Assembly (NCBI RefSeq): GCF_003116835.1
Contig: NZ_BFFO01000003.1
Location: 62,001-126,000, forward strand
From: Lactococcus termiticola
GTDB taxonomy: Bacteria; Bacillota; Bacilli; Lactobacillales; Streptococcaceae
DNA length: 64,000 nucleotides
Direction of reading: 5' to 3'
Within the stretch, counting starts at the first letter, position 1, and each line of letters begins with the position of its first letter. The translations under genes were made by a program, and so were the position numbers. Shown in pieces: positions 1-64,000 of the stretch. The notes under the pieces were generated by a model. The model made no database searches. It was not told the origin of the DNA and saw only the letters and a list, made by a program, of their open reading frames with translations.

Positions 1-202
1 CCCCATACATCTCAGAAAGCCGGCGAGCAAAGCTCTGTGCCGTCGGATAGGCCTGGTTGCTGGTCTCCCAAAGATTAGAAATCAAGACCCTTTTAGCGAG
101 TGTCTCCTCAGTTAAAAGGCCTCTGAATCGAATCATGAGGCGGACCGTCTTAAACTTTTTAGTGGGAATAATATGAAGCTTGACGCCTTCAGTTAATTTC
201 AT
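1..202 (-). CDS. M16-family peptidase-like protein, YfmF type (partial, N-terminus only)
   Basis: Only the first 67 codons are present; the gene runs off the left edge. The start MKLTEGVKLHIIPTKKFKT and the following segment with LWETSNQAYPTAQSFARRLSEMYG match the N-terminus of the inactive M16 (pitrilysin-like) subunit that pairs with YmfH in Firmicutes and is now annotated as an EF-P modification-associated protein. This is family recognition from a short piece; no catalytic HxxEH can be seen in it. The gene is divergent from yaaA-recF. An AGGTAGAAAC ribosome-binding stretch and an extended -10 (TGATATAAT) at 233-238 lie upstream of its ATG. Confidence 0.7.
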   Translation of the reverse strand, partial: MKLTEGVKLHIIPTKKFKTVRLMIRFRGLLTEETLAKRVLISNLWETSNQAYPTAQSFARRLSEMYG

Positions 203-232
203 GTTTCTACCTGTCAATCCTTTATTTTATCT

Positions 233-241
233 ATTATATCA
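233..241 (-). promoter_or_regulatory. extended -10 promoter of the M16-like gene
   Basis: Read on the minus strand the sequence is TGATATAAT, a TGN-extended -10 box about 30 bases upstream of the ATG at 202. I see no good -35. Confidence 0.5.
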
Positions 242-281
242 GAAAGGAATAGCTTTTTGGCCGGACTTCCCTAAAAAATGT

Positions 282-287
282 TAAAAT
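282..287 (+). promoter_or_regulatory. extended -10 of yaaA, leaderless arrangement
   Basis: TGT-TAAAAT is followed by exactly six bases (AAGAGC) and then the ATG of yaaA at 294. Transcription would start at or next to the A of the start codon. No Shine-Dalgarno fits between them. Confidence 0.5.
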
Positions 288-293
288 AAGAGC

Positions 294-668
294 ATGCAAA
301 ATTTTAGTCTTTATCAGGAATATTTAACACTGGGCCAGTTTCTCAAAGAGGCTGCCCTGATCAGCACAGGAGGCCAGGCCAAGCTCTTTTTAGCTGAGCA
401 TGAGGGCGGTGTTTTTGTCAATGGCGAGCTTGAGAATCGCCGTGGCAAAAAGCTCGTCCCAGGCGACCAGTTAGAAATCCCAGCCCTTGACCTCGCTGTC
501 AGCTTCGTTGCTGCAAGCCCAGAAGACGTCGCAAGCCGTGAAGAAGAAAAGCTCGAAGAAGAGCGGGTACGGGCCCTGGTCAAAAAAATGAACGCCCAAA
601 ACAAGCCTGCTAAAGCTGAAAAATCAAAGAAGCCAAGCAAGCCCCGTAGCCCATTTAACAAAAAATGA
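294..668 (+). CDS. yaaA: S4-domain protein YaaA
   Basis: A 124-residue protein with the short S4 RNA-binding fold: FLKEAALISTGGQAKLFLAE and then VFVNGELENRRGKKLVPGDQ are the two S4 signature segments (about residues 17-60). The C-terminal third is a lysine-rich basic tail (EEEKLEEERVRALVKKMN to PRSPFNKK) longer than in compact YaaA proteins, probably an extra nucleic-acid contact. The gene overlaps recF by four bases (ATGA), so the two are translationally coupled. YaaA is the usual partner gene of recF in Firmicutes; its role is unproven, with ribosome assembly suggested for relatives. Confidence 0.85.
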   Translation: MQNFSLYQEYLTLGQFLKEAALISTGGQAKLFLAEHEGGVFVNGELENRRGKKLVPGDQLEIPALDLAVSFVAASPEDVASREEEKLEEERVRALVKKMNAQNKPAKAEKSKKPSKPRSPFNKK

Positions 669-1747
669 AAATCGACAAGATTCGCCTTCATCATTTTAGA
701 AATTATAAGGACCTCAGCCTGGACTTCCATCCCAATCTGAATATTTTTCTGGGCCAAAATGCACAAGGCAAGACTAATCTCCTGGAAAGCATCTATTTTC
801 TGGCCTTGACCCGGAGCCACCGGACCAGTCATGACAAGGAATTGATCAGCTGGGAGGAAAAAGAGCTGTCGGTCTCAGGTCTGGTCTCTAAGCAGAACAC
901 GACGGTTCCTTTGGAAGTTCGCCTCAATCGCAAGGGACGCGAGGCCTATGTTAACCGGCTTAAAGAGGCCAGATTAGCAGATTATATCGGGCAGCTCAAC
1001 CTCATCATGTTTGCCCCAGAGGATCTGGAGCTGATAAAAGGCTCTCCAGCCGTCCGCCGACGCTTTCTCGATATGGAAATCGGTCAGATTCGGCCAGTCT
1101 ACCTCTATGACAGCCTCCGCTACAACCGGGCCCTCAAGGAGCGCAATGCCTATCTGAAATTTGATGAAGACAAGATTGACTTAAATTTTCTCTCTGTTTT
1201 AGACAATCAACTGATTGCCCATGGCGAAAAAATCATGGCCGAGCGGGAAAACTTTATCAAGAACTTGGAATACTATGCTCAAAGCATCCACCAAAAGCTG
1301 ACCCACGGCAAGGAAAACCTGACCATCAGCTACCAACGCAAGGTCCAAGAGGACTTCCTTAAAGAGGTCGAAGGCCGGCATCGACTCGACATCATGCGGC
1401 ATCAGACCTCGATTGGCCCCCATCGCGACGACCTCCTCTTCTTTGTCAACGGCATCAACGTCGCTGACTTCGGTAGCCAGGGCCAACAGCGGACCGTCGC
1501 CCTCTCTATTAAACTAGCCGAGATTGATTTGATTCATGCGGAGACCGGAGACTACCCTATTCTGCTGCTCGACGACGTCATGAGCGAGTTGGACAATAGC
1601 CGACAGCTGGACCTGCTCGAGACCAGTCTCGACAAGACCCAGACCTTTATCACAACGACAACGCTTGAGCACTTACAGCATTTGCCAGAGCAATTAAGCG
1701 TGTTTCATGTTGATGATGGAAATGTTGAAGTTGAAAATCAGGTCTAA
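665..1747 (+). CDS. recF: DNA replication and repair protein RecF
   Basis: A 360-residue SMC-like ATPase that loads RecA onto gapped DNA with RecO and RecR. Walker A is GQNAQGKTNLLES near residues 30-42; the ABC-type signature region is FGSQGQQRTVALSIKLAE near 270-287; Walker B is PILLLDDVMSELD near 298-310. Length and domain order match the family. It starts inside the last codons of yaaA (ATGA overlap) and ends facing the DEAD-box helicase gene, with 31 bases between the two stops. No dnaA or dnaN lies nearby, as in other lactococci where recF is away from the origin. Confidence 0.95.
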   Translation: MKIDKIRLHHFRNYKDLSLDFHPNLNIFLGQNAQGKTNLLESIYFLALTRSHRTSHDKELISWEEKELSVSGLVSKQNTTVPLEVRLNRKGREAYVNRLKEARLADYIGQLNLIMFAPEDLELIKGSPAVRRRFLDMEIGQIRPVYLYDSLRYNRALKERNAYLKFDEDKIDLNFLSVLDNQLIAHGEKIMAERENFIKNLEYYAQSIHQKLTHGKENLTISYQRKVQEDFLKEVEGRHRLDIMRHQTSIGPHRDDLLFFVNGINVADFGSQGQQRTVALSIKLAEIDLIHAETGDYPILLLDDVMSELDNSRQLDLLETSLDKTQTFITTTTLEHLQHLPEQLSVFHVDDGNVEVENQV

Positions 1748-1762
1748 GAAAAGTCGATTCCC

Positions 1763-1793
1763 TAAAAAAAGCAGTCTCTTAGAAAGACTGCTT
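1763..1793 (-). terminator. intrinsic terminator of the DEAD-box helicase gene, overlapping its stop codon
   Basis: AGCAGTCT (1770-1777) pairs with AGACTGCT (1785-1792) around a seven-base loop that contains the helicase stop codon (1779-1781). On the minus strand it is followed by a run of T residues (1764-1769). The 3' arm lies beyond the stop; the 5' arm is the last codons of the gene. Confidence 0.75.
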
Positions 1794-3119
1794 TCTTGAT
1801 TCACGCTGTTTCCGTGCATTCTTATTGCGCTCGGCACGGCGTTTTTTCTTGTTTTCTTCTTCTATTTGCCATTTAATCGCCCGCTTGTAGCCCGGCTTAA
1901 CCTTTTTCTTACCCTTTGCAATGGCACCCCGGGTCAGGTTTGAAATCTCGGCAGGCGCCTTGGTCCTCTTTTCACGACGGTCCCGGTCATAAGAATCGAT
2001 GATTTCGCCATTGCGAATAGCTTTTGGCTCAAATTTCACGCCCATTTTTTCAATCTCACGAATGCTGGCATCATCAGACGGCGCATAAATCGTAATCGCT
2101 GTCCCCTTAAGACCATTTCGGCCAGAACGGCCCACCCGGTGGACAAAGAAGGTCAGGTCTTGAGGAATCTCATCATTGATAATGTGACTGACGCCCTCAA
2201 TATCAATCCCACGAGCCGCAATATCCGTCGCAATCACATATTGATAATCCAGATTCTTGATGGCATTCATGGTCCGCTTGCGTTCGCGAGGTGGGATGTC
2301 ACCGTGAATCTTGGCAGCCTTGACGCCATTATTGGTCAAAAAGGCATGAATCTCATCAACCCGCCCCTTGGTATTGGCAAAAATCATGGCCATATATGGG
2401 TTGATGATTTGGGTCAGTTGGAGGATCAGCTGGTTGTTAGAAGCCCCTTTATTTGAGAGCAACCAGTTTTCAATCGTGTCAGAGATGACCGTCTTGTTGG
2501 CAATCTTTTCCATGACCGGATTTGACAGGTATTTCTTGAGGAAGGGCTGGAGCTTTTGGGGAATGGTCGCTGAGAAGACCAGCATCTGGACCTTGTCTCC
2601 AAAGCTAGCCGCAATCTTGTCAACCTCTGCCAAAAAGCCCATGTCCAGGGTCATATCAGCCTCGTCGACCACGAAAGTCTTCGCCGTATAAGCCTTGAGG
2701 CTGCCCTCGCTCATCAAATCCCAGAGCCGGCCTGGTGTTCCAATGACGATATGGGGCTGGCCAGCCTCGAGTTTTCTGATTTGACGGACCTTGTCGGTCC
2801 CGCCTACAAAGTTAGACACTTTAATCCGTTCATCAAATTTCACAAAGACCTTGGCAGCCTCATAAATCTGAGTCGCCAACTCACGAGAAGGAGCTGCAAT
2901 CACAGCTTGGACTTCATCCAGCTCAGGATTTAGCTTTTGGAAAATCGGCAAAAGAAAGGTATGGGTCTTTCCAGAACCTGTCTTTGATTCGCCGACCAGG
3001 TCACGACCTTTGAGGATGATAGGAATCAGCTTTTCCTGGACCTCGGTAGGCTGGATGAACTTAATCGAGCCGAGGGCCTGATTGATATTATCGTTAAAAT
3101 TAAAGTCTGTAAATTTCAT
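1779..3119 (-). CDS. DEAD-box ATP-dependent RNA helicase (CshB-like)
   Basis: A 446-residue helicase with all motifs in order: Q motif near FIQPTEVQEKLIP, motif I SKTGSGKT, Ia PSRELA, Ib TPGR, II VDEAD, III SATI, IV FANTKGR, V ATDIAARGID, VI HRVGRSGR. The last 60 residues are a basic Lys/Arg tail typical of cold-shock or ribosome-assembly helicases. The start has an AGGAG ribosome-binding site and an extended -10. It probably remodels structured RNA in translation or decay; CshB of Bacillus is the closest named type I can suggest, without certainty. The gene appears to be transcribed alone. Confidence 0.9.
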   Translation of the reverse strand: MKFTDFNFNDNINQALGSIKFIQPTEVQEKLIPIILKGRDLVGESKTGSGKTHTFLLPIFQKLNPELDEVQAVIAAPSRELATQIYEAAKVFVKFDERIKVSNFVGGTDKVRQIRKLEAGQPHIVIGTPGRLWDLMSEGSLKAYTAKTFVVDEADMTLDMGFLAEVDKIAASFGDKVQMLVFSATIPQKLQPFLKKYLSNPVMEKIANKTVISDTIENWLLSNKGASNNQLILQLTQIINPYMAMIFANTKGRVDEIHAFLTNNGVKAAKIHGDIPPRERKRTMNAIKNLDYQYVIATDIAARGIDIEGVSHIINDEIPQDLTFFVHRVGRSGRNGLKGTAITIYAPSDDASIREIEKMGVKFEPKAIRNGEIIDSYDRDRREKRTKAPAEISNLTRGAIAKGKKKVKPGYKRAIKWQIEEENKKKRRAERNKNARKQRESRKQSF

Positions 3120-3163
3120 GTTTCTCCTAGCCAGCTTAAAGTGGCCTTTTTCTAGTCCTACTC

Positions 3164-3172
3164 ATTATAACA
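3164..3172 (-). promoter_or_regulatory. extended -10 promoter of the helicase gene
   Basis: The minus strand reads TGTTATAAT (TGN-extended -10) about 45 bases before the ATG. There is no convincing -35. Confidence 0.5.
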
Positions 3173-3225
3173 AATGCTGGCCTTTTTAGCTAATGGCCCA
3201 GGCTCCCATCCATATATAATGGCAA

Positions 3226-3252
3226 AAGAAAAACCAGCCTCAGCTGATTTTA
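3226..3252 (-). terminator. intrinsic terminator after sodA
   Basis: On the minus strand AAATCAGC, a four-base loop TGAG, then GCTGGTTT, followed by TTTCTTTT. It lies about 12 bases after the sodA stop. Confidence 0.75.
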
Positions 3253-3262
3253 CTAAGAGAAC

Positions 3263-3880
3263 TTATTTCGCAGCAGCGTAAAGTTCGTTGACCTTGTCCC
3301 AGTTGACCAGGTTGAAGAAGGCTTCAATGTAGTCAGGACGGACATTGTGGTACTTCAGGTAGTAGGCATGTTCCCAGACATCAAGGCCAAGAACTGGTGT
3401 TTGACCATCAGTGATTGGGTTGTCTTGGTTTGCAGTTGAAACGACTTTCAGTTCACCTTTTTCAACAACGAGCCAGGCCCAGCCTGAACCAAAGCGACCA
3501 GTTGCCGCAGCCTTAAATTGAGCCTTGAATTCTTCAAATGATCCAAAGGCCTTAGCGATGGCATCGCCGATTTCACCGTCTGCATGGTTTTGTGAGCCAT
3601 CAGTATTAGGACGGAGCCAGTTCCAGAATTGGCTGTGGTTCAAGTGTCCACCACCATTGTTGCGGACTGCCATCTGGATGTCAGCTGGGACATCTTTCAA
3701 GCCAGCGACCAATTCTTCGATTGATTTTTCACCGAGTTCAGGATGCTTTTCAATCGCAGCATTCAAGTTTGTCACATAAGTGTTGTGATGCTTGTCATGG
3801 TGGAGCTTCATGGTTGCTTCATCAAAGAAGGGCTCCAAGGCATCGTAAGCGTAAGGCAGGTCTGGAAGTGTGTAAGACAT
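3263..3880 (-). CDS. sodA: superoxide dismutase, Mn type
   Basis: A 205-residue cytoplasmic enzyme converting superoxide to peroxide and oxygen. Metal ligands are all present: H27 (MKLHHDKHH), H82 (HLNHSQFW), D167 and H171 (DVWEHAYY). GGGHLNHS and the NQDNP segment favour the manganese form found in lactococci. Length matches lactococcal SodA. It is monocistronic, with its own consensus promoter and terminator. The start [17 protein letters not shown] is the usual family start and has AAGGAG upstream. Confidence 0.95.
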
Positions 3881-3912
3881 GGGATAAATCTCCTTTTCTC
3901 TATTCTAATTCG

Positions 3913-3941
3913 ATTATATGCCATTGGGCCTAAAGTTTCAA
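3913..3941 (-). promoter_or_regulatory. sodA promoter
   Basis: Minus strand: TTGAAA (3936-3941), 17-base spacer, TATAAT (3913-3918). A near-consensus vegetative sigma-A promoter about 33 bases before the ATG. Confidence 0.85.
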
Positions 3942-3960
3942 ATAATAAGCTTAAAAACTT

Positions 3961-5013
3961 TTAATCAAAGCCTTTAATCTGGTCGATAAAGGCCTTAGCA
4001 GATGGGCTGTAGAGGAACTTCTGGCTTTGGAGTTCTTCCCAGTTTTTGGCCCCTTGAAGGAGATAAAACTTTGTCAAGTCCGCCTTCCAGGCTTGGATCG
4101 TCTTGGCCAGAGCCTCTTGGCCCTCAGTCATCAAGACTTTCAGGAAATAGCCAGCAGAGCTGACAAGATTGGCCCCTGATCCCAGGCTCTTAAAAATCTG
4201 CTCAGCCGACTGGATGCCACCCGTTGCGACAAGAGCCTTATCAGCTTTGACCTGCTTGGCCGAAAGCAAACTCTCGACCGTCGTCAGGCCAAAGTCCTGG
4301 AGGCTGAAGTCGCCCCCCCGGTCATGCTCGATTCGGGCAAAATTGGTCCCGGATTTCCCGCCAAGATTGATGCCGTCAATCGCTGTCTCTGAAAGTCTTT
4401 CGAGCATCTCTGGACTCATGCCAAAGCCGACTTCTTTGACGATGACGGGGACTTCTAGGCCTTCGGCAATCTTCTGGATATTGTCCAACCAGTAAAAAGC
4501 CCTGTCGCCTTCACCCTGCTTCATTGAAAGCTCTTGGGCTGTGTTGACATGAATTTCTAAAGCATTGGCCTCGAGCATGTCGACTGCCTTCTTGGCAGAT
4601 TCTAAGTCATGGCCGGCACCGATATTAGCGAGGATAAAGCCATCTTTATGGATTTGTCTGACCCGGCGAAAGCCAGCTTCCAATTCTGGAAATTTGAGGG
4701 CAATCGACTGGGAGCCGACGGCCATCGACAGATTTTCTTGGCTGGCGACCTCGGCCAGCTCTTCATTGAGCCGGTCGCCCCGCTCAGAACCGCCGGTCAT
4801 GGCCTCGATATAAAAAGGAAATTCAAAGCGATTTCCAAATACGGAAACAGACAGGTCAATGTCAGTCTCAGCCAGCTCAGAAAAACGAGGCAGCAGGCGA
4901 AGGTCGTCAAAAGAGAGGCCTGAAAAAGACTCTGGGCCCGTCTTCCACTGCTTCAAGGCCAATGAGAGATGCTCATCCTTGCGGTGTTGATGTATTGCTT
5001 TATCTGTGCTCAT
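3961..5013 (-). CDS. fni: isopentenyl-diphosphate delta-isomerase, type 2 (FMN-dependent)
   Basis: A 350-residue TIM-barrel flavoprotein that interconverts IPP and DMAPP using FMN and NAD(P)H. Diagnostic parts: RKDEHLSLAL at the N-terminus, YIEAMTGGSERGDRLNEELA, MAVGSQ near residue 97, VIVKEVGFGMS, the glycine-rich LGGKSGTNFARIE, and ATGGIQSAEQ near the FMN phosphate. It is the last gene of the mevalonate cluster, six bases after mvaK2, so it is co-transcribed with it. Its product supplies both C5 units needed by UppS, also encoded in this window. Confidence 0.95.
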   Translation of the reverse strand: MSTDKAIHQHRKDEHLSLALKQWKTGPESFSGLSFDDLRLLPRFSELAETDIDLSVSVFGNRFEFPFYIEAMTGGSERGDRLNEELAEVASQENLSMAVGSQSIALKFPELEAGFRRVRQIHKDGFILANIGAGHDLESAKKAVDMLEANALEIHVNTAQELSMKQGEGDRAFYWLDNIQKIAEGLEVPVIVKEVGFGMSPEMLERLSETAIDGINLGGKSGTNFARIEHDRGGDFSLQDFGLTTVESLLSAKQVKADKALVATGGIQSAEQIFKSLGSGANLVSSAGYFLKVLMTEGQEALAKTIQAWKADLTKFYLLQGAKNWEELQSQKFLYSPSAKAFIDQIKGFD

Positions 5014-5019
5014 TGTCCT

Positions 5020-5988
5020 TCACTGTCCTTCGTTTGTCTTGCTAGCAATCTTTATTTTTTCAAGGATGATGCCTTGCTCGGCCAGCTTTTCAGCCAGCTT
5101 GGTCAGGTCTCTTCCATTTTTGGAGAAAAGAATAAGGTTCTCTCCAAAGCCAGAGCCTGAGACCTTGGCGACCAGGTCGGTTTCTTTATTGAGCGTTTCA
5201 AGTGCCAGGCTGAGCTTATCTGTCAGGTAGGCTTCGGGTAGGCTGTCAATCAGGAGCGCTTGATTTTCTATCAAGGCCAGCTTGAAGGCTTCAAAGTCAG
5301 CTGTCTGAATCGCCCTAGCAAGCTCTTCTACCAACTGGTCTGAACGCTCGAAAAAGCCTTCAGGCAGAGCAATCTTCAGCTTGTCGCCCGTCTTAACAGA
5401 CTTGCCTGTCTTGACGATATAGGTCTCCCAGGCTGGCAGAAGCAGGCTGTCAATTTTCCAGTTTTGAAAATCAGCATCAGGCGACTGGTAGGCCATCAGG
5501 CCACCGGTCAAGATACTGGCCACATCCCCCATAGAGCCAGAGCCCTGAACCTCTCGGTGAGCCCGACCAGCGATCTCAAAGCAAGCCTTCTGGTCAAGGC
5601 CGAGCCCCAAAAAGCTATTGACAGCCTGGACTACAGCCACAACAACTGCGGCTGACGAGCCGTAACCCGTCTTATCCTCTCCGTAGCCCAGCGGGCTGTC
5701 AATCTCAATTCCCAATTCTGGAAATCCCTGTCTGCCTGAAGCCTTCAAGGTCTTCTGCAGGGCGGTCAGGGCAAAAGCCCATCCGCCGGCTTCGATTTCA
5801 AAGGCATTGATTAAAAAGTCATGGTCGGCTAAGGGCACATTGGTCCTAAGCCGTGAATGGCCTTGTCTCTCAGAAATCCTGACCTTCAAGCCGGTCTCGA
5901 CTGCCACACAGATGGCCTTGCCATTGCTCCTCGTCACAGCATATTCTCCTGCGACAAAGAGCTTGCCGGGAATCGTCAGCTCAATCAT
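5020..5988 (-). CDS. mvaK2: phosphomevalonate kinase
   Basis: A 322-residue GHMP kinase that phosphorylates 5-phosphomevalonate to the diphosphate. The N-terminal KLFVAGEYAV motif and the ATP loop PLGYGEDKTGYGSSAAVVVA (near residues 95-115, Gram-positive type with an inserted acidic segment before GYGSSA) are clear; VAKVSGSGFGENLILF is the C-terminal GHMP motif 3. The ATG overlaps the end of mvaD by eight bases and the stop is six bases before fni, so the three are coupled. The length is slightly short for the family (about 330-360). Confidence 0.93.
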   Translation of the reverse strand: MIELTIPGKLFVAGEYAVTRSNGKAICVAVETGLKVRISERQGHSRLRTNVPLADHDFLINAFEIEAGGWAFALTALQKTLKASGRQGFPELGIEIDSPLGYGEDKTGYGSSAAVVVAVVQAVNSFLGLGLDQKACFEIAGRAHREVQGSGSMGDVASILTGGLMAYQSPDADFQNWKIDSLLLPAWETYIVKTGKSVKTGDKLKIALPEGFFERSDQLVEELARAIQTADFEAFKLALIENQALLIDSLPEAYLTDKLSLALETLNKETDLVAKVSGSGFGENLILFSKNGRDLTKLAEKLAEQGIILEKIKIASKTNEGQ

Positions 5989-6946
5989 AGCTCAAGCCTC
6001 CGCCAGCATGGGCAATTTCAAATGCCATATTTGGAAATTCATTCTTGAAACGGGCCAGAAGCTCAGTCTCGCTTGCCTTATCTGTAATGATTTTTACATT
6101 AGGCCCAGCATCCATGGTTGCAAAGGCCAAGAGGCCAGACCTATAGCAAGCCTCTGTAAAGGCCAGCACCTGCCGGGTTTCATCGATAAAATAGTCAAAA
6201 GGCTCCGGGCAAAGGCGGTTTTGCTCATGCATGCCGAGGGCATTATCCTGGGCAATCAGGCCGATTTGTTCAATGTCATGGGCCTGGACGGCCGACTTCA
6301 TTTCCTTAAGCTGGCGGGCAGATTTTTCGACCCAGGCCCCATAAGATGGTGCCTTTTGGGCCAGCTGCATGCCACGGGTCGACGACATCTTCTTTTCCTT
6401 CTGGGAAATCTCGGCGACAATCATCGACAGGCCGATGTCCTCATCATAAAAGGGCTCGGCATAAGAGCTGGCATCGTCATGGCCCTTGTTCCAGATGGCG
6501 AAATTTCCAAAAATGGAACGAGAAGCAGAACCTGAGCCAATCCGAGCAATCCGAGACATCTCTCTATCGTTTTCAGGCAAGTCTAGCAATCTAACGAGGG
6601 CTCCGGTCAAGGCCGCAAAGCTTGAGGCACTTGAAGCAAGGCCTGCCGCCGTCGGCACATGGTTCTGCGAGTCAATCAAGAGGCCAGGAAAATCCTGGCC
6701 GGTCTTCTGCCGGACAAGGTCTAGAAATCCCTTGACCCGGGTCGCATCCGTCCCTTCGCCGTTCAAAATCAAGCGGTCTTGCCCTGACGCGTCAAAAGAG
6801 AGCTCGGTCGTCGTATAAAACTTGTCGAGTGTCATCGACAGGCTCGAGGTTGTCGGGATATTAAGGCTGACATCAGCCTTCCCCCAATACTTGATCAGGG
6901 CGATATTGGTGTGGGCCGTTGCCCGAACTTTTGCTTGCTTTATCAT
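5981..6946 (-). CDS. mvaD: diphosphomevalonate decarboxylase
   Basis: A 321-residue GHMP-family enzyme making IPP from diphosphomevalonate with ATP. ATAHTNIALIKYWGK and LNIPTTSSLSMTLD are the substrate-binding signature of the family; VPTAAGLASSASSFAALT is the ATP loop; FATMDAGPNVKII carries the catalytic-aspartate region near the C-terminus. Length is normal. It is followed by mvaK2 with an eight-base overlap and preceded by a small gene of unknown function 12 bases away. Confidence 0.95.
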   Translation of the reverse strand: MIKQAKVRATAHTNIALIKYWGKADVSLNIPTTSSLSMTLDKFYTTTELSFDASGQDRLILNGEGTDATRVKGFLDLVRQKTGQDFPGLLIDSQNHVPTAAGLASSASSFAALTGALVRLLDLPENDREMSRIARIGSGSASRSIFGNFAIWNKGHDDASSYAEPFYDEDIGLSMIVAEISQKEKKMSSTRGMQLAQKAPSYGAWVEKSARQLKEMKSAVQAHDIEQIGLIAQDNALGMHEQNRLCPEPFDYFIDETRQVLAFTEACYRSGLLAFATMDAGPNVKIITDKASETELLARFKNEFPNMAFEIAHAGGGLSYD

Positions 6947-6958
6947 ATTTCTAAAAAA

Positions 6959-7228
6959 TTAAAATTGGTCGTAAATCCGGGTCTGGGCTTCTGGGTAGCT
7001 GGCTTCAAGCTCAGTCTTGAACTGGCTGCTGTATTTTGAAAAGATGATTTCGCTGTCAGCTCCTTTGCTTTCGCCAAGAGCGATTTTCAGCTCTTTGAGC
7101 GTGACCTGCTCAGCTTCTGGCAGGGCCTGTTTGATTTCATCAAAATAGGCGGTTGCCCTTGGCGATGCCCCAAAGTCGTGGCCCTGAATCAGGCCACCTT
7201 TTGTTTCGGTTAAAAAGAATGATTTCAT
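6959..7228 (-). CDS. small protein of unknown function inside the mevalonate cluster
   Basis: An 89-residue soluble protein with no motif I recognise and no membrane segment or signal peptide. It is acidic, with a predicted mixed alpha/beta pattern (KSFFLTETKGGLIQGHDFG, then YFDEIKQALPEAEQ and IYDQF at the end). It has a good ribosome-binding site (AAGGAGCTTCTC-ATG) and its own -10 (TATAAT at 7263-7268), and lies 12 bases before mvaD, so it is probably co-transcribed with mvaD-mvaK2-fni. The usual Gram-positive mevalonate operon has no gene here. A function in the pathway is only a guess from position. Confidence 0.75.
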   Translation of the reverse strand: MKSFFLTETKGGLIQGHDFGASPRATAYFDEIKQALPEAEQVTLKELKIALGESKGADSEIIFSKYSSQFKTELEASYPEAQTRIYDQF

Positions 7229-7262
7229 GAGAAGCTCCTTTTCTTAGTGAATATCTGCTTCT

Positions 7263-7268
7263 ATTATA
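7263..7268 (-). promoter_or_regulatory. -10 box before the small gene and mvaD-mvaK2-fni
   Basis: Minus strand GATATAATAG lies about 35 bases before the ATG at 7228 and just after the mvaK1 terminator. The -35 region is only a T-rich stretch, so the promoter may be weak or activator-dependent. Confidence 0.45.
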
Positions 7269-7282
7269 TCATGAAAGCAGGA

Positions 7283-7308
7283 AAAAAAGGCCGGAGCTCC
7301 GACCTTAG
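7283..7308 (-). terminator. intrinsic terminator of mvaK1, overlapping its stop codon
   Basis: Minus strand AAGGTCGG-AGCT-CCGGCCTT followed by seven T residues. The TAA stop of mvaK1 forms the base of the stem. It separates mvaK1 from the remaining mevalonate genes. Confidence 0.75.
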
Positions 7309-8237
7309 AAAGAATAGATCCAGGTGTTTTTAGCACCGGATTTCAGTAGTTTTTGGCTGATGTGAATCGCATCTTCTTCGTTTTTCGCCAGGGCAACCAT
7401 GACGCCACCTAGGCCAGAGCCAGTCAGCTTGGCACCCAGGGCCCGGTTGGCCATGGCTGTCTGGACCAGTGCATCCAGGCGAGGGTGGGAAACGCCGAGG
7501 TTGACAAGCTTTTCATGGGCTTCGCTCATGACCTCGCCAAGGCAGGCCATGCTATTATTCATGAGGCAGTCCTTGGTTTCCTTGGCCAGCTGACCCAGCT
7601 TTTCGATGGAGGCTTCTGCTTCTAGCTTAACTTCACTGAGTTTTTCAGAAACCACGCTGATGGCCTGGCTAGTGTAGCCGTGGATGCCAGAGTCTCCGAT
7701 GACTAAGAAGCCGGTAAATTCGTGGTCAAAGCCTTCGACAGCCTCTCCCTTGATGAACCAAAGGGGGCGTTCAGAGTTGACCGTCGCAACATCAATCCCT
7801 GATGAACGACCGTGCGTAATATTCTCAGAAAAATTAGCATAGGCCAGAAGGCTTTTCTCAGAAAGCTCTTCTTCAAAGAAGTCGTAGAAGGCCCGTGTAA
7901 TGGCAGTAGCGAGAGCCGCAGAAGCGCCAAGGCCACGACCGAGCGGGATATTTGAGTCGATTTCCAGAGAAAACTGGAGCTCGCTTGATTTGAAGTGCTT
8001 CAATAGGCGAAGAATCAACTGTCTCACACCCTCAAACTCATCACCCATCAAATCTAAGCGTCGTCTGAATTCATTATTTTCAATATATTGCCCCCGGCGG
8101 ATTTGGGAAATCGTGACGGTGGTCTTTAGGATTTTCACAGGCAGAGCAATCGCAGGCTGTCCGTAGACGACCGAGTGCTCTCCAATCAGGATGAGCTTGG
8201 CATGGGCCGAGCCAGAGCCTATTTTATTTTGTGTCAT
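7305..8237 (-). CDS. mvaK1: mevalonate kinase
   Basis: A 310-residue GHMP kinase, first enzyme of the lower mevalonate pathway. AHAKLILIGEHSVVYGQPAIA is the family N-terminus (shown here within 20 residues per stretch: AKLILIGEHSVVYGQPAIA), IPLGRGLGASAALATAITRA is the ATP loop near residues 95-114, SGIDVATVNSERPLWF is the substrate region, and LTGSGLGGVMVALA is motif 3. It ends in its own terminator but sits upstream of, and in line with, the other mevalonate genes. No clear Shine-Dalgarno is close to the ATG; a GGAGG lies too far upstream (about 25 bases). Confidence 0.94.
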   Translation of the reverse strand: MTQNKIGSGSAHAKLILIGEHSVVYGQPAIALPVKILKTTVTISQIRRGQYIENNEFRRRLDLMGDEFEGVRQLILRLLKHFKSSELQFSLEIDSNIPLGRGLGASAALATAITRAFYDFFEEELSEKSLLAYANFSENITHGRSSGIDVATVNSERPLWFIKGEAVEGFDHEFTGFLVIGDSGIHGYTSQAISVVSEKLSEVKLEAEASIEKLGQLAKETKDCLMNNSMACLGEVMSEAHEKLVNLGVSHPRLDALVQTAMANRALGAKLTGSGLGGVMVALAKNEEDAIHISQKLLKSGAKNTWIYSF

Positions 8238-8366
8238 AGTTGTATGGCTGCAAGGCAGCTATCCTCCAAATGTGTTTTTTAATTTACTGCTTAAAAAACT
8301 TACTTAGCTATTTTACAAAATGAAGACCTTAAAATCAAGTCTCCTAAATTTTCGACCTTTCTCTGA

Positions 8367-8372
8367 TATAAT
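8367..8372 (+). promoter_or_regulatory. extended -10, leaderless arrangement, before the 63-residue gene
   Basis: TGA-TATAAT, six bases (AGAGGC), then ATG at 8379. The transcript would begin at the start codon. Confidence 0.5.
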
Positions 8373-8378
8373 AGAGGC

Positions 8379-8570
8379 ATGGAAAAAGCATGGGAAGACC
8401 TGATTTTAGGCATTCAAAAAATGGAAATCGTAAATCTAAGCTCAGCCGTCAAGGCGACCGGCCTCGACCGCCAAGCCATCGCCGATTTTGTCGCTTCTGA
8501 GCCCGGGATGCGGATTTTTGATGATCTAAAAGGTGAGTGGATTAATGAGAGTGTGGATGGGCATTGTTAA
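8379..8570 (+). CDS. small protein of unknown function (63 aa)
   Basis: I do not recognise this 63-residue product. Residues 15-45 (MEIVNLSSAVKATGLDRQAI to FVASEPGM) have the spacing of a small helix-turn-helix, so a minor DNA-binding protein is possible. Support for it being a real gene is contextual: a strong extended -10 exactly six bases before the ATG, and a perfect terminator hairpin that starts at its last codons (8569-8591). It stands alone, divergent from mvaK1. An internal ATG at codon 15 is an alternative start but has no better ribosome-binding site. Confidence 0.55.
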   Translation: MEKAWEDLILGIQKMEIVNLSSAVKATGLDRQAIADFVASEPGMRIFDDLKGEWINESVDGHC

Positions 8571-8593
8571 AACTGTCCGAGGGACAGTTTTAA
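8569..8593 (+). terminator. intrinsic terminator of the 63-residue gene
   Basis: AAAACTGTCC-GAG-GGACAGTTTT: a perfect ten-base-pair stem with a three-base loop, starting at the stop codon. Symmetry makes it able to work in both directions. Confidence 0.7.
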
Positions 8594-8658
8594 TCGATGG
8601 ATAAAATTTGCGGGAGCAAATTTCCTTTTTCCAGAAGATGGAGGAGCGTCCCTTTGCT

Positions 8659-8811
8659 AGAAGTTCGTTCCGTTCCAGAAATCCCGCTCAGCCACTGTGA
8701 GGCCACAAGCGGAGCCCTAGGGCTTTCATTGCTAAATCATGAGCCCTTTCAGATCTCCTGATTTGCCTATTTTCACGGTGACTGGGCGGGATTTCTTGCA
8801 CTGCACTTCTG
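8659..8811 (+). repeat. three-stem palindromic element, copy 1 (forward)
   Basis: The closing stem pairs 8677-8700 with 8773-8796 (24 positions, three of them G-U type). Inside it are a first hairpin around 8712-8725 (AGCCC-TA-GGGCT), the conserved segment CATTGCTAAA, and a second, weaker hairpin around 8734-8763. GAGGCCACAAGC follows the 5' stem as in the other copies. The flanks GTTCCGTTCCAG (5') and CACTGCACTTCT (3') are also family features. The element lies between convergent genes. Confidence 0.85.
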
Positions 8812-8900
8812 CCAATTATTTTGCTTAATAAACTATCCTTTGAGCCGTTTGCACGATTCTTACCATGAAGCAAAATCTAGCTTTTGAATATATTTTTACC

Positions 8901-9046
8901 AGTGCAACGGAAGAAAAAACGCCAATTTGCTATGAAAAAGGCAATTCTGGAGACCAAAGGGCTCCAGAATTAGCAATGGAAGCCGGAGGCTTCGCTTGCG
9001 GCCCATAGCAAATTGGCGTTTTTTCTGTAGTGGAACGACTCCCCCA
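8901..9046 (-). repeat. three-stem palindromic element, copy 2 (reverse)
   Basis: The closing stem is 8912-8934 with 9004-9026, 23 of 23 bases complementary. The inner hairpin 8943-8971 is AATTCTGGAG / CTCCAGAATT; the second is GAAGCC-GGAG-GCTTC around 8979-8993. The right flank TGGAACGACTCCC is the family 5' flank in reverse. With copy 1 it makes a tail-to-tail pair. Confidence 0.88.
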
Positions 9047-9164
9047 GCGCTATACATAAAGGTCGAAATCTCACAGCTCTTAGCCCTAAGCTCGTAGACT
9101 TCTCTGGAATAAAAAGTCGACATTCCTTTCAAAAGATGCTTAATAACAGCATTCTTCGAGATTA

Positions 9165-9192
9165 GAAAAAGTGTCCACTGGACACTTTTTTA
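9165..9192 (-). terminator. intrinsic terminator of the solute-binding protein gene
   Basis: Minus strand AAAAGTGTCC-AG-TGGACACTTTTTC directly after the TAA stop at 9190-9192. Confidence 0.75.
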
Positions 9193-10041
9193 TTTGAACT
9201 GATCCGCAGCCGGTACATGGTCCGCCTTGAAGTACTTCTCAGAGAGTTTCTTCAGCGTCCCGTCTTCTTCCATTTTCTTGATTTGGGCATTCAGGTCTTT
9301 TTGGAGCTGACTGTCATTTTGGGCGAGGATAAAGTACTCGTAGGTCTTGAAGTATGAGTAGTCTCCAAGGTCGCTTGGGATATTGTCAACGACGCCGTTG
9401 ATAGCGTGTTCCTTGATCAGGTTTTCAGCGGCACTCTTGGCAGCAAAGAGGAAGCCGATTTTACCACTGGCAACGTCTTGGAGGCGTTCTACCAGCGTGT
9501 TTTGTGAGTAGTTGATGGTGATCTTGTTCTTTGGATTTTCAGTATTCCACTTGCTCAGGATGTCGCCGTAGTTGGTTCCTGTAGGGATGGTGGTGTTGCT
9601 ACCACCCAATTCTGAAATTTTCTTGAAATTATTTTTTGAACTTGAGAAAATTGCATTGACCCCTTCGAGGGTAGGATAGCTAAAGAGGTACTTTTCTTCC
9701 CGGGCCTGGGTCTTACCGAAGTTGTTGGCGGCAATGTCTGCACGGCCGGCATCAATCTGGGTCAAGAGGGAATCGTCCTGATAATTCTTGTAGACAAACT
9801 TGTACTGGGGCAGGTTAGCCGCAGCCTTTTGCAGGATATCATACTCAAAGCCAGTCATCTTGCCGTTTGCATCGGTGTATTCATAGGGATTTGAACTAGC
9901 TGAAATCGCTACGTTGACAGTCTTGACAGACTTGCCGTCTGATGATTTGTTGTCGCTCTTAGAATTGCCGCAGGCGGCAAGCAGGGCAACAGAGGCCATG
10001 GCCAGAGCTGAGATGCCAATAATTTTACTGATTTTCATCAT
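9190..10041 (-). CDS. amino-acid ABC transporter solute-binding lipoprotein
   Basis: A family-3 periplasmic-binding-type protein anchored outside the membrane. The signal peptide KIIGISALAMASVALLAAC ends in the lipobox LLAAC; the mature part has the SBP_bac_3 pattern YEYTDANGKMTGFEYDIL, then DAGRADIAANNFGKTQAREE and IPTGTNYGDILSKW. Polar amino acid or cystine is the likely ligand class; the exact one cannot be told. I start at the MMKISKIIG methionine; an in-frame ATG 48 bases upstream would add 16 hydrophilic residues before the signal peptide, which is unlikely. No permease or ATPase gene adjoins it, so it is an orphan binding protein here. Confidence 0.85.
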   Translation of the reverse strand: MMKISKIIGISALAMASVALLAACGNSKSDNKSSDGKSVKTVNVAISASSNPYEYTDANGKMTGFEYDILQKAAANLPQYKFVYKNYQDDSLLTQIDAGRADIAANNFGKTQAREEKYLFSYPTLEGVNAIFSSSKNNFKKISELGGSNTTIPTGTNYGDILSKWNTENPKNKITINYSQNTLVERLQDVASGKIGFLFAAKSAAENLIKEHAINGVVDNIPSDLGDYSYFKTYEYFILAQNDSQLQKDLNAQIKKMEEDGTLKKLSEKYFKADHVPAADQFK

Positions 10042-10108
10042 TTCGCCATTCAATATATAAAAGTGTTTAGTCTTTTTTATGTCACTCATAGCTTAGCACA
10101 GAATAAAA

Positions 10109-10152
10109 AAAATCGCCATTGATTTGCTCATTTGAGCAAGGGCGATGTTTCT
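10109..10152 (-). terminator. nested terminator after rsmI
   Basis: Minus strand: outer stem ATCGCC / GGCGAT, inner stem TTGCTCA / TGAGCAA, followed by eight T residues. It starts at the rsmI stop. Confidence 0.75.
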
Positions 10153-11022
10153 TTATAGATCGTGGTAGGCTTGATAGAGCTCCTGGCGGACCAAGTCCCG
10201 CTTTTTAGCGACCTCTTTGATGGCCTGATTGGGCTTCATGCCAGCATCAATCTTGCTCTGGACCTCTTCGAGCGGGCTCAGGGCCTCTTCTTCCATATTT
10301 GGCACTTCTCCAGAAAAACCAGAGACAATCAAGAGGCATTCCCCTTTGACTAGGTCGGTCGAGAGGCTCTCAATCAGCGCGCTGATTGAGCCACGTCGGT
10401 ATTCCTCATAAATCTTGGTCAGCTCACGGACCAGGACGGCCTCCCGGTCGCCGTAGATGGCCTGCATGTTCTTGAGGGTATCCCCCAGGCGAAAGGGACT
10501 CTCGTAAAAAATCTGCGTCTCAGGATAATAGCGCTTGCTCTCAAAAAACTTCTTCTGCTCGCTCGCCTTTCTCGGCAAGAAGCCATAGAAGATATGGGGC
10601 TGTGGCACCAATCCAGAGGCAATCAGGGCCGTAATTCCAGCCGAAGGGCCGGGCAGGGCCACCACATCGATGTCCTCCTGAATCGCGGCCTTGACCAGGT
10701 CCTGGCCGGGATCAGAGATCGACGGCATGCCCGCATCCGAGACCTGGGCAATCGAACGACCGGATTTTAAGATGTCCAATAATTTAGGAATCTTCTCCTT
10801 GGCATTGTGCTCATGAAAGCTCTCCTGGCCGACCTTGATATCAAAGTGATTGAGGAGCTTTTGCGTATTTCTCGTGTCTTCAGCCGCAATCAGTTCGACG
10901 GTCTTTAGGGTCTCAAGGGCTCTCAGGGTCATGTCCTGCATGTTGCCAATCGGTGTGGGCACTAAAAAGAGCTTCCCTGAAGCTTTTTGAGACTTAAATG
11001 ATTTTTGAATACTGGCAGTCAT
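10153..11022 (-). CDS. rsmI: 16S rRNA (cytidine1402-2'-O)-methyltransferase
   Basis: A 289-residue tetrapyrrole-methylase-fold enzyme that 2'-O-methylates C1402 in the decoding centre using SAM. FLVPTPIGN at the N-terminus, AAEDTRNTQKLLNHF, ISDPGQDLV and ALPGPSAGITALIASG are the family hallmarks. I choose the ATG at 11022 because it overlaps the yabA stop as ATGA and has GGAG 8-11 bases upstream; a longer frame from 11052 lies inside yabA. Last gene of the tmk-holB-ricT-yabA-rsmI run. Confidence 0.93.
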   Translation of the reverse strand: MTASIQKSFKSQKASGKLFLVPTPIGNMQDMTLRALETLKTVELIAAEDTRNTQKLLNHFDIKVGQESFHEHNAKEKIPKLLDILKSGRSIAQVSDAGMPSISDPGQDLVKAAIQEDIDVVALPGPSAGITALIASGLVPQPHIFYGFLPRKASEQKKFFESKRYYPETQIFYESPFRLGDTLKNMQAIYGDREAVLVRELTKIYEEYRRGSISALIESLSTDLVKGECLLIVSGFSGEVPNMEEEALSPLEEVQSKIDAGMKPNQAIKEVAKKRDLVRQELYQAYHDL

Positions 11023-11324
11023 CGGTATAGAATCTCCTGGCAAATCAAGCATTCTTCGCCTTCTCTTGAGGTCCCAAAGAGGCTGTTGCAGATGTGTGAG
11101 CCCTTGTCGTAGTAGACACTCCTGAGGGTTGCGTTGACCGTCGGCTCTCGGTCGCCCTGTTCTTCATTGAAGCGGTTGCGGAGATTTTCATTTTCAACGC
11201 TGAGCTTGGTGTTTTCTGAGAGGGCGGCTTCAAATTGAAGCTTGATACTGCTGACTTCTTTGAGGGTTTTGCTGAGCTGTTCTTCTAAATTTTCTAATTG
11301 TTTTAATACTGGATCCTTAGGCAT
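11019..11324 (-). CDS. yabA: replication initiation control protein YabA
   Basis: A 101-residue protein that binds DnaA and DnaN to limit re-initiation. The N-terminal half is a leucine-zipper-like coiled coil (LKQLENLEEQLSKTLKEV to NENLRNRF) for tetramerisation; the C-terminal zinc module is H-x-CNSLFG followed by CLIC. I start at MPKDPVLKQ (11324), which has GAGG seven bases upstream and overlaps ricT by eight bases; the longer frame adds 13 unlikely residues inside ricT. The overlap with rsmI is ATGA. Confidence 0.9.
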   Translation of the reverse strand: MPKDPVLKQLENLEEQLSKTLKEVSSIKLQFEAALSENTKLSVENENLRNRFNEEQGDREPTVNATLRSVYYDKGSHICNSLFGTSREGEECLICQEILYR

Positions 11325-12102
11325 GAATGACCTCGATTTCTGAGAGGGCGAAGTCCTGGACACGCTCGGCTAAGCGGACCTTGACGCTCTCTCCTAAGAT
11401 ATTTAAGCCAATGACCTTGCCGTCGCCCATCGCTGTCTTGACCCGTTTGCCCCAGTCAGGAAAGGCGCGACTTGCTTCCTTATAAAAGTCGTCTTCATAG
11501 GTCAGACAGCACATGAGACGACCACAGAGGCCGTTGAGCTTGTTTTGCTTGAGTGATAGCTGTTGGTTTTTGGCCATCTTGATGCTGACATTGGGGAACT
11601 CATAGATAAAGGTCGAACAGCAAAGGGGACGACCACAAGGGCCCATCCCGCCTTGGAGCTTGACAGCATCTCTGGCTCCAATTTGTCTGAGCTCGATCCG
11701 GCTCCTAAAATTGCCGGCCAAGTCTTTCAAGAGCTCACGAAAGTCGACCCGCTTTTCAGCTGTAAATGAGATAAAGAGCTGGGTCTTTTCCATATTGTAG
11801 GCGGCGTGGATGATTTTCATGTCAAGGCCCCGCTGTGCGACCAGCTGACGGCTTTCCTTGACGGCTTCTTGGCCGTCGATTTCGAGTCGGTCGATGGCCT
11901 TCAAATCACGCTCGTCAGCTTCTCGGAGAATTTTACCTTCGGCCTCGTAGTTAGATGGCAGGTCTTTAAGCTCACGCAGGACCTTCCCCCAGCTGTTGCC
12001 CCGTTTTGTCCGGATGATGACAGTGGTCTTTGGCTGGTAGGCTTGCTCGGATTCCGCAAAAAGATTTTGCTCTCCATGTTCAAATTTTATTTCATAAATC
12101 AT
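11317..12102 (-). CDS. ricT: PSP1-domain protein RicT (YaaT)
   Basis: A 261-residue member of the RicT/YaaT family, which in Bacillus acts with RicA and RicF as a cofactor of RNase Y processing, and carries Fe-S cysteines. The cysteine motifs GPCGRPLCCSTF and GLCGRLMCCLTYE near residues 150-210 are present. It begins MIYEIKFEHGEQNLF with GGAGAAGAA just before the ATG. It sits between holB and yabA, the conserved Firmicutes order. No ricA or ricF gene is in the window. Confidence 0.9.
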   Translation of the reverse strand: MIYEIKFEHGEQNLFAESEQAYQPKTTVIIRTKRGNSWGKVLRELKDLPSNYEAEGKILREADERDLKAIDRLEIDGQEAVKESRQLVAQRGLDMKIIHAAYNMEKTQLFISFTAEKRVDFRELLKDLAGNFRSRIELRQIGARDAVKLQGGMGPCGRPLCCSTFIYEFPNVSIKMAKNQQLSLKQNKLNGLCGRLMCCLTYEDDFYKEASRAFPDWGKRVKTAMGDGKVIGLNILGESVKVRLAERVQDFALSEIEVIHA

Positions 12103-12116
12103 TTCTTCTCCTTATA

Positions 12117-12983
12117 TTATAGGACAATCAGTGATAGGCTGGACTCAAAATTCACGTTTTGCTTCCAGTATTTTATGGCCTTGAAGGCCTTTTGCATGGC
12201 CGATTTCTGGCCTTTTTGATGCAAGAGGTTGAGGGTCATCTCAAGGGCCAGTTGTTGTTTGGCCTTGTCGTCAAAGACTTCAAGGAGGCTCCCCAGATAG
12301 AGATAGGCCTCATCCAGCTTTTGGCTGGCAATCAGGTCAGTCCAGTGCTGGAGCTTCTTTTGGCCGTCGATAAACCAGACCGCCTTGGCAAGGCTCAAAG
12401 CCTCGTCAACCGTGCTCGTAAGCTGGGCAAGGAGACTGGCCTGACTCTTGAGGAGGCCGGCTTCTTCGAGCTTGGACTCCATATAGGCGATGTTTTTAGG
12501 AAATTTGACCAGCTGGCTTCTGGAGCGGATGGTCGGCAAAATCAGATTTTCATTTTCTGTCAAAAGGAAGATATGGACTTCGCTTCTGGCCTCTTCCATC
12601 GACTTGAGGAGGGCGTTAGCCGCTGTAGCGTTCATTTTTTCCGCCTGACGGATGATGACGACAATCTGACTACCCTCCATGCCGGTCCGGCTAAAGACCT
12701 CGCTCAGGGCACGAATCTGCTCTGCCTTGATACTCTGGCCTTCTGGCTCAATGATATGGAGGTCGGCAAATTCAAGGTCGGCGACCAGCCGGCAGGCCCG
12801 GCATTGCTCACAGGGCAGGCCGTCAGCCGTTTTATTTTCACAAAAGCAGGACTGGGCCAGATAAAGGCTCATCTCAAAGCTGCCAAAACTGCCAGCAAAA
12901 AGATAAGCATGGCTGAGGCGATGGCTTGCGATGACCTGTTGAAATTGTCCTAAAATCTGCCTTTGAATCTCAGCAAGCTTCAT
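12117..12983 (-). CDS. holB: DNA polymerase III delta' subunit
   Basis: A 288-residue clamp-loader subunit. SHAYLFAGSFGSFEMSLYLA is the degenerate P-loop region (the normal GxxGxGK is lost, as expected for delta'); CFCENKTADGLPCEQCRAC is the zinc module; ALLKSMEEA and TIRSRSQLVKF correspond to the RFC boxes with an SRS in place of SRC. It follows tmk by 22 bases with GGAAGG before the ATG, so it is co-transcribed. Confidence 0.92.
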   Translation of the reverse strand: MKLAEIQRQILGQFQQVIASHRLSHAYLFAGSFGSFEMSLYLAQSCFCENKTADGLPCEQCRACRLVADLEFADLHIIEPEGQSIKAEQIRALSEVFSRTGMEGSQIVVIIRQAEKMNATAANALLKSMEEARSEVHIFLLTENENLILPTIRSRSQLVKFPKNIAYMESKLEEAGLLKSQASLLAQLTSTVDEALSLAKAVWFIDGQKKLQHWTDLIASQKLDEAYLYLGSLLEVFDDKAKQQLALEMTLNLLHQKGQKSAMQKAFKAIKYWKQNVNFESSLSLIVL

Positions 12984-13005
12984 GATAAATAATCAGCCTT
13001 CCTTC

Positions 13006-13641
13006 TTAAAAATTGTCTGGAAATCTTTCTTTGATGGCTACAATGCTGGCTTCAGCCACGGCTTCTGGGCTCATGCTGGCGTCGATTTTGATAAAGCGAG
13101 CCGGCTCTGCCTCGATCGCTGCTAGGTAGCCTTCTCTGACCTTGCGGTGCATCTCTGCCCGCTCGAGGTCAAGGCGGTTGACCTCGTCAGCCCGGTTTTT
13201 CATGATTCGCTTGAGGGCGACGTCGGTATCAATATCGTAGTAGAGGGTCAAATCAGGCTTGAGGCCGTCGGTCGCAAAGTCATTGAGCCAGTCGACCACG
13301 CCAAGGCCCAGGTCACGCCCGTAGCCCTGGTAGGCGACTGATGAGTCGATAAAACGGTCGACCAAGACCAGCTTGCCCGCCTCAAGGGCAGGCGTCAGCT
13401 TGGTCTGCATGTGGACACGACGGGCTGCCTCAAAAAGCAAGAGCTCGGTCTTGCTGTCGATATTGGTGTGCTTGACATCTAAGATAATGTCCCGGATCAT
13501 TTCTGCAACGGGGACACCACCGGGTTCACGGGTGGTCACGAGCTCACGCTGACCTTCCCCAAGAGCCGGTAAAATATTTTCCAGTGCGGTAGATTTACCA
13601 GCCCCATCAGGGCCTTCTAGACTGATCAAAATTCCATTCAT
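13006..13641 (-). CDS. tmk: thymidylate kinase
   Basis: A 211-residue kinase making dTDP from dTMP. The P-loop is GPDGAGKST (residues 10-18), the DR(Y/F) motif is VDRFIDSSVAYQGYGR, and the lid region follows KRIMKNRADEVNRLD. It is first in the tmk-holB-ricT-yabA-rsmI run. Its ATG has no Shine-Dalgarno: a TGC-TATACT box ends seven bases before it, so the transcript is probably leaderless. Confidence 0.95.
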   Translation of the reverse strand: MNGILISLEGPDGAGKSTALENILPALGEGQRELVTTREPGGVPVAEMIRDIILDVKHTNIDSKTELLLFEAARRVHMQTKLTPALEAGKLVLVDRFIDSSVAYQGYGRDLGLGVVDWLNDFATDGLKPDLTLYYDIDTDVALKRIMKNRADEVNRLDLERAEMHRKVREGYLAAIEAEPARFIKIDASMSPEAVAEASIVAIKERFPDNF

Positions 13642-13648
13642 AACTTAT

Positions 13649-13657
13649 AGTATAGCA
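13649..13657 (-). promoter_or_regulatory. extended -10 of tmk, leaderless arrangement
   Basis: Minus strand TGC-TATACT, seven bases (ATAAGTT), ATG at 13641. Confidence 0.5.
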
Positions 13658-13732
13658 AATTTTAGGCCTTTTTGCTGAGCCTTCTTTAGGACTTTCTGGC
13701 CTGTAAATTTTCTAAAAATTAACTCCGATTGT

Positions 13733-13761
13733 TTGCAAATTCTCCCCAAAAACTCTATAAT
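13733..13761 (+). promoter_or_regulatory. walRKJ promoter
   Basis: TTGCAA (13733-13738), 17-base spacer, TATAAT (13756-13761), with the walR ATG 38 bases further on. Confidence 0.8.
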
Positions 13762-13798
13762 ATAGTGGATAAACTACTAGTAATAAAGGAAGATAGAC

Positions 13799-14509
13799 AT
13801 GGAAAGCAAAAAAATTCTCGTTGTCGATGACGAAAAGGCCATCTCAGACGTTATTAAATTTAACCTTGAAAAAGAAAACTTTGAAGTTTTGACAGCCTTT
13901 GACGGCGAAGAAGCCTTGGAAGTTTTTGAAGCTGAAAAGCCAGATTTGGTCCTGCTCGACCAGATGTTGCCTAAGATCGACGGGGCAGATGTCCTCCGTG
14001 AGATCCGCAAGAACTCTGAAGTGCCGATTATCATGGTCTCAGCCAAAGACTCTGAATTTGACAAGGTCATCGGTCTTGAGCTCGGTGCTGACGACTATGT
14101 AACCAAGCCCTTCTCAAACCGTGAGCTCCTGGCCCGGATCAAGTCTAACCTCCGTCGTTCTGTTGCGACACCAGCCCAGCCTAAAATCAAGGACAACAAG
14201 GCTGAAATCACCGTAGGCAATATCCACATCTCGCCTTTGCGTTATCAGGCGACCAAGCACGGCCAGCCTGTTGACCTGACTCACCGTGAATTTGAGCTCT
14301 TGCATTATTTGGCTCAACACCTGGGCGAGGTCTCAACCCGTGAATCGCTTCTTGAGACAGTCTGGGGCTATGACTACTTTGGGGATGTCCGGACAGTCGA
14401 CGTGACCATCCGCCGTCTTCGTGAAAAAATCGAAGACACACCTAGTCGCCCTCAATATGTCTGCACCCGCCGTGGTATCGGCTACTATATGTCAAATCCT
14501 GAAGCATAA
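13799..14509 (+). CDS. walR: two-component response regulator WalR (VicR/YycF)
   Basis: A 236-residue OmpR/PhoB-type regulator of cell-wall hydrolases and wall metabolism. The receiver has D10, D11, the phospho-acceptor D54 (LVLLDQMLP), S81 and K103 ([11 protein letters not shown]). The winged-helix domain covers about 130-232 and ends [27 protein letters not shown]. The RBS is AAAGGAAG. It is followed by walK 35 bases later and walJ, the essential Firmicutes wall-control operon; in lactococci this pair has also been called LlrC/KinC. Confidence 0.95.
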
Positions 14510-14544
14510 GCTTTGGCTTTGCTAGATTTGACTAGGAGAAGACG

Positions 14545-15966
14545 ATGAAACTCTTTCATTCCATTCTTTTTAGGGGGGTAAGCTTTTACCTCCTTGCTTT
14601 TATTTTATTTATCATTCTCTATTTTAGGTTGTTGACTGAAGAGCCGACCAGCTTTATTCTCTTTGTCAGCTTTGGTCTCTTTGGCCTCTTTTTGGTCGTC
14701 TATATCCTGATGCGCTTTAAGATTTCAGCCCGCAAGGCGACCCGCCAGCTGAATCACTTTTTACCAGAGAATGTGGTCGACCAGCTCAGCAAAAAAAACC
14801 TCTCTGAGCTGGAGCTGATTTATGAGCAATCCCAGGCCCTCAAGCAAAATCTCTCACTTCCAACTGACCGACTGGAAGACCAGGTCCAACAGCTGGACAA
14901 TATCCTCTCTTATATCACGGCAGGCCTGATTGCGACTGACCGCAAGGGCCAGATTATCCTGGCAAACTCGCCGGTCGAGAGCCTGCTGGATGTCGACATC
15001 CAGAGCATCAGCTGTTATAACCTGCTCGAGCTCCTCAATCTCAGCGACCAATACAGCTTCCACCAGCTGGTCGTTGAGCAACCTGTCATCAGCATCCCCA
15101 ATCCTTCTGAGGACCGGGAGGGCGAATGGCTGGAAGTCCGCTTTACCAACATGAGAGACGGCTCAGGGATTCTCTCAGGGATGGTGGCACTGCTTCGTGA
15201 CACGACCTTTGAAGTCCGGATTGAGAAAAAACGCCAGCTCTTCTTGAGTAATGTCTCCCACGAGCTGAGAACCCCGCTGACCGTGATTTCTTCTTATCTG
15301 GAGAGCCTGGACGACGGGGCCATCAATGACCCTGAGCTGGCTCGGACCTTCATCAAGACCTCTATCGAAGAGAGCAACCGCCTGATTCGGATGGTCAATG
15401 AACTCCTTGAGATCTCCAGAATCAATCGGGAAGACTTCCAGGAAAAGAAGGAAATCGTCAACCTGCAGAACTTTATGGACTATCATATCGGTCGCCTCCA
15501 GCAGGTCCTCCACAACGACCCGGTTTATTCTAAGCGGGGCTTCCGCATTGTGACCGACTTCCCCAATGAAGAAGTCTGGGTGGAGATGGAGACCGACAAG
15601 GCAGGACAGGTCGTCGACAACCTCGTGACCAATGCCCTGAAATACTCGCCAAACGGCGGGACTATCCGCATTGGTATGAAAATCGAAGGCGATCTCCAAG
15701 ACAAGATCCATCTCTGGATCTCCGATGAAGGGTTGGGAATTCCTAAAAAAGAACTGCCAAAAATCTTCGACCGCTTCTACCGGGTCGATGCCTCCAGAAA
15801 CTCCAAAATCCCAGGGACTGGCCTTGGCCTCTCCCTGGTCCAAGACATCATCGAGCTCCACAACGGCCGTATCTACGCCGAGTCCGATGGTGTCTCTGGC
15901 ACGACCATCCACATGCTCCTCCCTTATGACCACCACCTGATGGATGATATTGACAATGACTTTTAG
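14545..15966 (+). CDS. walK: sensor histidine kinase WalK (VicK)
   Basis: A 473-residue membrane kinase partnering WalR. Two membrane helices (about 10-28 and 37-57) are separated by only about eight residues, so it lacks the large extracellular sensor of Bacillus WalK; this short form is the streptococcal/lactococcal type. A PAS domain (about 113-225, with GLIATDRKGQIILANSPV) is followed by the HisKA helix with H239 (NVSHELRTPL), the N box DNLVTNALKYSPNGG, G1 DEGLGIPKKEL, F box FDRFYR and G2 GTGLGLSL. Phosphorylates WalR; the likely signal is wall state near the membrane. Confidence 0.95.
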   Translation: MKLFHSILFRGVSFYLLAFILFIILYFRLLTEEPTSFILFVSFGLFGLFLVVYILMRFKISARKATRQLNHFLPENVVDQLSKKNLSELELIYEQSQALKQNLSLPTDRLEDQVQQLDNILSYITAGLIATDRKGQIILANSPVESLLDVDIQSISCYNLLELLNLSDQYSFHQLVVEQPVISIPNPSEDREGEWLEVRFTNMRDGSGILSGMVALLRDTTFEVRIEKKRQLFLSNVSHELRTPLTVISSYLESLDDGAINDPELARTFIKTSIEESNRLIRMVNELLEISRINREDFQEKKEIVNLQNFMDYHIGRLQQVLHNDPVYSKRGFRIVTDFPNEEVWVEMETDKAGQVVDNLVTNALKYSPNGGTIRIGMKIEGDLQDKIHLWISDEGLGIPKKELPKIFDRFYRVDASRNSKIPGTGLGLSLVQDIIELHNGRIYAESDGVSGTTIHMLLPYDHHLMDDIDNDF

Positions 15967-15975
15967 AAGGACAAC

Positions 15976-16788
15976 ATGACTGACGAAACAGGTTTCAAAT
16001 ATTCTATCTTGGCTTCCGGCTCGACGGGGAATTCCTTTTACCTCGAGACGCCAAAGCAAAAAATCTTAGTCGACGCAGGACTCTCCGGTAAGAAAATCGA
16101 GAGTCTTTTATCTGAAATCGACCGGGACATCAAGGATATCGATGCCCTCTTGATCACGCATGAACACAGCGACCATATCAAGGGTATTGGAGTACTCGCC
16201 CGCAAGCACGGCCTTGAGCTCTATGCCAACGAAAAGACCTGGCAAGAGCTTGACAGCAAGAGTATGCTGGGCAAGATTGATCCCGAGCGCAAGCACATCT
16301 TTGAGATGGGCAAGACCATGACCTTTGGCGACCTGGATATCGAAAGCTTCGGAGTCAGCCATGATGCGATTGCACCGCAATTTTATCGCTTTATGAAGGA
16401 CAATAAATCCTTTGTCATGCTGACCGACACTGGCTACGTCTCTGACCGGATGCGGGGGACCATTGAAAATGCCGACGCCTACCTGATGGAGTCCAACCAC
16501 GACGTTGAGATTCTCCGGATGGGTCAGTACCCCTGGAAGACCAAACAGCGGATTCTCAGCGACCAAGGCCACTTGTCCAATGAAGACGGGGCCGAAGCCG
16601 CCTTTAACGTCCTGGGCAACAAGACCAAGAAGATTTTCCTGGGCCACCTGAGCCTCAATAACAACATCCAAGAGCTCGCCCACATGACCATGAACGGCTT
16701 TCTGGCCCAGCACGATGTAGATACGCAACGTGAGGTCAAGATTATTGATACGAGTCATGAGCATGCAAGTAAGCTTTATGATATTTAA
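15976..16788 (+). CDS. walJ: MBL-fold metallo-hydrolase WalJ (YycJ/VicX)
   Basis: A 270-residue metallo-beta-lactamase-fold protein. The metal motif THEHSDH is at about residues 60-66, further ligands are in GVSHDA and MLTDTGYV, and ESNHD and GHLSLNNN mark the C-terminal metal region. Relatives act as 5'-to-3' exonucleases in DNA metabolism. It lies nine bases after walK, as in all walRK operons of this group. Downstream are terminator-like structures. Confidence 0.93.
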   Translation: MTDETGFKYSILASGSTGNSFYLETPKQKILVDAGLSGKKIESLLSEIDRDIKDIDALLITHEHSDHIKGIGVLARKHGLELYANEKTWQELDSKSMLGKIDPERKHIFEMGKTMTFGDLDIESFGVSHDAIAPQFYRFMKDNKSFVMLTDTGYVSDRMRGTIENADAYLMESNHDVEILRMGQYPWKTKQRILSDQGHLSNEDGAEAAFNVLGNKTKKIFLGHLSLNNNIQELAHMTMNGFLAQHDVDTQREVKIIDTSHEHASKLYDI

Positions 16789-16820
16789 GAAAGTCGGGTC
16801 GGGAGATTCGGCTTTTTTAT
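16789..16820 (+). terminator. weak terminator after walJ
   Basis: AGTCG / CGGCT stem with T residues after it (GGCTTTTTTATT). The stem is short. Confidence 0.5.
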
Positions 16821-16828
16821 TATCATAT

Positions 16829-16865
16829 AAAAAAAGGCAGTCCAAGTTCTGGACTGTCTTTTTAT
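16829..16865. terminator. bidirectional terminator between walJ and the convergent membrane-protein gene
   Basis: GGCAGTCC / GGACTGTC stem around an AAGTTCT loop, A-rich on the left and T-rich on the right, so it can serve both the walRKJ transcript and the convergent pair at 16969-19118. Confidence 0.75.
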
Positions 16866-16968
16866 ACTAAGGCTTAAATATATGCTTTCTCATAACACAC
16901 GCTTCCACTTCTTTTTCATTTAGCTTCTCCCTTTTCGAAAAGTTCATATACTTTTTAATAGCCATGGA

Positions 16969-18042
16969 TTAAAGCTTATTCTGCTGGTCAGCCCGCCAGA
17001 CAATCTCTTCTGGGCTGTCCAGGCTGGTCTTTTGCTGGTGTGCCCCGTCTTTTGGCTCTTCGGCTGAGACTTCAAAGTCCAGCTCGTCAATCTGCCAGCT
17101 CTTTTGTTCAGGATTGAAGACGGCGGTCACGGTCACATTTTTGCGATTGTCCGAAGCTGACTTGCCGGTCTTCGATTTGAGGGTCAAGCTGTCGTCAAAG
17201 TAGACATCATAGATGACCGTCTCTTTATCAGTACTGTCATCGCTAAATTTCAGAGAGTCTGTATTAATGACAAAGTGCTGAAAGCTCTCTTGATAGCTGG
17301 CAAGCTCTGGTATAATCTCCTTCCAGCTGTCCTTCTCGCCAGCAATAAGAGCTGCTGTCGCACTCTTAATAGCTCCAAAATTGAAGTTCCCATTTACGCA
17401 ATCTGCCCAGGAAGTATAATAATTGACCATCAGCTGAAGAAATCCCTTTTGCGTTTTTTCAGCTTCTAGGAAGCCCTGCTTTTCTTGAACGTCTAGGTTG
17501 CCATCTTCAGTGGTCAAGTCGATGCTTGCCTTTTCTTCAAATTTTCCAAAGGCATCTGAAGCGACCTGGTAGGTCAGCGGGTAATTCGCTGGGATAAAGT
17601 CCCCGACGCTCGCCCCGGTCTCAGCAGGCTTTGTCAGCTGATCTTTTCCTTGTAGAAAGCTGATTTTCGTCCCTTCCTCCTGGCTGGTCAGCCTGATTTT
17701 TCTGTCCTGGGGAAGGTACTGTTTGCTGGAAAAGAAGCCTCTGTCCTTCTCCTTGAAGGCCTCGCTCTTGATGAGCTGTTCTACTTCTCCAGATTTCGCC
17801 TGCCTTTCCGCGGTCACAAAGGCTTCAAATTCCAGTCGGCTGATTTTTTTGCCATTGCTAAAAGTCGGGACAAACTGGCTAAAGGCTTGATAATCCCTGC
17901 TTTGGATGGCCTTTTCAATGCCTTGAATCGCATGGGCTGCGCTACTCTTCCTAGAATAATAGCTGTAAAGGCCGATTAATCCTAGAAAAAAAGCGACAGC
18001 CACAATGATTCCGGCAATCTGCTTAATTTTTTTAGTCTGCAT
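16969..18042 (-). CDS. membrane-anchored extracytoplasmic protein, TcaA-like
   Basis: A 357-residue protein with one N-terminal membrane helix (about 9-29: IAGIIVAVAFFLGLIGLY) and a large outside part. The outside part begins with an all-helical segment (IEKAIQSRDYQAFSQFV) and includes a section like the TcaA/YvbJ second domain (VGDFIPANYPLTYQVASDAF) and a C-terminal NTF2-like section near 210-320. There is no N-terminal zinc ribbon. It starts two bases after the stop of the lipoprotein gene, so the two are one unit and may form an envelope complex. Function unknown; the TcaA resemblance is by eye. Confidence 0.6.
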   Translation of the reverse strand: MQTKKIKQIAGIIVAVAFFLGLIGLYSYYSRKSSAAHAIQGIEKAIQSRDYQAFSQFVPTFSNGKKISRLEFEAFVTAERQAKSGEVEQLIKSEAFKEKDRGFFSSKQYLPQDRKIRLTSQEEGTKISFLQGKDQLTKPAETGASVGDFIPANYPLTYQVASDAFGKFEEKASIDLTTEDGNLDVQEKQGFLEAEKTQKGFLQLMVNYYTSWADCVNGNFNFGAIKSATAALIAGEKDSWKEIIPELASYQESFQHFVINTDSLKFSDDSTDKETVIYDVYFDDSLTLKSKTGKSASDNRKNVTVTAVFNPEQKSWQIDELDFEVSAEEPKDGAHQQKTSLDSPEEIVWRADQQNKL

Positions 18043-18044
18043 TT

Positions 18045-19118
18045 TTAGTAGTTTGAAACTCCTCCCATGAAGTCAGACTGGAGTTGCTTGAAGTCATAGT
18101 TTGAGTCAGAGTCTGTATCGTTGACCTTCCACTTGCCATCGCTTCCCTTGGTCAAAATCAGCTTTTCACCACCTGAACTCATCGTTGAAGGTTGGCTTGG
18201 TGTGATGGATGAGAATTTTGTCGGCAGGTTTTGAATCAGATTCTTCGCTGCTGCCTTCATCGCTGCATCATAGTCATCAAACTTGCCTTCATTGGCATTG
18301 ACCCAATCAGTCGTGATAGAGTCTGCATTCAAGTCATCAAAGTCGAGGACGCTAGGAGATACCTTGACGACAGCATAGTCTGGGAACATGCTGCTGACCG
18401 TATATTCGACCGTGCCACGTTTGGCATTTTCAGCCTCAAAGCTTGTGACCACCTTATCCAACTCAGCTTGAGAAGGTTGATAGTAACTATCAATATTCAA
18501 TTCCTTATCAAAGTTCTTTGCAAAGAGGCTATTAAAGTCGTTGTGGGCCTTCTTCAGGTCATTGCTTAGACCAGAAACTTCTGAAGTTTTAGCAAGAAAG
18601 ACATTGTCAACATAGCCCTGGGCCATCTTCTTCAGATTGACTGTTGGGTCTGAGTACTTGCTACTATCAACTTTGACAACGATGTCTTTGGGTTTGTCCT
18701 TAGACGTTGGCATTGGCGAATAATGGAGCTCATATTTTTGACCCTTGTCAACCTGGAAGACCAGGTAACCGACCAGGTCCTTATCTGGAGCGAGGTTTCC
18801 CATCGACAAGGTCTTAAATTTTGAATCAGAGCCGTCAGCATAGACACTTTCTGTGCTGATTTGATTGCCCTTATCATCATAGAGCTTGAAACTGCCATCA
18901 TAGATGCCGTCAATTGTTTTACCAGAAGTGTTTTTCATGTCGATGTTGAGGGCCAGATAGCCTTCGTCCGTATCAACATTCTTGCCTTCTTGCAGGACAT
19001 AGGTCCCAGACTTGATGTCCAGCTTAGCTTCAGCCTTGTTTGAGTTGCCACAGCCTGAGAGCAAGCTCAATCCAGCCAGGGCAGCCGCTGCAAACATTAG
19101 GGAGTGTTTCATTTTCAT
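18045..19118 (-). CDS. lipoprotein with DUF4352/DUF5105-type domains
   Basis: A 357-residue lipoprotein: signal peptide with lipobox LLSGC (Cys near residue 23), an N-terminal immunoglobulin-like part (GYLALNIDMKNTSGKTIDGI, DUF4352-like), then a helical C-terminal part (about 155-357) like DUF5105. It ends two bases before the TcaA-like gene. RBS GAGGAAC lies before the first ATG; a second ATG at codon 3 is possible. A long leader with tandem hairpins precedes it. Function unknown. Confidence 0.7.
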   Translation of the reverse strand: MKMKHSLMFAAAALAGLSLLSGCGNSNKAEAKLDIKSGTYVLQEGKNVDTDEGYLALNIDMKNTSGKTIDGIYDGSFKLYDDKGNQISTESVYADGSDSKFKTLSMGNLAPDKDLVGYLVFQVDKGQKYELHYSPMPTSKDKPKDIVVKVDSSKYSDPTVNLKKMAQGYVDNVFLAKTSEVSGLSNDLKKAHNDFNSLFAKNFDKELNIDSYYQPSQAELDKVVTSFEAENAKRGTVEYTVSSMFPDYAVVKVSPSVLDFDDLNADSITTDWVNANEGKFDDYDAAMKAAAKNLIQNLPTKFSSITPSQPSTMSSGGEKLILTKGSDGKWKVNDTDSDSNYDFKQLQSDFMGGVSNY

Positions 19119-19157
19119 TTTGTCAGTTCCTCTTCTATTTTGTTGAAGGCCTATAGG

Positions 19158-19223
19158 TTTCTCTGTTGGTACAACAGAGAAAGGCTAGCCTTTCTCTGTT
19201 GGTACAACAGAGAAAGGCTAGCC
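19158..19223 (-). repeat. two identical 33-bp tandem hairpin units in the leader of the lipoprotein operon
   Basis: Units 19158-19190 and 19191-19223 are identical. Each holds a ten-base-pair hairpin (TTTCTCTGTT / AACAGAGAAA, loop GGTAC) followed by the palindrome GGCTAGCC. They lie between the likely -10 at 19296-19301 and the lipoprotein ATG. Confidence 0.85.
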
Positions 19224-19295
19224 TTTGGTTTTTTATAAGCTCAATAGCTTAAAGTTGCTAACAATGATATTTCAGTCCTGAAAGGGCTTAACTTA

Positions 19296-19304
19296 AGTTT
19301 AGCA
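19296..19304 (-). promoter_or_regulatory. possible extended -10 for the lipoprotein operon
   Basis: Minus strand TGC-TAAACT about 175 bases before the lipoprotein ATG. It would give a long structured leader. Confidence 0.35.
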
Positions 19305-19361
19305 TAATCTATATAATATTGCACGAATTTATTAAAAAGCTTCCGGCTGAAGGATTCTAAA

Positions 19362-19386
19362 AATAAAAAAAAGCCCTTGGCTAGAG
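19362..19386 (-). terminator. terminator after add
   Basis: Minus strand AGCC-AAG-GGCT followed by eight T residues. The stem is only four or five base pairs but the U tract is strong. Confidence 0.5.
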
Positions 19387-19392
19387 GACATT

Positions 19393-20430
19393 TTAAGCAA
19401 GTGCTTGATAGCTTTTTTCAAAAGACTGATGGAGTTCCTGCTTCACAGCCTCAGCCACAAAGGCCCCATCAATCGCATAATGATTGATTTGCTCAAAGTC
19501 AGAAAGCTTGAAGTCCGGGTACCAGCCGGCAATTTTTTCATATTCCTGCTGGAGGTTGGTGTTGCTGACCGTGCGGTTGTCGGTGTTCAGCGTGACGTGA
19601 AGGCCCTTGTCATAGAGGGTTTTGAAGGGGTAGTCAGCAACCGTCTTGATAGCCTTGGTCTGGAAATTGCTGCTTGGAGCCATCTCAAGGACAATCGCCT
19701 TTTCCTTGAGGCTTGCTTGCTCGGCTTCGCTCAGGTCTTTGGTCATGATGCCGTGGCCAATCCGGCTAGCCCCCATCTTGACCGAGTCCAGGACGTTTTG
19801 GCTACAGCCTGGACATTCTCCGGCGTGCAGGGTGATATGAATACCTCGACTGGTCATCTCGCCGAGCAGGGGATCAAAGCCAATTTGCGGGAAATTCAGC
19901 TCGTCGCCGGCCAAATCGAAGCCGGCCAGTTTTGTTTCTTTTGATGAAAGCTCGTCAAAGATGGTCGTCAGCTCAGAGAGTGAGGCCAGGCTTTCTTGTC
20001 TGAGGCCACAGACAAGGGCATTAGCGATGACAGGAAAGTCTGCTTCTGCTTTTTTCAGGCCAGCAATCACGGCTTCTACTGCTGTGGCTAGGGTCAGACC
20101 CTGCTTAAGGTGTTGGCTTGGAGCAAAGCGGATTTCGATGTATTTGACATTATCAGCCGAGGCCTGGGCGACCACGTCGTAGGCTGCTAACTCAAGATTC
20201 TCAGCGGTCTGCAAGAGGGGAAGGACAAAGTCAAAGCGTTCGAGATATTCGAGGAGGCTCTGCGTGTGTTCAGGGGCCTGGGCCCGCTCCAGGATTTCCG
20301 CATCTGTCGCAGGCAAAGTGATCCCTGCATTTTCAGCCAATTGCTTGATTGTCCCCAAAGACAGTGAGCCATCCAGATGGCAGTGGAGTTCGATTTTGGG
20401 CATTTGAGCAATAAGGGCTGGGCTGATCAT
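19393..20430 (-). CDS. add: adenosine deaminase
   Basis: A 345-residue TIM-barrel zinc enzyme making inosine from adenosine for purine salvage. Metal and catalytic groups: HCHLDGSL near residue 16, HAGE near 200, SRIGHGIM near 220 and LNTDNRTVSNT near 290 (the active-site aspartate, in the lactic-acid-bacterial form DN rather than DDP). Length is normal. It is monocistronic, with a weak terminator after the stop. Confidence 0.92.
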   Translation of the reverse strand: MISPALIAQMPKIELHCHLDGSLSLGTIKQLAENAGITLPATDAEILERAQAPEHTQSLLEYLERFDFVLPLLQTAENLELAAYDVVAQASADNVKYIEIRFAPSQHLKQGLTLATAVEAVIAGLKKAEADFPVIANALVCGLRQESLASLSELTTIFDELSSKETKLAGFDLAGDELNFPQIGFDPLLGEMTSRGIHITLHAGECPGCSQNVLDSVKMGASRIGHGIMTKDLSEAEQASLKEKAIVLEMAPSSNFQTKAIKTVADYPFKTLYDKGLHVTLNTDNRTVSNTNLQQEYEKIAGWYPDFKLSDFEQINHYAIDGAFVAEAVKQELHQSFEKSYQALA

Positions 20431-20489
20431 GGGCTTCTCCTGAAAAATATATTTTTACTATTTTAACACTTTTAGTTAAATTTGCAAGA

Positions 20490-20516
20490 AAAAAAACAGC
20501 CGAAGCTGTTTCTTAT
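20490..20516 (-). terminator. terminator of glpF with a UUCG tetraloop
   Basis: Minus strand GAAACAGC-TTCG-GCTGTTT then five more T residues, starting right at the glpF stop. Confidence 0.8.
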
Positions 20517-21400
20517 AAATAAATCAGTTTGAAGAGGGCTACAGCAATGATGGCTGCAAGGATTGGAGCCGCAACTGGCACCCAGCTGTACCACCACTTA
20601 GAATCGCCCTTGGCTTCGCCGAGGACTGCTTTTGGCAAGAGGCTGTGGACGATACGGGGACCAAGGTCACGGGCAGGGTTTAGAGCAGGACCTGTCGCAC
20701 CACCAAAGGCGGCAACCAGGGCGAGGACCAGGAGTCCGAGCACCAGGTGAGAAACGGCCAAGCTTGGATATTGCACGCTTGTGATTTGGGCAAAACCTTG
20801 TTTGATTGAGTCGACAAGCGAAACACTGCCGAGGTTGATGGTTTGTCCAGATTCCTGGAGGGCTTTTTGGAGGCCTTTTGTCAATTCGCTACCGAAGAAG
20901 ACCTTGGTCAAGCCCATCGCTCCAAAGAAGAGGATGAATGAGCCGACAAACTCGTTCAGGAAACCATTAATCATGGCACCTGTACGGCTAGCTGCTGTAT
21001 TGTCATCCACATTGTCGATGGTAGAGAAGCTACCCAGGATGGCGTTTGGATTTTCCGTCTTGAGGAAGTAAGGGCGATAAACCATGACGATCAAGAGCTG
21101 ACCGACCATTGCACCGAGGAGCTGGGCAATGATGTATTGGGCAACGTGTGCCCATGGGAAGAAGCCACTGATGGCCAGACCGAGCGTGAAGGCTGGGTTC
21201 ATCTGGGCTGTGATGCTACCAAAGGCAACGGCTGGCAGCATAACGGCCATCCCGTAACCCCAGGCAATGATAATCCAAGACTGGCCGTGGGCCTTTGTCC
21301 CTTTGAGTTCTACGTTGGCAACTGAACCATTCCCCAGCATGACCAGAAAGGCCGTGGCGATAAATTCAGTGATGTACTTAATCATCCATGAGTAATCCAT
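20513..21400 (-). CDS. glpF: glycerol uptake facilitator (aquaglyceroporin)
   Basis: A 295-residue MIP channel with six membrane helices and two half-helices carrying NPA boxes: MNPAFTLG near residue 68 and LNPARDLGPR near 242. The length and the insert between helices 3 and 4 (RPYFLKTENPNAILGSFS) match the lactococcal glycerol facilitators. It passes glycerol and perhaps other small neutral solutes or water. AGGAGAATTTC precedes the ATG; the promoter has a near-consensus -35. No glycerol kinase or glpO adjoins it. Confidence 0.92.
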   Translation of the reverse strand: MDYSWMIKYITEFIATAFLVMLGNGSVANVELKGTKAHGQSWIIIAWGYGMAVMLPAVAFGSITAQMNPAFTLGLAISGFFPWAHVAQYIIAQLLGAMVGQLLIVMVYRPYFLKTENPNAILGSFSTIDNVDDNTAASRTGAMINGFLNEFVGSFILFFGAMGLTKVFFGSELTKGLQKALQESGQTINLGSVSLVDSIKQGFAQITSVQYPSLAVSHLVLGLLVLALVAAFGGATGPALNPARDLGPRIVHSLLPKAVLGEAKGDSKWWYSWVPVAAPILAAIIAVALFKLIYL

Positions 21401-21451
21401 GAAATTCTCCTATTAAATTTGTTTTTTGTGCTTGAGTTCACATGCTTTTCT

Positions 21452-21480
21452 AGTATACAGAAAAAAAGGGGTGTCGTCAA
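21452..21480 (-). promoter_or_regulatory. glpF promoter
   Basis: Minus strand TTGACG (21475-21480), 17-base spacer, TATACT (21452-21457). Confidence 0.8.
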
Positions 21481-21496
21481 GCCCTGTTATTGGAAG

Positions 21497-21651
21497 GGGT
21501 TGGGGAGCCGTTTCGCTACGAAAAAATTGCCAGCGAACTGTGGAGGCCACAAGCAGACAGCTTCGCTGTCTCATTGTTAAATCTGGAGCCCAAGGTCTCC
21601 AGATTTGCCTATTTCCACGGTTCGCTGGCAATTTTTTCTCCACTCCACTGT
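21497..21651 (+). repeat. three-stem palindromic element, copy 3 (forward)
   Basis: The closing stem 21520-21544 pairs with 21614-21638 (24 of 25). First inner hairpin 21555-21571 (AGACAGC-TTC-GCTGTCT), then CATTGTTAAA, then second hairpin 21579-21606 (AAATCTGGAG / CTCCAGATTT). Flanks: GGGGAGCCGTTTC on the left, CTCCACTCCACTG on the right. It lies just upstream of the glpF promoter. Confidence 0.88.
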
Positions 21652-21720
21652 CAACACCTATTCCTCCAGCACTCCACGCCATCCCTTCTTTTATAATATT
21701 TTATAGATCAGGCACAAGTG

Positions 21721-21868
21721 AAGTTACAGCCTTCCGGGCAAACTGCTGTGAAAAGTGGCAAATGGCGAGACCTGAGGGCTCGACATTTAGCGATGAGACA
21801 GCAAAGCTGGCTGCTCGCGGCCCCACAGCAGATTGCCCGGAAGGCTGTAACGCAACGACCAACTCCCA
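21721..21868 (-). repeat. three-stem palindromic element, copy 4 (reverse)
   Basis: The closing stem 21723-21750 pairs with 21824-21851 (27 of 28), the second longest in the window. Inner hairpins: 21761-21786 (AATGGCGAG / CTCGACATT) and around 21797-21812 (CAGC-AAA-GCTG). The right flank CGCAACGACCAACTCCC is the family 5' flank in reverse. It forms a tail-to-tail pair with copy 3, between divergent glpF and pepX. Confidence 0.87.
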
Positions 21869-21909
21869 AGAACCTCAACACCAGACCAGATGCCTTTTCC
21901 AGCGGATTT

Positions 21910-21918
21910 TGTTATAAT
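21910..21918 (+). promoter_or_regulatory. extended -10 promoter of pepX
   Basis: TGT-TATAAT ending 35 bases before the pepX ATG; GAAGGGG serves as ribosome-binding site. Confidence 0.6.
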
Positions 21919-21953
21919 AACATAAGAATATTTTCTTATAGAAAGAAGGGGAC

Positions 21954-24266
21954 ATGGTCACATTTAACCATTTTTCAATCGTTGAAAAGTCAATGGACGA
22001 AAAGCTCGCCGAGCTTGATCATCTGGGCTTTCACTGGTCTGTTTTTTGGGAGCCAAAGAAAATCCTTCGAGACTTTCTCATCACTTCTCCGGTCGATATG
22101 ACCAAGCTCCTGGCCAGCCCTTCTCTGGCCTTGACTGACTTCTTGAAGCTCGACGTCGCCCTAGACTGGGAAATCTACTGGGCTATCAGCCTCCAGCTCC
22201 TGGGCTTTACGGCTAATTTTGAATACGACCTGAGCCATGCGGTGGATTTTGCCAAGAAAAGCAAGCTCCCCATGCTTGACGACGAGCTCGAGCTGACCTC
22301 AGAAGTTCTGATTGAAGGTCTTTATCTGCTCCTGGCCAGTCGCCGGAAAAACGGGATGACCCTCGTCGAGCAATGGGTCTCTGAAGGTCTGATTCCAGTC
22401 GACAATCAATTCCACTTCTTTAATGACAAGTCACTCGCCACTTTTGACACCAGCAAGCTCAAGCGGGAAATCCTCTGGGTCGAATCTAACGTTGACAGCT
22501 GGGGTCGAGGGCAAAAAGACCTCATCAAGCTCCAGATTATCCGGCCAAGTTTTGATGGAGGCAAGCTCCCTGTCGTCATGACGGCGAGCCCTTATCACTT
22601 GGGCATCAACGGCTGGGCCAATGACAAGCAACTCCACGACATGAAGGTCGACCTCAACGAAAAGGCTCAGGGCAGCCTACACGTCAACCCCGAAGCCATT
22701 CCCAGCCAAGAATACGGCCAGCAGGCTGAGGCTGAGACGGCCAGTGAAGCCAGCTACGACTTCACCCACGGCTGGACCTACTCGCTCAATGACTACCTCC
22801 TGGCTCGTGGCTTTGCTAGCGTCTACGTGGCCGGCATCGGGACCCGTGACTCTGACGGCTTTCAGACTTCTGGCGATTACCAGCAGGTCCTCTCGATGAC
22901 CGCTGCCATTGACTGGCTCAACGGCCGGACCAAGGCTTATACTTCTAAGCGACGTGACCATGAGGTCAAGGCTGACTGGGCCAACGGCAAGGTGGCCATG
23001 ACCGGCCGTTCATACCTGGGTACCATGGCCTACGGGGCAGCAACGACAGCTGTCGACGGTCTCGAGGTCATCCTGGCTGAGGCCGGTATCAGCTCCTGGT
23101 ATGGCTACTACCGTGAAAACGGCCTGGTCCGATCTCCTGGTGGCTATCCCGGCGAAGACCTGGATGTCCTGGCCGAGTTGACCTATTCTAAAAACCTGGA
23201 TGGGGCTGATTTTCTGGAAAATAACGAAGCCTATCAGGAAAAGCTCAAGGAAATGACCATCTCACTTGACCGGGCTTATGGCGACTACAATCAGTTCTGG
23301 GAGGCGAGAAACTACCTGCCTCATGCTGACGAGGTCAAGGCCGATGTCCTGATTATCCACGGCCTCCAAGACTGGAACGTCACGCCTGACCAGGCCTACA
23401 ATTTCTGGCATGCCCTGCCTGAAGGCCATCGCAAGCACTTGATTCTCCACCGAGGCGAGCATGTCTACATCAACAGCTGGCAGTCGATTGACCTCTCAGA
23501 GCTGGTCAATAGCTACTTCTCTGCCAAATTGCTGGATAGAGCACTCAGCCTCGAGCTCCCTCCAGTCATCCTCCAGGAAAATGGCCGGGCTCAAAGCTGG
23601 TCGGCCAGAAGCGAATGGGGAAGCTCGGAAATCCTCCAGATTCCGCTGGCCAAGACTGCTGTTTCGATTGAAAAATTTGAGAATCACTATGATGAAGCCG
23701 ACTTTGAGCGGTACAGCAAGGATTTCAAGGTCTTTAAGGAAGAGCTATTTACTGGTAAAATCAGCCAGCAGACCAGTGTCATCGACCTGGACATCCTCGA
23801 TGAGGTCGAAATCAACGGTCGTGTCGAGCTCCAACTCAAGGTCAAAGTCTCTGACAGCAAGGCCCTCCTCTCTGCTCAAATCCTTGATTTTGGCAATAAA
23901 AAACGCCTGCCTGATCGGGCAAAAGCCATTGATATTAAAGCCCTTGACCGGGGTCGCAACTTTGCCCAGGAAGACCTGCTTGAGCTTCCTCTGGTTGACA
24001 GTCCTTATCAGCTGGTCAGCAAGGCCTTTCTCAACCTGCAAAACCGGGAGGGCCTCATGGAGCACAAGGCCGTTCGACCTGATGAATGGATGGAATTCCG
24101 CCTGAGCATGCAGCCCAATATCTATCGCCTGGAAAAGGGCGATAAGCTCCGGATCCTGCTCTATTCGACCGACTTTGAGCACACCATCAGGGACAACCGG
24201 GAGGTCAGCTACGAGATTGACCTGGGTCGCTCACACCTGATTGTGCCCTATAGCGATGGGGAATAG
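21954..24266 (+). CDS. pepX: Xaa-Pro dipeptidyl-peptidase
   Basis: A 770-residue serine peptidase releasing X-Pro dipeptides from peptide N-termini, a core enzyme of casein-peptide use in lactococci. The catalytic triad is S353 (GRSYLGTMAYG), D473 (LIIHGLQDWNVTPDQ) and H503 (LHRGEHVYIN), each five residues beyond the L. lactis numbering (348, 468, 498). The N-terminal helical dimerisation domain, the alpha/beta-hydrolase core and the C-terminal jelly-roll are all full length. It acts in the cytoplasm and has no signal peptide. It is monocistronic. Confidence 0.96.
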   Translation: MVTFNHFSIVEKSMDEKLAELDHLGFHWSVFWEPKKILRDFLITSPVDMTKLLASPSLALTDFLKLDVALDWEIYWAISLQLLGFTANFEYDLSHAVDFAKKSKLPMLDDELELTSEVLIEGLYLLLASRRKNGMTLVEQWVSEGLIPVDNQFHFFNDKSLATFDTSKLKREILWVESNVDSWGRGQKDLIKLQIIRPSFDGGKLPVVMTASPYHLGINGWANDKQLHDMKVDLNEKAQGSLHVNPEAIPSQEYGQQAEAETASEASYDFTHGWTYSLNDYLLARGFASVYVAGIGTRDSDGFQTSGDYQQVLSMTAAIDWLNGRTKAYTSKRRDHEVKADWANGKVAMTGRSYLGTMAYGAATTAVDGLEVILAEAGISSWYGYYRENGLVRSPGGYPGEDLDVLAELTYSKNLDGADFLENNEAYQEKLKEMTISLDRAYGDYNQFWEARNYLPHADEVKADVLIIHGLQDWNVTPDQAYNFWHALPEGHRKHLILHRGEHVYINSWQSIDLSELVNSYFSAKLLDRALSLELPPVILQENGRAQSWSARSEWGSSEILQIPLAKTAVSIEKFENHYDEADFERYSKDFKVFKEELFTGKISQQTSVIDLDILDEVEINGRVELQLKVKVSDSKALLSAQILDFGNKKRLPDRAKAIDIKALDRGRNFAQEDLLELPLVDSPYQLVSKAFLNLQNREGLMEHKAVRPDEWMEFRLSMQPNIYRLEKGDKLRILLYSTDFEHTIRDNREVSYEIDLGRSHLIVPYSDGE

Positions 24267-24311
24267 GACCTCATCTCATAAAGAAAATAAAAAAATAATT
24301 TTGGAGATACA

Positions 24312-24692
24312 ATGTTAAAAGAATTCAAAGAATTTATCCTACGTGGCAACGTCCTTGACCTGGCTGTCGGTGTTATCATCGGTGGTGCCTTCACGCTGGT
24401 CGTGACTTCACTCGTCAAAAACTTGATTAACCCACTCGTCGGTCTCTTCTTACAGTCAGGCGCTTTGACTGGCCTGGTCCTACACATTGGCAAAGCAAAA
24501 TTCATGTACGGAACCTTTATCAATGATGTGCTGAACTTTGTGATTACCGCTTTCGTGATTTTCATCCTCATCAAGTCCATCAACAAGCTCTTCCCTAAGA
24601 AAAACGGCGAAGATGCGGTGGTTGTCAATGAAGAATTGGAGACGCTTAAGGAAATCCGGGATTTGTTGTTAGAACAGAAAAAAGAAGGTTAG
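24312..24692 (+). CDS. mscL: large-conductance mechanosensitive channel
   Basis: A 126-residue membrane channel protecting against hypo-osmotic shock. [26 protein letters not shown] (here split: [19 protein letters not shown] and [11 protein letters not shown]) is the N-terminal helix plus pore-lining TM1; the second membrane helix is [18 protein letters not shown]; the C-terminal cytoplasmic helix is [19 protein letters not shown] precedes the ATG. It lies 45 bases after pepX and has its own terminator. Confidence 0.95.
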
Positions 24693-24712
24693 ATTTGGCC
24701 TTCTTTTTTGTT
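24676..24712 (+). terminator. terminator of mscL
   Basis: AAGAAGG / CCTTCTT stem followed by TTTTG; the 5' arm covers the last codons of mscL. Confidence 0.7.
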
Positions 24713-24738
24713 TGTGCCGGTGTATTTGGTTTGTGTCT

Positions 24739-24820
24739 GGGAGTCGCTTCACTCCGCTCAAGGTGGAACTAATCGGCGGAACATGGTCTTTGTTCTAATT
24801 TGCCGATGATTTCCACACGC
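24739..24820 (+). repeat. three-stem palindromic element, copy 5 (degenerate, forward)
   Basis: GGGAGTCGCTTC on the left is the family flank. 24763-24777 pairs imperfectly with 24802-24816 (12 of 15) around GGAACA / TGTTCT. One inner hairpin is missing, so this is a shortened or decayed copy. The rest of 24820-24930 shows nothing I can assign. Confidence 0.5.
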
Positions 24821-24930
24821 TGCGTTTCGCTTGGTTGCTACTGCTAATCTTTAGGCATCTTTATTTGTAAGCTAATTCTCTTAATGATTCACTGGGACAA
24901 GTAAGATGATTTAGCTATAAGAAACGCGAC

Positions 24931-25077
24931 TAAGTGTAGCTGTGGGAAAACCGCAAGAAACTGTGTCATTAAGGCAAATTGGGAGACCTTGGGCTCCCAA
25001 TTTAGCGATGAGACCGCGAAGCGGGCTGCTCGCGGCCACACAGTTCTCTTGCGGTTTTCCCACAGCGGAACGACTCC
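24931..25077 (-). repeat. three-stem palindromic element, copy 6 (reverse)
   Basis: The closing stem 24940-24966 pairs with 25038-25065, all 27 positions with a single one-base bulge. Inner hairpins: 24976-25003 (AAATTGGGAG / CTCCCAATTT) and 25014-25024 (CCGC-GAA-GCGG). The right flank CGGAACGACTCC is the family 5' flank in reverse. It ends just before the nusG terminator. Confidence 0.88.
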
Positions 25078-25111
25078 AAAGAAAAAAGCCCCAAACCAAG
25101 GGCTTTTCTTT
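25077..25111 (-). terminator. terminator of nusG
   Basis: Minus strand AAAGAAAAGCCC-TTGGTTT-GGGGCTTTTTTC; begins at the nusG stop. Confidence 0.8.
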
Positions 25112-25670
25112 ATGCCTCAGGCAATTCATCAATCTGATGCATGTCCAATTCAACCGGTGTTTCACGACCAAACATATCGACCATGAGTTTGACCTTGTCG
25201 CCGACGACTTCTGTGATTGGGGCTTCAAATCCTGAGAAGGCTCCGTCGATGATGCGGACCCGTTTACCAGGCCAGACTTCAAACTTGATTTCACGGATGG
25301 CTTGACCCATGCCAACCAAGATGTCTTGGATTTCTTCTTCAAAGAGTGGTGTTGGTTTTGAACGGTTCCCGTGGGAGCCGACGAATCCAGTGACGTTTGG
25401 TGTATTACGAACGACAAACCAAGCTTCGTCGGTCATGTTCATTTCAACCAACACATACCCTGGGAAGAGGTTTTCTTCGACATCCTTCATCTTGCCGTTG
25501 ACTTCTTGGCGGATGGTTTCGGTTGGGATTTCTACCCGAAGGATGTTTTCAGACATGTTGTAGAGCTCAGCCCGCTCCAGCAGGTCTTCTTTGACCTTCT
25601 TTTCATAGCCTGAGTAAGTCTGTACGACAAACCAGCCCTGGTCTAAGTTTACTGTTTGATTTTCGTCCAT
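25110..25670 (-). CDS. nusG: transcription termination/antitermination factor NusG
   Basis: A 186-residue factor that binds RNA polymerase and modulates pausing, termination and coupling to translation. The NGN domain covers about 10-115 (GWFVVQTYSGYEKKVKEDL, FPGYVLVEMNM, RNTPNVTGFVGS); the C-terminal KOW domain follows (VRIIDGAFSGFEAPITEV). AGGAGACC precedes the ATG. It belongs to the rpmG-secE-nusG block, but a hairpin separates it from secE by 62 bases. Confidence 0.96.
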   Translation of the reverse strand: MDENQTVNLDQGWFVVQTYSGYEKKVKEDLLERAELYNMSENILRVEIPTETIRQEVNGKMKDVEENLFPGYVLVEMNMTDEAWFVVRNTPNVTGFVGSHGNRSKPTPLFEEEIQDILVGMGQAIREIKFEVWPGKRVRIIDGAFSGFEAPITEVVGDKVKLMVDMFGRETPVELDMHQIDELPEA

Positions 25671-25694
25671 GATGGTCTCCTATTTTTAGTATAA

Positions 25695-25726
25695 GAAAAA
25701 GCCTGCTGGCCTTTTTTCTTATTATA
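25695..25726 (-). promoter_or_regulatory. hairpin with U tract and an overlapping TATAAT between secE and nusG
   Basis: Minus strand TGATATAAT (-10 at 25721-25726) immediately followed by AAGAAAAAAGGCC-AGCA-GGCTTTTTCTT, an almost symmetric hairpin with a U tract. It looks like a terminator or attenuator after secE. If the TATAAT is used, the new transcript would begin within the hairpin. No -35 is seen. Confidence 0.5.
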
Positions 25727-25732
25727 TCACGT

Positions 25733-25924
25733 TTATTTTGTAAATGGAAGTAGCCAGTGCACGATGGCCAAAAGCCCGTGCTGACTGATCCAGTCAAAGA
25801 TAGCGATAAAGAAGAGCATGAAAATCGCATATTCCAGGACCTGGAAAAAGTCACGGATGGATTCTTTTCCTGTTGGCCAGGTGGTCAACTTCAATTCTTG
25901 TCCAATAGATTTAATAAATTTCAT
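25733..25924 (-). CDS. secE: preprotein translocase subunit SecE
   Basis: A 63-residue single-span membrane protein of the SecYEG channel. The amphipathic helix KSIGQELKLTTWPTGKESIR with the conserved TWP is followed by one membrane helix (FFQVLEYAIFMLFFIAIFDW). It starts two bases after the rpmG stop, so the two are translationally linked. Confidence 0.95.
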   Translation of the reverse strand: MKFIKSIGQELKLTTWPTGKESIRDFFQVLEYAIFMLFFIAIFDWISQHGLLAIVHWLLPFTK

Positions 25925-25926
25925 CT

Positions 25927-26076
25927 TTATCTCGTTTCCTTATGTAGTGTGTGCTTGCCACATGTCTTACAAAATTTCTTGACTTCTACTCGCTTTTCTT
26001 TGGCGTTTCCAGAGAGGTTCAGCGTATAATTTCTTGAACCACAAACGCTACATGCGAGTCCTGCTTTTTTTAACAT
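25927..26076 (-). CDS. rpmG: 50S ribosomal protein L33 (zinc form)
   Basis: A 49-residue ribosomal protein: [19 protein letters not shown] at the start, then [16 protein letters not shown]. The two CxxC pairs show the zinc-binding form, which is relevant because zitRSQP is also here. Two bases separate it from secE. It has the leaderless arrangement: TGA-TAGAAT, six bases (AAGACT), then ATG. Confidence 0.92.
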
Positions 26077-26082
26077 AGTCTT

Positions 26083-26091
26083 ATTCTATCA
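26083..26091 (-). promoter_or_regulatory. extended -10 of rpmG-secE, leaderless arrangement
   Basis: Minus strand TGA-TAGAAT followed by six bases and the rpmG ATG at 26076. Confidence 0.5.
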
Positions 26092-26117
26092 AAAATGAGG
26101 CCTGATTACAAATCTTG

Positions 26118-27926
26118 CTATCCAGCCAGGTCATTGACGACCAGCTTGGTGTACGCGACGGCTCCCGGTCCTTGCGGATGGATGTCGTCAGAGTAGAACC
26201 AGCCAGTCTGGCCGTTAGAGGTCCCGTGCCAGTCGACCAGATGCAGGTTCTTGTAGGTCTTCAGGTTGGCCTGGATCAGGCTGTTATTACCAGATTCCCA
26301 AGGCCGAGTTGGCACATGGAGATTAATCCAATAGACCGGCTTGTCGCCTGCCAGTTTCATGATGCCATCAATATCCGCTTGTTCAAGCGGGCCGTTGGTC
26401 CCTAGGCCAATGAGGATGGCATCAGGCTTAGGCGTTTTCGCCAAGAGACTCGTGAGCACGGATGGCCCGTCAAGCGCCTGACGGCCTACTGCCGCATCGA
26501 TTTGCATATTTGGAAATGCCTCTTGCAAGTCGGCAGAACCCGCCACCATAACAGAGTCTCCGACAGCAAGGACCTTCATCTTGCTGGCCTTTTCAGCGAC
26601 CAATGAATCAACGCCATATTTAGAGGCGATGGTCTTGGTCGAAGCCGAGACATTGGCCCGGGCCTGCTTGAGCTGTTGCTCTTGGAGGACCTTTTGTTGG
26701 GCCAAAATCTTGTCCTGGAGGAGTTGCTGGTCGTGAGGCGACTTAGGCGAAGCCAAAATCATCACGGTAGAAAAGAGGGCCAAAGCCACAATCACATAGG
26801 TCACAATGGCCTGACGGCTCTTCCAATGGGCTGTAAAAAAAGCCTTAAGTCGCTGGATTGGCCGGCTGAAATCAAAGGCGATGACCGGCTTTTCGACAAA
26901 GCGGTAAGAAAGCTCTGCCAGGCCCCATATGAGGAGGAGCTGCCAGAGCACATGATACCAGGCCGTCACATGGACAATCTTGCTGGCTGCCAATGCAAAG
27001 ACCGGCAACTGCCAGAGGTAAATCCCATAAGAACGACTGCCGATATAGTCAAAGACCTTATTAGAAAAGATTTTCCCAGCAGCAAGGGACGGATGGGCGA
27101 CCAAGGCAATCAAGAGCATGGAGAGCAGGCTGATCAACCACATGCCACCATAGTAGGTAAAGGCAGACTGGTCAGGCATAAAGAAGTAAGCCAGGGCAAG
27201 AAGGGCCAGGAGGCCAATGGTCACTTGCAGACTCAGCTTGTAGCCCCGCTTGTTGACCTTACCACCGAGCTTGTTCATCGGATAAATAAAGGCAAAACTG
27301 GCTCCTATCAGAAGGCTAAAGGCCCGGGTGTCCGTTCCGTAATAGACCCGGCTTGGGTCCATGCCCGGATGAAACATGGCCATCATCAAGACCACTGAAA
27401 TCAGGGTCAAGACGCTTGTCATTACAAAAGAATGGAAGCGACTTTTGACAAACTTCAACAGCAGAAAGACAATCAGAGGCCAGACAATGAAGAATTGCCC
27501 CTCAATCGAGAGATAGTAGATATGCTTAAAAGGATTTTCGCCTCCGCTATTGGCAAAGTAGGACGAGCCTTGAGAAATCTGCCACCAGTTTTGGACCGTA
27601 AAGACGCTCGAGAGGAAGTTGGCCCGCAGGCCCTGGAGGAAGTTTTGCTGGAAAATCAGCAGGTAGGGCGTTACGACCAGAAAGACCGTAATCATCTGGG
27701 GATAGAGGCGTTTGATCCGCTTTCTATAAAAGCCCAGCACATCAATCTTACCACTTCGCTCAAATTCTCCGACCAGCGAATTGGTCACCAAATAGCCTGA
27801 GAGTACAAAAAAGAGGACAACACCAAGAAAGCCTCCCCTAAAGCCATGCGGGAAGAGGTGGTATAAAATGACGGACAGGACACCCAGTGTCCGGAGCCCA
27901 TTAAAGCCATTAATATAACGCTTCAT
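26118..27926 (-). CDS. oatA: peptidoglycan O-acetyltransferase, OatA-like (acyltransferase-3 + SGNH)
   Basis: A 602-residue membrane protein. The N-terminal acyltransferase-3 domain has about ten membrane helices (start GFNGLRTLGVLSVILYHLFP with the catalytic-type His; then GFLGVVLFFVLSGYLV). After a helical linker (about 385-430) comes an extracellular SGNH esterase-fold domain: VLAVGDSVMVAGS (nucleophile Ser), GLGTNG (block III), and DDIHPQGPGAVAY (catalytic Asp and His). It would pass acetyl groups across the membrane to the MurNAc O-6 of peptidoglycan, giving lysozyme resistance. A relative acting on another wall polymer cannot be excluded. Confidence 0.85.
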   Translation of the reverse strand: MKRYINGFNGLRTLGVLSVILYHLFPHGFRGGFLGVVLFFVLSGYLVTNSLVGEFERSGKIDVLGFYRKRIKRLYPQMITVFLVVTPYLLIFQQNFLQGLRANFLSSVFTVQNWWQISQGSSYFANSGGENPFKHIYYLSIEGQFFIVWPLIVFLLLKFVKSRFHSFVMTSVLTLISVVLMMAMFHPGMDPSRVYYGTDTRAFSLLIGASFAFIYPMNKLGGKVNKRGYKLSLQVTIGLLALLALAYFFMPDQSAFTYYGGMWLISLLSMLLIALVAHPSLAAGKIFSNKVFDYIGSRSYGIYLWQLPVFALAASKIVHVTAWYHVLWQLLLIWGLAELSYRFVEKPVIAFDFSRPIQRLKAFFTAHWKSRQAIVTYVIVALALFSTVMILASPKSPHDQQLLQDKILAQQKVLQEQQLKQARANVSASTKTIASKYGVDSLVAEKASKMKVLAVGDSVMVAGSADLQEAFPNMQIDAAVGRQALDGPSVLTSLLAKTPKPDAILIGLGTNGPLEQADIDGIMKLAGDKPVYWINLHVPTRPWESGNNSLIQANLKTYKNLHLVDWHGTSNGQTGWFYSDDIHPQGPGAVAYTKLVVNDLAG

Positions 27927-28067
27927 TGATGTGTTCTCTCTTTTTTCCTATAAAATCTTTTAGTGGTGGTTGAGGACCTTGCCTGTTCGGCTCAGCCTTG
28001 TCACATTAGTCATCTGTTACTTCTAATTTTACCATATATTTAATTTTTTTCGAGCCCTTTCGACAAA

Positions 28068-30350
28068 TTAATTAAAAATATTTGAGGCCTTGTCCCAGAG
28101 GTCTTTAGCGGCGTTGCCGACGTCGTTTAGACCCTTTTTGATTTTCTCGCCGAGCTTGGAATCATTGCTAGAGCTGTCAGAACTATTGCTCCCTGAGCTT
28201 TGTACAGGGGCGTTGCCTGTTGTGTTGTTTTTATATTGCTCGGTCGCGACGATGTTATCCTGATTTTGCCGGGTCTGTGTCCAGTCGGCAGCAAGCGGAC
28301 TGATGCCGTGGGCGGCGTAGGCATTTTCAGAGTTGAATTTCGTCCCTGGCGTATAAGGCAGAATATAGCTGGCCTCATCCCGGAAGATGACGGAAGTCTG
28401 ACCTGAGGATGTGCCTTCGAGCTGATACTGAGCATTGCTTTCCTGAGGGAATCCGACCCAGAGGGCGATAGCGATGTCAGGTGTGTAGCCGATGACCCAT
28501 TGGTCGGTGGTGTTGTTGGTCCCGGTCTTGCCGGCCATGGCATAGCTTGACGGTGCGGCGTTCCAGGCAGAGCCGTTGGTAAAGGTCCCCTGCATCATAC
28601 TGGTCATTTTGTCGGCGTCAGACTCACTCATGACCCGGGTCTGGCTAACCTTGGCCTTATGGATGGTCTGGCCTGCCGCATTTTCGACCTTGTTGATGAT
28701 ATGAGCCGTGTTCATGACCCCACCATTGGCAAAAGTCGCATAGGCCTGGGCCATCTGCCAGGGATTAGTCTCGACCCCTGATCCCAGGACTGTCGGCAGG
28801 ATGTTGTTCTTGTCAGTCAAATTCAGGCCAAAGGTCTTGCCGAGTTCATTCCCTTTTTCAGGGCCGATGCTCTGGTAGGTATTCAGGGCTGGGATATTGT
28901 AGGAATTAGCCAGGGCCTGGTACATCGGCAGGGTCCCGCTGGCGTAGTTTGTCCCATCGTATTGGCCGGTATGACCGGTCATGCCATCGTCATCTTTAGG
29001 CTCATAAGGATTGCTTGAGCTGCCAAAATTTTTGCCGACGTCTGAGAGGACTTTGTCTGTCGACCAGCCTGACTGGACAGCCGGCAGATAGGCAATCAAT
29101 GGCTTGATGGTCGAGCCGGTTGACCGCTTGGACTGGGTCGCATAGTTAAAGTTCAAAAAGGCATTGTAGTCACCCGTGTCCACATTTCCGACCAAGGCCG
29201 ACACACCGCCAGTCTTGGGGTCAATGGCGACAGAGCCTGACTGGGCATAGGTCCCGTCAGCCGCCTGAGGAAAGAGGGAAACATTGCTATAGGTCGCCTG
29301 CATGCCGGTCTGCATGTTGCTGTCTAGGCTGGTGTAGATTTTATAGCCATTGTTCATGATTTCCTGGAGGGTCATGCCAAATTTATTTTCAGCCTCAGTA
29401 ATAACGGCATTAAAATAGCTTGGATACTTGTAAGACTTGGTCTGAGGGACATAGTTGTCCTTGAGCTCAGAGAGCAGGTCGACCTTGGCATAGCCATCCG
29501 CCTCATCTTGCTTGAGGAAGCCGGCATTGACCATGTTTTGAAGCACCGTATTCCGGCGAGGGACGGCGTACTGAGCGTTCTTATAAAGAGGATTGTAGAT
29601 TTCAGGCCCCTTGAGCATGCCAGCAAGCGTCGCCGCCTCGTCGACCGTCAGGTCGCTGGCAGGTATGCCAAAGTACTTTTCAGAAGCGTCTTGAATCCCC
29701 CAGACCCCATTTCCAAAATAGGAATTATTGAGGTACATGGTCAGAATCTGTTGCTTGCTGTAGTGCTTGTTGATTTCAAGGGCCAGGAAGAACTCCCGAG
29801 CCTTCCGGTCAATGGTCTGGGCCTGGGTCAGATAGGCATTTTTAGCCAACTGCTGGGTAATGGTAGAACCACCCCCAAAACGGCCCAGCGTCACGGTTGC
29901 CAGGATAAAACGGCCAAGGTTGACCCCGTGGTTCTTGTAGAAGGTCCGGTCTTCGGTCGCCACGACAGCATTTTTAACATTGTCAGAAATCTGATTAAAT
30001 TCGACCGATGAGCCCTTTGAGCCATAGAGCTCGCCGGCAACATTACCGTTTTTATCGATGATTTCTGTCTGGGCAGAAATCGAGCTCTGCAGGACAGAAA
30101 CATTGGCCGACTTGGCCAGATAAAAGAGATAAGAGCCGGTCGCTACAACTAAGACAATCAGGGCAATCAGGCTGACCTTGGTCAGGCTGTATTTTTTCCA
30201 AAAACGACGAAAAGGACGCCAGACCTTACTAGCGTAGTATTTGACTGGGTTGCTTTCCTTATTGATGATGGTTTCTTTTTTGGCTGTCTTCGACTGGTCG
30301 CCTGTCGCCTTCTTCCGGCGACGGGTCAGTCTTTCTTGTTCTTCAGTCAC
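28068..30350 (-). CDS. pbp2a: class A penicillin-binding protein PBP2a
   Basis: A 760-residue bifunctional wall synthase. A basic N-terminal tail and one membrane helix (about 57-79) are followed by the glycosyltransferase GT51 (VVATEDRTFYKNHGVN with the catalytic Glu; GGGSTITQQLAKNAYL; RKAREFFLALEINKHYSKQ) and the transpeptidase: STIK active-site Ser, SYN and KTG (AGKTGTNN). A serine/asparagine-rich linker and helical tail end the protein. The start codon is GTG with GAGG upstream. Sequence and position beside rpmG-secE-nusG match streptococcal PBP2a. Confidence 0.92.
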   Translation of the reverse strand: MTEEQERLTRRRKKATGDQSKTAKKETIINKESNPVKYYASKVWRPFRRFWKKYSLTKVSLIALIVLVVATGSYLFYLAKSANVSVLQSSISAQTEIIDKNGNVAGELYGSKGSSVEFNQISDNVKNAVVATEDRTFYKNHGVNLGRFILATVTLGRFGGGSTITQQLAKNAYLTQAQTIDRKAREFFLALEINKHYSKQQILTMYLNNSYFGNGVWGIQDASEKYFGIPASDLTVDEAATLAGMLKGPEIYNPLYKNAQYAVPRRNTVLQNMVNAGFLKQDEADGYAKVDLLSELKDNYVPQTKSYKYPSYFNAVITEAENKFGMTLQEIMNNGYKIYTSLDSNMQTGMQATYSNVSLFPQAADGTYAQSGSVAIDPKTGGVSALVGNVDTGDYNAFLNFNYATQSKRSTGSTIKPLIAYLPAVQSGWSTDKVLSDVGKNFGSSSNPYEPKDDDGMTGHTGQYDGTNYASGTLPMYQALANSYNIPALNTYQSIGPEKGNELGKTFGLNLTDKNNILPTVLGSGVETNPWQMAQAYATFANGGVMNTAHIINKVENAAGQTIHKAKVSQTRVMSESDADKMTSMMQGTFTNGSAWNAAPSSYAMAGKTGTNNTTDQWVIGYTPDIAIALWVGFPQESNAQYQLEGTSSGQTSVIFRDEASYILPYTPGTKFNSENAYAAHGISPLAADWTQTRQNQDNIVATEQYKNNTTGNAPVQSSGSNSSDSSSNDSKLGEKIKKGLNDVGNAAKDLWDKASNIFN

Positions 30351-30530
30351 ACAAGATTCCTCAATTTCATTTGATAAGCTATTTTAGCAAAAAAAGGCTA
30401 ATTTGGGCTAAAACTTTAGTATGATTGGCAGATTTTCTAAGAGGACAATGCGACCAAAGGAAGCATTGAAGGCCAGAAAATTCCAAGAATATCTGCGGAT
30501 AGGGAAAGCGAAGCTTTTCTCTTTCGCTTT

Positions 30531-30678
30531 ACTGATTCGTTTCGTTCCAGAAATCTGGCAAAGCTTAGTGAGGCCGACAGCGAAGCCTTACGGCTTCCAT
30601 GTCTAAATCATATGCTCCTTTGAGTCTTCTGATTTTCCTTATGCCACTAATCTTTGCCAGATTTCTTCCACTCCACTT
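30531..30678 (+). repeat. three-stem palindromic element, copy 7 (forward)
   Basis: The closing stem 30549-30570 pairs with 30645-30666 (21 of 22). First inner hairpin 30582-30597 (GAAGCC-TTAC-GGCTTC), then a decayed second hairpin (30606-30635, AAATCA / TGATTT). Flanks: TTTCGTTCCAG on the left, CTTCCACTCCACTT on the right. It lies between divergent pbp2a and the pseudouridine synthase gene; 30421-30530 to its left holds only a GAAAGCGAAGC / TTTCGCTTT inverted repeat. Confidence 0.85.
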
Positions 30679-30797
30679 AGATTCCTCATTTTTGCCCATT
30701 AACAAAAGAGAAACATAGAATTCCTCTCTGCATACCCCTATTTTATCATTTTTCCGACAACTCATAGTAGAAAAATGAAAATGAAAAAATAAAGATG

Positions 30798-30806
30798 TGC
30801 TAAAAT
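30798..30806 (+). promoter_or_regulatory. extended -10 of the pseudouridine synthase gene, leaderless arrangement
   Basis: TGC-TAAAAT, six bases (AAAGAC), ATG at 30813. Confidence 0.5.
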
Positions 30807-30812
30807 AAAGAC

Positions 30813-31700
30813 ATGAAAATTGAGATTCAAATCCAGGATAATATCAGCGAGCAGAGTATTGAAGAGCTCTTGATGACGAGCTGGCAACTGCCTAAGAAAA
30901 TGCGACATTTGCTAAGGATGCAAAAAGGTCTGGCCGTCAACGGAGAAAGCCTCGCCTGGTCAAGCAAAGTCAAGGCTGGAGACTGCATCCAGATTAGCCT
31001 CAGGCCAGAAGACTTTCCTGAACCAGAGCTGCTCCCAGGTAATCCCGAGCTAGCTGACATTCTCTATGAGGACGAGCATCTCATAGTCGCCAACAAGCCT
31101 GAAGCTATGAAGACCCATCCAAATAGCCCTGGCGAATTTGCCCTGCAAAATCATCTGGCCAGTAAAATCGGACATCCTGTCTATGTTGTCCACCGGCTCG
31201 ACACGGAGACCTCGGGAGCCATCCTCTTTGCCAAGCATCCGCTGATTCTGCCCATGCTCAACCGCCTCTTGGAAGAAGGAAAAATCCACCGCAACTACCT
31301 GACCCTAATTGAAGGCCAGCTCCCAATGCCTGAGATGACTGTCAACAAGGCCATTGGCCGTGACCGACACGACCGGCACAAACGCCTGGTTACTAAGTCC
31401 GGCCAGACTGCCATCAGCCATTTTAAGACCCTTGAAATTTTTAATAAAAAAAGCCTGGTCAGCTGTCTGCTGGACACAGGCCGCACCCATCAAATCCGGG
31501 TACATCTGACTTCTATGGGTCATCCGATCATCGGTGATCCGCTCTATAGCAAGGCCAAAGACCGGCTCATGCTTCACGCCCGGCAAATCAGCTTTCCCCA
31601 TCCTTTTACTGGACAAGTCTTGAACATCTCAGCCTCTAGCAAAACGTTTGATGAGGGTTACCAAAAGGAAAAGCAGGATAAAAATCAGCGTGATAGCTGA
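30813..31700 (+). CDS. RluA/RluD-family pseudouridine synthase
   Basis: A 295-residue enzyme isomerising uridine to pseudouridine in rRNA or tRNA. An S4-like N-terminal part (RHLLRMQKGLAVNGESLA) precedes the catalytic domain: HRLDTETSGAILFAK with the catalytic Asp near residue 131, then LLDTGRTHQIRVHLTSMGHPIIGDPLY. Which uridine is modified cannot be told. Its last 72 bases overlap the end of zitP on the other strand. It has no Shine-Dalgarno, in keeping with the leaderless pattern. The position beside pbp2a is shared with streptococci. Confidence 0.88.
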   Translation: MKIEIQIQDNISEQSIEELLMTSWQLPKKMRHLLRMQKGLAVNGESLAWSSKVKAGDCIQISLRPEDFPEPELLPGNPELADILYEDEHLIVANKPEAMKTHPNSPGEFALQNHLASKIGHPVYVVHRLDTETSGAILFAKHPLILPMLNRLLEEGKIHRNYLTLIEGQLPMPEMTVNKAIGRDRHDRHKRLVTKSGQTAISHFKTLEIFNKKSLVSCLLDTGRTHQIRVHLTSMGHPIIGDPLYSKAKDRLMLHARQISFPHPFTGQVLNISASSKTFDEGYQKEKQDKNQRDS

Positions 31701-32438
31701 GCTCGCCGGGGCATTGTAGTAATAAGAGGCGACAAGGCCAGCATTCATCCCAATAAAGCCGATGACCACTGAAAAAATCAGGACCTGCTTAAAGGACTTG
31801 CCAAAAATCATGGCAATCGAGGCTGGAAGGACCATGATGGCTGAAACCAGCAGGGCCCCACAGATTGGAATCATCAGGGCGATAGCAAGGCCAGTCACAA
31901 CATTAAAGGCCAGCGACATCAGGCGGACCGGCAAGCCATCGACCAGGGCCGTGTCCTCGTCAAAGGTCATGACATAAAGTGGTCGCATGAAGGCGATAAA
32001 GGCCACTAAAACGATGACAGCAATCACAAAGAGCATGATGACCTGGCCAGAGCTAATCGTCAAAATCGACCCAAAGAGGTACTGGTCCAGGCTGACAGAG
32101 CTCTTAGAGCCTGCCATATTGATAATAAACAAAGCCAAAGCAAGGCCAGCCGACATCAGGATGGCCGTCGCCAACTCCATGTAGTTCTTGTAGACCATCC
32201 GGAGCCACTCCATAAAGATGGCGGCCAGGATGACAATAATCAGAGTCGTCCAGCTCGGATTGATGCTAAAGAGCACGCCAAAGGCCACACCAGCCAGGGA
32301 AACGTGAGAAAGCGTGTCCGATAAAAGCGACTGACGACGGAGGACCAGAAAAACTCCGAGCAGGGGGGCAAAGAGGGCAATGGCCGAGATGGCCAAAATT
32401 GCATGCCGCATAAAGGGATAAGTGAGGATTTCAAGCAT
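31629..32438 (-). CDS. zitP: zinc ABC transporter permease
   Basis: A 269-residue ABC-3 family membrane protein with seven to nine hydrophobic helices (for example [20 protein letters not shown] at the start and the final helix VTLIKRF). I start at [15 protein letters not shown], with AAGGAGG nine bases upstream; a longer frame is not credible. It overlaps zitQ by eight bases and its 3' end overlaps the pseudouridine synthase gene for 72 bases, convergently. With ZitQ and ZitS it imports zinc. Confidence 0.92.
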
Positions 32439-33144
32439 CTTGAAGACCTCCTTTTTCTTTATGGTCCAGGTGGACCTCAAAGCAGCAAAATTGACCAGCT
32501 TTATCCCGGGCCAAATGGATATTGCGGTCCACATAGGCCTTGACCGACTCAGGGTCATGGGTAATCATCAGGACCGCCTTGCCATGGGCGTGGGCCGCAT
32601 GGGCCATAAGCTCATAAAAGGCCGCTGTCGTCGCATCATCCATGCCGACCGTTGGCTCGTCTAAGATAAAGAGGTCCGGGTCACTGGCAAAGGTCCGAGC
32701 AATGATAACCCGCTGCTTCTGACCACCCGAAAGCTCGCCGATTTTCTTATCCCGATAGTCCCACATGTCCACTGCCTCCAGGGCCTTCTGGACATGTTCC
32801 TGGTCATGGGCCTTGAGCCGGCGAAACCAACCCTGCCTTGGATAACGACCACTGCGGACAAACTCAAGGACCGTTGACGGAAAGCCGGCATTAAAGCTAG
32901 AAATCTGCTGGGGCACATAGGCCATCCGGAGTTTTCGGCCCTGGGCGTCTTTTTTAGCCAGCTGGACCGTTCCTGTCTTAGGCTTTAGTATCCCCAGGGT
33001 CAGCTTAATCAGGGTGGACTTGGCCGCCCCATTTTCTCCTGTCAGTGTCACAAATTCGCCTGAATTGACCTTGTAGGAGACATGGTCGAGGACCGGGTCA
33101 GCGTCGTAGGCAAAGCTGACATTATTGACATTGATATATTCCAT
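32431..33144 (-). CDS. zitQ: zinc ABC transporter ATP-binding protein
   Basis: A 237-residue ATPase. Walker A is GENGAAKST (Ala where Gly is usual), Q-loop YVPQQ, signature LSGGQKQRV, Walker [15 protein letters not shown]-switch ITHD. It begins one base after the zitS stop and overlaps zitP by eight bases. Confidence 0.93.
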
Positions 33145-33145
33145 A

Positions 33146-34030
33146 TTATTCGTTGAGTGTGCTTTCTAAAGTCTTCAGATTATCTTCCATAATTTTAATG
33201 TAGGTCTCACTGTCCATGCTGTCTTTGTCTGTGATAGACTCAAGGGTATTGAGCTCGACCAGCTTTGCCCCACTGCCTTCTGCCAGGGACTTGGCAATCT
33301 TGTCGTTGACGTTCATTTCAGTGTAAACGTATTTGACCTTATTTTTTTGAAGCTCTTCTTTGAGCTTGACCAAGGTCGCACTCGATGGCTCAGCTTCTGG
33401 GTCTACGCCAGCTACTGCGACATTTTTCAGGCCATAATCACGGGCCATGTAAGAAAAGGCGTCATGCTGGGTCACAATGACCTTCTGCTTGGTATCTTTG
33501 AGGCCCTTTTGATAGTCAGCATCTAGCTTTTCTAACTTTTTAATATAGGCTGTCTTGTTCTTTTCAAAGCTGTCTTTCTTGTCTGGAAAAGCCTTCTCCA
33601 AGCCTTCAGCAATGGTCTCTACCTCTGTGATTGCTTCTTTCGGAGCCAACCAGGTATGAGGGTCGCTCTCGATGGTCTTGATGGCTTCAGCCGCCTCGAT
33701 CTTCAGGCCCTTGGTCTGGACGCCTGAGGCCCATTTTTCAAGGTCTTTGTCATTGTAGACCAGGGCTTTGGCATCAGTCATCTGGGCCGTTGCCTTGGCA
33801 GAGGGTTCAAACTCATGGATGTCCTGGTTGGACGGGAGGATGTTGACCACATTGAGCTCATCGCCCGCTACCGCCTTGGTAAAGGCATACATCGGGTAAA
33901 ATGAAGTCGCAACAAGTGGCTTGTCATTGGACTTGCCGGCTTGACTAGAGTCACCCGACTTGGCACAGGCCGCCAGGCTGACCAGGGCAAGAGGGAGGGC
34001 AACAAGGGCGAGCAGAGCTTTCTTCATCAT
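33146..34030 (-). CDS. zitS: zinc-binding lipoprotein of the Zit transporter
   Basis: A 294-residue cluster A-I metal-binding lipoprotein. The signal ends at SLAAC; mature ligand candidates are HEFEPSAK (His near 72), [10 protein letters not shown] (His near 130), [14 protein letters not shown] (His near 195) and a C-terminal acidic residue. It lacks the long His-rich loop of ZnuA/AdcA. The first ATG overlaps the zitR stop (ATGA), with GGAG upstream. Confidence 0.92.
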
Positions 34031-34467
34031 TCAAATTCTCCTTTGATTTCTTCCATAAAGCGACGGATGGTCGCCTGTTCTTTTTCATTAAAGCTTACGG
34101 CAATCTTGTGATAGACCGCCAGCGTCTTTTCGTGATGCTGATGATGCTCTTTTGCAATCGGCAAACCTGCCTGGGTCAGCTGGCAGAGGACCCGGCGTTC
34201 GTCTTTAGGGTCCTTTTTAGAGGCAATCAAGCCTTCTGCCTGAAGCTTTTTCAAGGCCTTGCTGACCGCAGCTGCTGAAATGCTGAGGACTTCAGCCAGT
34301 TCACTATTGGTCAGGCTCTTTTCAGCCAACAACATCAGTATATGCTCCTGGGTACTGGTCAGCTTAAGCTCACTCTCGCAGTGACCTAAGAGAATCTCAT
34401 GCTTGTTTTCAGAGAGCTGTCGTAACCTGCTCAAGAATGCATCAATTTCAACTTCTAATTTTTCCAT
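34027..34467 (-). CDS. zitR: zinc-responsive MarR-family repressor
   Basis: A 146-residue winged-helix repressor, the lactococcal counterpart of streptococcal AdcR. The wHTH core is LTNSELAEVLSISAAAVSKA with wing KKDPKDERRVLC; HEILLGHCE near residues 23-31 and the histidines in HHQHH near 108-112 are the expected zinc ligands. It is first in zitRSQP, and two operators sit on the promoter just upstream, so it represses itself and the transporter when zinc is sufficient. Confidence 0.94.
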   Translation of the reverse strand: MEKLEVEIDAFLSRLRQLSENKHEILLGHCESELKLTSTQEHILMLLAEKSLTNSELAEVLSISAAAVSKALKKLQAEGLIASKKDPKDERRVLCQLTQAGLPIAKEHHQHHEKTLAVYHKIAVSFNEKEQATIRRFMEEIKGEFE

Positions 34468-34484
34468 GTTGACCGTCCTTTTAC

Positions 34485-34532
34485 TTTACCAGTTAATTAT
34501 ATCTTTTCAAAAGAAAATAGTCAACCAGTTAA
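34485..34532 (-). promoter_or_regulatory. zitRSQP promoter with two ZitR operators
   Basis: Minus strand: TTAACTGGTTGA (34521-34532) overlaps the -35 TTGACT (34519-34524); after a 17-base spacer TATAAT lies at 34496-34501; TTAACTGGTAAA (34485-34496) overlaps the -10 end. Both sites match the AdcR/ZitR palindrome TTAACYRGTTAA, one in each promoter half, as in L. lactis Pzit. Confidence 0.9.
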
Positions 34533-34547
34533 GCTCTTTTTTTCAAA

Positions 34548-34582
34548 GTAAAAGAGCCGCTAGGGAGTAACGGCTCTTTAAG
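34548..34582 (-). terminator. terminator of the comG operon
   Basis: AAAGAGCCG (34551-34559) with CGGCTCTTT (34571-34579), a nine-base-pair stem; the T tract is short on either side. Confidence 0.6.
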
Positions 34583-34643
34583 GAGTTTTATGAAAAGATT
34601 TTTAGGAAGGACTTTATTATACACCCACTCGCTTAAACCGAGC

Positions 34644-34955
34644 TTAACCGTGATTATTTTTTGACATTTTAATAATCCTTCCTGAAGAAAATTCGATAAG
34701 ATAGTGTCGGGAAGGCCCATCTGTCAGCCATTTTAAGCTTCCCTTGTCAAAGCGGATTTCTCCTTCTTTTTCTGACTTTTTTGATGCGATGTTGACGAGG
34801 AGCTCGGCAGTCAGATTTTCCTTATGAAGGACAAGATTTTGCTTCGTCCTCAGATTGGACTCCAGATAGGCCTGCAAGAGTAAACTAAAAAGCAGGCTGA
34901 TAAAGAGGACATAGAGCAGGATTCCTGCCCTTATTCTGGGGCGTGATAGAGAAAT
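34644..34955 (-). CDS. comGG: competence pseudopilin-associated protein ComGG (ATT start proposed)
   Basis: About 103 residues if the start is ATT at 34955-34953. The frame has an N-terminal hydrophobic helix (AGILLYVLFISLLFSLLL) and ends GRIIKMSKNNHG, the layout of ComGG. No ATG, GTG or TTG lies in frame between an upstream TGA and the hydrophobic helix; the first TTG (34877) would remove that helix. AAAAAGGAGG ends nine bases before the ATT. The gene overlaps comGF by 25 bases. ComGG is a minor pilin of the DNA-uptake pilus. Confidence 0.65.
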   Translation of the reverse strand: MSLSRPRIRAGILLYVLFISLLFSLLLQAYLESNLRTKQNLVLHKENLTAELLVNIASKKSEKEGEIRFDKGSLKWLTDGPSRHYLIEFSSGRIIKMSKNNHG

Positions 34956-35362
34956 GTCTTGCTCCCTCCTTTTTCAAAATGAATCCGGATGCTAAGTTGC
35001 TGTTGGGATTTTTGAACGTCGACCGAGCGGACATGCTGAAGGAGTGGCTCATAGCCCCTGTGATTTTGATTGGACTTTCTAAAGTCATTTCCGCTAAAAC
35101 CCTTGCCAAAGCGGAGTTTCTGACCCTGTTTGTCTAGGATAAAGGCGTCTGCCTTAACCTCGGCAATCCTCCCAGTGGCCAGTTCCTCTCTCATCTGGGC
35201 GACGAAGAGTTGCCAGTCCTGCTCTGTGTTTGTCTGGGCCCTGCTTATCTCTTGACTGAAAAGCTTGGTCAGGCCTGTAATGACTAAGATGGCACCGGAT
35301 AAGACCATCAGGGTGACCAGCGTTTCTAGCAGGCTAAAGGCCTTTATCTTTTTCTTCCACAT
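34931..35362 (-). CDS. comGF: competence minor pseudopilin ComGF
   Basis: A 143-residue minor pilin. The N-terminus MWKKKIKAFSLLETLVTLMV is a type IV prepilin leader with cleavage after KA and the conserved Glu five residues on. It overlaps comGE by 29 bases and comGG by 25, so the run is tightly coupled. Confidence 0.88.
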   Translation of the reverse strand: MWKKKIKAFSLLETLVTLMVLSGAILVITGLTKLFSQEISRAQTNTEQDWQLFVAQMREELATGRIAEVKADAFILDKQGQKLRFGKGFSGNDFRKSNQNHRGYEPLLQHVRSVDVQKSQQQLSIRIHFEKGGSKTFLYHAPE

Positions 35363-35639
35363 TGAGGATTAGCCTCCCTTGACCTTTGATTTGAAGGCCC
35401 TGGTCAGTTCTGGCGAGTTCGACCTGCAGACCCTTTTCCTTGATGCTCTCTTGCTCACTTTCCAGGAGATATTGAGCCAGGTTCAGAGCTTCTATGTCCT
35501 GGTTGAGCTCAGCCTCCTGCCCCCTGCTCTGGGTTAGACCGCTCAGCAGGAGGCTTGTCAGTGTCAGGAGAAGTCCCATAGCGATTAAGCCTTCTAGGAG
35601 CAGGTAGGCCTTAATCTTTTTTCCGTTTGATGTTGCCAT
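35334..35639 (-). CDS. comGE: competence minor pseudopilin ComGE
   Basis: A 101-residue pilin-like protein: MATSNGKKIKAYLLLEGLIA shows the prepilin leader with Y in place of F after the cleavage site. The internal ATG at 35639 is preferred, 28 bases inside comGD; the longer frame adds 13 residues that spoil the leader. Overlaps both neighbours. Confidence 0.8.
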   Translation of the reverse strand: MATSNGKKIKAYLLLEGLIAMGLLLTLTSLLLSGLTQSRGQEAELNQDIEALNLAQYLLESEQESIKEKGLQVELARTDQGLQIKGQGRLILNVEEKDKGL

Positions 35640-36051
35640 TGCCGATGCCCAACTGATAGGTGATTTTTCTCTTTTCATGGCCCCATTCCATCTCGATTTT
35701 TTTCAAGGATGAGTTGCCACCCCGTTCGTTAAAAACTAATCTAAAGGGCTTGATAGAGAGCTCTTCCGGCAATCTTATCCGCCCTGTCGAAGAAGTCAGC
35801 CAGCCTGATTCTACGGAGAGTTCCTGCCTTTGTCTGAGCAAGCCCGCCCTCTGCTGGGTGGACTTATAGAGCCCTTCAAACCTGATAAGGAAGACCTGGA
35901 CCCTGGCCTGCTCTAGCCCCTGCTTAATGCCTAGGGCAAAAATTTCTAAGCTGATAAGGACAAGCCCTAAAACAATCAGACTTTCTAAAAGGCTGAAGGC
36001 CTTAATTCGGAATCGAGCGGGATTCGTTCTTGTTTTTAGCATAGTAATCAT
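35611..36051 (-). CDS. comGD: competence minor pseudopilin ComGD
   Basis: A 146-residue pilin: FRIKAFSLLESLIVLGLVL is the prepilin leader and hydrophobic helix. The start could be M1 or M4 (MITM or MLKTRT); either gives the same mature protein. It overlaps comGC by 50 bases. Confidence 0.87.
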   Translation of the reverse strand: MITMLKTRTNPARFRIKAFSLLESLIVLGLVLISLEIFALGIKQGLEQARVQVFLIRFEGLYKSTQQRAGLLRQRQELSVESGWLTSSTGRIRLPEELSIKPFRLVFNERGGNSSLKKIEMEWGHEKRKITYQLGIGNGNIKRKKD

Positions 36052-36304
36052 TGTAATTGTCGGCCTGCTGCTGGCTGATAAGGCCGTTTGATAAGAGTTC
36101 TGATAATTTCACTTCTCCAGTATGGTCAATCCGGTAGAGCTCTGCCTGACTTTCTACGACTTTGACAATGGCCCGGCTTCCCGTCTCTTTGACCTTGTCT
36201 TTTTCCTTGACCAAATTCGGTACGAAGAGCAGGATGAGGACGGCGATGATTGCCAAGACAATCAACATTTCTATAAGCGTAAAAGATTTTATTCCCTTTT
36301 TCAT
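36002..36304 (-). CDS. comGC: major competence pseudopilin ComGC
   Basis: A 100-residue major pilin of the transformation pilus. MKKGIKSFTLIEMLIVLAII has the prepilin peptidase motif; the residue before F is Ser rather than Gly or Ala, an unusual choice for the cleavage site. The soluble part (about 35-100) holds the DKVKETGSRAIVKVVESQAE helix typical of ComGC. Confidence 0.93.
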   Translation of the reverse strand: MKKGIKSFTLIEMLIVLAIIAVLILLFVPNLVKEKDKVKETGSRAIVKVVESQAELYRIDHTGEVKLSELLSNGLISQQQADNYNDYYAKNKNESRSIPN

Positions 36305-36312
36305 TTCTCCTC

Positions 36313-37335
36313 CTAAAATTGATTGAAACTATTATATATCGGCAGTAGCATGGCCGCATAAATTAGTAGAATCATCAGGGCCACAAAACTGAAAATCAGA
36401 GGCTGGATGAAGAGCATGGCCCGGTTGAGCCTGTCAAAGAAGGCTTCCCAGCTCTCATCGGCATAGAGGCTGAGCTCTATGCCTAGTTTGTCTTTGAACT
36501 CGCCATATTCGATCATGAGGGCCAGCTCTGGCTTGAGATAGGGCTTGCTGGCGACAGAGGCCGAAAAGCTCTGGCCGGCCTGCATTTCTGCCTGGAGAGA
36601 ATGGCCAACCTCCTGAAAAATTGGGCTCTTTTGATCCTGCATGACCTGGCTGATGGCCTCAAGTGTCAGACCTTGACTGATGAGATTCCCCCACTCTCTT
36701 GCGAAGAAGGCGGTCAGATAGGTCTGGATATAGGCCTTGAGAAAGGGGAGCTTCATCAGCTTTTCATAACGCTGGCTGACGGTCAATCGCTTGAAATAAA
36801 GTCGGACAGATACGACAAGCAGGGCGACAATAGCCAGAAAGCCGAAGCTAATTTCCAGCAAATGATTAATGATAAAGACAGCGAGCGTCGTCTCCATTTC
36901 CAGATTTGGAAGAAGATAGCTCTTCATGACGAAGATGATGACAAATAGGAAGAATAAAAGTATCAAGGGATAGGTCAGCAGTCCCAAGAGCTTCTGCTGG
37001 ACTTTCAGCTTCTTTCTCAGCTGGGTTTCAATCAGAACAAGGGTTGAAGCCAGGTCGCCATGCTCTTCTGCCAGACTCAGCTGAGTTAGGACTAGCTTTG
37101 AGAAATCCAGTTCTTCTAAGATGTCGGAAAGCCTTTGACCAGACAGGAGTCCAGCCTGCATTTGCTCGACTAGTCGGTTTTCCGTCAGCCTTGACCGTCT
37201 CAAAAAATCGACGACTTCGGCCAGATGAAAGCCGGCCGAAAAAAGATTAGCCATCAGCTGAATCAGCTTCAGTTGCTCTTTCAGGCTTAATTTGCTCCGC
37301 CTCCAGCTGATGAGCTGTGAGATGTCCTGTTGCAT
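36313..37335 (-). CDS. comGB: competence pilus membrane platform protein ComGB
   Basis: A 340-residue GspF/PilC-type membrane protein with two copies of the T2SSF fold: residues 15-130 (SLKEQLKLIQLMANLFSAG, KLVLTQLSLAEEHGDLAS) and the second half (AREWGNLISQGLTLEAISQV). Three membrane helices are clear. I start at MQQDISQLIS; a longer frame exists to 37422 inside comGA. Overlap with comGA is 89 bases on this choice. Confidence 0.88.
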   Translation of the reverse strand: MQQDISQLISWRRSKLSLKEQLKLIQLMANLFSAGFHLAEVVDFLRRSRLTENRLVEQMQAGLLSGQRLSDILEELDFSKLVLTQLSLAEEHGDLASTLVLIETQLRKKLKVQQKLLGLLTYPLILLFFLFVIIFVMKSYLLPNLEMETTLAVFIINHLLEISFGFLAIVALLVVSVRLYFKRLTVSQRYEKLMKLPFLKAYIQTYLTAFFAREWGNLISQGLTLEAISQVMQDQKSPIFQEVGHSLQAEMQAGQSFSASVASKPYLKPELALMIEYGEFKDKLGIELSLYADESWEAFFDRLNRAMLFIQPLIFSFVALMILLIYAAMLLPIYNSFNQF

Positions 37336-38227
37336 GAAGCTCTGAAAGCTTTTGATTCCAAGCTTCTGGACTTTTAGTCTCAAAATTTTCCTTGGCAAGA
37401 TCGACCAATCCTTTCCCAGCAATCAACCGCTGATAGAGCACACTTTTCAGGCTTGCCTTGATTTCCCAGTCTCTGAGGCCAAAATCCCTAAGACGACTGA
37501 TCACGCCCGGAATAGAACCGGCATGAATGCTCGAGAAGACCGTCATACCAGTCAGACTAGCCCTGAAGACCATCCTGGCGGTTAGCGGGTCACGAATTTC
37601 CCCGACGATAAGAAGCTCCGGCCGATGTCTCAGAGCCAGCTTGATCAGGCTCTCATAGTCGCTGCCAATCACTGAATTGAGCTGGAGCTGGAGGAAGGCC
37701 TCCTCTCTGATTTCGACCGGGTCTTCAATGGTCATAATCTGCCGGCCGGCAAAGTCCTTTCTGGCCAGCTGGTACATGAGCGAGGTCTTGCCCGAGCCAA
37801 CGGGACCAGCAAAAAGATAGAGGCCAGGAGCTTTTGGGAGCTCAGCAAAGAAGCTGTCGTCCCAATAATGAAGGCTCTGCTGGCCTGCTTCAGGCAGGAG
37901 GCGGATGACCATGCTCTCATGCCCTCTAAAGTCGCCAACAGTCGACAAGCGAAGGCGGACCTGGCTCTCGCTGAGCTCATAGCTCGTCGCTCCAAGCTGA
38001 CTCCGCCTGTGCTCGCCCAGATTCATCCCGGCTAAAAACTTGAGATGGCTCATAAGGGCCAGGGCCTCTCCTGCTGGTAAGTGACTGCTTTCCTCTCTGG
38101 TAAAGGCCGTCCTGAAATAGATCTGATAGTGATCTCCCAAAGGCAGGAGATAAATGTCCTGAACCTGCTTGCTGACTGCTTCTTCTAGTAGATTTTTCGC
38201 GTAGATCTGTGCTTCAAATGCTTCCAT
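37247..38227 (-). CDS. comGA: competence pilus ATPase ComGA
   Basis: A 326-residue GspE/PilB-type ATPase powering pilus assembly. Walker A is FAGPVGSGKTSL near residues 139-150, Asp box IMTIEDPVE, Walker B LLIVGEIRDPLTA, and the His box HAGSIPGVISRL. First gene of comGA-GG. A ComX-box-like AACGGATA lies six bases before the ATG and no Shine-Dalgarno fits. Confidence 0.93.
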   Translation of the reverse strand: MEAFEAQIYAKNLLEEAVSKQVQDIYLLPLGDHYQIYFRTAFTREESSHLPAGEALALMSHLKFLAGMNLGEHRRSQLGATSYELSESQVRLRLSTVGDFRGHESMVIRLLPEAGQQSLHYWDDSFFAELPKAPGLYLFAGPVGSGKTSLMYQLARKDFAGRQIMTIEDPVEIREEAFLQLQLNSVIGSDYESLIKLALRHRPELLIVGEIRDPLTARMVFRASLTGMTVFSSIHAGSIPGVISRLRDFGLRDWEIKASLKSVLYQRLIAGKGLVDLAKENFETKSPEAWNQKLSELHATGHLTAHQLEAEQIKPERATEADSADG

Positions 38228-38233
38228 GCTTTC

Positions 38234-38241
38234 TATCCGTT
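38234..38241 (-). promoter_or_regulatory. possible ComX (late competence) box of comGA
   Basis: Minus strand AACGGATA, matching six of eight positions of the TACGAATA box, followed by six bases (GAAAGC) and the comGA ATG. Confidence 0.35.
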
Positions 38242-38305
38242 TTTATTGGGAGATGTCAATTTTTTGGCAAAGAAAAAATCAGCTTGTCTTCGTTTGAGGA
38301 TATTA

Positions 38306-38335
38306 AAAAAAGCCCTATTTAAGGGCTTTTTCTAA
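38306..38335. terminator. bidirectional terminator between comGA and the antitoxin remnant
   Basis: AAAAAGCCCT-ATTT-AAGGGCTTTTT, symmetrical; on the minus strand it follows the end of the remnant at 38348. Confidence 0.7.
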
Positions 38336-38347
38336 ACTGATTCAAGA

Positions 38348-38496
38348 TTAGACGGTGCGGGTCAGGAATTCGTTCAGTGCCTGCTCATATCAATCTGATG
38401 CTTTGAGAAAATTTCTTTGGCATGACTGACTAGTTCTGTATTGGTAGGGAAACTGATTTGGGTGTTCTTTGTGATGTTTTCCGATGTAATAGGCTT
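38348..38496 (-). pseudogene. remnant of a RelB/DinJ-type antitoxin gene, frameshifted
   Basis: The minus strand reads KNTQISFPTNTELVSHAK then EIFSKHQIDMSR, and after a one-base frame change ALNEFLTRTV and a stop. This is the RelB/DinJ pattern: an N-terminal strand, a helix, then (L)DMSxALNxFLxxxV. One base is missing between MS and ALNEFL, and no start codon follows an upstream TAA (38497-38499). There is no toxin gene beside it. A terminator follows. Identification is by motif only. Confidence 0.5.
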
Positions 38497-38527
38497 TTAT
38501 ATCAAATCTTATGGCTCCGAAAATCTG

Positions 38528-38574
38528 AAAATAAAAAAGTTGAACAGCTTTACTAAGCAATCGTTCAACTTTTT
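38528..38574 (-). terminator. terminator of polC
   Basis: AAAAAAGTTGAA pairs with TTCAACTTTTTT around an 18-20 base loop that itself can fold. It lies 38-80 bases after the polC stop. Confidence 0.75.
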
Positions 38575-38611
38575 TCTGCAAAATCTCAGCAGGATTCAAA
38601 TCAAGCATTTC

Positions 38612-41600
38612 CTAGAAAAAATCCGCAAACAAATCCAACTGATTATCCTCAGGCAGATTGCCGAGAATGCCCATGTCGTCCATGGCTTCGACGGCGGTCT
38701 GGGAGACGCCAGCCCGCTTTCTGAGTTCCATTTTGCTGAGGAATTCACCTTCTTTACGGGCTTCCACAATTTGTTTGGCGACGTTTTCGCCTAGGCCATC
38801 CATCGTGACAAATGGCGGAATCAGTGTGTCACCCTCGATGATAAATTCTGTTGCTTCTGATTTATAGAGGTCAATCTTAGAAAACTTGAAGCCCCGCTCC
38901 AGCATTTCATTGACCAGCTCAAGGGTACCAAGCAAAGCATCTTCGGTCGCTGAAGAGTCAAAGCCCTTGTCTCTGATTTCCTTCATCTTGGCCTTGACGG
39001 CGTCGAGCCCTGCCCCCATGGTTTTGATGTCAAAGGCATTGGCACGAATCGAGAACCATGCACAGTAGTAATAAATCGGGTAATGGACCTTGAAATAGGC
39101 CACGCGCAGGGCCATCATGATATAAGCCGCCGCATGGGCCTTAGGGAACATGTACTTGATCTTAGAACATGACTCGATGTACCACTCTGGGACATCGTGG
39201 GCCCGCATTTCTGCCAGGTAGCCCTCACGTTCTTCTTCGTCCATCTTGCTCCACATCCCCTTACGGACACGTTCCATGATGTTAAAGGACATGGACTCAG
39301 AGAGGCCCTGGTGGATCAGGTAGACCATGATGTCGTCACGACAACCGATGACGTGACTGAGGTCGGCAATCCCTTGTCGGATCAAGTCTTGGGCATTACC
39401 CGCCCAGACGTCTGTCCCGTGGGAAAGGCCTGAGATTTGCAGGAGGTCGGCGAAAGTCTTTGGCTTGGCCTCTGCAATCATGTTCATAGAGGTGAAGGTC
39501 CCCATTTCAGGAATCCCTAGGGTTCCCAGCTTGACCCCAATCTGCTCAGGCGTCACACCCAGGCTCTCGGTCGAAGTAAAGAGTTTCATGACCTCCGGGT
39601 CATCCATAGGAATGTCTTGGGGCACGATGCCAGACAGGCTCTGGAGCTTCCGAATCATCGTCGGGTCCAAGTGACCCAGAATATCGAGTTTCAGGATATT
39701 GTCATGGATGGCGTGGAAGTCAAAGTGGGTCGTTTTCCACTCGGCATTGACATCATCTGCTGGAAATTGGATTGGCGAGAAGTCGTAAACATCCATATAG
39801 TCAGGGATAACGATGATCCCACCCGGGTGCTGACCGGTCGTCCGCTTGACGCCAGTCGCTCCGATAGCAAGCCGTTCAATCTCAGCCCCCCGGTACATCT
39901 TGCCATAATCACGCTCATAACCTTTGACATAGCCAAAGGCTGTCTTTTCTTGGACACCGGCAATGGTCCCGGCACGGAAAGCATGGTCTTCACCGAAAAT
40001 ATCGCGGACGTCCAAGTGGGCATCAGGCTGGTCTTCCCCAGAGAAGTTCAAGTCAATATCGGGCACCTTGTCACCTTTGAAACCAAGGAAGGTTTCGAAA
40101 GGAATGTCATGGCCGTCTTTGATGAGCTTGTGGCCACAATTTGGACAGTTATCATCAGGCATGTCATAACCAGAGCCGCATTCCCCGCCCTCAAAGGCAT
40201 GGAAGTACTGGCAGTCAGGACAGCGATAATGGGGTGGCAGAGGGTTAACCTCGGTAATCCCAATCATGGTCGCAACCAGTGATGAGCCGACGGAACCCCG
40301 GGAGCCGACGACATAACCCCGCTCATTTGAGCGTTTTACCAGCTCTTGCGAGATGATGTAGACGACGGAGAAGCCGTTTCCGACAATCGAGCGGAGCTCT
40401 TTTTCAAGCCGGGCGTCAATCAGGTCAGGAAGTGGATTGCCATACCATTCGTGGGCCTTTTCATAGGTCAGGCGGACAATGCGTTCTTCTGAGGTCTCGC
40501 CACCTTCAAAGGTCATGTTTGGTGTATAGAGGTCATCACGGACGGGCGTGAGGACGTCAAACTCTTCAGCCAGGGCCTGGGTGTTGTCGACGACTAGCTT
40601 TTGGGCTGTTTCTTCGCCGAGGAAGGCAAAGGCCTCTAACATCTCGTCTGTCGTCCGGAAATGAGCCTTGGGCAGGGGTGCTGGCAGGGCGTGTTCGCCA
40701 CGGCCGATGGGCCGGTTAATCATAGCCCCCTGGCCGAGCGATCGGATAATGATTTCCCGGTAAATCTCGTCTTCTGGGTTAAGATAGTGGCTATTGCCGG
40801 TCGCAAGGACAGGTTTCCCCAGCGTCTCCCCAATTTTCAATAGGTCGCGCAGTGCATTTTGCAGGGCTTCTTCGTCGCCGATTGTTCCCTGGGCAATCAG
40901 GGGCAGGTAGTATTCTGGTGGCATGATTTCAATGAAATCATAAAATTTTGCGACTTCTAAGGCCTGGTCAAAAGACTGGGTGGTAATGGCCTCCCAGACC
41001 TCGCCCTCAGAGCAGGCAGAGCCAACGATAATGCCTTCCCGGTGGGCCTCAAGGACGGTCTTTGGAATCCTTGCTACGCCAGAGAAGTAGTTAACATTAG
41101 AATATGAGACAAGCTTAAAGAGGTTCTTTAGGCCTTCCTGGGTCCTGGCATAGAGCGTCGCATGCTTGACTCTGGCCTTCTTGTAGGAATCCTCGGCGAC
41201 CAGCTCGGTGTTGAGCTGGTTGAGGTTTTGGATGCCCCGCTCACGGGTCTCTTCGATAAAGATAAAGAGGAGACGGCCGGTCGCTTCAGCATCGTAGTTG
41301 GCCATGTGGTGGTGCTCAAGGCCGACGCCAAAACGCTTGGTCAGCGGGCCAAGGCCGTGTCGCTTAAAGTCCGGATAGAGATTGCGGGCGTATTCTAGCG
41401 TGTCAATGACGGGCTGTGTAATGACCGGCAAGTCATTTCTCCGGTAGTTTTCATTCATGAAGCCCACGTCAAAGGTCGCATTGTGGGCGACGAGGATGCT
41501 TCCTTCGCAGAAGGCCTGGAATTCTTCGAGGACCTGCTTGAGGGGCTTGCTCCCCCGGACATGCTCATTGGTAATCCCGGTCAGGTCGGTCGTAAACTCG

Positions 41601-43027
41601 CTCAGCGGGTGGCCCGGATCGATAAATTCATCAAATTCCTCGATGACATTGCCCTTATACATCTTGCTGGCAGCGATCTGGATCAGGTTGTTGTAGACGG
41701 CAGAGAGGCCGGTCGTTTCCACGTCAAAGACGACGTATGTTCCTTCATGTAAGTCGGCATCGACTTCATTGTAGGTAATCGGCACCCGGTCTTCGACCAG
41801 ATTGGCCTCGACACCGTAGATGATTTTAATGCCATTTTTCTTGCCTGCCGAGTGGGCTTCTGGGTAGGCCTGGAGGCCTGCGTGGTCAGTGATAGCAATA
41901 GCTTTGTGGCCCCATTTTGCGGCTTGTGCGACGAGGTCTGTCGGCGTGGTCAGGGCATCCATGGTTGACATATTGGTGTGAGCGTGGAATTCGACCCGCT
42001 TTTTATCTTCCGGAGCCTTGTCATGACGGACATTTTGGGTTGGGATTTCTTCGATGTTATTGGCAGACATGATGATCTCATGCTTGTAGTTATCCATCTG
42101 AAGATTGCCTTGGACCTTAAGCCAAAGTCCCTTTTTGACCTTGTCAAACTGGGCAATGTCTTCTTCCTTCCGGCCCCATTTTTGGATGATATAGCTCGAA
42201 GAATAGTCGGTCATCTTGAACTCCAGCATATGGCTTTCCTTGCCGGTCGAGCGATTCTTGAAGGTCTTGTGCTCAGCGGCAAAGACGTAGCCCTGGAAGA
42301 GGACGTTGGACTCCTCGCCGATAACGTCCGCCATGCGGGAAATCATGCCCTTATTGCCGATGGGCCGGCCGAGTTGAATCGTGTCGGGTGCCTCGACTGG
42401 GGCCTTGTTGCTCTTGGACTTCTTAGGTTCTTGTTGGCGCTTGACCGCGACCTCTGCCTGAGCCATGCTTGCCTGCTCGAGCGTGGCCTGAAGCTGGGCC
42501 TCGTAGGAAGCCAGCCGCTCCTTGCTCAGGCTCTCGTCAATCATGGGCCGGAGCGTGATCTTTCCAAAGCCAAAATCTTCAAATCTTTTTTCCAAAAGTG
42601 GAAAATAGCGGACGATGAAATTGTCCATCATAGGATTGTCTTCGACGACCAGGTTGATCTGGACGCCTCGTTTTTCGATTTTGTAAGGCTTGAAAAGGCT
42701 GACAAAGGCTGGGTCATCGAGACCTGGCAGGCTGAGGGCATACTGGTAGTAGGCGTTGAGGGCTTCTTCATTAGCCTCTTGTTCTGTTTTGAGCTTGACG
42801 GCCACCTCGGTCTCAGCAATGTTTTGAAAGGCCACAGCGGTCAGCTCTCTGATCAGCTTGAAGTCAGCGACAGGCAGGAGCTCGTCAAAATTCAAGACAA
42901 AGCGCCAAAGCCCGCTCTGGGCATGGACTTCGACCGCCTCCAAGTCACCGGACAGAAAAAGACCCGCCCGTCTTTTTTCTTCAGGCAGCTTGATTTGATC
43001 CATCCATTTTTCAAAAAGATTTTCCAT
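38612..43027 (-). CDS. polC: DNA polymerase III alpha subunit, PolC type
   Basis: The 1471-residue replicative polymerase of low-GC Gram-positives. Domains in order: N-terminal and OB fold (about 1-330), PHP part 1 ([25 protein letters not shown]), an inserted DEDD 3'-5' exonuclease ([20 protein letters not shown] near 420), PHP part 2, a zinc finger (CPDCQYF and CPNCGHKL near 920-965), and the polymerase core with the catalytic aspartates in [14 protein letters not shown]. The GAGG ribosome-binding site and an extended -10 (TGCTATAAT at 43074-43082) precede it. Full length; no truncation. Confidence 0.97.
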
Positions 43028-43073
43028 TGTAGACCTCGTTTTCCCCAGCTTTTTACTGAGAATCTTATCTTTA

Positions 43074-43082
43074 ATTATAGCA
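43074..43082 (-). promoter_or_regulatory. extended -10 promoter of polC
   Basis: Minus strand TGC-TATAAT about 47 bases before the ATG. Confidence 0.55.
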
Positions 43083-43122
43083 TATTTTGAGGAGGGGAAT
43101 TTGGCTGGGAAGTCTGTTCATG

Positions 43123-43270
43123 TGGTCCGTTTTCGTTCCAGAAATACTACAAAGCACTGTGAGGCCGCAAGCGAACGCTTTGCGTTCCATTGCTAAAACT
43201 GGAGCCCTTCGGTCTCCAGTTTTGCCAATATTTCACAGTGTTTGCAGCATTTCTGGAACGAAAACTCCTA
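43123..43270 (+). repeat. three-stem palindromic element, copy 8 (forward, best preserved)
   Basis: The closing stem 43129-43162 pairs with 43233-43265 (33 positions, one bulged base and a few G-U type changes). First inner hairpin 43173-43187 (GAACGC-TTT-GCGTTC), then CATTGCTAAA, then second hairpin 43195-43224 (AAAACTGGAG / CTCCAGTTTT). TGAGGCCGCAAGC and TTTTGCCAATATTTCA are the conserved unpaired parts. It lies between proS and polC. Confidence 0.9.
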
Positions 43271-43285
43271 GCTGACTTTAGTCAT

Positions 43286-43322
43286 CAAAAAAACACCTTG
43301 CCAATGGGCTGGGTGTTATCTT
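43286..43322 (-). terminator. terminator after proS
   Basis: Minus strand AACACC-CAGCCCATTGGCAA-GGTGTT followed by seven T residues, 120 bases after the proS stop. The stretch in between (43323-43441) has a small hairpin (CCGAGA / TCTCGG near 43370) and no gene that I can support. Confidence 0.6.
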
Positions 43323-43441
43323 TTTTCCTATGCTAGAACATCGGCCCGATAGAAATCAATCCTGACCCGAGAGCTTGGTCTCGGAAGCTTCGAGCTCTGA
43401 TCCACTTATAGAATGTCTGGAACAAAGCGGTTCTCAATCCA

Positions 43442-45313
<1,872 letters not shown>

Positions 45314-45346
45314 TTATTGGTGTTGGGCTTGTTTGTTGATGATGAA

Positions 45347-46603
45347 TTAATGGCCGAGGGCCCGCAGGATATCATTCCAGGTGACCGCAATCATCAGGAG
45401 AATCATGAAGACCACGCCGATTAGCGTAATGATTGATTCCTTTTCCTGTGACAGGGGCTTTCTGCGGATGGCCTCAATAATATTGAGCAGGATTTTACCG
45501 CCGTCGAGGACCGGAATCGGGATCAGATTGACAATCCCGAGGTTAATCGACAGCATGGCCAGAAATGACAGGACGGTCGTAAAGCCGCCTTGGGCCGCCT
45601 GGCCAGAAATCTGGAAGATGGCGACCGGACCGCCCAGCTGATTGAGCGAGGGCTGGGTGATCAGATGGCCCAGGGCCTGGAAAATCAGGGTCATGGCGTT
45701 GAGCGTTTGTGTAAATCCGCCCGTGAGCTTGTCGACAAAGCCAGTCTTCATGGCTTGACCAATGCCTAAACGATAAGCTCCGGCTTCTTTTTTAGCGGCA
45801 ACATTGATGCTCTTCGACTGGCCGTTCCGCTCAATGTCGAGCTTCATCTCACGGCCGTCAGAAGCTGCGATGGTCTGTGCGACCTCGTTCCAGCTGATGG
45901 TGGCTGTGCCATTGATGGCAATGACCTTGTCGCCGGATTTAAGGCCGGCTGTATAAGCTGGCGTGTTTTCTGCGACGGTACCTACGACATTATCCGGATT
46001 GGGCACGCCCCCCTGGAGAAAGGCCAGGAGGATAAAGGCGACGAGGCCCAGGATAAAGTTGTTGAGCGGGCCTGCGAAGTTGGTCAGGATTTTACCAGGA
46101 ATGCTGGCCGATTGATATTGAACGTCGAGTGGAGCTATCCGGAGCTCTGTCCCGTCTTCTTCAATGACAGTCGCATCATGCAAGACCGGATAGCGTTTGA
46201 CTTCGCCGAAGACCTCACCTTCTATGAAGAGGGCCTCTTCAAAGTCGTATTCTGTGACCAGCATCGGGATGGCCTGCTCGAGGGTCAGCCGGTCAGACAA
46301 GTTAATCCGGCTGACTTTTTCATTTTCTAGAAATAAGGAAACCGGCTGGCCTTTTTTAATTTCTGTCGTATCATCGCCCCAGCCAGCCATGCGGACATAG
46401 CCACCAACTGGGATGATGCGGATGGTATAGAGGGTCCCGTCCTTGGCCCGGTGGCCAAAGATTTTCGGCCCCATCCCGACCGCATATTCCCGCACCAGGA
46501 TGCCCGCCTTCTTTGCAAAGAAAAGATGACCATACTCATGGATGGACACAATGATTCCAAAAACAATGATAAAGGTAATGAGTGTGATAAAGAAATGGCT
46601 CAT
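45347..46603 (-). CDS. rseP: RIP metalloprotease RseP (site-2 protease)
   Basis: A 418-residue intramembrane zinc protease. HEYGH is at residues 22-26 in the first helix, a PDZ domain occupies about 205-275 (AYTAGLKSGDKVIAING), and LDGGKIL near the C-terminus carries the third metal ligand. In this group (Eep) it cleaves peptide pheromone signal remnants and anti-sigma-type proteins. I use the second ATG (MSHFF) because AAGGA lies seven bases before it; the first is too close to the same site. Confidence 0.93.
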   Translation of the reverse strand: MSHFFITLITFIIVFGIIVSIHEYGHLFFAKKAGILVREYAVGMGPKIFGHRAKDGTLYTIRIIPVGGYVRMAGWGDDTTEIKKGQPVSLFLENEKVSRINLSDRLTLEQAIPMLVTEYDFEEALFIEGEVFGEVKRYPVLHDATVIEEDGTELRIAPLDVQYQSASIPGKILTNFAGPLNNFILGLVAFILLAFLQGGVPNPDNVVGTVAENTPAYTAGLKSGDKVIAINGTATISWNEVAQTIAASDGREMKLDIERNGQSKSINVAAKKEAGAYRLGIGQAMKTGFVDKLTGGFTQTLNAMTLIFQALGHLITQPSLNQLGGPVAIFQISGQAAQGGFTTVLSFLAMLSINLGIVNLIPIPVLDGGKILLNIIEAIRRKPLSQEKESIITLIGVVFMILLMIAVTWNDILRALGH

Positions 46604-46621
46604 GGGCATCCTTTCTCAGGC

Positions 46622-47413
46622 TTAAAACAAGCCCAGCAAGTGCATGATAGGGAAGACGAAAATCAGATTGTCAAAGCGGTCTAAGATACCGCCGTGGCCA
46701 GGCAAGAGCTTGCCAGAGTCCTTGACACCAAAGTGTCGCTTGATGGCAGACTCGACCAGGTCACCGATTTGACCAACCACTGAGAAGATAATGGCAAAGA
46801 TAATTAATTTAATAAAACCAATCTCAGGCAGGTCATGCTTGAAGAAGAGGAACATCAGGATGGTCACGACAACAGCCGCAGCGACACCACCGATAGAGCC
46901 TTCAATCGTCTTGTTTGGCGAAACCGAAGGAATCAGCTTGTTCTTGCCAAAGTACTTGCCGACAAAATAGGCTGCAATATCGGTCGCCCAGACAATCAAG
47001 AGGGCGAGAATCACGATGTATATGCTGGCATTTCTTGCCCCAAGCAGGCTCTGGAAACCAATTCCCACATAAAATGCAGAGAGAAATGGAAAGCCGACAT
47101 CCTCAAAGCTGTATTTTCCTTTTGAGAAAACCATCCCAGCCAACATGGCAAAGAGGAAGAAGGTAAAGAGCATGAGGTGACCGTCAGCACCCGGGAACCA
47201 CTGGTCGCTAATTGGCAGGGCCAGGCTCAGCGCTGCGAGCGTCGCCAGCACACCTTCAAAAGAAAGGATGCTGAGCTTTGCCATCTTGAAGAGCTCCTGC
47301 ATGGCGATGATCACCAAGAGGGCTGTAAAAAGTTCAAACCAGGCACCACCAAGGACGAGCAAGGCAATAAAAATCGCTCCCCCGATGACTCCTGTAATAA
47401 TACGTTGTAACAT
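46622..47413 (-). CDS. cdsA: phosphatidate cytidylyltransferase
   Basis: A 263-residue membrane enzyme making CDP-diacylglycerol from phosphatidate and CTP. Eight or so membrane helices; the CdsA signature SVSPNKTIEGSIGGV and GDLVESAIKRHFGVKDSG, LLPGHGGILDRFD is complete. It lies between uppS and rseP (18-base gap to rseP). Confidence 0.95.
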   Translation of the reverse strand: MLQRIITGVIGGAIFIALLVLGGAWFELFTALLVIIAMQELFKMAKLSILSFEGVLATLAALSLALPISDQWFPGADGHLMLFTFFLFAMLAGMVFSKGKYSFEDVGFPFLSAFYVGIGFQSLLGARNASIYIVILALLIVWATDIAAYFVGKYFGKNKLIPSVSPNKTIEGSIGGVAAAVVVTILMFLFFKHDLPEIGFIKLIIFAIIFSVVGQIGDLVESAIKRHFGVKDSGKLLPGHGGILDRFDNLIFVFPIMHLLGLF

Positions 47414-47458
47414 GTTTCCTCCGTAATAGAGTTAGAGTTTTTTCAGACTATAAATAAG

Positions 47459-47519
47459 GTCCTTTTCGTTCCAGAAATTCTACAAAAAGCACTGTGAGGC
47501 CGACAAGCAAAGCTTCACA
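47459..47519 (+). repeat. three-stem palindromic element, copy 9 (5' half only)
   Basis: TTTTCGTTCCAGAAATTCTA and AAAAAGCACTGTGAGGCCGAC match the left half of copy 8 almost base for base, then the first hairpin AAGC-AAA-GCTT, after which the element stops. Its stem partner is missing. It sits in the 129-base gap between uppS and cdsA, reading opposite to the operon. Confidence 0.8.
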
Positions 47520-47542
47520 ACAATAATCTTAAAAATTTTAAC

Positions 47543-48274
47543 TTACTTAGACAGGCCACCAAATCGGCGGTCACGGCTGGCATAATCCTCAAGTGCAGCG
47601 TCAAGTGCTCCCTCATCAAAGTCAGGCCAGGCTGTCTCCGTGAAATAAAGCTCGCTATAAGCCGCCTCCCAGGGCAGGAAGTTGGACAGGCGGAGCTCGC
47701 CAGAGGTCCGGATGACCAGGTCAGGGTCCTGTAGGTCACCTAGAAATGCGGTTTGTAGATGCTGGCTGATGAGTTCTTCTGTGATCTCCTCAGCAGGCAG
47801 GCCCGCCTTTGCAATGGCCTGCATAGCCAGGACCAGCTCACGACGTCCGCCGTAGTTCATGGCAAAATTAAGAATCATGCCGTCATTTTCACGTGTTTCT
47901 TCCATGGCCCGGTCGATGGCGTCAAGCGTTGCCTTAGGCATGGCTTCACGTTCGCCCGTCATCCGGATCTGGATATTTTCTGCCTTGAGTATCGGCAAAT
48001 ACTTACTGTAAAAGTCGATGGGCAGGCTCATGATGAATTTGACTTCATCCATAGGCCGGCTCCAGTTTTCAGTGGAGAAGGCATAGACTGTCATCGCCTG
48101 GATGCCCCGGCGGGAAGCATGGACTGCAGCCCGGTTCAAAGCATCCATCCCGGCCTTGTGACCAAAGATGCGAGGCTTGCCCTGAGCCTTGGCCCAGCGA
48201 CCATTGCCATCCATGATGACAGCAATATGGCCCGGCAGGCGAGATTGACTTGTTTCATTTTTTTTCTTAAACAT
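47543..48274 (-). CDS. uppS: undecaprenyl diphosphate synthase
   Basis: A 243-residue cis-prenyltransferase that builds the C55 lipid carrier for wall and teichoic-acid synthesis from FPP and IPP. HIAVIMDGNGRWAKAQGKPR with the catalytic Asp, GHKAGMDALNRAA, YAFSTENWSRP and the C-terminal DLVIRTSGELRLSNFLPWEA are all present. It is first in uppS-cdsA-rseP-proS. GAGG precedes the ATG; an extended -10 (TGGTAAAAT) lies further upstream. Confidence 0.96.
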   Translation of the reverse strand: MFKKKNETSQSRLPGHIAVIMDGNGRWAKAQGKPRIFGHKAGMDALNRAAVHASRRGIQAMTVYAFSTENWSRPMDEVKFIMSLPIDFYSKYLPILKAENIQIRMTGEREAMPKATLDAIDRAMEETRENDGMILNFAMNYGGRRELVLAMQAIAKAGLPAEEITEELISQHLQTAFLGDLQDPDLVIRTSGELRLSNFLPWEAAYSELYFTETAWPDFDEGALDAALEDYASRDRRFGGLSK

Positions 48275-48489
48275 AAGACCTCTGTCAGCTGCAGGCTTCT
48301 TTTGCTTACAGTTAGTAGGTCTATTTTACCATATTTTGCTGGCTTTTTGTAGGATAGGCAAGTATTCCTGGCCTCTGATCTGGATAAAAATTAGGAAATC
48401 CTCCTAAAATATTAGCAGATAAAAATTTGTGTTGCTTTTACTCTAGCACAAAGGGGACTAAAACAGGGCTGAGAAGACATAAAGGCAGC

Positions 48490-48530
48490 TCCCTATTGCT
48501 AGGAAGCATGCCTTCTGATTTTTTTATTTT
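48490..48530. terminator. long hairpin after the lysozyme gene
   Basis: AAGGCA and TGCCTT flank an inner stem GCTTCCTA-GCAA-TAGGGAGC with a GNRA loop (minus strand reading). The best T tract is on the plus-strand side (CTGATTTTTTTATTTT), so it fits a plus-strand or bidirectional terminator. Confidence 0.5.
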
Positions 48531-49816
48531 GCATACCAGGCAATGCCTTCGTATTTCCAGCCTCGTTTTTTAAGCGTGTCCCGCTCATTTGTAGATGCTG
48601 TCACAAAGTGGCTTCCCACGCCAGCTGCTGGATTGAAGAGGCGATAAATTGCCTTTCCTCCTCCTGAGTAGAAGGCAGTCCCTTCACGTTTCCAGCCATG
48701 CTTGCTGGTCAGGACACTGGCTTCATAGTTGTCTGTGGTATAAAGGTGCTCACCTGACTTTGGATTGTAGACACGGAAGACGCTCTTAGAGGCTGATTTT
48801 GGCGAATACCAGGCCACACCTTCATAGGTCCAGTCCACTGTTCTTTCTACAAGGGTCTGGGCCTCATTGAGGTCTGTCGTGTAGAGGTGCTCCATACTTC
48901 TTGTGTTATAGAGACGATAAACATTGTTGTAGCCTGCCGGTGGTGTTGGTGGCACAATCGAAGCCGAGAAGATGTTCTTGTAGTCAATCGATACATCTAC
49001 TGGATTTGCTCTAAGATTGCCAGTCCCTTGGAAGTACATCTGACTAGAGTACTGCCAAGCCCCGTAAGCTGTGTTACGGAGGTCGCTTGCACTTGGCTTA
49101 CCATAGAGGTATTGGGCGACCCACATGTTTTTCACACCGAGTGTATTCCCATTGATTTTGCCTGAATTAATCCAAGACGCTGACGCATAATAGCGAACAT
49201 TGTAATATCCAGCAGACTTCAACGTATTTGCAAATGTTTGAGAGGCAGAGGTCCAGTTTCCTGCGTAGCCACTTTCTGCATCTTCAATCACTACCGTGCT
49301 GGTTGGTAGGCCAAGCGCCTTGGCCTGTTTGGCAAAATAAGCGGCTTCCCCTGCTGGGTTATTGTCAATTTCAAAACGAGCAAAGTGGTAAACAGCAACC
49401 CGGAGGCCTGCCGCACGGGCCATGGCAATCTGGCTTTTAGCGTAAGGATTGGTATAGGTCGTGTGTTCTGTCAGCTTCACAACAATCGTCTTTACGCCCG
49501 CAGACTTCAAGGCGTTAAAATCAGCCTGATTCATCCAAGACTGGTAAGAAGCGATATCTACCGCATCCTTACGTGGAAGACTGCTATCGCTGGAGCTAAG
49601 ATTGTCTGGTGCATAGTCGCTGAACTGGACAACACTCCGCTTCGCTCTTGCAACTGCAGAACTGTCTTCAGAAGTCTGGGCTTGTGAGTCCTGGACTTCT
49701 TCAGCCTGGATAAAATCGCCCATCCTATGGTTTCCCACCGCTTCATCAGCGTGAACCGTCGAATAGCTCAATAGACTAAAAAGGACAATAAAAAATGACG
49801 TGATTACTTTTCTCAT
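48524..49816 (-). CDS. secreted GH25 muramidase (lysozyme) with C-terminal repeats
   Basis: A 430-residue exported wall hydrolase. A signal peptide (about 1-23, ending VHA) is followed by a low-complexity linker, the GH25 domain (about 85-285: AVDIASYQSWMNQADFNAL with the first acidic residue, VVIEDAESGYAGNW with the catalytic DxE, AQYLYGKP), and three C-terminal repeats of about 45 residues (YRLYNTRSMEHLYTTDLNE; FRVYNPKSGEHLYTTDNYE; YRLFNPAAGVGSHFVTAS), the DUF5648 type thought to bind wall. It has no phage genes around it, so it is a host enzyme. The ATG shows the leaderless promoter arrangement. Confidence 0.9.
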   Translation of the reverse strand: MRKVITSFFIVLFSLLSYSTVHADEAVGNHRMGDFIQAEEVQDSQAQTSEDSSAVARAKRSVVQFSDYAPDNLSSSDSSLPRKDAVDIASYQSWMNQADFNALKSAGVKTIVVKLTEHTTYTNPYAKSQIAMARAAGLRVAVYHFARFEIDNNPAGEAAYFAKQAKALGLPTSTVVIEDAESGYAGNWTSASQTFANTLKSAGYYNVRYYASASWINSGKINGNTLGVKNMWVAQYLYGKPSASDLRNTAYGAWQYSSQMYFQGTGNLRANPVDVSIDYKNIFSASIVPPTPPAGYNNVYRLYNTRSMEHLYTTDLNEAQTLVERTVDWTYEGVAWYSPKSASKSVFRVYNPKSGEHLYTTDNYEASVLTSKHGWKREGTAFYSGGGKAIYRLFNPAAGVGSHFVTASTNERDTLKKRGWKYEGIAWYAK

Positions 49817-49822
49817 ACACCC

Positions 49823-49831
49823 ATTTTAACA
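49823..49831 (-). promoter_or_regulatory. extended -10 of the lysozyme gene, leaderless arrangement
   Basis: Minus strand TGT-TAAAAT, six bases (GGGTGT), ATG at 49816. No ribosome-binding site. Confidence 0.5.
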
Positions 49832-49928
49832 AAAATAACATCAAATGCAAAAGCAATCATGTGAGATTTCTTTATTTCGATTTCTCAGACTTTTGTTTTA
49901 TAAGCGTTAAGCCTTTGGCTAAAGACAA

Positions 49929-49960
49929 TTAAAAAGCCCCACTAGGGAGCTTTTTGGATA
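49929..49960 (-). terminator. terminator of valS
   Basis: Minus strand AAAAAGCTCCC-TAG-TGGGGCTTTTTAA, about 65 bases after the valS stop. Confidence 0.75.
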
Positions 49961-49985
49961 AGTATGTTAACAGGATTGAGTTAGC

Positions 49986-50011
49986 CAGGAGTGGAACGAA
50001 AGGGACCACAC
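49986..50011 (-). repeat. flank fragment of the palindromic element family
   Basis: GAGTGGAACGAAAGGGACCACA, read in reverse as TGTGGTCCCTTTCGTTCCACTC, matches the left flank of copy 8 (TGTGGTCCGTTTTCGTTCCA). No stem or inner hairpin remains. Confidence 0.5.
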
Positions 50012-50022
50012 GAGAAAGCTCA

Positions 50023-52665
50023 CTACTTCTTCAACTCCTCAATTCGAGCCACCGTACTATCAAACTTCTCCTGATAATCCTCCAGCTTATCCTTCTCCTT
50101 CTGGACGACTTCAGGTTTGGCATTTGCTACAAACTTCTCGTTAGAAAGCTTGCGGTTGACCATGTCGAGTTCTTTTTGCCATTTGGCGAGCTCTTTATTA
50201 AGGCGTTCGATTTCTTCGTCGATGTTAATCAAACCAGCCAGCGGGAAGTAAAGCTCAGCCCCCGTGATGACGGCAGACATGGCCTGCTCAGGCACGTCGA
50301 CCTGCTCAGCAATCTGGAGCTCAGATGGATTGGTGAAACGTTCGATGTAGGCAGATACAGCATTCAAGAAGTCTGCTTTATCAGATTTCACAAACATTGG
50401 CACAGCTTTAGAGAGCGGAGTGTTCACTTCTGCGCGGATATTGCGGACAGCTGTGATAAGCTCAATCAGCATGGCAACGCCGTCATTCGCTTCAGCATCA
50501 TCAAATTCTGGACGCACTTCTGGGTATTTCGCGACCACGATAGAACCCGTGGTATTTGGCAGCTTCTCAAAGATTTCTTCTGTGAAGAAAGGCATGATAG
50601 GGTGGAGGAGACGGAGCACTTGGTCGAGGACATGCACCAGCACACTACGTGTGACTTCTTTTTCAGCTTCGTCTTCACCGTAAAGGACTTCCTTGGTCAA
50701 CTCGATGTACCAGTTAGCAAATTCGTCCCAGATGAAGTTATAGAGCATGTGCCCAGCCACACCAAACTCGAACTTGTCCATTTGCTCAGTGACACGTTTC
50801 ACCGTGTCATTGAGACGAGTGAGAATCCAGCGGTCTGTAACGTTACCTGCCGACTTTTCAGCGACTTTAGCGAGATTGCTTGCGACCATCTCCGCTGAAA
50901 TTTCACCGACATTCATGAGAATGTAGCGGCTAACATTCCAGATTTTGTTAATGAAATTCCAGGCGGCGTCCATTTTATCATAGCTGAAACGAACATCTTG
51001 ACCTGGTGCAGAACCATTTGAGAGGAACCAACGGAGGGCATCCGTCCCATATTGCTCGATGACATCCATCGGGTCAATCCCATTGCCGAGGGATTTCGAC
51101 ATCTTGCGCCCTTGTTCGTCACGAATCAGACCGTGAATCAGGACATTTTCAAATGGACGCTGATCTGTGAACTCAAGACTTTGGAAAATCATCCGTGACA
51201 CCCAGAAGAAGATGATATCATAGCCTGTCACCAAAGTTGATGTTGGGAAGTAGCGTTTGAAGTCTGCCGAGTCAGTGTCAGGCCAGCCCATTGTAGAGAA
51301 AGGCCAAAGGGCAGAGCTAAACCAAGTGTCCAGCACGTCTTCTTCCTGCACCCAGCCTTCGCCTTCGGGTGCTTCCATACCAACGTAAGTTTCGTCGCCA
51401 CGATACCAAGCAGGAATTTGATGTCCCCACCAGAGTTGACGAGAAATCACCCAGTCATGAACGTTTTCCATCCATTGCATGAAGGTGTCATTGAAACGAG
51501 GGGGATAGAAAGTGACCTTGTCGTCTGTGCCTTGGTTGTCAATGGCTTGCTTAGAAAGCTCATCCATTTTAACGAACCATTGAGTTGACAAGCGTGGCTC
51601 TACGATAACGCCTGTACGCTCAGAGTGGCCGACTTCGTGAACAAGCTCTTTTACAGAGACGAGTTGACCGAGTTCCTTGAGGTCCGCAACAATTTGCTTG
51701 CGGGCTTCAAAGCGGTCGAGGCCTTCGTATTTACCACCTTCAGCGTTGATGGTGCCGTCGTCATTCATCATGTTAATCATCGGCAAATCATGACGACCAG
51801 CGACTTCAAAGTCATTCGGGTCGTGAGCAGGCGTGATTTTAACGACACCGGTTCCTTTTTCCATGTCAGCGTGTTCGTCAGTGAGGATTGGGATTTTACG
51901 ATTAACCAATGGAACAATCACATTTTTACCGACCAAATCCTTGTAGCGGTCATCGGCAGGATTGACGATAACAGCTGTATCTCCGAGCAAAGTCTCAGGA
52001 CGAGTCGTCGCAATTTCCACCGTGCCTGAGCCATCTTCGAGTTTGTAGAGAATGTTGTAGAAAGCGCCGTTGACTTCTTTGTGGATTACTTCGATATCAG
52101 AAAGGGCAGTTTTGGCTTTTGGATCCCAGTTGATGAGCTTTTCGCCACGGTAAATCCAGCCTTTTTCATACAGTTTAACAAAGACCGTACGAACAGCCTT
52201 GTTCAAACCTTCATCAAGGGTGAAACGCTCTCTGTCATAGTCAACAGAAATCCCCATCTTCGCCCACTGCTCGTGGATGGTTTCAGCGTACTCATCTTTC
52301 CATTCCCAGACCTTGTCAAGGAATTTTTCACGACCAAGGTCATAACGCGAAATGCCTTGCTCTGCAAGACGTCCCTCAACCTTAGCCTGAGTCGCAATCC
52401 CGGCGTGGTCCATCCCCGGCAACCAAAGCGTATCAAAGCCCTGCATGCGCTTTTGACGAATGATGATATCTTGAAGCGTCGTATCCCAAGCGTGCCCGAG
52501 GTGGAGCTTACCCGTCACGTTTGGTGGTGGAATCACGATGCTGTAGGGATGACTTTCAGATGTTGAGCCATTTGAGCCCGGCTTGAATACGCCAGCATCA
52601 AGCCATTTTTGGTAGCGGCCGGCTTCTACTTCTTTTGGGGTGAATTTTGTGTTTAGTTCTTGCAT
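50023..52665 (-). CDS. valS: valyl-tRNA synthetase
   Basis: An 880-residue class I synthetase. HIGH form [15 protein letters not shown] near residues 46-60, CP1 editing domain with [18 protein letters not shown] form [12 protein letters not shown] near 525, the anticodon domain, and a C-terminal coiled coil of about 65 residues ([20 protein letters not shown]). The RBS is GGAGGAAACT. The T-box leader that should control it lies 2.1 kb upstream, beyond two unrelated genes reading in the same direction. Confidence 0.97.
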
Positions 52666-52697
52666 AGTTTCCTCCGAAATTACATTACAATTATATT

Positions 52698-53018
52698 CTA
52701 TAGCTCTGTATACTTTTTATTGTTATTCTTACTTTTTTCAACTGGATATTTCTTGTTATTTTTGACTAGTTTTTCTTTAATAATACTATCAATATCTAAA
52801 TTCAAATTATCAGCCATCATATAAGAATATATTAAAACGTCCGCTAATTCATCCTTTAATTTTTCGATGTCTGAAATACCTTCACTAGCACTTTTCCATT
52901 GGAATAATTCCAATAATTCTGAGGCTTCAAGGGAAATAGAAATCGCTAAATCTTTTTCATTATGAAACTGTCTCCAATTCCTATCATCACGAAATCTATT
53001 GATATCATCTATTATCAT
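52698..53018 (-). CDS. MazG-like nucleotide pyrophosphohydrolase
   Basis: A 106-residue all-alpha NTP pyrophosphatase. The metal motifs are [14 protein letters not shown] (ExxE) and [16 protein letters not shown] (ExxD). I start at [15 protein letters not shown] (53018), with AAAGGA upstream, giving a 14-base overlap with the DUF2075 gene, so translation is coupled. The short single-domain form resembles the dCTP pyrophosphatase / integron MazG group. The DNA is strongly AT-rich compared with neighbours. The lysine/asparagine-rich tail after residue 90 is not part of the fold. It may lower a nucleotide pool or hydrolyse modified nucleotides. Confidence 0.85.
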
Positions 53019-54696
53019 GGCTTTTTCCTTTCTGGGCCTCAATCAATGCTTTTTGCAATGATTCGTCGCAGGCATAAATATAAAGTCCATAAACCCCTCG
53101 AGTTAACAAAACATTAAGTTCATTATTTAGGTTCCGTTTTATTGCAGCCTCTCCATGCTTTCTTTCGATTGCTTTCTTATTTTTCGACGCCCTTGCATCA
53201 AAAAAGATTTCCTTTTTTTGAGAATCATATTTGACGCTAGGACCTATAATAACTCCTGCAAAGTTTAAATCAAAGCCTTGGATTGTAAATGTGCTTCCAA
53301 CTTCTTTAATTGATTCAACACTCTCTGCCCAGGGCAACTGATCCGAATTGCTCGTATAGTAGTAATTCCAAGGCATTGAAAATCCATCAATCTCTACAGA
53401 CCACATTTGTTTATCACTTTTCCAATCCCAATCGTAAGAAGCAAGCATCCTTGATAATCCATATTCTGTATTTTTTGCCTTATTTTTTATTGCTTCATAC
53501 ATCTCTTCAGGTGTTTCAAAAATTTTCAATTCATACGTGTCATCCTCAGGAATTTTACCAATTTTATGTTTCCAGATAAAGTCATCTAACCAATTATTTG
53601 TTTCCTCCAACATCTGCATTCTATGCTGTTCCTGGAGCTCAATTAATTTATTTTCCAGATTAGCTTCATGTTTTAATTTCAAAACTTCTTCATTATCTAC
53701 AAACTGTTCTCCAGTTAATATTTGGTTCTCATCAAAAACCAAGATAACTATTTTAGCTATTTTTCTCAGAGCCTCCAAATGCGTTGAACCAAATTTCTTG
53801 GGAAAAGCCTGGCCATTTCTAGTCGCAAGCAGATGTCCTTCATCCACAATAACAACGTCAACTTTTTTGCCCTGAAATTGCTTCAAAAATGAATTTGGCT
53901 TCATCACTCGCTGCTCATCAAACCCCAGTTTTTTTGAAATTTGCCGGTAGACAGATAATTGTTCATTATGGTTGACTAAAACAAATGGTGCCAAGCCATT
54001 TAGCAGGACGTTATCATCTCCTTTTGATTCAAGTTGCAATTCATAAAAAACATTGGACATTAAAACAGTTTTACCACTTCCAGCATTTCCCGTAACAAGT
54101 ATTAAAGCATCCTCATCTCGAGAGAGTGACTCTTCAATTTTCATGATAATCTGTTTCTGAGCCCTTCTTTGTGAATCACTAAGCTCTTTAAAAGGTGATG
54201 ACTTATATAAGGCAGAATTTTTCACATTATTCAAATCCGGGAAAAGTAGTGGTTCTTCCTGGCTTAATTTTTTCCAACTCTCTTCAAAAATTTCTTGAAT
54301 TTTTTCTTTTGGATAATATTTCCCTTGCGGATTACCTTTACGATTATTAATTCCCCCATCACTTTTTATAGATTCTACTCCTAAAAAATAATTTATGAAT
54401 CTATTCTCTAAATCAAGTGTCACTGATTTATTCGAAAATTCATTTCCCAAAACAAGCATTCGAGAAGAAGGAGATGAATTTAGTTTCTGCCAATCATTTC
54501 TTTTCTCAATTAGATGCTGCTTTGTCCTCCGAGAGATATCATTTGTCTCTCCAACATAAACAGTATACTTTGTGTCTTTAATATCATAAACAAAATAAAC
54601 TGTTGGAAAATCAATTAAGAATCTATTATAGGAGGCATCAATCGATTGAAGGGCTTTACCAGAGTAATCTATTTTTTTAACAGCAATATCTACCAT
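53005..54696 (-). CDS. GIY-YIG nuclease fused to a DUF2075 SF1-helicase-like ATPase
   Basis: A 563-residue protein. Residues 31-110 form a GIY-YIG nuclease: VYF (33-35), YVG (47-49), R56 and the catalytic Glu in LENRF (98). The ATPase follows: Walker A GNAGSGKT (203-210), Walker B VIVDEGH (282-288), a second acidic motif VFDEN, and C-terminal motifs EVGSTFTIQGFDLNFAGVII (split: GSTFTIQGFDLNF) and NELNVLLTRGVYGLYIYA like helicase motifs V and VI. This is the DUF2075 (Schlafen-3-like) family. AT-rich (17 of 60 G+C at 53701-53760), unlike its surroundings, which suggests transfer. GGAG precedes the ATG. A defence nuclease is a reasonable guess; function is not known. Confidence 0.85.
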   Translation of the reverse strand: MVDIAVKKIDYSGKALQSIDASYNRFLIDFPTVYFVYDIKDTKYTVYVGETNDISRRTKQHLIEKRNDWQKLNSSPSSRMLVLGNEFSNKSVTLDLENRFINYFLGVESIKSDGGINNRKGNPQGKYYPKEKIQEIFEESWKKLSQEEPLLFPDLNNVKNSALYKSSPFKELSDSQRRAQKQIIMKIEESLSRDEDALILVTGNAGSGKTVLMSNVFYELQLESKGDDNVLLNGLAPFVLVNHNEQLSVYRQISKKLGFDEQRVMKPNSFLKQFQGKKVDVVIVDEGHLLATRNGQAFPKKFGSTHLEALRKIAKIVILVFDENQILTGEQFVDNEEVLKLKHEANLENKLIELQEQHRMQMLEETNNWLDDFIWKHKIGKIPEDDTYELKIFETPEEMYEAIKNKAKNTEYGLSRMLASYDWDWKSDKQMWSVEIDGFSMPWNYYYTSNSDQLPWAESVESIKEVGSTFTIQGFDLNFAGVIIGPSVKYDSQKKEIFFDARASKNKKAIERKHGEAAIKRNLNNELNVLLTRGVYGLYIYACDESLQKALIEAQKGKSHDNR

Positions 54697-54744
54697 TATT
54701 CATTCTCCAAAATTCCAAATAAAATACCGCACCCAAACACCCTA

Positions 54745-54912
54745 AAAATAGGACGCTCACGCGCGGTACCACCTAAATTCCTGTCAAATTTGACAGACAC
54801 TCATTCATATTTAACTGAAAACCCAGCAACCTTCAGTCCCGTCGACTAACGCTTTCCAGCAAACAGCGCCTCTCTTAAAGTCTAGGTGACTTACTCCTCT
54901 GAGTGATTTAAC
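54745..54912 (-). promoter_or_regulatory. T-box riboswitch leader, tRNA-Val type
   Basis: Minus strand: AGTAA in stem I (near 54890), AAGAGAGG in the distal part, then GGACTGAAGGTTGC, hairpin stems, the T-box AGGTGGTACCGCG (54762-54774), and a terminator GG...CGC / GCG...CC with a T tract (54749-54771). The T-box bulge TGGT pairs with ACCA, the 3' end of tRNAs with discriminator A; tRNA-Val has A, tRNA-Gly has U. GTT in GAAGGTTGC is the likely Val specifier, though GGT overlaps it. It precedes the DUF2075 gene, not valS directly. Confidence 0.88.
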
Positions 54913-54915
54913 CTG

Positions 54916-54944
54916 ATTATAGCATGAATAGATAGGCTTTTCAA
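54916..54944 (-). promoter_or_regulatory. T-box transcript promoter
   Basis: Minus strand TTGAAA (54939-54944), 17-base spacer, TATAAT (54916-54921) with an extended TGC. The -35 lies inside an inverted repeat ATAGGCTTT / AAAGCCTAT (54932-54961). Confidence 0.85.
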
Positions 54945-54962
54945 CTTTTGATAAAGCCTATG

Positions 54963-54994
54963 GTTGAGGCAATTTGTATTTTTGCAAATTGCTT
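54963..54994. terminator. inverted repeats after the FusB-type gene
   Basis: GCAATTTG-TATTTTT-GCAAATTGC (54968-54991), with a second inverted repeat at 54932-54961. Neither has a good U tract on the minus strand, so they are stem-loops of uncertain termination strength. Confidence 0.4.
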
Positions 54995-55002
54995 TAGTCT
55001 CT

Positions 55003-55608
55003 CTATTTCGGCCGAATACTCTCCAAAAAGCCATTCAGCCCTTCCAACTGCTGAATCTGCCGGTTACACTGCTCACTATCCAGACAAATATAATTCCCCT
55101 GCTTGGTATAAGTCCCGTCAGCCCCAGACTTGGTCACAGCGAGAAACTGAGTTACCGCGCTGGTCTTCTGACAAATACTGCAGATGTTCTGAGTCTGACC
55201 AGAAATAGTCCCCCAGTAGCCTTGACCATCCCCAGTGACGATGTACTTGCGACCTGAGGCAATATCATTCCATGCGTAGAAGCTGTAAGCTTTCAGGTCA
55301 GTCATTTCCATATCTGGAACTTTTAATTTTTTGACCTTCTTAAAGAGCTTCGCCATATTGCCGGGCATCTCAAAGGCTTCGACCATAGGTTTCAAGCCTT
55401 CCAGCAGGCGCTCAGCCTGCTCGGTTGACAGCTTCTGGTCGCCGATAGCCTCGATAAAGTCGGCCAATTCATCGGTCAAGCCTTCAATTTCAGCTACGAC
55501 TTGGGCGTAAACCGCTGCCAGCGTATCCTTGTCATTCACCGAATGATAGGCGTTTACCATGTCAAAGGTCAGATGCTTGATTCGGTTAAATTCATGATTT
55601 TTTAACAT
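55003..55608 (-). CDS. FusB-family elongation factor G-binding protein
   Basis: A 201-residue two-domain protein: an N-terminal four-helix part (about 1-85) and a C-terminal treble-clef zinc domain with CSICQKTSAVTQF and YICLDSEQCNRQ. FusB/FusC proteins bind EF-G and release it from the ribosome, giving fusidic-acid resistance; chromosomal relatives in lactic acid bacteria are common and may have a housekeeping role. The gene follows DUF1912 directly (its ATG is next to that stop). Confidence 0.8.
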   Translation of the reverse strand: MLKNHEFNRIKHLTFDMVNAYHSVNDKDTLAAVYAQVVAEIEGLTDELADFIEAIGDQKLSTEQAERLLEGLKPMVEAFEMPGNMAKLFKKVKKLKVPDMEMTDLKAYSFYAWNDIASGRKYIVTGDGQGYWGTISGQTQNICSICQKTSAVTQFLAVTKSGADGTYTKQGNYICLDSEQCNRQIQQLEGLNGFLESIRPK

Positions 55609-55836
55609 TTAATAATCCTTCTTGCCAAGGTCTGGCATTTCATGAAAGCCGAGCCCTTGCTCATAATTCTTAAATTTACTTTGAAGGAAGCGGTAGGCGT
55701 CCAGCCGGCTCTCATAGCGGATGGCCGCATCATGCTGCTTTTCAGACTCGGCCAGCTTTTGGGCGGTCTCCATCAGCATGGTCTGCTGCGCGATAAATTC
55801 TTGAAAATCTTTTAGAAATTCTTCTTCGTAAGTCAT
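55609..55836 (-). CDS. DUF1912 family protein
   Basis: A 75-residue soluble, mostly helical protein. The pattern MTYEEEFLKDFQEFI, IRYESRLDAYRFLQSKF and GFHEMPDL matches the streptococcal/lactococcal DUF1912 family. Function unknown. Overlaps the acetyltransferase gene by four bases. Confidence 0.75.
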   Translation of the reverse strand: MTYEEEFLKDFQEFIAQQTMLMETAQKLAESEKQHDAAIRYESRLDAYRFLQSKFKNYEQGLGFHEMPDLGKKDY

Positions 55837-56339
55837 ACTAACTCCTTTTGATAGGCGATTCTTACGCCGTTAATGTCGACAAGGCCTCGTTTGACAAAGC
55901 CTTCTCGCTCGAAAATATGCTGCATAATCAGATTGGCCGGATGGGTATCAACCCGAAAGTCCCGGTAGCCCTTGGCAGCCATCAAATTAAAAATGTTTGA
56001 AAATAGAAATTGGGTCAAATGCTGTCCCCGAAAAGCCTTTGATGCTGCAATCCGGTGGATGGTCACATAGTCGCGACTGCTATTGCTCCAACTTCCCTGC
56101 GTCATCTTGCTGTAGGCCGGCTCCTCGCCGGCAATCACCGAAGCGTAGGCAGCAATCTTGTCGCCAGAGACCAGCACATGGCCTTGCGATAGCAGCAAGT
56201 CGCGCTCGATGTCGGCCAGAGCCGGGTAAGCCCCCTGCCACTGGTCACTGCCCGAGGCCGCCAAAAAAAGCCTCGCCTCTTGGATCAGCTTCATAATCTC
56301 TGAAATATCCTTGGGCTCAGCCTTTCTTAGGTAAATCAT
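55833..56339 (-). CDS. GNAT-family N-acetyltransferase
   Basis: A 168-residue acetyltransferase fold. YVTIHRIAASKAFRGQHLTQ carries the acetyl-CoA-binding motif A (R/Q-x-x-G/A variant), and FRVDTHPANLIMQHIFEREG is motif B. Substrate unknown. ATGA overlap with the rRNA methyltransferase gene and four-base overlap with DUF1912 make a coupled run. Confidence 0.82.
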   Translation of the reverse strand: MIYLRKAEPKDISEIMKLIQEARLFLAASGSDQWQGAYPALADIERDLLLSQGHVLVSGDKIAAYASVIAGEEPAYSKMTQGSWSNSSRDYVTIHRIAASKAFRGQHLTQFLFSNIFNLMAAKGYRDFRVDTHPANLIMQHIFEREGFVKRGLVDINGVRIAYQKELV

Positions 56340-57778
56340 TTTCTTGCTTTCTTTCTTGTCAACTTGACCACGGCCTCAGCACGGGCGGTGTCTGGGAACA
56401 TGTCAATGGACTGGATGTATTCTACTTTATAGAGGTTGGCGAGGACAATCAGGTCCTTGGCCAGGGTTGACACATTGCATGAGACGTAAACCATCTTTTC
56501 AGGTGGGAATTTTGCAATGGTCTCAAGGAGTTCTGCGTCAAGTCCTGTACGGGGTGGGTCGACCAGCAGGGCGGTTGCCTTGTGTCCTGACTTGTACCAA
56601 TTTGGGATGATGACCTCGGCACGCCCCGTCTCATAGTGGCAGTTCTTTAGGCCCAGACGTTTGGCATTATGCTTGGCGTCTTGAATGGCTTCTGGCGTGG
56701 TGTCCATGCCGTGGACGCTCTTGACCTTCTTTGCCACAGCAAAACCGATGGTGCCCACACCACAGTAGGCATCAATCACCCGGTCTGTCTTATGAGGGCT
56801 CAGGGCAGCAGCGGCTTCAGCATAGAGAACATTGGCCTGAGTGGGATTGAGCTGGTAAAAGGCCCGAGGCGAGAGCTCAAAGTCGTAGTCGAGGACACCC
56901 TCAGTGATGCGTTCTTTTTCATTGAAGAGGGTCTGGGTCCGGTCACCGTAAATCTCTGAGGATTTCTTCGGATGGTGGTTGACAGCGATGGTGACGATGT
57001 CTTGGAATTCTTCGGTCAAGTCAGACAAGATATTGTCCATCTTGACAAAGGATGCCCGCTGTTTCTTGGTTGGCTCATCACGAAGTTGTGGCCAGATTTG
57101 CCCGTCCAGTGTGATATTGGCTGAGCTCACAAAAATCATCTGGACCTCGCCTGTCTTTTGAGAACGGCGAATCATGACGGTCCGGATGCCGCGCAATTTA
57201 CGTTCATCGTCAACCGGCAGATTGTACTTTTCAATGAGTTGGCAGACCCGGTTGATAATCTGCTGGCTGAGCTCTTCCTGGACGATACAGTGTTCGAGAT
57301 TGACCAGATGGTGGGAGTTTTCCTTGTAAAGGCCGGCAATCACAGCCCCGCTATTGAGCCGGCGAACTTGATAAGTCAGCTTGTTGCGGTAGTGGCTAGG
57401 ATTGTCCATGCCAATGGTTGGGCGGAGCTCATAGCTCTTCCAGCCGGCTGGCCGGTATTTCTCCAGAGCCTGGCGGACCAGGTCCCGCTTAAATTCCAGC
57501 TGAGCAGGATAGGCCAAGTGAGAGATATGGCTGCTTGAGAGCTCGTGATAAACCTTGTCTTTAGGCTCAACCCGGTCTTTTGAGCGCTTGTTGACCTTGA
57601 GCAATTTTGCACGTGAAAAATTTCTGGCATTTTCAGTAATCTCAACCAGAACTTCTTCTGTTGGGAGAGCATAAGGTACAAAGATTAGGCGGCCATGATA
57701 TGAGGCGATGCCTTCTCCATTGATTCCCATCCGCTGGATATTCAGCGTAATTTTTTGTCCGATTTTTAATGTAATCAT
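56336..57778 (-). CDS. 23S rRNA (uracil-5-)-methyltransferase, RlmCD/RumA family
   Basis: A 480-residue SAM enzyme forming m5U in 23S rRNA. A TRAM domain starts it (ITLNIQRMGINGEGIASYHG), then SHYRNKLTYQVR, the Rossmann part DAYCGVGTIGFAVAKKV, motif VDPPRTGLD, and the catalytic Cys in YVSCNVSTLA. The RumA-type iron-sulfur cysteines are not seen, as in the Bacillus RlmCD form. I start at MITLKIGQK: a TTGTCG-N17-TATAAT promoter ends seven bases before it, which excludes the longer frame. First gene of the run to fusB. Confidence 0.9.
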   Translation of the reverse strand: MITLKIGQKITLNIQRMGINGEGIASYHGRLIFVPYALPTEEVLVEITENARNFSRAKLLKVNKRSKDRVEPKDKVYHELSSSHISHLAYPAQLEFKRDLVRQALEKYRPAGWKSYELRPTIGMDNPSHYRNKLTYQVRRLNSGAVIAGLYKENSHHLVNLEHCIVQEELSQQIINRVCQLIEKYNLPVDDERKLRGIRTVMIRRSQKTGEVQMIFVSSANITLDGQIWPQLRDEPTKKQRASFVKMDNILSDLTEEFQDIVTIAVNHHPKKSSEIYGDRTQTLFNEKERITEGVLDYDFELSPRAFYQLNPTQANVLYAEAAAALSPHKTDRVIDAYCGVGTIGFAVAKKVKSVHGMDTTPEAIQDAKHNAKRLGLKNCHYETGRAEVIIPNWYKSGHKATALLVDPPRTGLDAELLETIAKFPPEKMVYVSCNVSTLAKDLIVLANLYKVEYIQSIDMFPDTARAEAVVKLTRKKARK

Positions 57779-57785
57779 ATGGCTT

Positions 57786-57814
57786 ATTATAACGTAAAAA
57801 GGCGGAAACGACAA
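57786..57814 (-). promoter_or_regulatory. promoter of the rRNA methyltransferase run, overlapping a terminator
   Basis: Minus strand TTGTCG (57809-57814), 17-base spacer, TATAAT (57786-57791), seven bases, ATG. The -35 lies in the loop of the hairpin at 57795-57830. Confidence 0.65.
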
Positions 57815-57831
57815 TTTTCCGCCTTTTTACT
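57795..57831. terminator. bidirectional terminator between the ECF gene and the methyltransferase
   Basis: AAAAAGGCGGAAA / TTTCCGCCTTTTT: 13 base pairs, loop ACGACAAT (plus-strand reading CGACAAT). It would end the ECF transcript on the minus strand. Confidence 0.8.
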
Positions 57832-57920
57832 AATGAGGTAGCCAGGAAGTTTACCCTAGCAACTTCCGTTTGCTTGTTGCTACTTTAGTAGCTTACAAAC
57901 TTTGCTACTTATAACATAGT

Positions 57921-58415
57921 TTAGAGCTTCTTCTGCAGTTTCGTCCGGTCAAAGATGAAATAAAAAATGAGGAAGAAGACCAGCGTCGAGACTCCATGGG
58001 CTAGGTCAAAGGGCAGTCCGGCTAGCCAGTAGGCGTAGAAGGTCTGACCGTAGAGGCCGAAGAGGGCAGCAGACATGAGGTCGGTGCCTAGACCGTAGAA
58101 GAAGGGCAAGACAAAGGCAAGGCCAGCCATCAGCCAGATTGGGGCTTTTCGCTTGCTCAAAAGCCAGAAGACTAGCATCAGCAGGGCATAGACCAGGACT
58201 TGTCCGATGACCAGTGGGGAAAAGCCAAGCATGAAACCTGTGAGCAGCATGGTCAGAGTCATGATGATGAGACTGTCTGACAGGCCCAGAAATAAGATAA
58301 AGAGGAAAAAGAGGGCTGTGATTGGCTTGATGTTGGGGAGTTCGACCAGGGCGAGTCGGAGGATAGTACAGGTTGCGACGAGCAGGGCTATGGTTGTGAT
58401 TCTTCGTGTAGTCAT
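57921..58415 (-). CDS. ECF transporter S-component-like membrane protein
   Basis: A 164-residue protein with five or six membrane helices; it begins MTTRRITTIALLVATCTILR and contains LPNIKPITALFFLFILFLGL. That size and topology fit a substrate-capture (S) subunit of an ECF vitamin transporter; the ligand is not identifiable. The ATG at 58415 has TGC-TATAAT seven bases before it. A longer frame into the tandem repeat is not a gene. No ECF module genes lie nearby, so it would share a module encoded elsewhere. Confidence 0.7.
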   Translation of the reverse strand: MTTRRITTIALLVATCTILRLALVELPNIKPITALFFLFILFLGLSDSLIIMTLTMLLTGFMLGFSPLVIGQVLVYALLMLVFWLLSKRKAPIWLMAGLAFVLPFFYGLGTDLMSAALFGLYGQTFYAYWLAGLPFDLAHGVSTLVFFLIFYFIFDRTKLQKKL

Positions 58416-58422
58416 ATTTTCT

Positions 58423-58431
58423 ATTATAGCA
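58423..58431 (-). promoter_or_regulatory. extended -10 of the ECF gene, leaderless arrangement
   Basis: Minus strand TGC-TATAAT, seven bases (AGAAAAT), ATG at 58415. Confidence 0.5.
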
Positions 58432-58446
58432 TGAAGCTGGAAGGCT

Positions 58447-58702
58447 TGAATTTCCTTATCTACAGCCTTCTTTGCGATGTTTTGGGCCTCAATGGCTATG
58501 ACGAATGAGGAAAGCTTCGCTTTCCTTATCTCCCACCTTTTTTGCAGGCTTTTGGGAAAGATTGCTCCCCTTGGTCGCATTCTTTGCCTCAAAAGGCTAG
58601 CACGAATGAGGAAAGCTTCGCTTTCCTTATCTCCCACCTTTTTTGCAGGCTTTTGGGAAAGATTGCTCCCCTTGGTCGCATTCTTTGCCTCAAAAGGCTA
58701 GC
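58447..58702. repeat. 101-bp perfect tandem duplication with a diverged third unit
   Basis: 58501-58601 and 58602-58702 are identical over all 101 bases (start ACGAATGAGGAAAGC, end AAAAGGCTAGC). A shorter, diverged unit precedes them (58447-58500, TTCCTTATCTACAGCC and GCCTCAATGGCTATG). Each unit contains GGAAAGC-TTCG-CTTTCC-like hairpins (GAAAGC / GCTTTC). It fills the gap between gltX and the ECF gene. Confidence 0.92.
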
Positions 58703-58735
58703 AAAAAAGCCATGAAATCACAGCTTTCAAAATCT

Positions 58736-60187
58736 TTAGTTATTCAACGCAGCTTCAAGATTAGCTAGGCTCTGCTCTTTACCGAGGAGCTCAATAGCCA
58801 CATGGAGTTCTGGACCATGCATCGAGCCGGTCGCGGCGATACGAATCGGCATCCAGAGGCCCTTGCCCTTGACACCAGTGTCTTTTTGGACCGCCTTAAA
58901 TAATGGGAAAATATTATCTGCCACAAAGTCAGCTTCTGGAATCTCAGCCAGCTTATCTTTGAAGTCTTTGACAGCGACTGGGGCAGTCTCTTCTGCCATG
59001 ATTTCTTTTTCAGCCTCGTCCCATGGGGCCAGGGGCTTGAAGAACATGTCTGTCAGCTCTACGATTTCTTCAGCTGAACGCAGTTGAGGTTGGTAGAGCT
59101 TGACAAAGCTTTCGAGCCGGTCATCGGCACGACCAGCTTCTTCCAAGAAAGGACGGCACATCTCTACGACACGGCCGAGGTCGGCATGCTTGATGTAGTC
59201 GTTGTTCATCCAGTCAAGCTTCTTCTGGTCAAATGCCGCAGGGGCCTTGCTCAAACGTTTTTCATCAAAGAGCTTGATAAGCTCCTCACGAGAGAAGATT
59301 TCTTCATTGCCACCAGGGTTCCAGCCGAGGAAAGCGATGAAGTTGAAGACCGCTTCAGCCATATAGCCTTTTTTACGATAATCTTCGATGAATTGCAAAG
59401 TGTTTGTATCACGCTTAGAAAGCTTTTTACCAGTCTCAGAATTGATAATCAAAGTCATGTGACCAAACTGAGGGGCTTCCCAGCCAAGTGCTTCATAAGC
59501 TACAAGCTGTTTAGGCGTATTGGCAATATGGTCGTCGCCCCGGATAACGTGGGAAATCTGCATGTCATGGTCATCAACGACAACCGCAAAGTTGTAGGTA
59601 GGATAGCCATCACGTTTTTGGATGACATAGTCACCACCAAGGTGGGCTCCCTCAAACTCGATGTCACCCTTGACCAGGTCAGTCCAAGTGTAGGTCTTGT
59701 CTTCAGGAATCGCAATACGGACGACTGGCTGGATGCCCGCTGCCTTGCGTTCTGCGACATAGGCTTCTTTTTCGCTGTCCGTCATGCCCTTGTACTCATT
59801 CACATAGTGAGGGGGTTGGCCGGCCGCCTCTTGAGCAGCGTGATCGGCCTCGAGCTCTTCCGGCGTCTTGTAGCTGTAGTAGGCCTTGCCAGATTCAAGG
59901 AGCTGGTCGATATATTTTTGGTAAAGGGGCAGCCGCTCAGACTGGCGGTAGTTCTCATGGGTCTCTGGGCTTTCATCCCAGTCCATGCCCAGCCAACGCA
60001 GGTTTTCAAGCTGGCTGCGTTCACCGTCTTCGACATGACGCTCCCGGTCAGTATCTTCGATACGGATGATGAATTTTCCGCCGTGATGACGGGCAAAAAG
60101 ATAGTTAAAGAGGGCCGTTCTGGCATTCCCGATATGGAGCAGGCCGGTTGGCGATGGGGCATAACGGACACGAATTTCGTTTGACAT
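58736..60187 (-). CDS. gltX: glutamyl-tRNA synthetase
   Basis: A 483-residue class I synthetase. HIGH form [15 protein letters not shown] near residues 10-24, KMSKS form KLSKRDTNT near 255, and helical anticodon-binding C-terminal part. In this group it likely charges both tRNA-Glu and tRNA-Gln, the latter corrected by GatCAB. AGGAG precedes the ATG, and the upstream region has TGATAAAAT as an extended -10. A tRNA-Glu gene lies 1.9 kb away. Confidence 0.96.
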
Positions 60188-60246
60188 GTTAATCTCCTGT
60201 ATTTTTCGATCCCTCTTATTTTATCATATTTTAAGCGACTTGGCGA

Positions 60247-60276
60247 TGGAAAAAAGCCTGGGCTCAGGCTTTCATC
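60247..60276 (-). terminator. terminator of the PAP2 gene, overlapping its stop codon
   Basis: Minus strand AAAGCCTG-AGCC-CAGGCTTT followed by three further T residues. The last codons (KA) and the TGA stop lie in the 5' arm. Confidence 0.75.
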
Positions 60277-61253
60277 ATTCCTTTTTTCATGTCTGATTTC
60301 ATGTCCTTGGACATCTCCATATCCATGTTCATCTCTTTTTCTGCCTTCTCGATAAAGCTCAATCCCATCATCTTTGTGAGTAAGAGCGAGGTCAGGCCGG
60401 CAATCAGAATGGACATCATCGTATCGGTCATCCAATGGGCACCAATTCGGATGCGTCCAAAGGCCATGAGAAAGGCAAAGATGAGGCCGGCGTAGGCCAG
60501 GATTTCCTGGAGCTTGATGTTCTTCCGGTCAACGTAGAAGGGCAGGAAGAGGGCGGCAGCCCCAGCAATCGTGTGGCCGCTCGGGAAGGAGCGATGGCCG
60601 TTCTTGCCGTTAATGACCCACCAGTCCGTAAAGTGGCCCTTGCTGCCATTGACGACCTCTGTGACCTCATAAGGTCGCCAACGGCCCCAGTTGGCCTTGG
60701 AGATGTCGACGATGGACTCACTGAGGTAGATGAAGGCGACAGCTACGACCGACACCATCAGGAGGTACTTGAACTCCTCTGTTGTCTTATTGGCCAGCCA
60801 GCGGTAGGTAATGCCCAGGCCAATCAGGGTCAAGAGCAGCGTAATGAGGGCCTCAAGGCCAAATGAGTAAACGACCTGCTCTCCCGAGCCATTACCTGCA
60901 GCACCTAGGGGCTTGTGATTTTTGATATTGTCTAGGCTTGAGGTCGTGTAAGACATCCAGATGTCCACGCCCTGCCAGATGGACCAATAGCCAAAGCCAG
61001 CCCCCGAGATGGTCATGACAGCCTTGCCCAGGGGATGCTCGTGCTTGAGGCCATAATGAAAGACACTCGCCCCAGCAATAAAGGGAATCAGGGCCTGCGG
61101 AAACATCATGTAGGCCTGAAAGATATTGCCATAAATGGAATTTTGGTCAAACAAGGCTCGACCAATCGACAGGTCAGCAAAAGAGCCGACGATAAGGAGG
61201 AGCAGAGCTGCTCCAAACAGAATGCCAAGAAAACGGCTTTCTTTTTGATTCAT
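60264..61253 (-). CDS. PAP2-family membrane phosphatase with a methionine-rich tail
   Basis: A 329-residue membrane protein with about six helices. PAP2 motifs: NWGRWRP (K/R..RP; residues near 190), RSFPSGHTIAGA, and RIRIGAHWMTD with the catalytic His. Substrate may be undecaprenyl pyrophosphate, phosphatidate or phosphatidylglycerol-type lipid; not decidable. The last 25 residues (EMNMDMEMSKDMKSDMKKGM and then MKA) are unusually rich in Met, Asp and Lys and may bind metal or lie on the membrane surface. Four 11-bp repeats upstream suggest PhoB-type control. Confidence 0.85.
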   Translation of the reverse strand: MNQKESRFLGILFGAALLLLIVGSFADLSIGRALFDQNSIYGNIFQAYMMFPQALIPFIAGASVFHYGLKHEHPLGKAVMTISGAGFGYWSIWQGVDIWMSYTTSSLDNIKNHKPLGAAGNGSGEQVVYSFGLEALITLLLTLIGLGITYRWLANKTTEEFKYLLMVSVVAVAFIYLSESIVDISKANWGRWRPYEVTEVVNGSKGHFTDWWVINGKNGHRSFPSGHTIAGAAALFLPFYVDRKNIKLQEILAYAGLIFAFLMAFGRIRIGAHWMTDTMMSILIAGLTSLLLTKMMGLSFIEKAEKEMNMDMEMSKDMKSDMKKGMMKA

Positions 61254-61295
61254 GAAACCTCCCTAATTTCAAGAAATAATAATGGCTACAAGACT

Positions 61296-61362
61296 ATTGT
61301 AACCTGAAAGTCGGGGCGGAAATGTAAACAGAAGGCAAATAGTTGGTAAATGGAATGTAACT
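61296..61362 (-). promoter_or_regulatory. Pho-box-like 11-bp direct repeats and -10 of the PAP2 gene
   Basis: Minus strand units of exactly 11 bases: AGTTACATTCC, ATTTACCAACT, ATTTGCCTTCT, GTTTACATTTC (61319-61362). After 17 bases TACAAT follows (61296-61301) with no consensus -35, the layout of a promoter activated by an OmpR/PhoB-type regulator. Confidence 0.6.
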
Positions 61363-61446
61363 GTTGTGGGATTTTCTTAGAAACGGGCTGTGATTTCGGG
61401 CTTAGCTTTCAGAAAACAGGCAAAGCATTTTTCATGCAATAGCCCC

Positions 61447-61986
61447 TTAAGCAAGGTATTCATCAGTAGTTTTCAAGTCCGCAAAGTTCTGAAGTGCTGA
61501 TACAAAGGCGTTTTGGACTTCTTCTGCCTTCGTGACCTTGCCCTGATAAGCCAAGGCCTTGGTCGCCGTCGCATCGGTCACTAAAATTGGCTGATAGCCT
61601 AATTCTTTTGCCTGCCTAGTCGTAGAATCCACACACATGTGGGTCATCATCCCTGTGATGACCAGCTGTTCTACGTCGAGCTCCTTCAGTGTTGCTTCTA
61701 AATTTGTCTCTAAAAATGAATTTGGAAAGTGCTTCTCAATCACGATAGCATCTGAATCCACTGATAGGCCTGGATGAAGCTCAGCTCCTGGCGTCCCCAC
61801 TTCAAAGAAATCTGCATTTTTCATGTGCTTGATGTGCTGAATATAGATGATAGGTTGTTTTTCAGCCGTGAAGCGGTCTTCCAGGCGATTAATCTGCTTG
61901 AGGGCCTCTTCTGGACGGTTCAGAGCCATCTTTCCATCTTCAAAATAATCATTTTGGATATCAATAATAAGCAGGGCTTGTTTCAT
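61447..61986 (-). CDS. isochorismatase-family cysteine hydrolase
   Basis: A 179-residue cytoplasmic hydrolase. Catalytic Asp in LIIDIQNDYF, Lys in IVIEKHFPNSF, and Cys in TGMMTHMCVDSTTRQA. It is the nicotinamidase/isochorismatase fold; the absence of the nicotinamidase metal-site pattern DxHxxxH argues for a general cysteine hydrolase. AAGGAG precedes the ATG. It follows the tRNA-Glu gene and its terminator. Confidence 0.85.
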   Translation of the reverse strand: MKQALLIIDIQNDYFEDGKMALNRPEEALKQINRLEDRFTAEKQPIIYIQHIKHMKNADFFEVGTPGAELHPGLSVDSDAIVIEKHFPNSFLETNLEATLKELDVEQLVITGMMTHMCVDSTTRQAKELGYQPILVTDATATKALAYQGKVTKAEEVQNAFVSALQNFADLKTTDEYLA

Positions 61987-62003
61987 CGCCTTCTCCTTTT
62001 TTC

Positions 62004-62034
62004 AAAAAAATCCCTTGTAACAAGGGATTTCGCA
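62004..62034 (-). terminator. terminator after tRNA-Glu
   Basis: Minus strand AAATCCCTTG-TTA-CAAGGGATTT then TTTTG: a ten-base-pair stem and U tract. Confidence 0.85.
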
Positions 62035-62041
62035 GTCATTA

Positions 62042-62113
62042 TCACCCCACGGGGAATCGAACCCCGATTGCCGGAATGAGAATCCGGATTCCTAACCGTT
62101 AGAAGATGGGGCG
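62042..62113 (-). tRNA. tRNA-Glu (CTC)
   Basis: A 72-base cloverleaf: acceptor CGCCCCA / TGGGGTG, D arm TTCT-AACGGTTA-GGAA, anticodon stem CCGGA / TCCGG with loop TTCTCAT (anticodon CTC, reads GAG), T arm CGGGG-TTCGATT-CCCCG, discriminator A. CCA is not encoded. One G-U pair in the acceptor. A GAG-reading tRNA-Glu suits the G+C-rich codon use here. Its promoter has TGC-TATAAT just upstream. Confidence 0.95.
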
Positions 62114-62187
62114 GAATACCTCTATTATAGCACTCCTGAAACTAAAAGTGTCAGACAGGGATTTTAATCGCTTCTTCTGCCGGCCTA

Positions 62188-62196
62188 TGCTAAAAT
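62188..62196 (+). promoter_or_regulatory. extended -10 of the acetyltransferase gene, leaderless arrangement
   Basis: TGC-TAAAAT, six bases (GGAAGC), ATG at 62203. Confidence 0.5.
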
Positions 62197-62202
62197 GGAA
62201 GC

Positions 62203-62697
62203 ATGACGAAAATTAGCTATGACACTGTAAAACCAAGTGACATCGATGCCATCATGGCCATCGAAGAGGCCGACTTCAGCCCGGAAGAAAGCCTGAGCCG
62301 GACAGCCATCCTGGAAGAAATCCAGTTGATTCCAGACAGTTTTATAGTGGCCAGAAATGAGACCAGCCAGGTCGTCGGCTATATCTCCGGTCCCACCTCC
62401 AAGGAGCGCTACCTGGTCGACGAGATGTTTGAGCACAATCAGGCCAGCAGAAAAGACGACGCCTATCAAATCGTAACCAGCCTGGCCATCCATCCGGATT
62501 ATCAGGGGCTGGGAATTGCGACAGAACTTATGGAGCGACTGGCAGAGACAGCCAAGGCCAGCGGGCGACAAGCCATCAGCCTGACCTGCCACGACTATCT
62601 CATTCCCTATTACGAAAAGCACGGCTTTGTCAACGAAGGTCTTTCTGAGAGTAAATTCGCCGGCGAGGTTTGGTATAATCTTGTTCGAGAACTGTAA
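62203..62697 (+). CDS. GNAT-family N-acetyltransferase
   Basis: A 164-residue acetyltransferase. The acetyl-CoA motif is VTSLAIHPDYQGLGIATELM (Q-x-x-G-x-A/G), then ISLTCHDYLIPYYEKHGF as motif B. The fold resembles aralkylamine-type or RimI-like acetyltransferases; substrate unknown. It stands alone with a leaderless-type promoter, and palindromic element copy 10 begins seven bases after its stop. Confidence 0.85.
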   Translation: MTKISYDTVKPSDIDAIMAIEEADFSPEESLSRTAILEEIQLIPDSFIVARNETSQVVGYISGPTSKERYLVDEMFEHNQASRKDDAYQIVTSLAIHPDYQGLGIATELMERLAETAKASGRQAISLTCHDYLIPYYEKHGFVNEGLSESKFAGEVWYNLVREL

Positions 62698-62703
62698 TTA
62701 TAA

Positions 62704-62797
62704 AGGCAAAACTGGAGACCCATAGGGGATCCAGTTTTAGGAATGAGACGCCACAGGCGCTGCCTCCGTCCCATAGGATTTCCGGAACGCAAGGACT
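62704..62797 (-). repeat. three-stem palindromic element, copy 10 (truncated, reverse)
   Basis: Second hairpin (62707-62738, AAAACTGGA / TCCAGTTTT), then GAATGAG, first hairpin (CGCC-ACA-GGCG near 62749), and the family 5' flank in reverse (CCGGAACGCAAGGACTCG). The partner strand of the closing stem is missing on the left, so the 3' end of the element was lost. It abuts the acetyltransferase gene. Confidence 0.75.
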
Positions 62798-62819
62798 CGC
62801 AAAAAAGCCCTCAGGCCCC

Positions 62820-63449
62820 TTAAAAATTCAAAACCTTAATCCCATCCTTAAAGTCTTCATAGAGGGCGGATTTGATAGTCATTTTAATGATCGCCATATT
62901 GACCGCATTTTCATGGAGGCTGACGAGGCTTGGCTCAAGCTCGATCAGCTGTTTATTGGCTTCGGCATCCTCAAAAACCTCGCAGACAGCTTGGTTAGAG
63001 GATAGGCGAGCCCCCGTCTCGAGGCCTTCAAACCAGCTCGTAAAGCTGACCTGGCCATTTTGCTTGAGGTTAGCGACCTTCTTGGCGTCGGGCTCAGCGA
63101 CCATGTAGAGCACGCCTTCATCTTGAGCAGACTGGCTGAAACTCATGATGGTCGTCGACATCTTGTGCTCTTCATTTTGGACAGAGAGGGCAATATAGCC
63201 CGGCAACTTCTTCAGGATTTCCGCCAGCTCGCCCGCCTTAGGGGCAGCACCGACGATGTTTTCCTTCTTCCTAGCCTTGGCAATGGTCAAGATGACTAGA
63301 GGCAGGGTCAGGACGATATAGGCGACGATGCTTGCGACGATAAAGTTGACGACGCTATTGCCTGAAAAATTGCTCTCAAAGATGGCTACAAAGACCAGGG
63401 CGGCGACTAAAAATATCACAAATAATTGCACAAAACGCTTGAGGTACAT
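62820..63449 (-). CDS. membrane-anchored split-barrel flavin-type protein
   Basis: A 209-residue protein with two N-terminal membrane helices (about 6-26 and 35-58) and a cytoplasmic domain of about 145 residues (GELAEILKKLPGYIALSVQNE to DFKDGIKVLNF) that resembles the pyridoxamine-phosphate-oxidase-like FMN-binding barrel (VLYMVAEPDAKKVANLKQN, VSFTSWF). Cofactor and substrate are unknown. GGAG precedes the ATG and TGATAAAAT lies further upstream. Confidence 0.65.
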   Translation of the reverse strand: MYLKRFVQLFVIFLVAALVFVAIFESNFSGNSVVNFIVASIVAYIVLTLPLVILTIAKARKKENIVGAAPKAGELAEILKKLPGYIALSVQNEEHKMSTTIMSFSQSAQDEGVLYMVAEPDAKKVANLKQNGQVSFTSWFEGLETGARLSSNQAVCEVFEDAEANKQLIELEPSLVSLHENAVNMAIIKMTIKSALYEDFKDGIKVLNF

Positions 63450-63487
63450 GAAATTTTCTCCTTAACTTCTCTGTCTATTTTATCACA

Positions 63488-63516
63488 AAATAAAAAAGAG
63501 CACAGGGCTCTTTTTA
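63488..63516 (-). terminator. terminator after the PIN-TRAM gene
   Basis: Minus strand AAAGAGCCC-TGT-GCTCTTTTT; it follows the TAA stop directly. Confidence 0.7.
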
Positions 63517-64000
63517 TTTCTTAACTAAATCTGCGAAAATCATCCGACCGGCAGAGGTCTGGAGGACCTTGGCGACTTGGACGGGCAGGGTCTTGTCAAT
63601 CTTATCTGCCGTGTCTTCGACGACAATCATGGTGCCGTCAGGCATGTAGGCAACACCCTGCTGACGCTCAGAACCGGCCCGGATGATGGTCACGTCTATG
63701 ACCTCGCCCACCACCAGCTGGGCCTTGACGGCATTGGCCAGGTCGTTGATATTGAGGACTTTCGTGCCCTGGATGGCGGCGACTTTATTCAAGTTAAAGT
63801 CGTTAGTCACGAGCTTAGCCCCTTCTTCACTGGCAAAACGCAGGAGCTTGGTGTCGACCTCTTTAATTTCCGGATAATCTTTATCAGAAATTTCGACATT
63901 CTCAAAATCCTTGAGCTTTGTCACCAAATCGAGGCCACGACGGCCCTTTGCCCGCTTGAGTGGATCTGAGCTGTCTGAAATCAGCTGGAGCTCGAGTAAG
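63514..64000 (-). CDS. PIN/TRAM-domain protein YacL (partial, C-terminal part)
   Basis: The gene continues past the right edge: the frame is open to 64000, and the apparent start at 63927 is a GTG codon inside the PIN domain. Visible: KRAKGRRGLDLVTKL, the PIN segment RFASEEGAKLVTNDFNLNKVA with a catalytic Asp, and the TRAM domain (VVGEVIDVTIIRAGSERQQG, GTMIVVEDTADKI). In YacL-type proteins four membrane helices precede this. It is a predicted RNase near radA/gltX in many Firmicutes. Confidence 0.88.
   Translation of the reverse strand, partial: LLELQLISDSSDPLKRAKGRRGLDLVTKLKDFENVEISDKDYPEIKEVDTKLLRFASEEGAKLVTNDFNLNKVAAIQGTKVLNINDLANAVKAQLVVGEVIDVTIIRAGSERQQGVAYMPDGTMIVVEDTADKIDKTLPVQVAKVLQTSAGRMIFADLVKK

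What the first reader, a model, noticed from the sequence alone, without database searches (positions are those of the whole stretch)
52698..54912. A GIY-YIG/DUF2075 helicase-like + MazG-like cassette inserted between a tRNA-Val T-box and valS
The T-box leader (54745-54912) precedes a 563-residue GIY-YIG+DUF2075 protein and a MazG-like pyrophosphohydrolase with a 14-base gene overlap; valS follows in 32 bases. Normally such a leader adjoins valS. The two genes are AT-rich (17 of 60 G+C in a counted sample) against a G+C-rich surrounding. The result is that a nuclease-ATPase and a nucleotide hydrolase, types often seen in phage defence, are expressed when tRNA-Val is uncharged. An infection or nutrient drop that uncharges tRNA could thus raise a defence module together with valS.
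Basis: partly seen in the sequence, partly recalled or inferred. Interest (0 to 1): 0.85.

Follow-up and report, generated by a model that had tools for sequence, protein, structure and literature searches.

The report
Swappable gene slot before valS
In lactococci and streptococci, the stretch between a tRNA-sensing RNA switch and the essential gene it controls is used as a parking place for changing extra genes, here a nuclease-helicase and a nucleotide-cleaving enzyme that look like anti-virus defence, so that such genes would be switched on when valine runs short.

Summary
The pair is not lactococcal housekeeping: of 16 genomes of the genus, 2 hold it there, 8 have an empty gap and 6 hold other genes. 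It is one case of something wider. In 90 Streptococcaceae loci, T-box and valS are 542-5813 nt apart in 76 and side by side in 9; no T-box core was found in 5. Outside the family they are side by side in 37 of the 43 loci with a core. The valS-proximal genes form 32 families in 75 loci; 8-10 match PADLOC defence models, most are GNATs, kinase-like or unknown. Relics of valS ends and a chimeric T-box point to recombination with one-sided homology. The pair is a linked module, also on plasmids beside restriction-type genes. Defence function and any benefit from T-box control are inferred, not shown. Nine literature searches listed no description of the slot.

The parts
54916..54944 (-). promoter-like site (TTGAAA-17-TATAAT, TG before the second hexamer) ahead of the T-box
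   Evidence: consensus scan
54746..54910 (-). T-box leader RF00230
54828..54830 (-). specifier codon GUU (Val), read from UGAAG-GUU-GC in the specifier loop
   Evidence: Rfam alignment; layout of the specifier loop recalled
54714..54775 (-). T-box sequence (GGUGGUACCGCG, 54762-54773) and terminator hairpin
   Evidence: fold -28.3 kcal/mol, z -5.6
53005..54696 (-). GIY-YIG nuclease + Schlafen-group-3 helicase, 563 aa (cargo gene 1)
   Evidence: catalytic residues invariant in an alignment of 14 rows
52698..53018 (-). MazG-like / dCTPP1-like nucleotide pyrophosphohydrolase, 106 aa (cargo gene 2)
50023..52665 (-). valS, valyl-tRNA synthetase, the gene the T-box belongs to
55003..55608 (-). EF-G-binding protein (FBP) gene, the upstream neighbour on the other side of the site

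Best explanation
The pair is one occupant of a cargo slot that Streptococcaceae keep inside the T-box-valS transcription unit. DNA carrying a cargo gene joined to a piece of valS (or of the T-box) recombines by homology at that piece, with a non-homologous or T-box join at the other end. Cargo is tolerated because it lies in the sense strand and lets transcripts run on into the essential valS. Each occupant thereby comes under the valine T-box: low read-through when tRNA-Val is charged, high when it is not. In this genome the occupant is a two-gene module: a GIY-YIG nuclease fused to a Schlafen-type helicase, which most likely cuts or processes invading DNA (or RNA), and a dCTPP1-like pyrophosphohydrolase, which most likely hydrolyses dCTP or a modified dNTP. 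Shown: the slot, its turnover, the Val specifier, co-orientation, relics, intact catalytic residues, linkage of the pair. Inferred: co-transcription, regulation, recombination route, defence function.
For: Empty, pair-filled and otherwise filled gaps in 8, 2 and 6 of 16 genomes of the genus; the RF00230 model finds the leader upstream of valS in all 16, over its cut-off in 8. The valS tree puts the two pair-bearing genomes (G000, G010) in different clades; G010's sister G006 holds other cargo. T-box core to valS 542-5813 nt in 76 of 90 family loci, 9 at 180 nt or less, 5 without a core, against 37 at 400 nt or less, 6 farther and 23 without a core in 66 loci outside the family. Cargo ORFs 186 sense, 2 antisense; median gap to valS 23 nt. 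In 40 other T-box loci of six of the genomes no foreign ORF above 73 aa stands before the usual gene. Relics: a valS 5' end between cargo genes in G012 and upstream of valS in L111; valS 3' ends beyond other genes downstream of valS in L119, L111 and G006; G002's T-box has stem I of its sister clade but a 3' half nearer to G000's (86 of 105 aligned columns against 69-70 of 116-117); a RhuM C-terminal relic in G006. Pair linkage: the MazG-like gene lies near the nuclease-helicase in 19 of 24 family loci examined, 15 of the 16 closest, and in 6 of 8 further order loci; plasmid copies lie beside HsdS/HsdM, DUF262, restriction endonuclease, HIRAN and DUF2357 genes. GIY-YIG Y34, Y47, R57, E97, Walker K209 and D285-E286, and MazG E34, E37, E57, D60 invariant. 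dCTP pyrophosphatase 1 is among ORF2's nearest solved relatives, E 4e-15.
Against: No expression or phage data. Most cargo is not recognisably defence: 8-10 of 75 valS-proximal genes reach PADLOC models at 1e-6, against 1 of 85 control genes (Fisher 0.010-0.002, relatedness not corrected), while 26 of 75 belong to the GNAT/flavin-reductase-like or kinase-like clusters. The genes upstream of the T-box vary too: 23 clusters in the same 75 loci, though 41 of the 75 fall in one. Filled or empty needs only 2 changes on the lactococcal valS tree, so occupancy itself is not gained and lost often there; the content turns over. valS 5' relics were found in only 2 independent genomes of 82 loci scanned, one of them only modestly above the null. 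The 683-nt gap of G049 holds no ORF of 60 aa or more. The pair itself meets no PADLOC system; only its helicase part resembles Nhi (E 7e-11).
Confidence: 0.7

Rival explanations
1. Passive niche: the gap is merely a permissive place where recombination at the conserved valS leaves foreign genes. T-box control is a by-product without benefit, and the cargo is a random sample of accessory genes.
For: Most cargo is metabolic-looking or unknown; the other side of the T-box varies too; away from this slot the pair has no T-box: no core in any of 36 stretches with 1.5-kb flanks (one of them, L002, is G010's own slot with the T-box beyond the stretch, four are repeats of one genome, and several are distant relatives).
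Against: 40 other T-box loci of six of the genomes are not used so; PADLOC-type genes are more common in the slot than among the control genes.
Confidence: 0.45
2. T-box as immune switch: infection lowers charged tRNA-Val, the T-box opens, and the nuclease-helicase and dNTP hydrolase rise together with valS.
For: Val specifier and good terminator; no promoter-like site listed between T-box and ORF1; nuclease or restriction-type cargo in several species at the same place.
Against: Nothing here shows that phage infection uncharges tRNA-Val; much of the cargo is not defence; the pair occurs elsewhere without a T-box nearby.
Confidence: 0.12
3. The pair is a housekeeping or stress unit (nucleotide clean-up plus DNA or RNA repair helicase-nuclease) rather than defence.
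For: In several streptococcal genomes the pair sits among ordinary-looking chromosomal genes; dCTPP1-like enzymes clean nucleotide pools (recalled).
Against: Patchy spread (25 of 295 family genomes; 72 of 246 order genomes at E 1e-60 including helicase-only relatives), degenerate copies, plasmid copies beside restriction-type genes.
Confidence: 0.25

Closest known systems
T-box riboswitch control of valS (RF00230)
   Same: leader, Val specifier, terminator, valS downstream
   Different: one to several foreign genes stand between leader and valS and share the leader
Defence hotspots between core genes (for example PMC10121019, PMC10250203; titles and abstract starts seen in the listing)
   Same: conserved flanks, variable contents, some of them restriction or candidate defence genes
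   Different: the slot lies inside an essential, tRNA-regulated operon; cargo is small and in sense; contents only partly defence
Homology-facilitated illegitimate recombination / trapping of foreign DNA in S. pneumoniae (start of the abstract of PMC3240628 in the listing; passages of PMC3784515 and PMC2884548, which cite Prudhomme 2002)
   Same: foreign DNA joined on one side to a homologous piece; partial duplications of the homologous gene
   Different: here such events recur at one gene, valS, and leave cargo inside its operon; mechanism inferred from relics only
Nhi (nuclease-helicase immunity; full name recalled), PADLOC PDLC02372
   Same: helicase part, E 6.6e-11
   Different: only model positions 183-380 of 470 match; here the nuclease is GIY-YIG and a MazG-like partner is present
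Schlafen proteins
   Same: the helicase domain is Pfam's Schlafen group 3 helicase
   Different: no Schlafen RNase core domain among the Pfam matches
dCTP pyrophosphatase 1 (DCTPP1 / RS21-C6)
   Same: ORF2 residues 8-106 of 106 align, E 3.8e-15
   Different: substrate of the bacterial protein untested

Membership tests
T-box riboswitch | RF00230 match above cut-off with T-box sequence and terminator | tested here: met
   93.9 bits against 93; terminator fold z -5.6
T-box riboswitch | specifier codon fits the regulated synthetase | tested here: met
   GUU, Val, in the alignment; the reading frame of the specifier loop is recalled
T-box riboswitch | response to uncharged tRNA | not testable with these tools
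   needs RNA work
GIY-YIG nuclease | domain match and catalytic Tyr, Arg, Glu | tested here: met
   27.1 bits against 22.6; Y34, Y47, R57, E97 invariant in 14 rows; which residues are catalytic is recalled
Schlafen family | Schlafen RNase core domain | tested here: not met
   among the Pfam matches only the group 3 helicase domain is Schlafen-like
MazG / all-alpha NTP pyrophosphatase | domain match and ExxE...ExxD metal site | tested here: met
   PF12643 E 4e-24; E34, E37, E57, D60 invariant in 12 rows; the motif is recalled
Known anti-phage system in PADLOC 2.0.0 | both proteins match one system's models | tested here: not met
   ORF2 no match, ORF1 only partial helicase or GIY matches
Nhi | match over the whole protein | tested here: not met
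   183-380 of 470 model positions only
Genomic hotspot (conserved flanks, variable contents) | same flanks with empty site and different inserts in relatives | tested here: met
Genomic hotspot (conserved flanks, variable contents) | variation between strains of one species | not testable with these tools
   one genome per species is held
Defence island | contents mostly or significantly defence genes | tested here: inconclusive
   8-10 of 75 against 1 of 85 controls, most cargo unknown or other
Homology-facilitated illegitimate recombination | partial duplication of the homologous anchor next to foreign DNA | tested here: met
   valS 5' relics in 2 genomes, 3' relics in 3
Homology-facilitated illegitimate recombination | experimental transfer | not testable with these tools
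   needs transformation experiments

The most novel reading that the evidence does not exclude
Streptococcaceae use the valine T-box as an inducible docking operon: accessory genes, nucleases and restriction systems among them, are exchanged by transformation at valS and put under a sensor of uncharged tRNA-Val, so that starvation or infection that drains charged tRNA-Val raises defence together with valyl-tRNA synthetase.
Probability: 0.12. Interest if true: 0.88.

Novelty: new variant of a known kind. Interest (0 to 1): 0.62.

Why it matters
If right, a single essential operon (T-box-valS) is a family-wide acquisition site for small accessory modules in lactococci and streptococci. It gives a short, precisely bounded place to look for new defence genes: the gap held nuclease, HIRAN, RhuM, restriction-modification and other PADLOC-candidate genes in several species, and many AT-rich unknowns. 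It also ties accessory genes to a tRNA sensor, which makes the question of whether tRNA charging controls bacterial immunity directly testable, and it shows in sequence how one-sided homology at an essential gene can feed gene gain.

Tried and rejected
Reading the specifier from the AGUC and AGAU motifs of stem I gave changing codons. The Rfam alignment showed the specifier to be the codon after UGAAG: GUU in 14 of the 15 lactococcal leaders listed and GUA in G006 (G010's leader was not picked up by that pattern). The idea of specifier drift was dropped.

A suspected cargo gene between a T-box and aspS in G012 is HisRS as I read its sequence. Two ORFs of 70 and 73 aa before pheS in G012 and serS in G001 I take for chance.

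Searching for the pair as phage cargo: 4 of 50,697 phage records match, all below 60% identity; not pursued. Solved structures of ORF1: no meaningful hit.

Counting clusters alone as proof of a hotspot was rejected, because the genes upstream of the T-box also vary. The T-box core was sought by a regular expression; at equal base frequencies it is met by chance about 0.025 times per 6.5 kb, so one or two of the 85 cores could be false.

Literature searches on T-box or valS with defence or hotspots, and on DUF2075, GIY-YIG, MazG or Schlafen: (one search was on recombination). None of the listings shows a paper describing the slot; the listings are capped at 8-20 papers each. I searched passages of PMC2494555, PMC5398294, PMC11514479 and PMC12322248: no mention of such a slot in the passages of the first, and no hit for valS in the other three; passages of PMC12839542 concern other Schlafen proteins. 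No paper was read whole. Most subscription papers and all bioRxiv preprints are outside that library.

Not done: a fold of ORF1.
Full report
What is there. On the minus strand of the window, a promoter-like site (54944-54916) is followed by a T-box leader (54746-54910, RF00230), a 563-aa gene (53005-54696), a 106-aa gene that overlaps it by 14 nt (52698-53018), and valS 32 nt further on (50023-52665). The 563-aa protein has a GIY-YIG domain at 32-102 and a Schlafen-group-3 helicase domain (PF09848) at 197-544; the small one is MazG-like (PF12643), with dCTP pyrophosphatase 1 among its nearest solved relatives. G+C over the pair is about 0.34-0.35. The Rfam alignment reads the specifier as GUU, valine. 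The terminator region folds well. No promoter-like match was listed between terminator and ORF1; 13 matches in the whole stretch compare with 8.3 +/- 3.5 in shuffles. The tools withhold the genome's name. That the family is Streptococcaceae follows from contigs shared with named Streptococcus records (for example G068:C10 and the S. vicugnae record, both 687,837 bases); that the genus is Lactococcus is my inference.

Empty sites in the genus. ORF1 occurs in 3 of 18 genomes: here, at the same place in G010 (73% identity), and elsewhere in G017 (46%). valS was found in all 18, but in two (G015, G016) it is cut by contig ends. In the other 16 the T-box model finds the leader upstream of valS, over its cut-off in 8; the gap is empty in 8 (core to valS 74-127 nt) and filled in 8. 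Filled contents, read: G000 GIY-YIG-helicase + MazG; G010 GDSL hydrolase, Mrr-type restriction endonuclease, RhuM (PADLOC PDC-S23, 2e-110), GIY-YIG-helicase + MazG; G001 GNAT, GDSL hydrolase, GIY-YIG protein (PDC-S14, 1e-47); G014 GDSL hydrolase, unknown, GIY-YIG-like protein (PDC-S14, 2e-17; Pfam GIY-YIG below its cut-off); G012 GNAT, GDSL hydrolase, PDC-S18 protein (6e-94), SnoaL-like; G006 GDSL hydrolase, unknown, HIRAN protein (PDC-M03B, 1e-14, part of the model); G003 alpha/beta hydrolase; G002 unknown 164-aa protein. (The GDSL call was tested by Pfam in G010 and G014 and the GNAT call in G012; the other copies follow by BLAST cluster. PDC stands for phage defence candidate; recalled.) On a valS tree G000 and G010 lie in different clades and G010's sister G006 has other cargo; filled against empty needs only two changes. 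So occupancy is rather stable while content turns over, and the same pair has reached the same gap on two branches, by transfer or by loss elsewhere.

The slot is family-wide. I put together 90 loci: the 16 above, 60 of the 289 family genomes with a valS hit (picked by me from the printed, ranked and capped list, long contigs preferred, other genera included) and all 14 named Streptococcaceae loci. One genome is in twice (L111 = G034) and three pairs are near-identical just upstream of valS. A T-box core lies 542-5813 nt before valS in 76, within 180 nt in 9, and was not found in 5, of which G027 is cut by a contig end and L115 has only 2.3 kb. One of the 76, G049, has no ORF of 60 aa or more in its 683-nt gap. 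An Rfam scan of 10 of the family loci found the T-box in 9 at E up to 1e-5, all 9 under the gathering score of 93 bits (one at 92.7, the rest 41-71); GUUGC stands at the specifier place in all 8 T-box alignments printed. In the 66 other loci the core is within 400 nt of valS in 37, farther in 6, and not found in 23. Cargo ORFs are 186 in sense and 2 antisense (sense counted from 60 aa, antisense above 100 aa), and the median gap from the last cargo gene to valS is 23 nt. The 75 valS-proximal genes form 32 BLAST clusters. Their mean G+C is 0.340, against 0.391 for the first ORF upstream of the T-box in 85 loci. As a control for position, those upstream genes form 23 clusters in the same 75 loci, with 41 in one cluster: that side varies too, but less.

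Are the contents defence? Partly. At 1e-6, PADLOC models match 8-10 of the 75 valS-proximal genes (one search gives counts per model, not the union, and shows 25 of 26 models). Seven are identified: G160 and G089 (type II specificity), G001 and G014 (PDC-S14), G006 (PDC-M03B), G129 (MkoC) and L133 (PDC-S29, 4e-9); the one PDC-S01 match (1e-104) must be an eighth, as none of those seven tables shows it. Of 85 upstream control genes 1 matches, a GlgB model. Several other cargo genes that I tested had no match. One streptococcal gap (G160) holds a type IIG restriction-methyltransferase, a RhuM relative and a specificity subunit. L111 carries what I read as two DNA methyltransferases and further genes upstream of valS (no profile run). 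But the commonest valS-proximal occupants are kinase-like (15) and GNAT/flavin-reductase-like (11) genes, and many are unknown. I therefore call it an accessory slot that defence-like genes share.

Is it special to valS? In five genomes with a filled valS gap plus one locus of a sixth, I read 40 other T-box loci, the ones listed for the five (a capped list), in stretches of 2.7-5.4 kb. As I read the N-termini (no profile search), each leads to its usual gene (synthetase, his, trp or met genes) with no foreign ORF above 73 aa before it. The genomes were chosen for their filled valS gaps, so this compares sites, not rates. One related case: in G001 a 365-aa gene stands between pheS and pheT, and in G012 a DUF262-type gene (my reading; PADLOC NsnA, 4e-36) and a 193-aa gene follow pheS; pheT was not among the ORFs shown for that stretch.

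How cargo may get in. (i) G012 has a 72-nt copy of the valS 5' end (78%) between two cargo genes. L111/G034 has one 0.7 kb upstream of valS. In a scan of 82 loci the best 40-nt windows were 39 and 38 (L111/G034) and 32 (G012); every other locus had 27 or less, and the null maximum was 29. (ii) valS 3'-end copies lie downstream of valS in L119, L111 and G006. In L119 the stretch up to the copy holds a DUF262-like and a second gene; in L111 and G006 it holds what read as an oxidoreductase and a regulator, partly in antisense (my readings). (iii) G002's leader has the stem I of its close relatives but a 3' half nearer to that of G000; G014 carries its T-box 3' half twice, identical over 43 nt. 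(iv) G006 keeps an 18-20-aa C-terminal relic of a RhuM like that of G010. New cargo seems to arrive joined to a fresh piece of valS or T-box, which fits integration with homology on one side only, as described for S. pneumoniae and others (start of the abstract of PMC3240628; passages of PMC3784515 and PMC2884548). This route is inferred.

The pair as a module. Of 24 family loci examined, the MazG-like gene lies near ORF1's homologue in 19; among the 16 closest homologues in 15, in either order and three times divergently (L042, L044, L047). Of the 12 order loci fetched, four repeat family genomes; of the other 8, 6 have it. Searches reached 1.5 kb only. The hydrolase is better conserved than its partner (for example 69% against 44%). 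GIY-YIG, Walker and MazG catalytic residues are invariant. Of 36 plasmid records with a match, 10 cover at least 80% of the query; the three I opened lie beside HsdS/HsdM, a restriction endonuclease, DUF262, HIRAN, a DEAD-box helicase and DUF2357 genes, and two of the three carry a nucleotide pyrophosphohydrolase gene next to it. Away from the valS gap no T-box core lies in the stretches scanned and no T-box passes the Rfam cut-off in 20 of them, so the T-box is a property of the site, not of the module. Degenerate copies occur.

Verdict. Observation confirmed. The reading as a T-box-driven defence module is possible but unproven; the sound and newer result is a family-wide variable slot inside the T-box-valS unit. 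Against it stand the lack of any expression or phage data, the mixed contents, the variable upstream side, and the few relics.

Noticed in passing
L257 (G012) and L267 (G001): Genes stand directly after pheS in another T-box synthetase operon: a DUF262-type protein (PADLOC NsnA, 4e-36) plus a 193-aa protein in G012, and a 365-aa protein between pheS and pheT in G001.
   Followed up: partly
L119:12664-16342: Downstream of valS in a Streptococcus MAG a DUF262-like and a second gene are followed by a copy of the valS 3' end (77%), as if cargo also enters at the other end of valS.
   Followed up: partly
L072:3040-3111 (G012): Relic of a valS 5' end with start codon between two cargo genes.
   Followed up: yes
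L070:5152-5194 and 5314-5356 (G014): Identical 43-nt repeats of the T-box 3' half, 162 nt apart.
   Followed up: no
L152 and L165: T-box core 607 and 991 nt before valS with one gene between (a GNAT as I read it in an Acholeplasma; a 305-aa protein in a Bacilli MAG), so single-gene cargo may occur outside Streptococcaceae.
   Followed up: no
L048 near 998-1363: A broken copy of the nuclease-helicase gene lies beside a CRISPR array (Rfam CRISPR-DR22).
   Followed up: no
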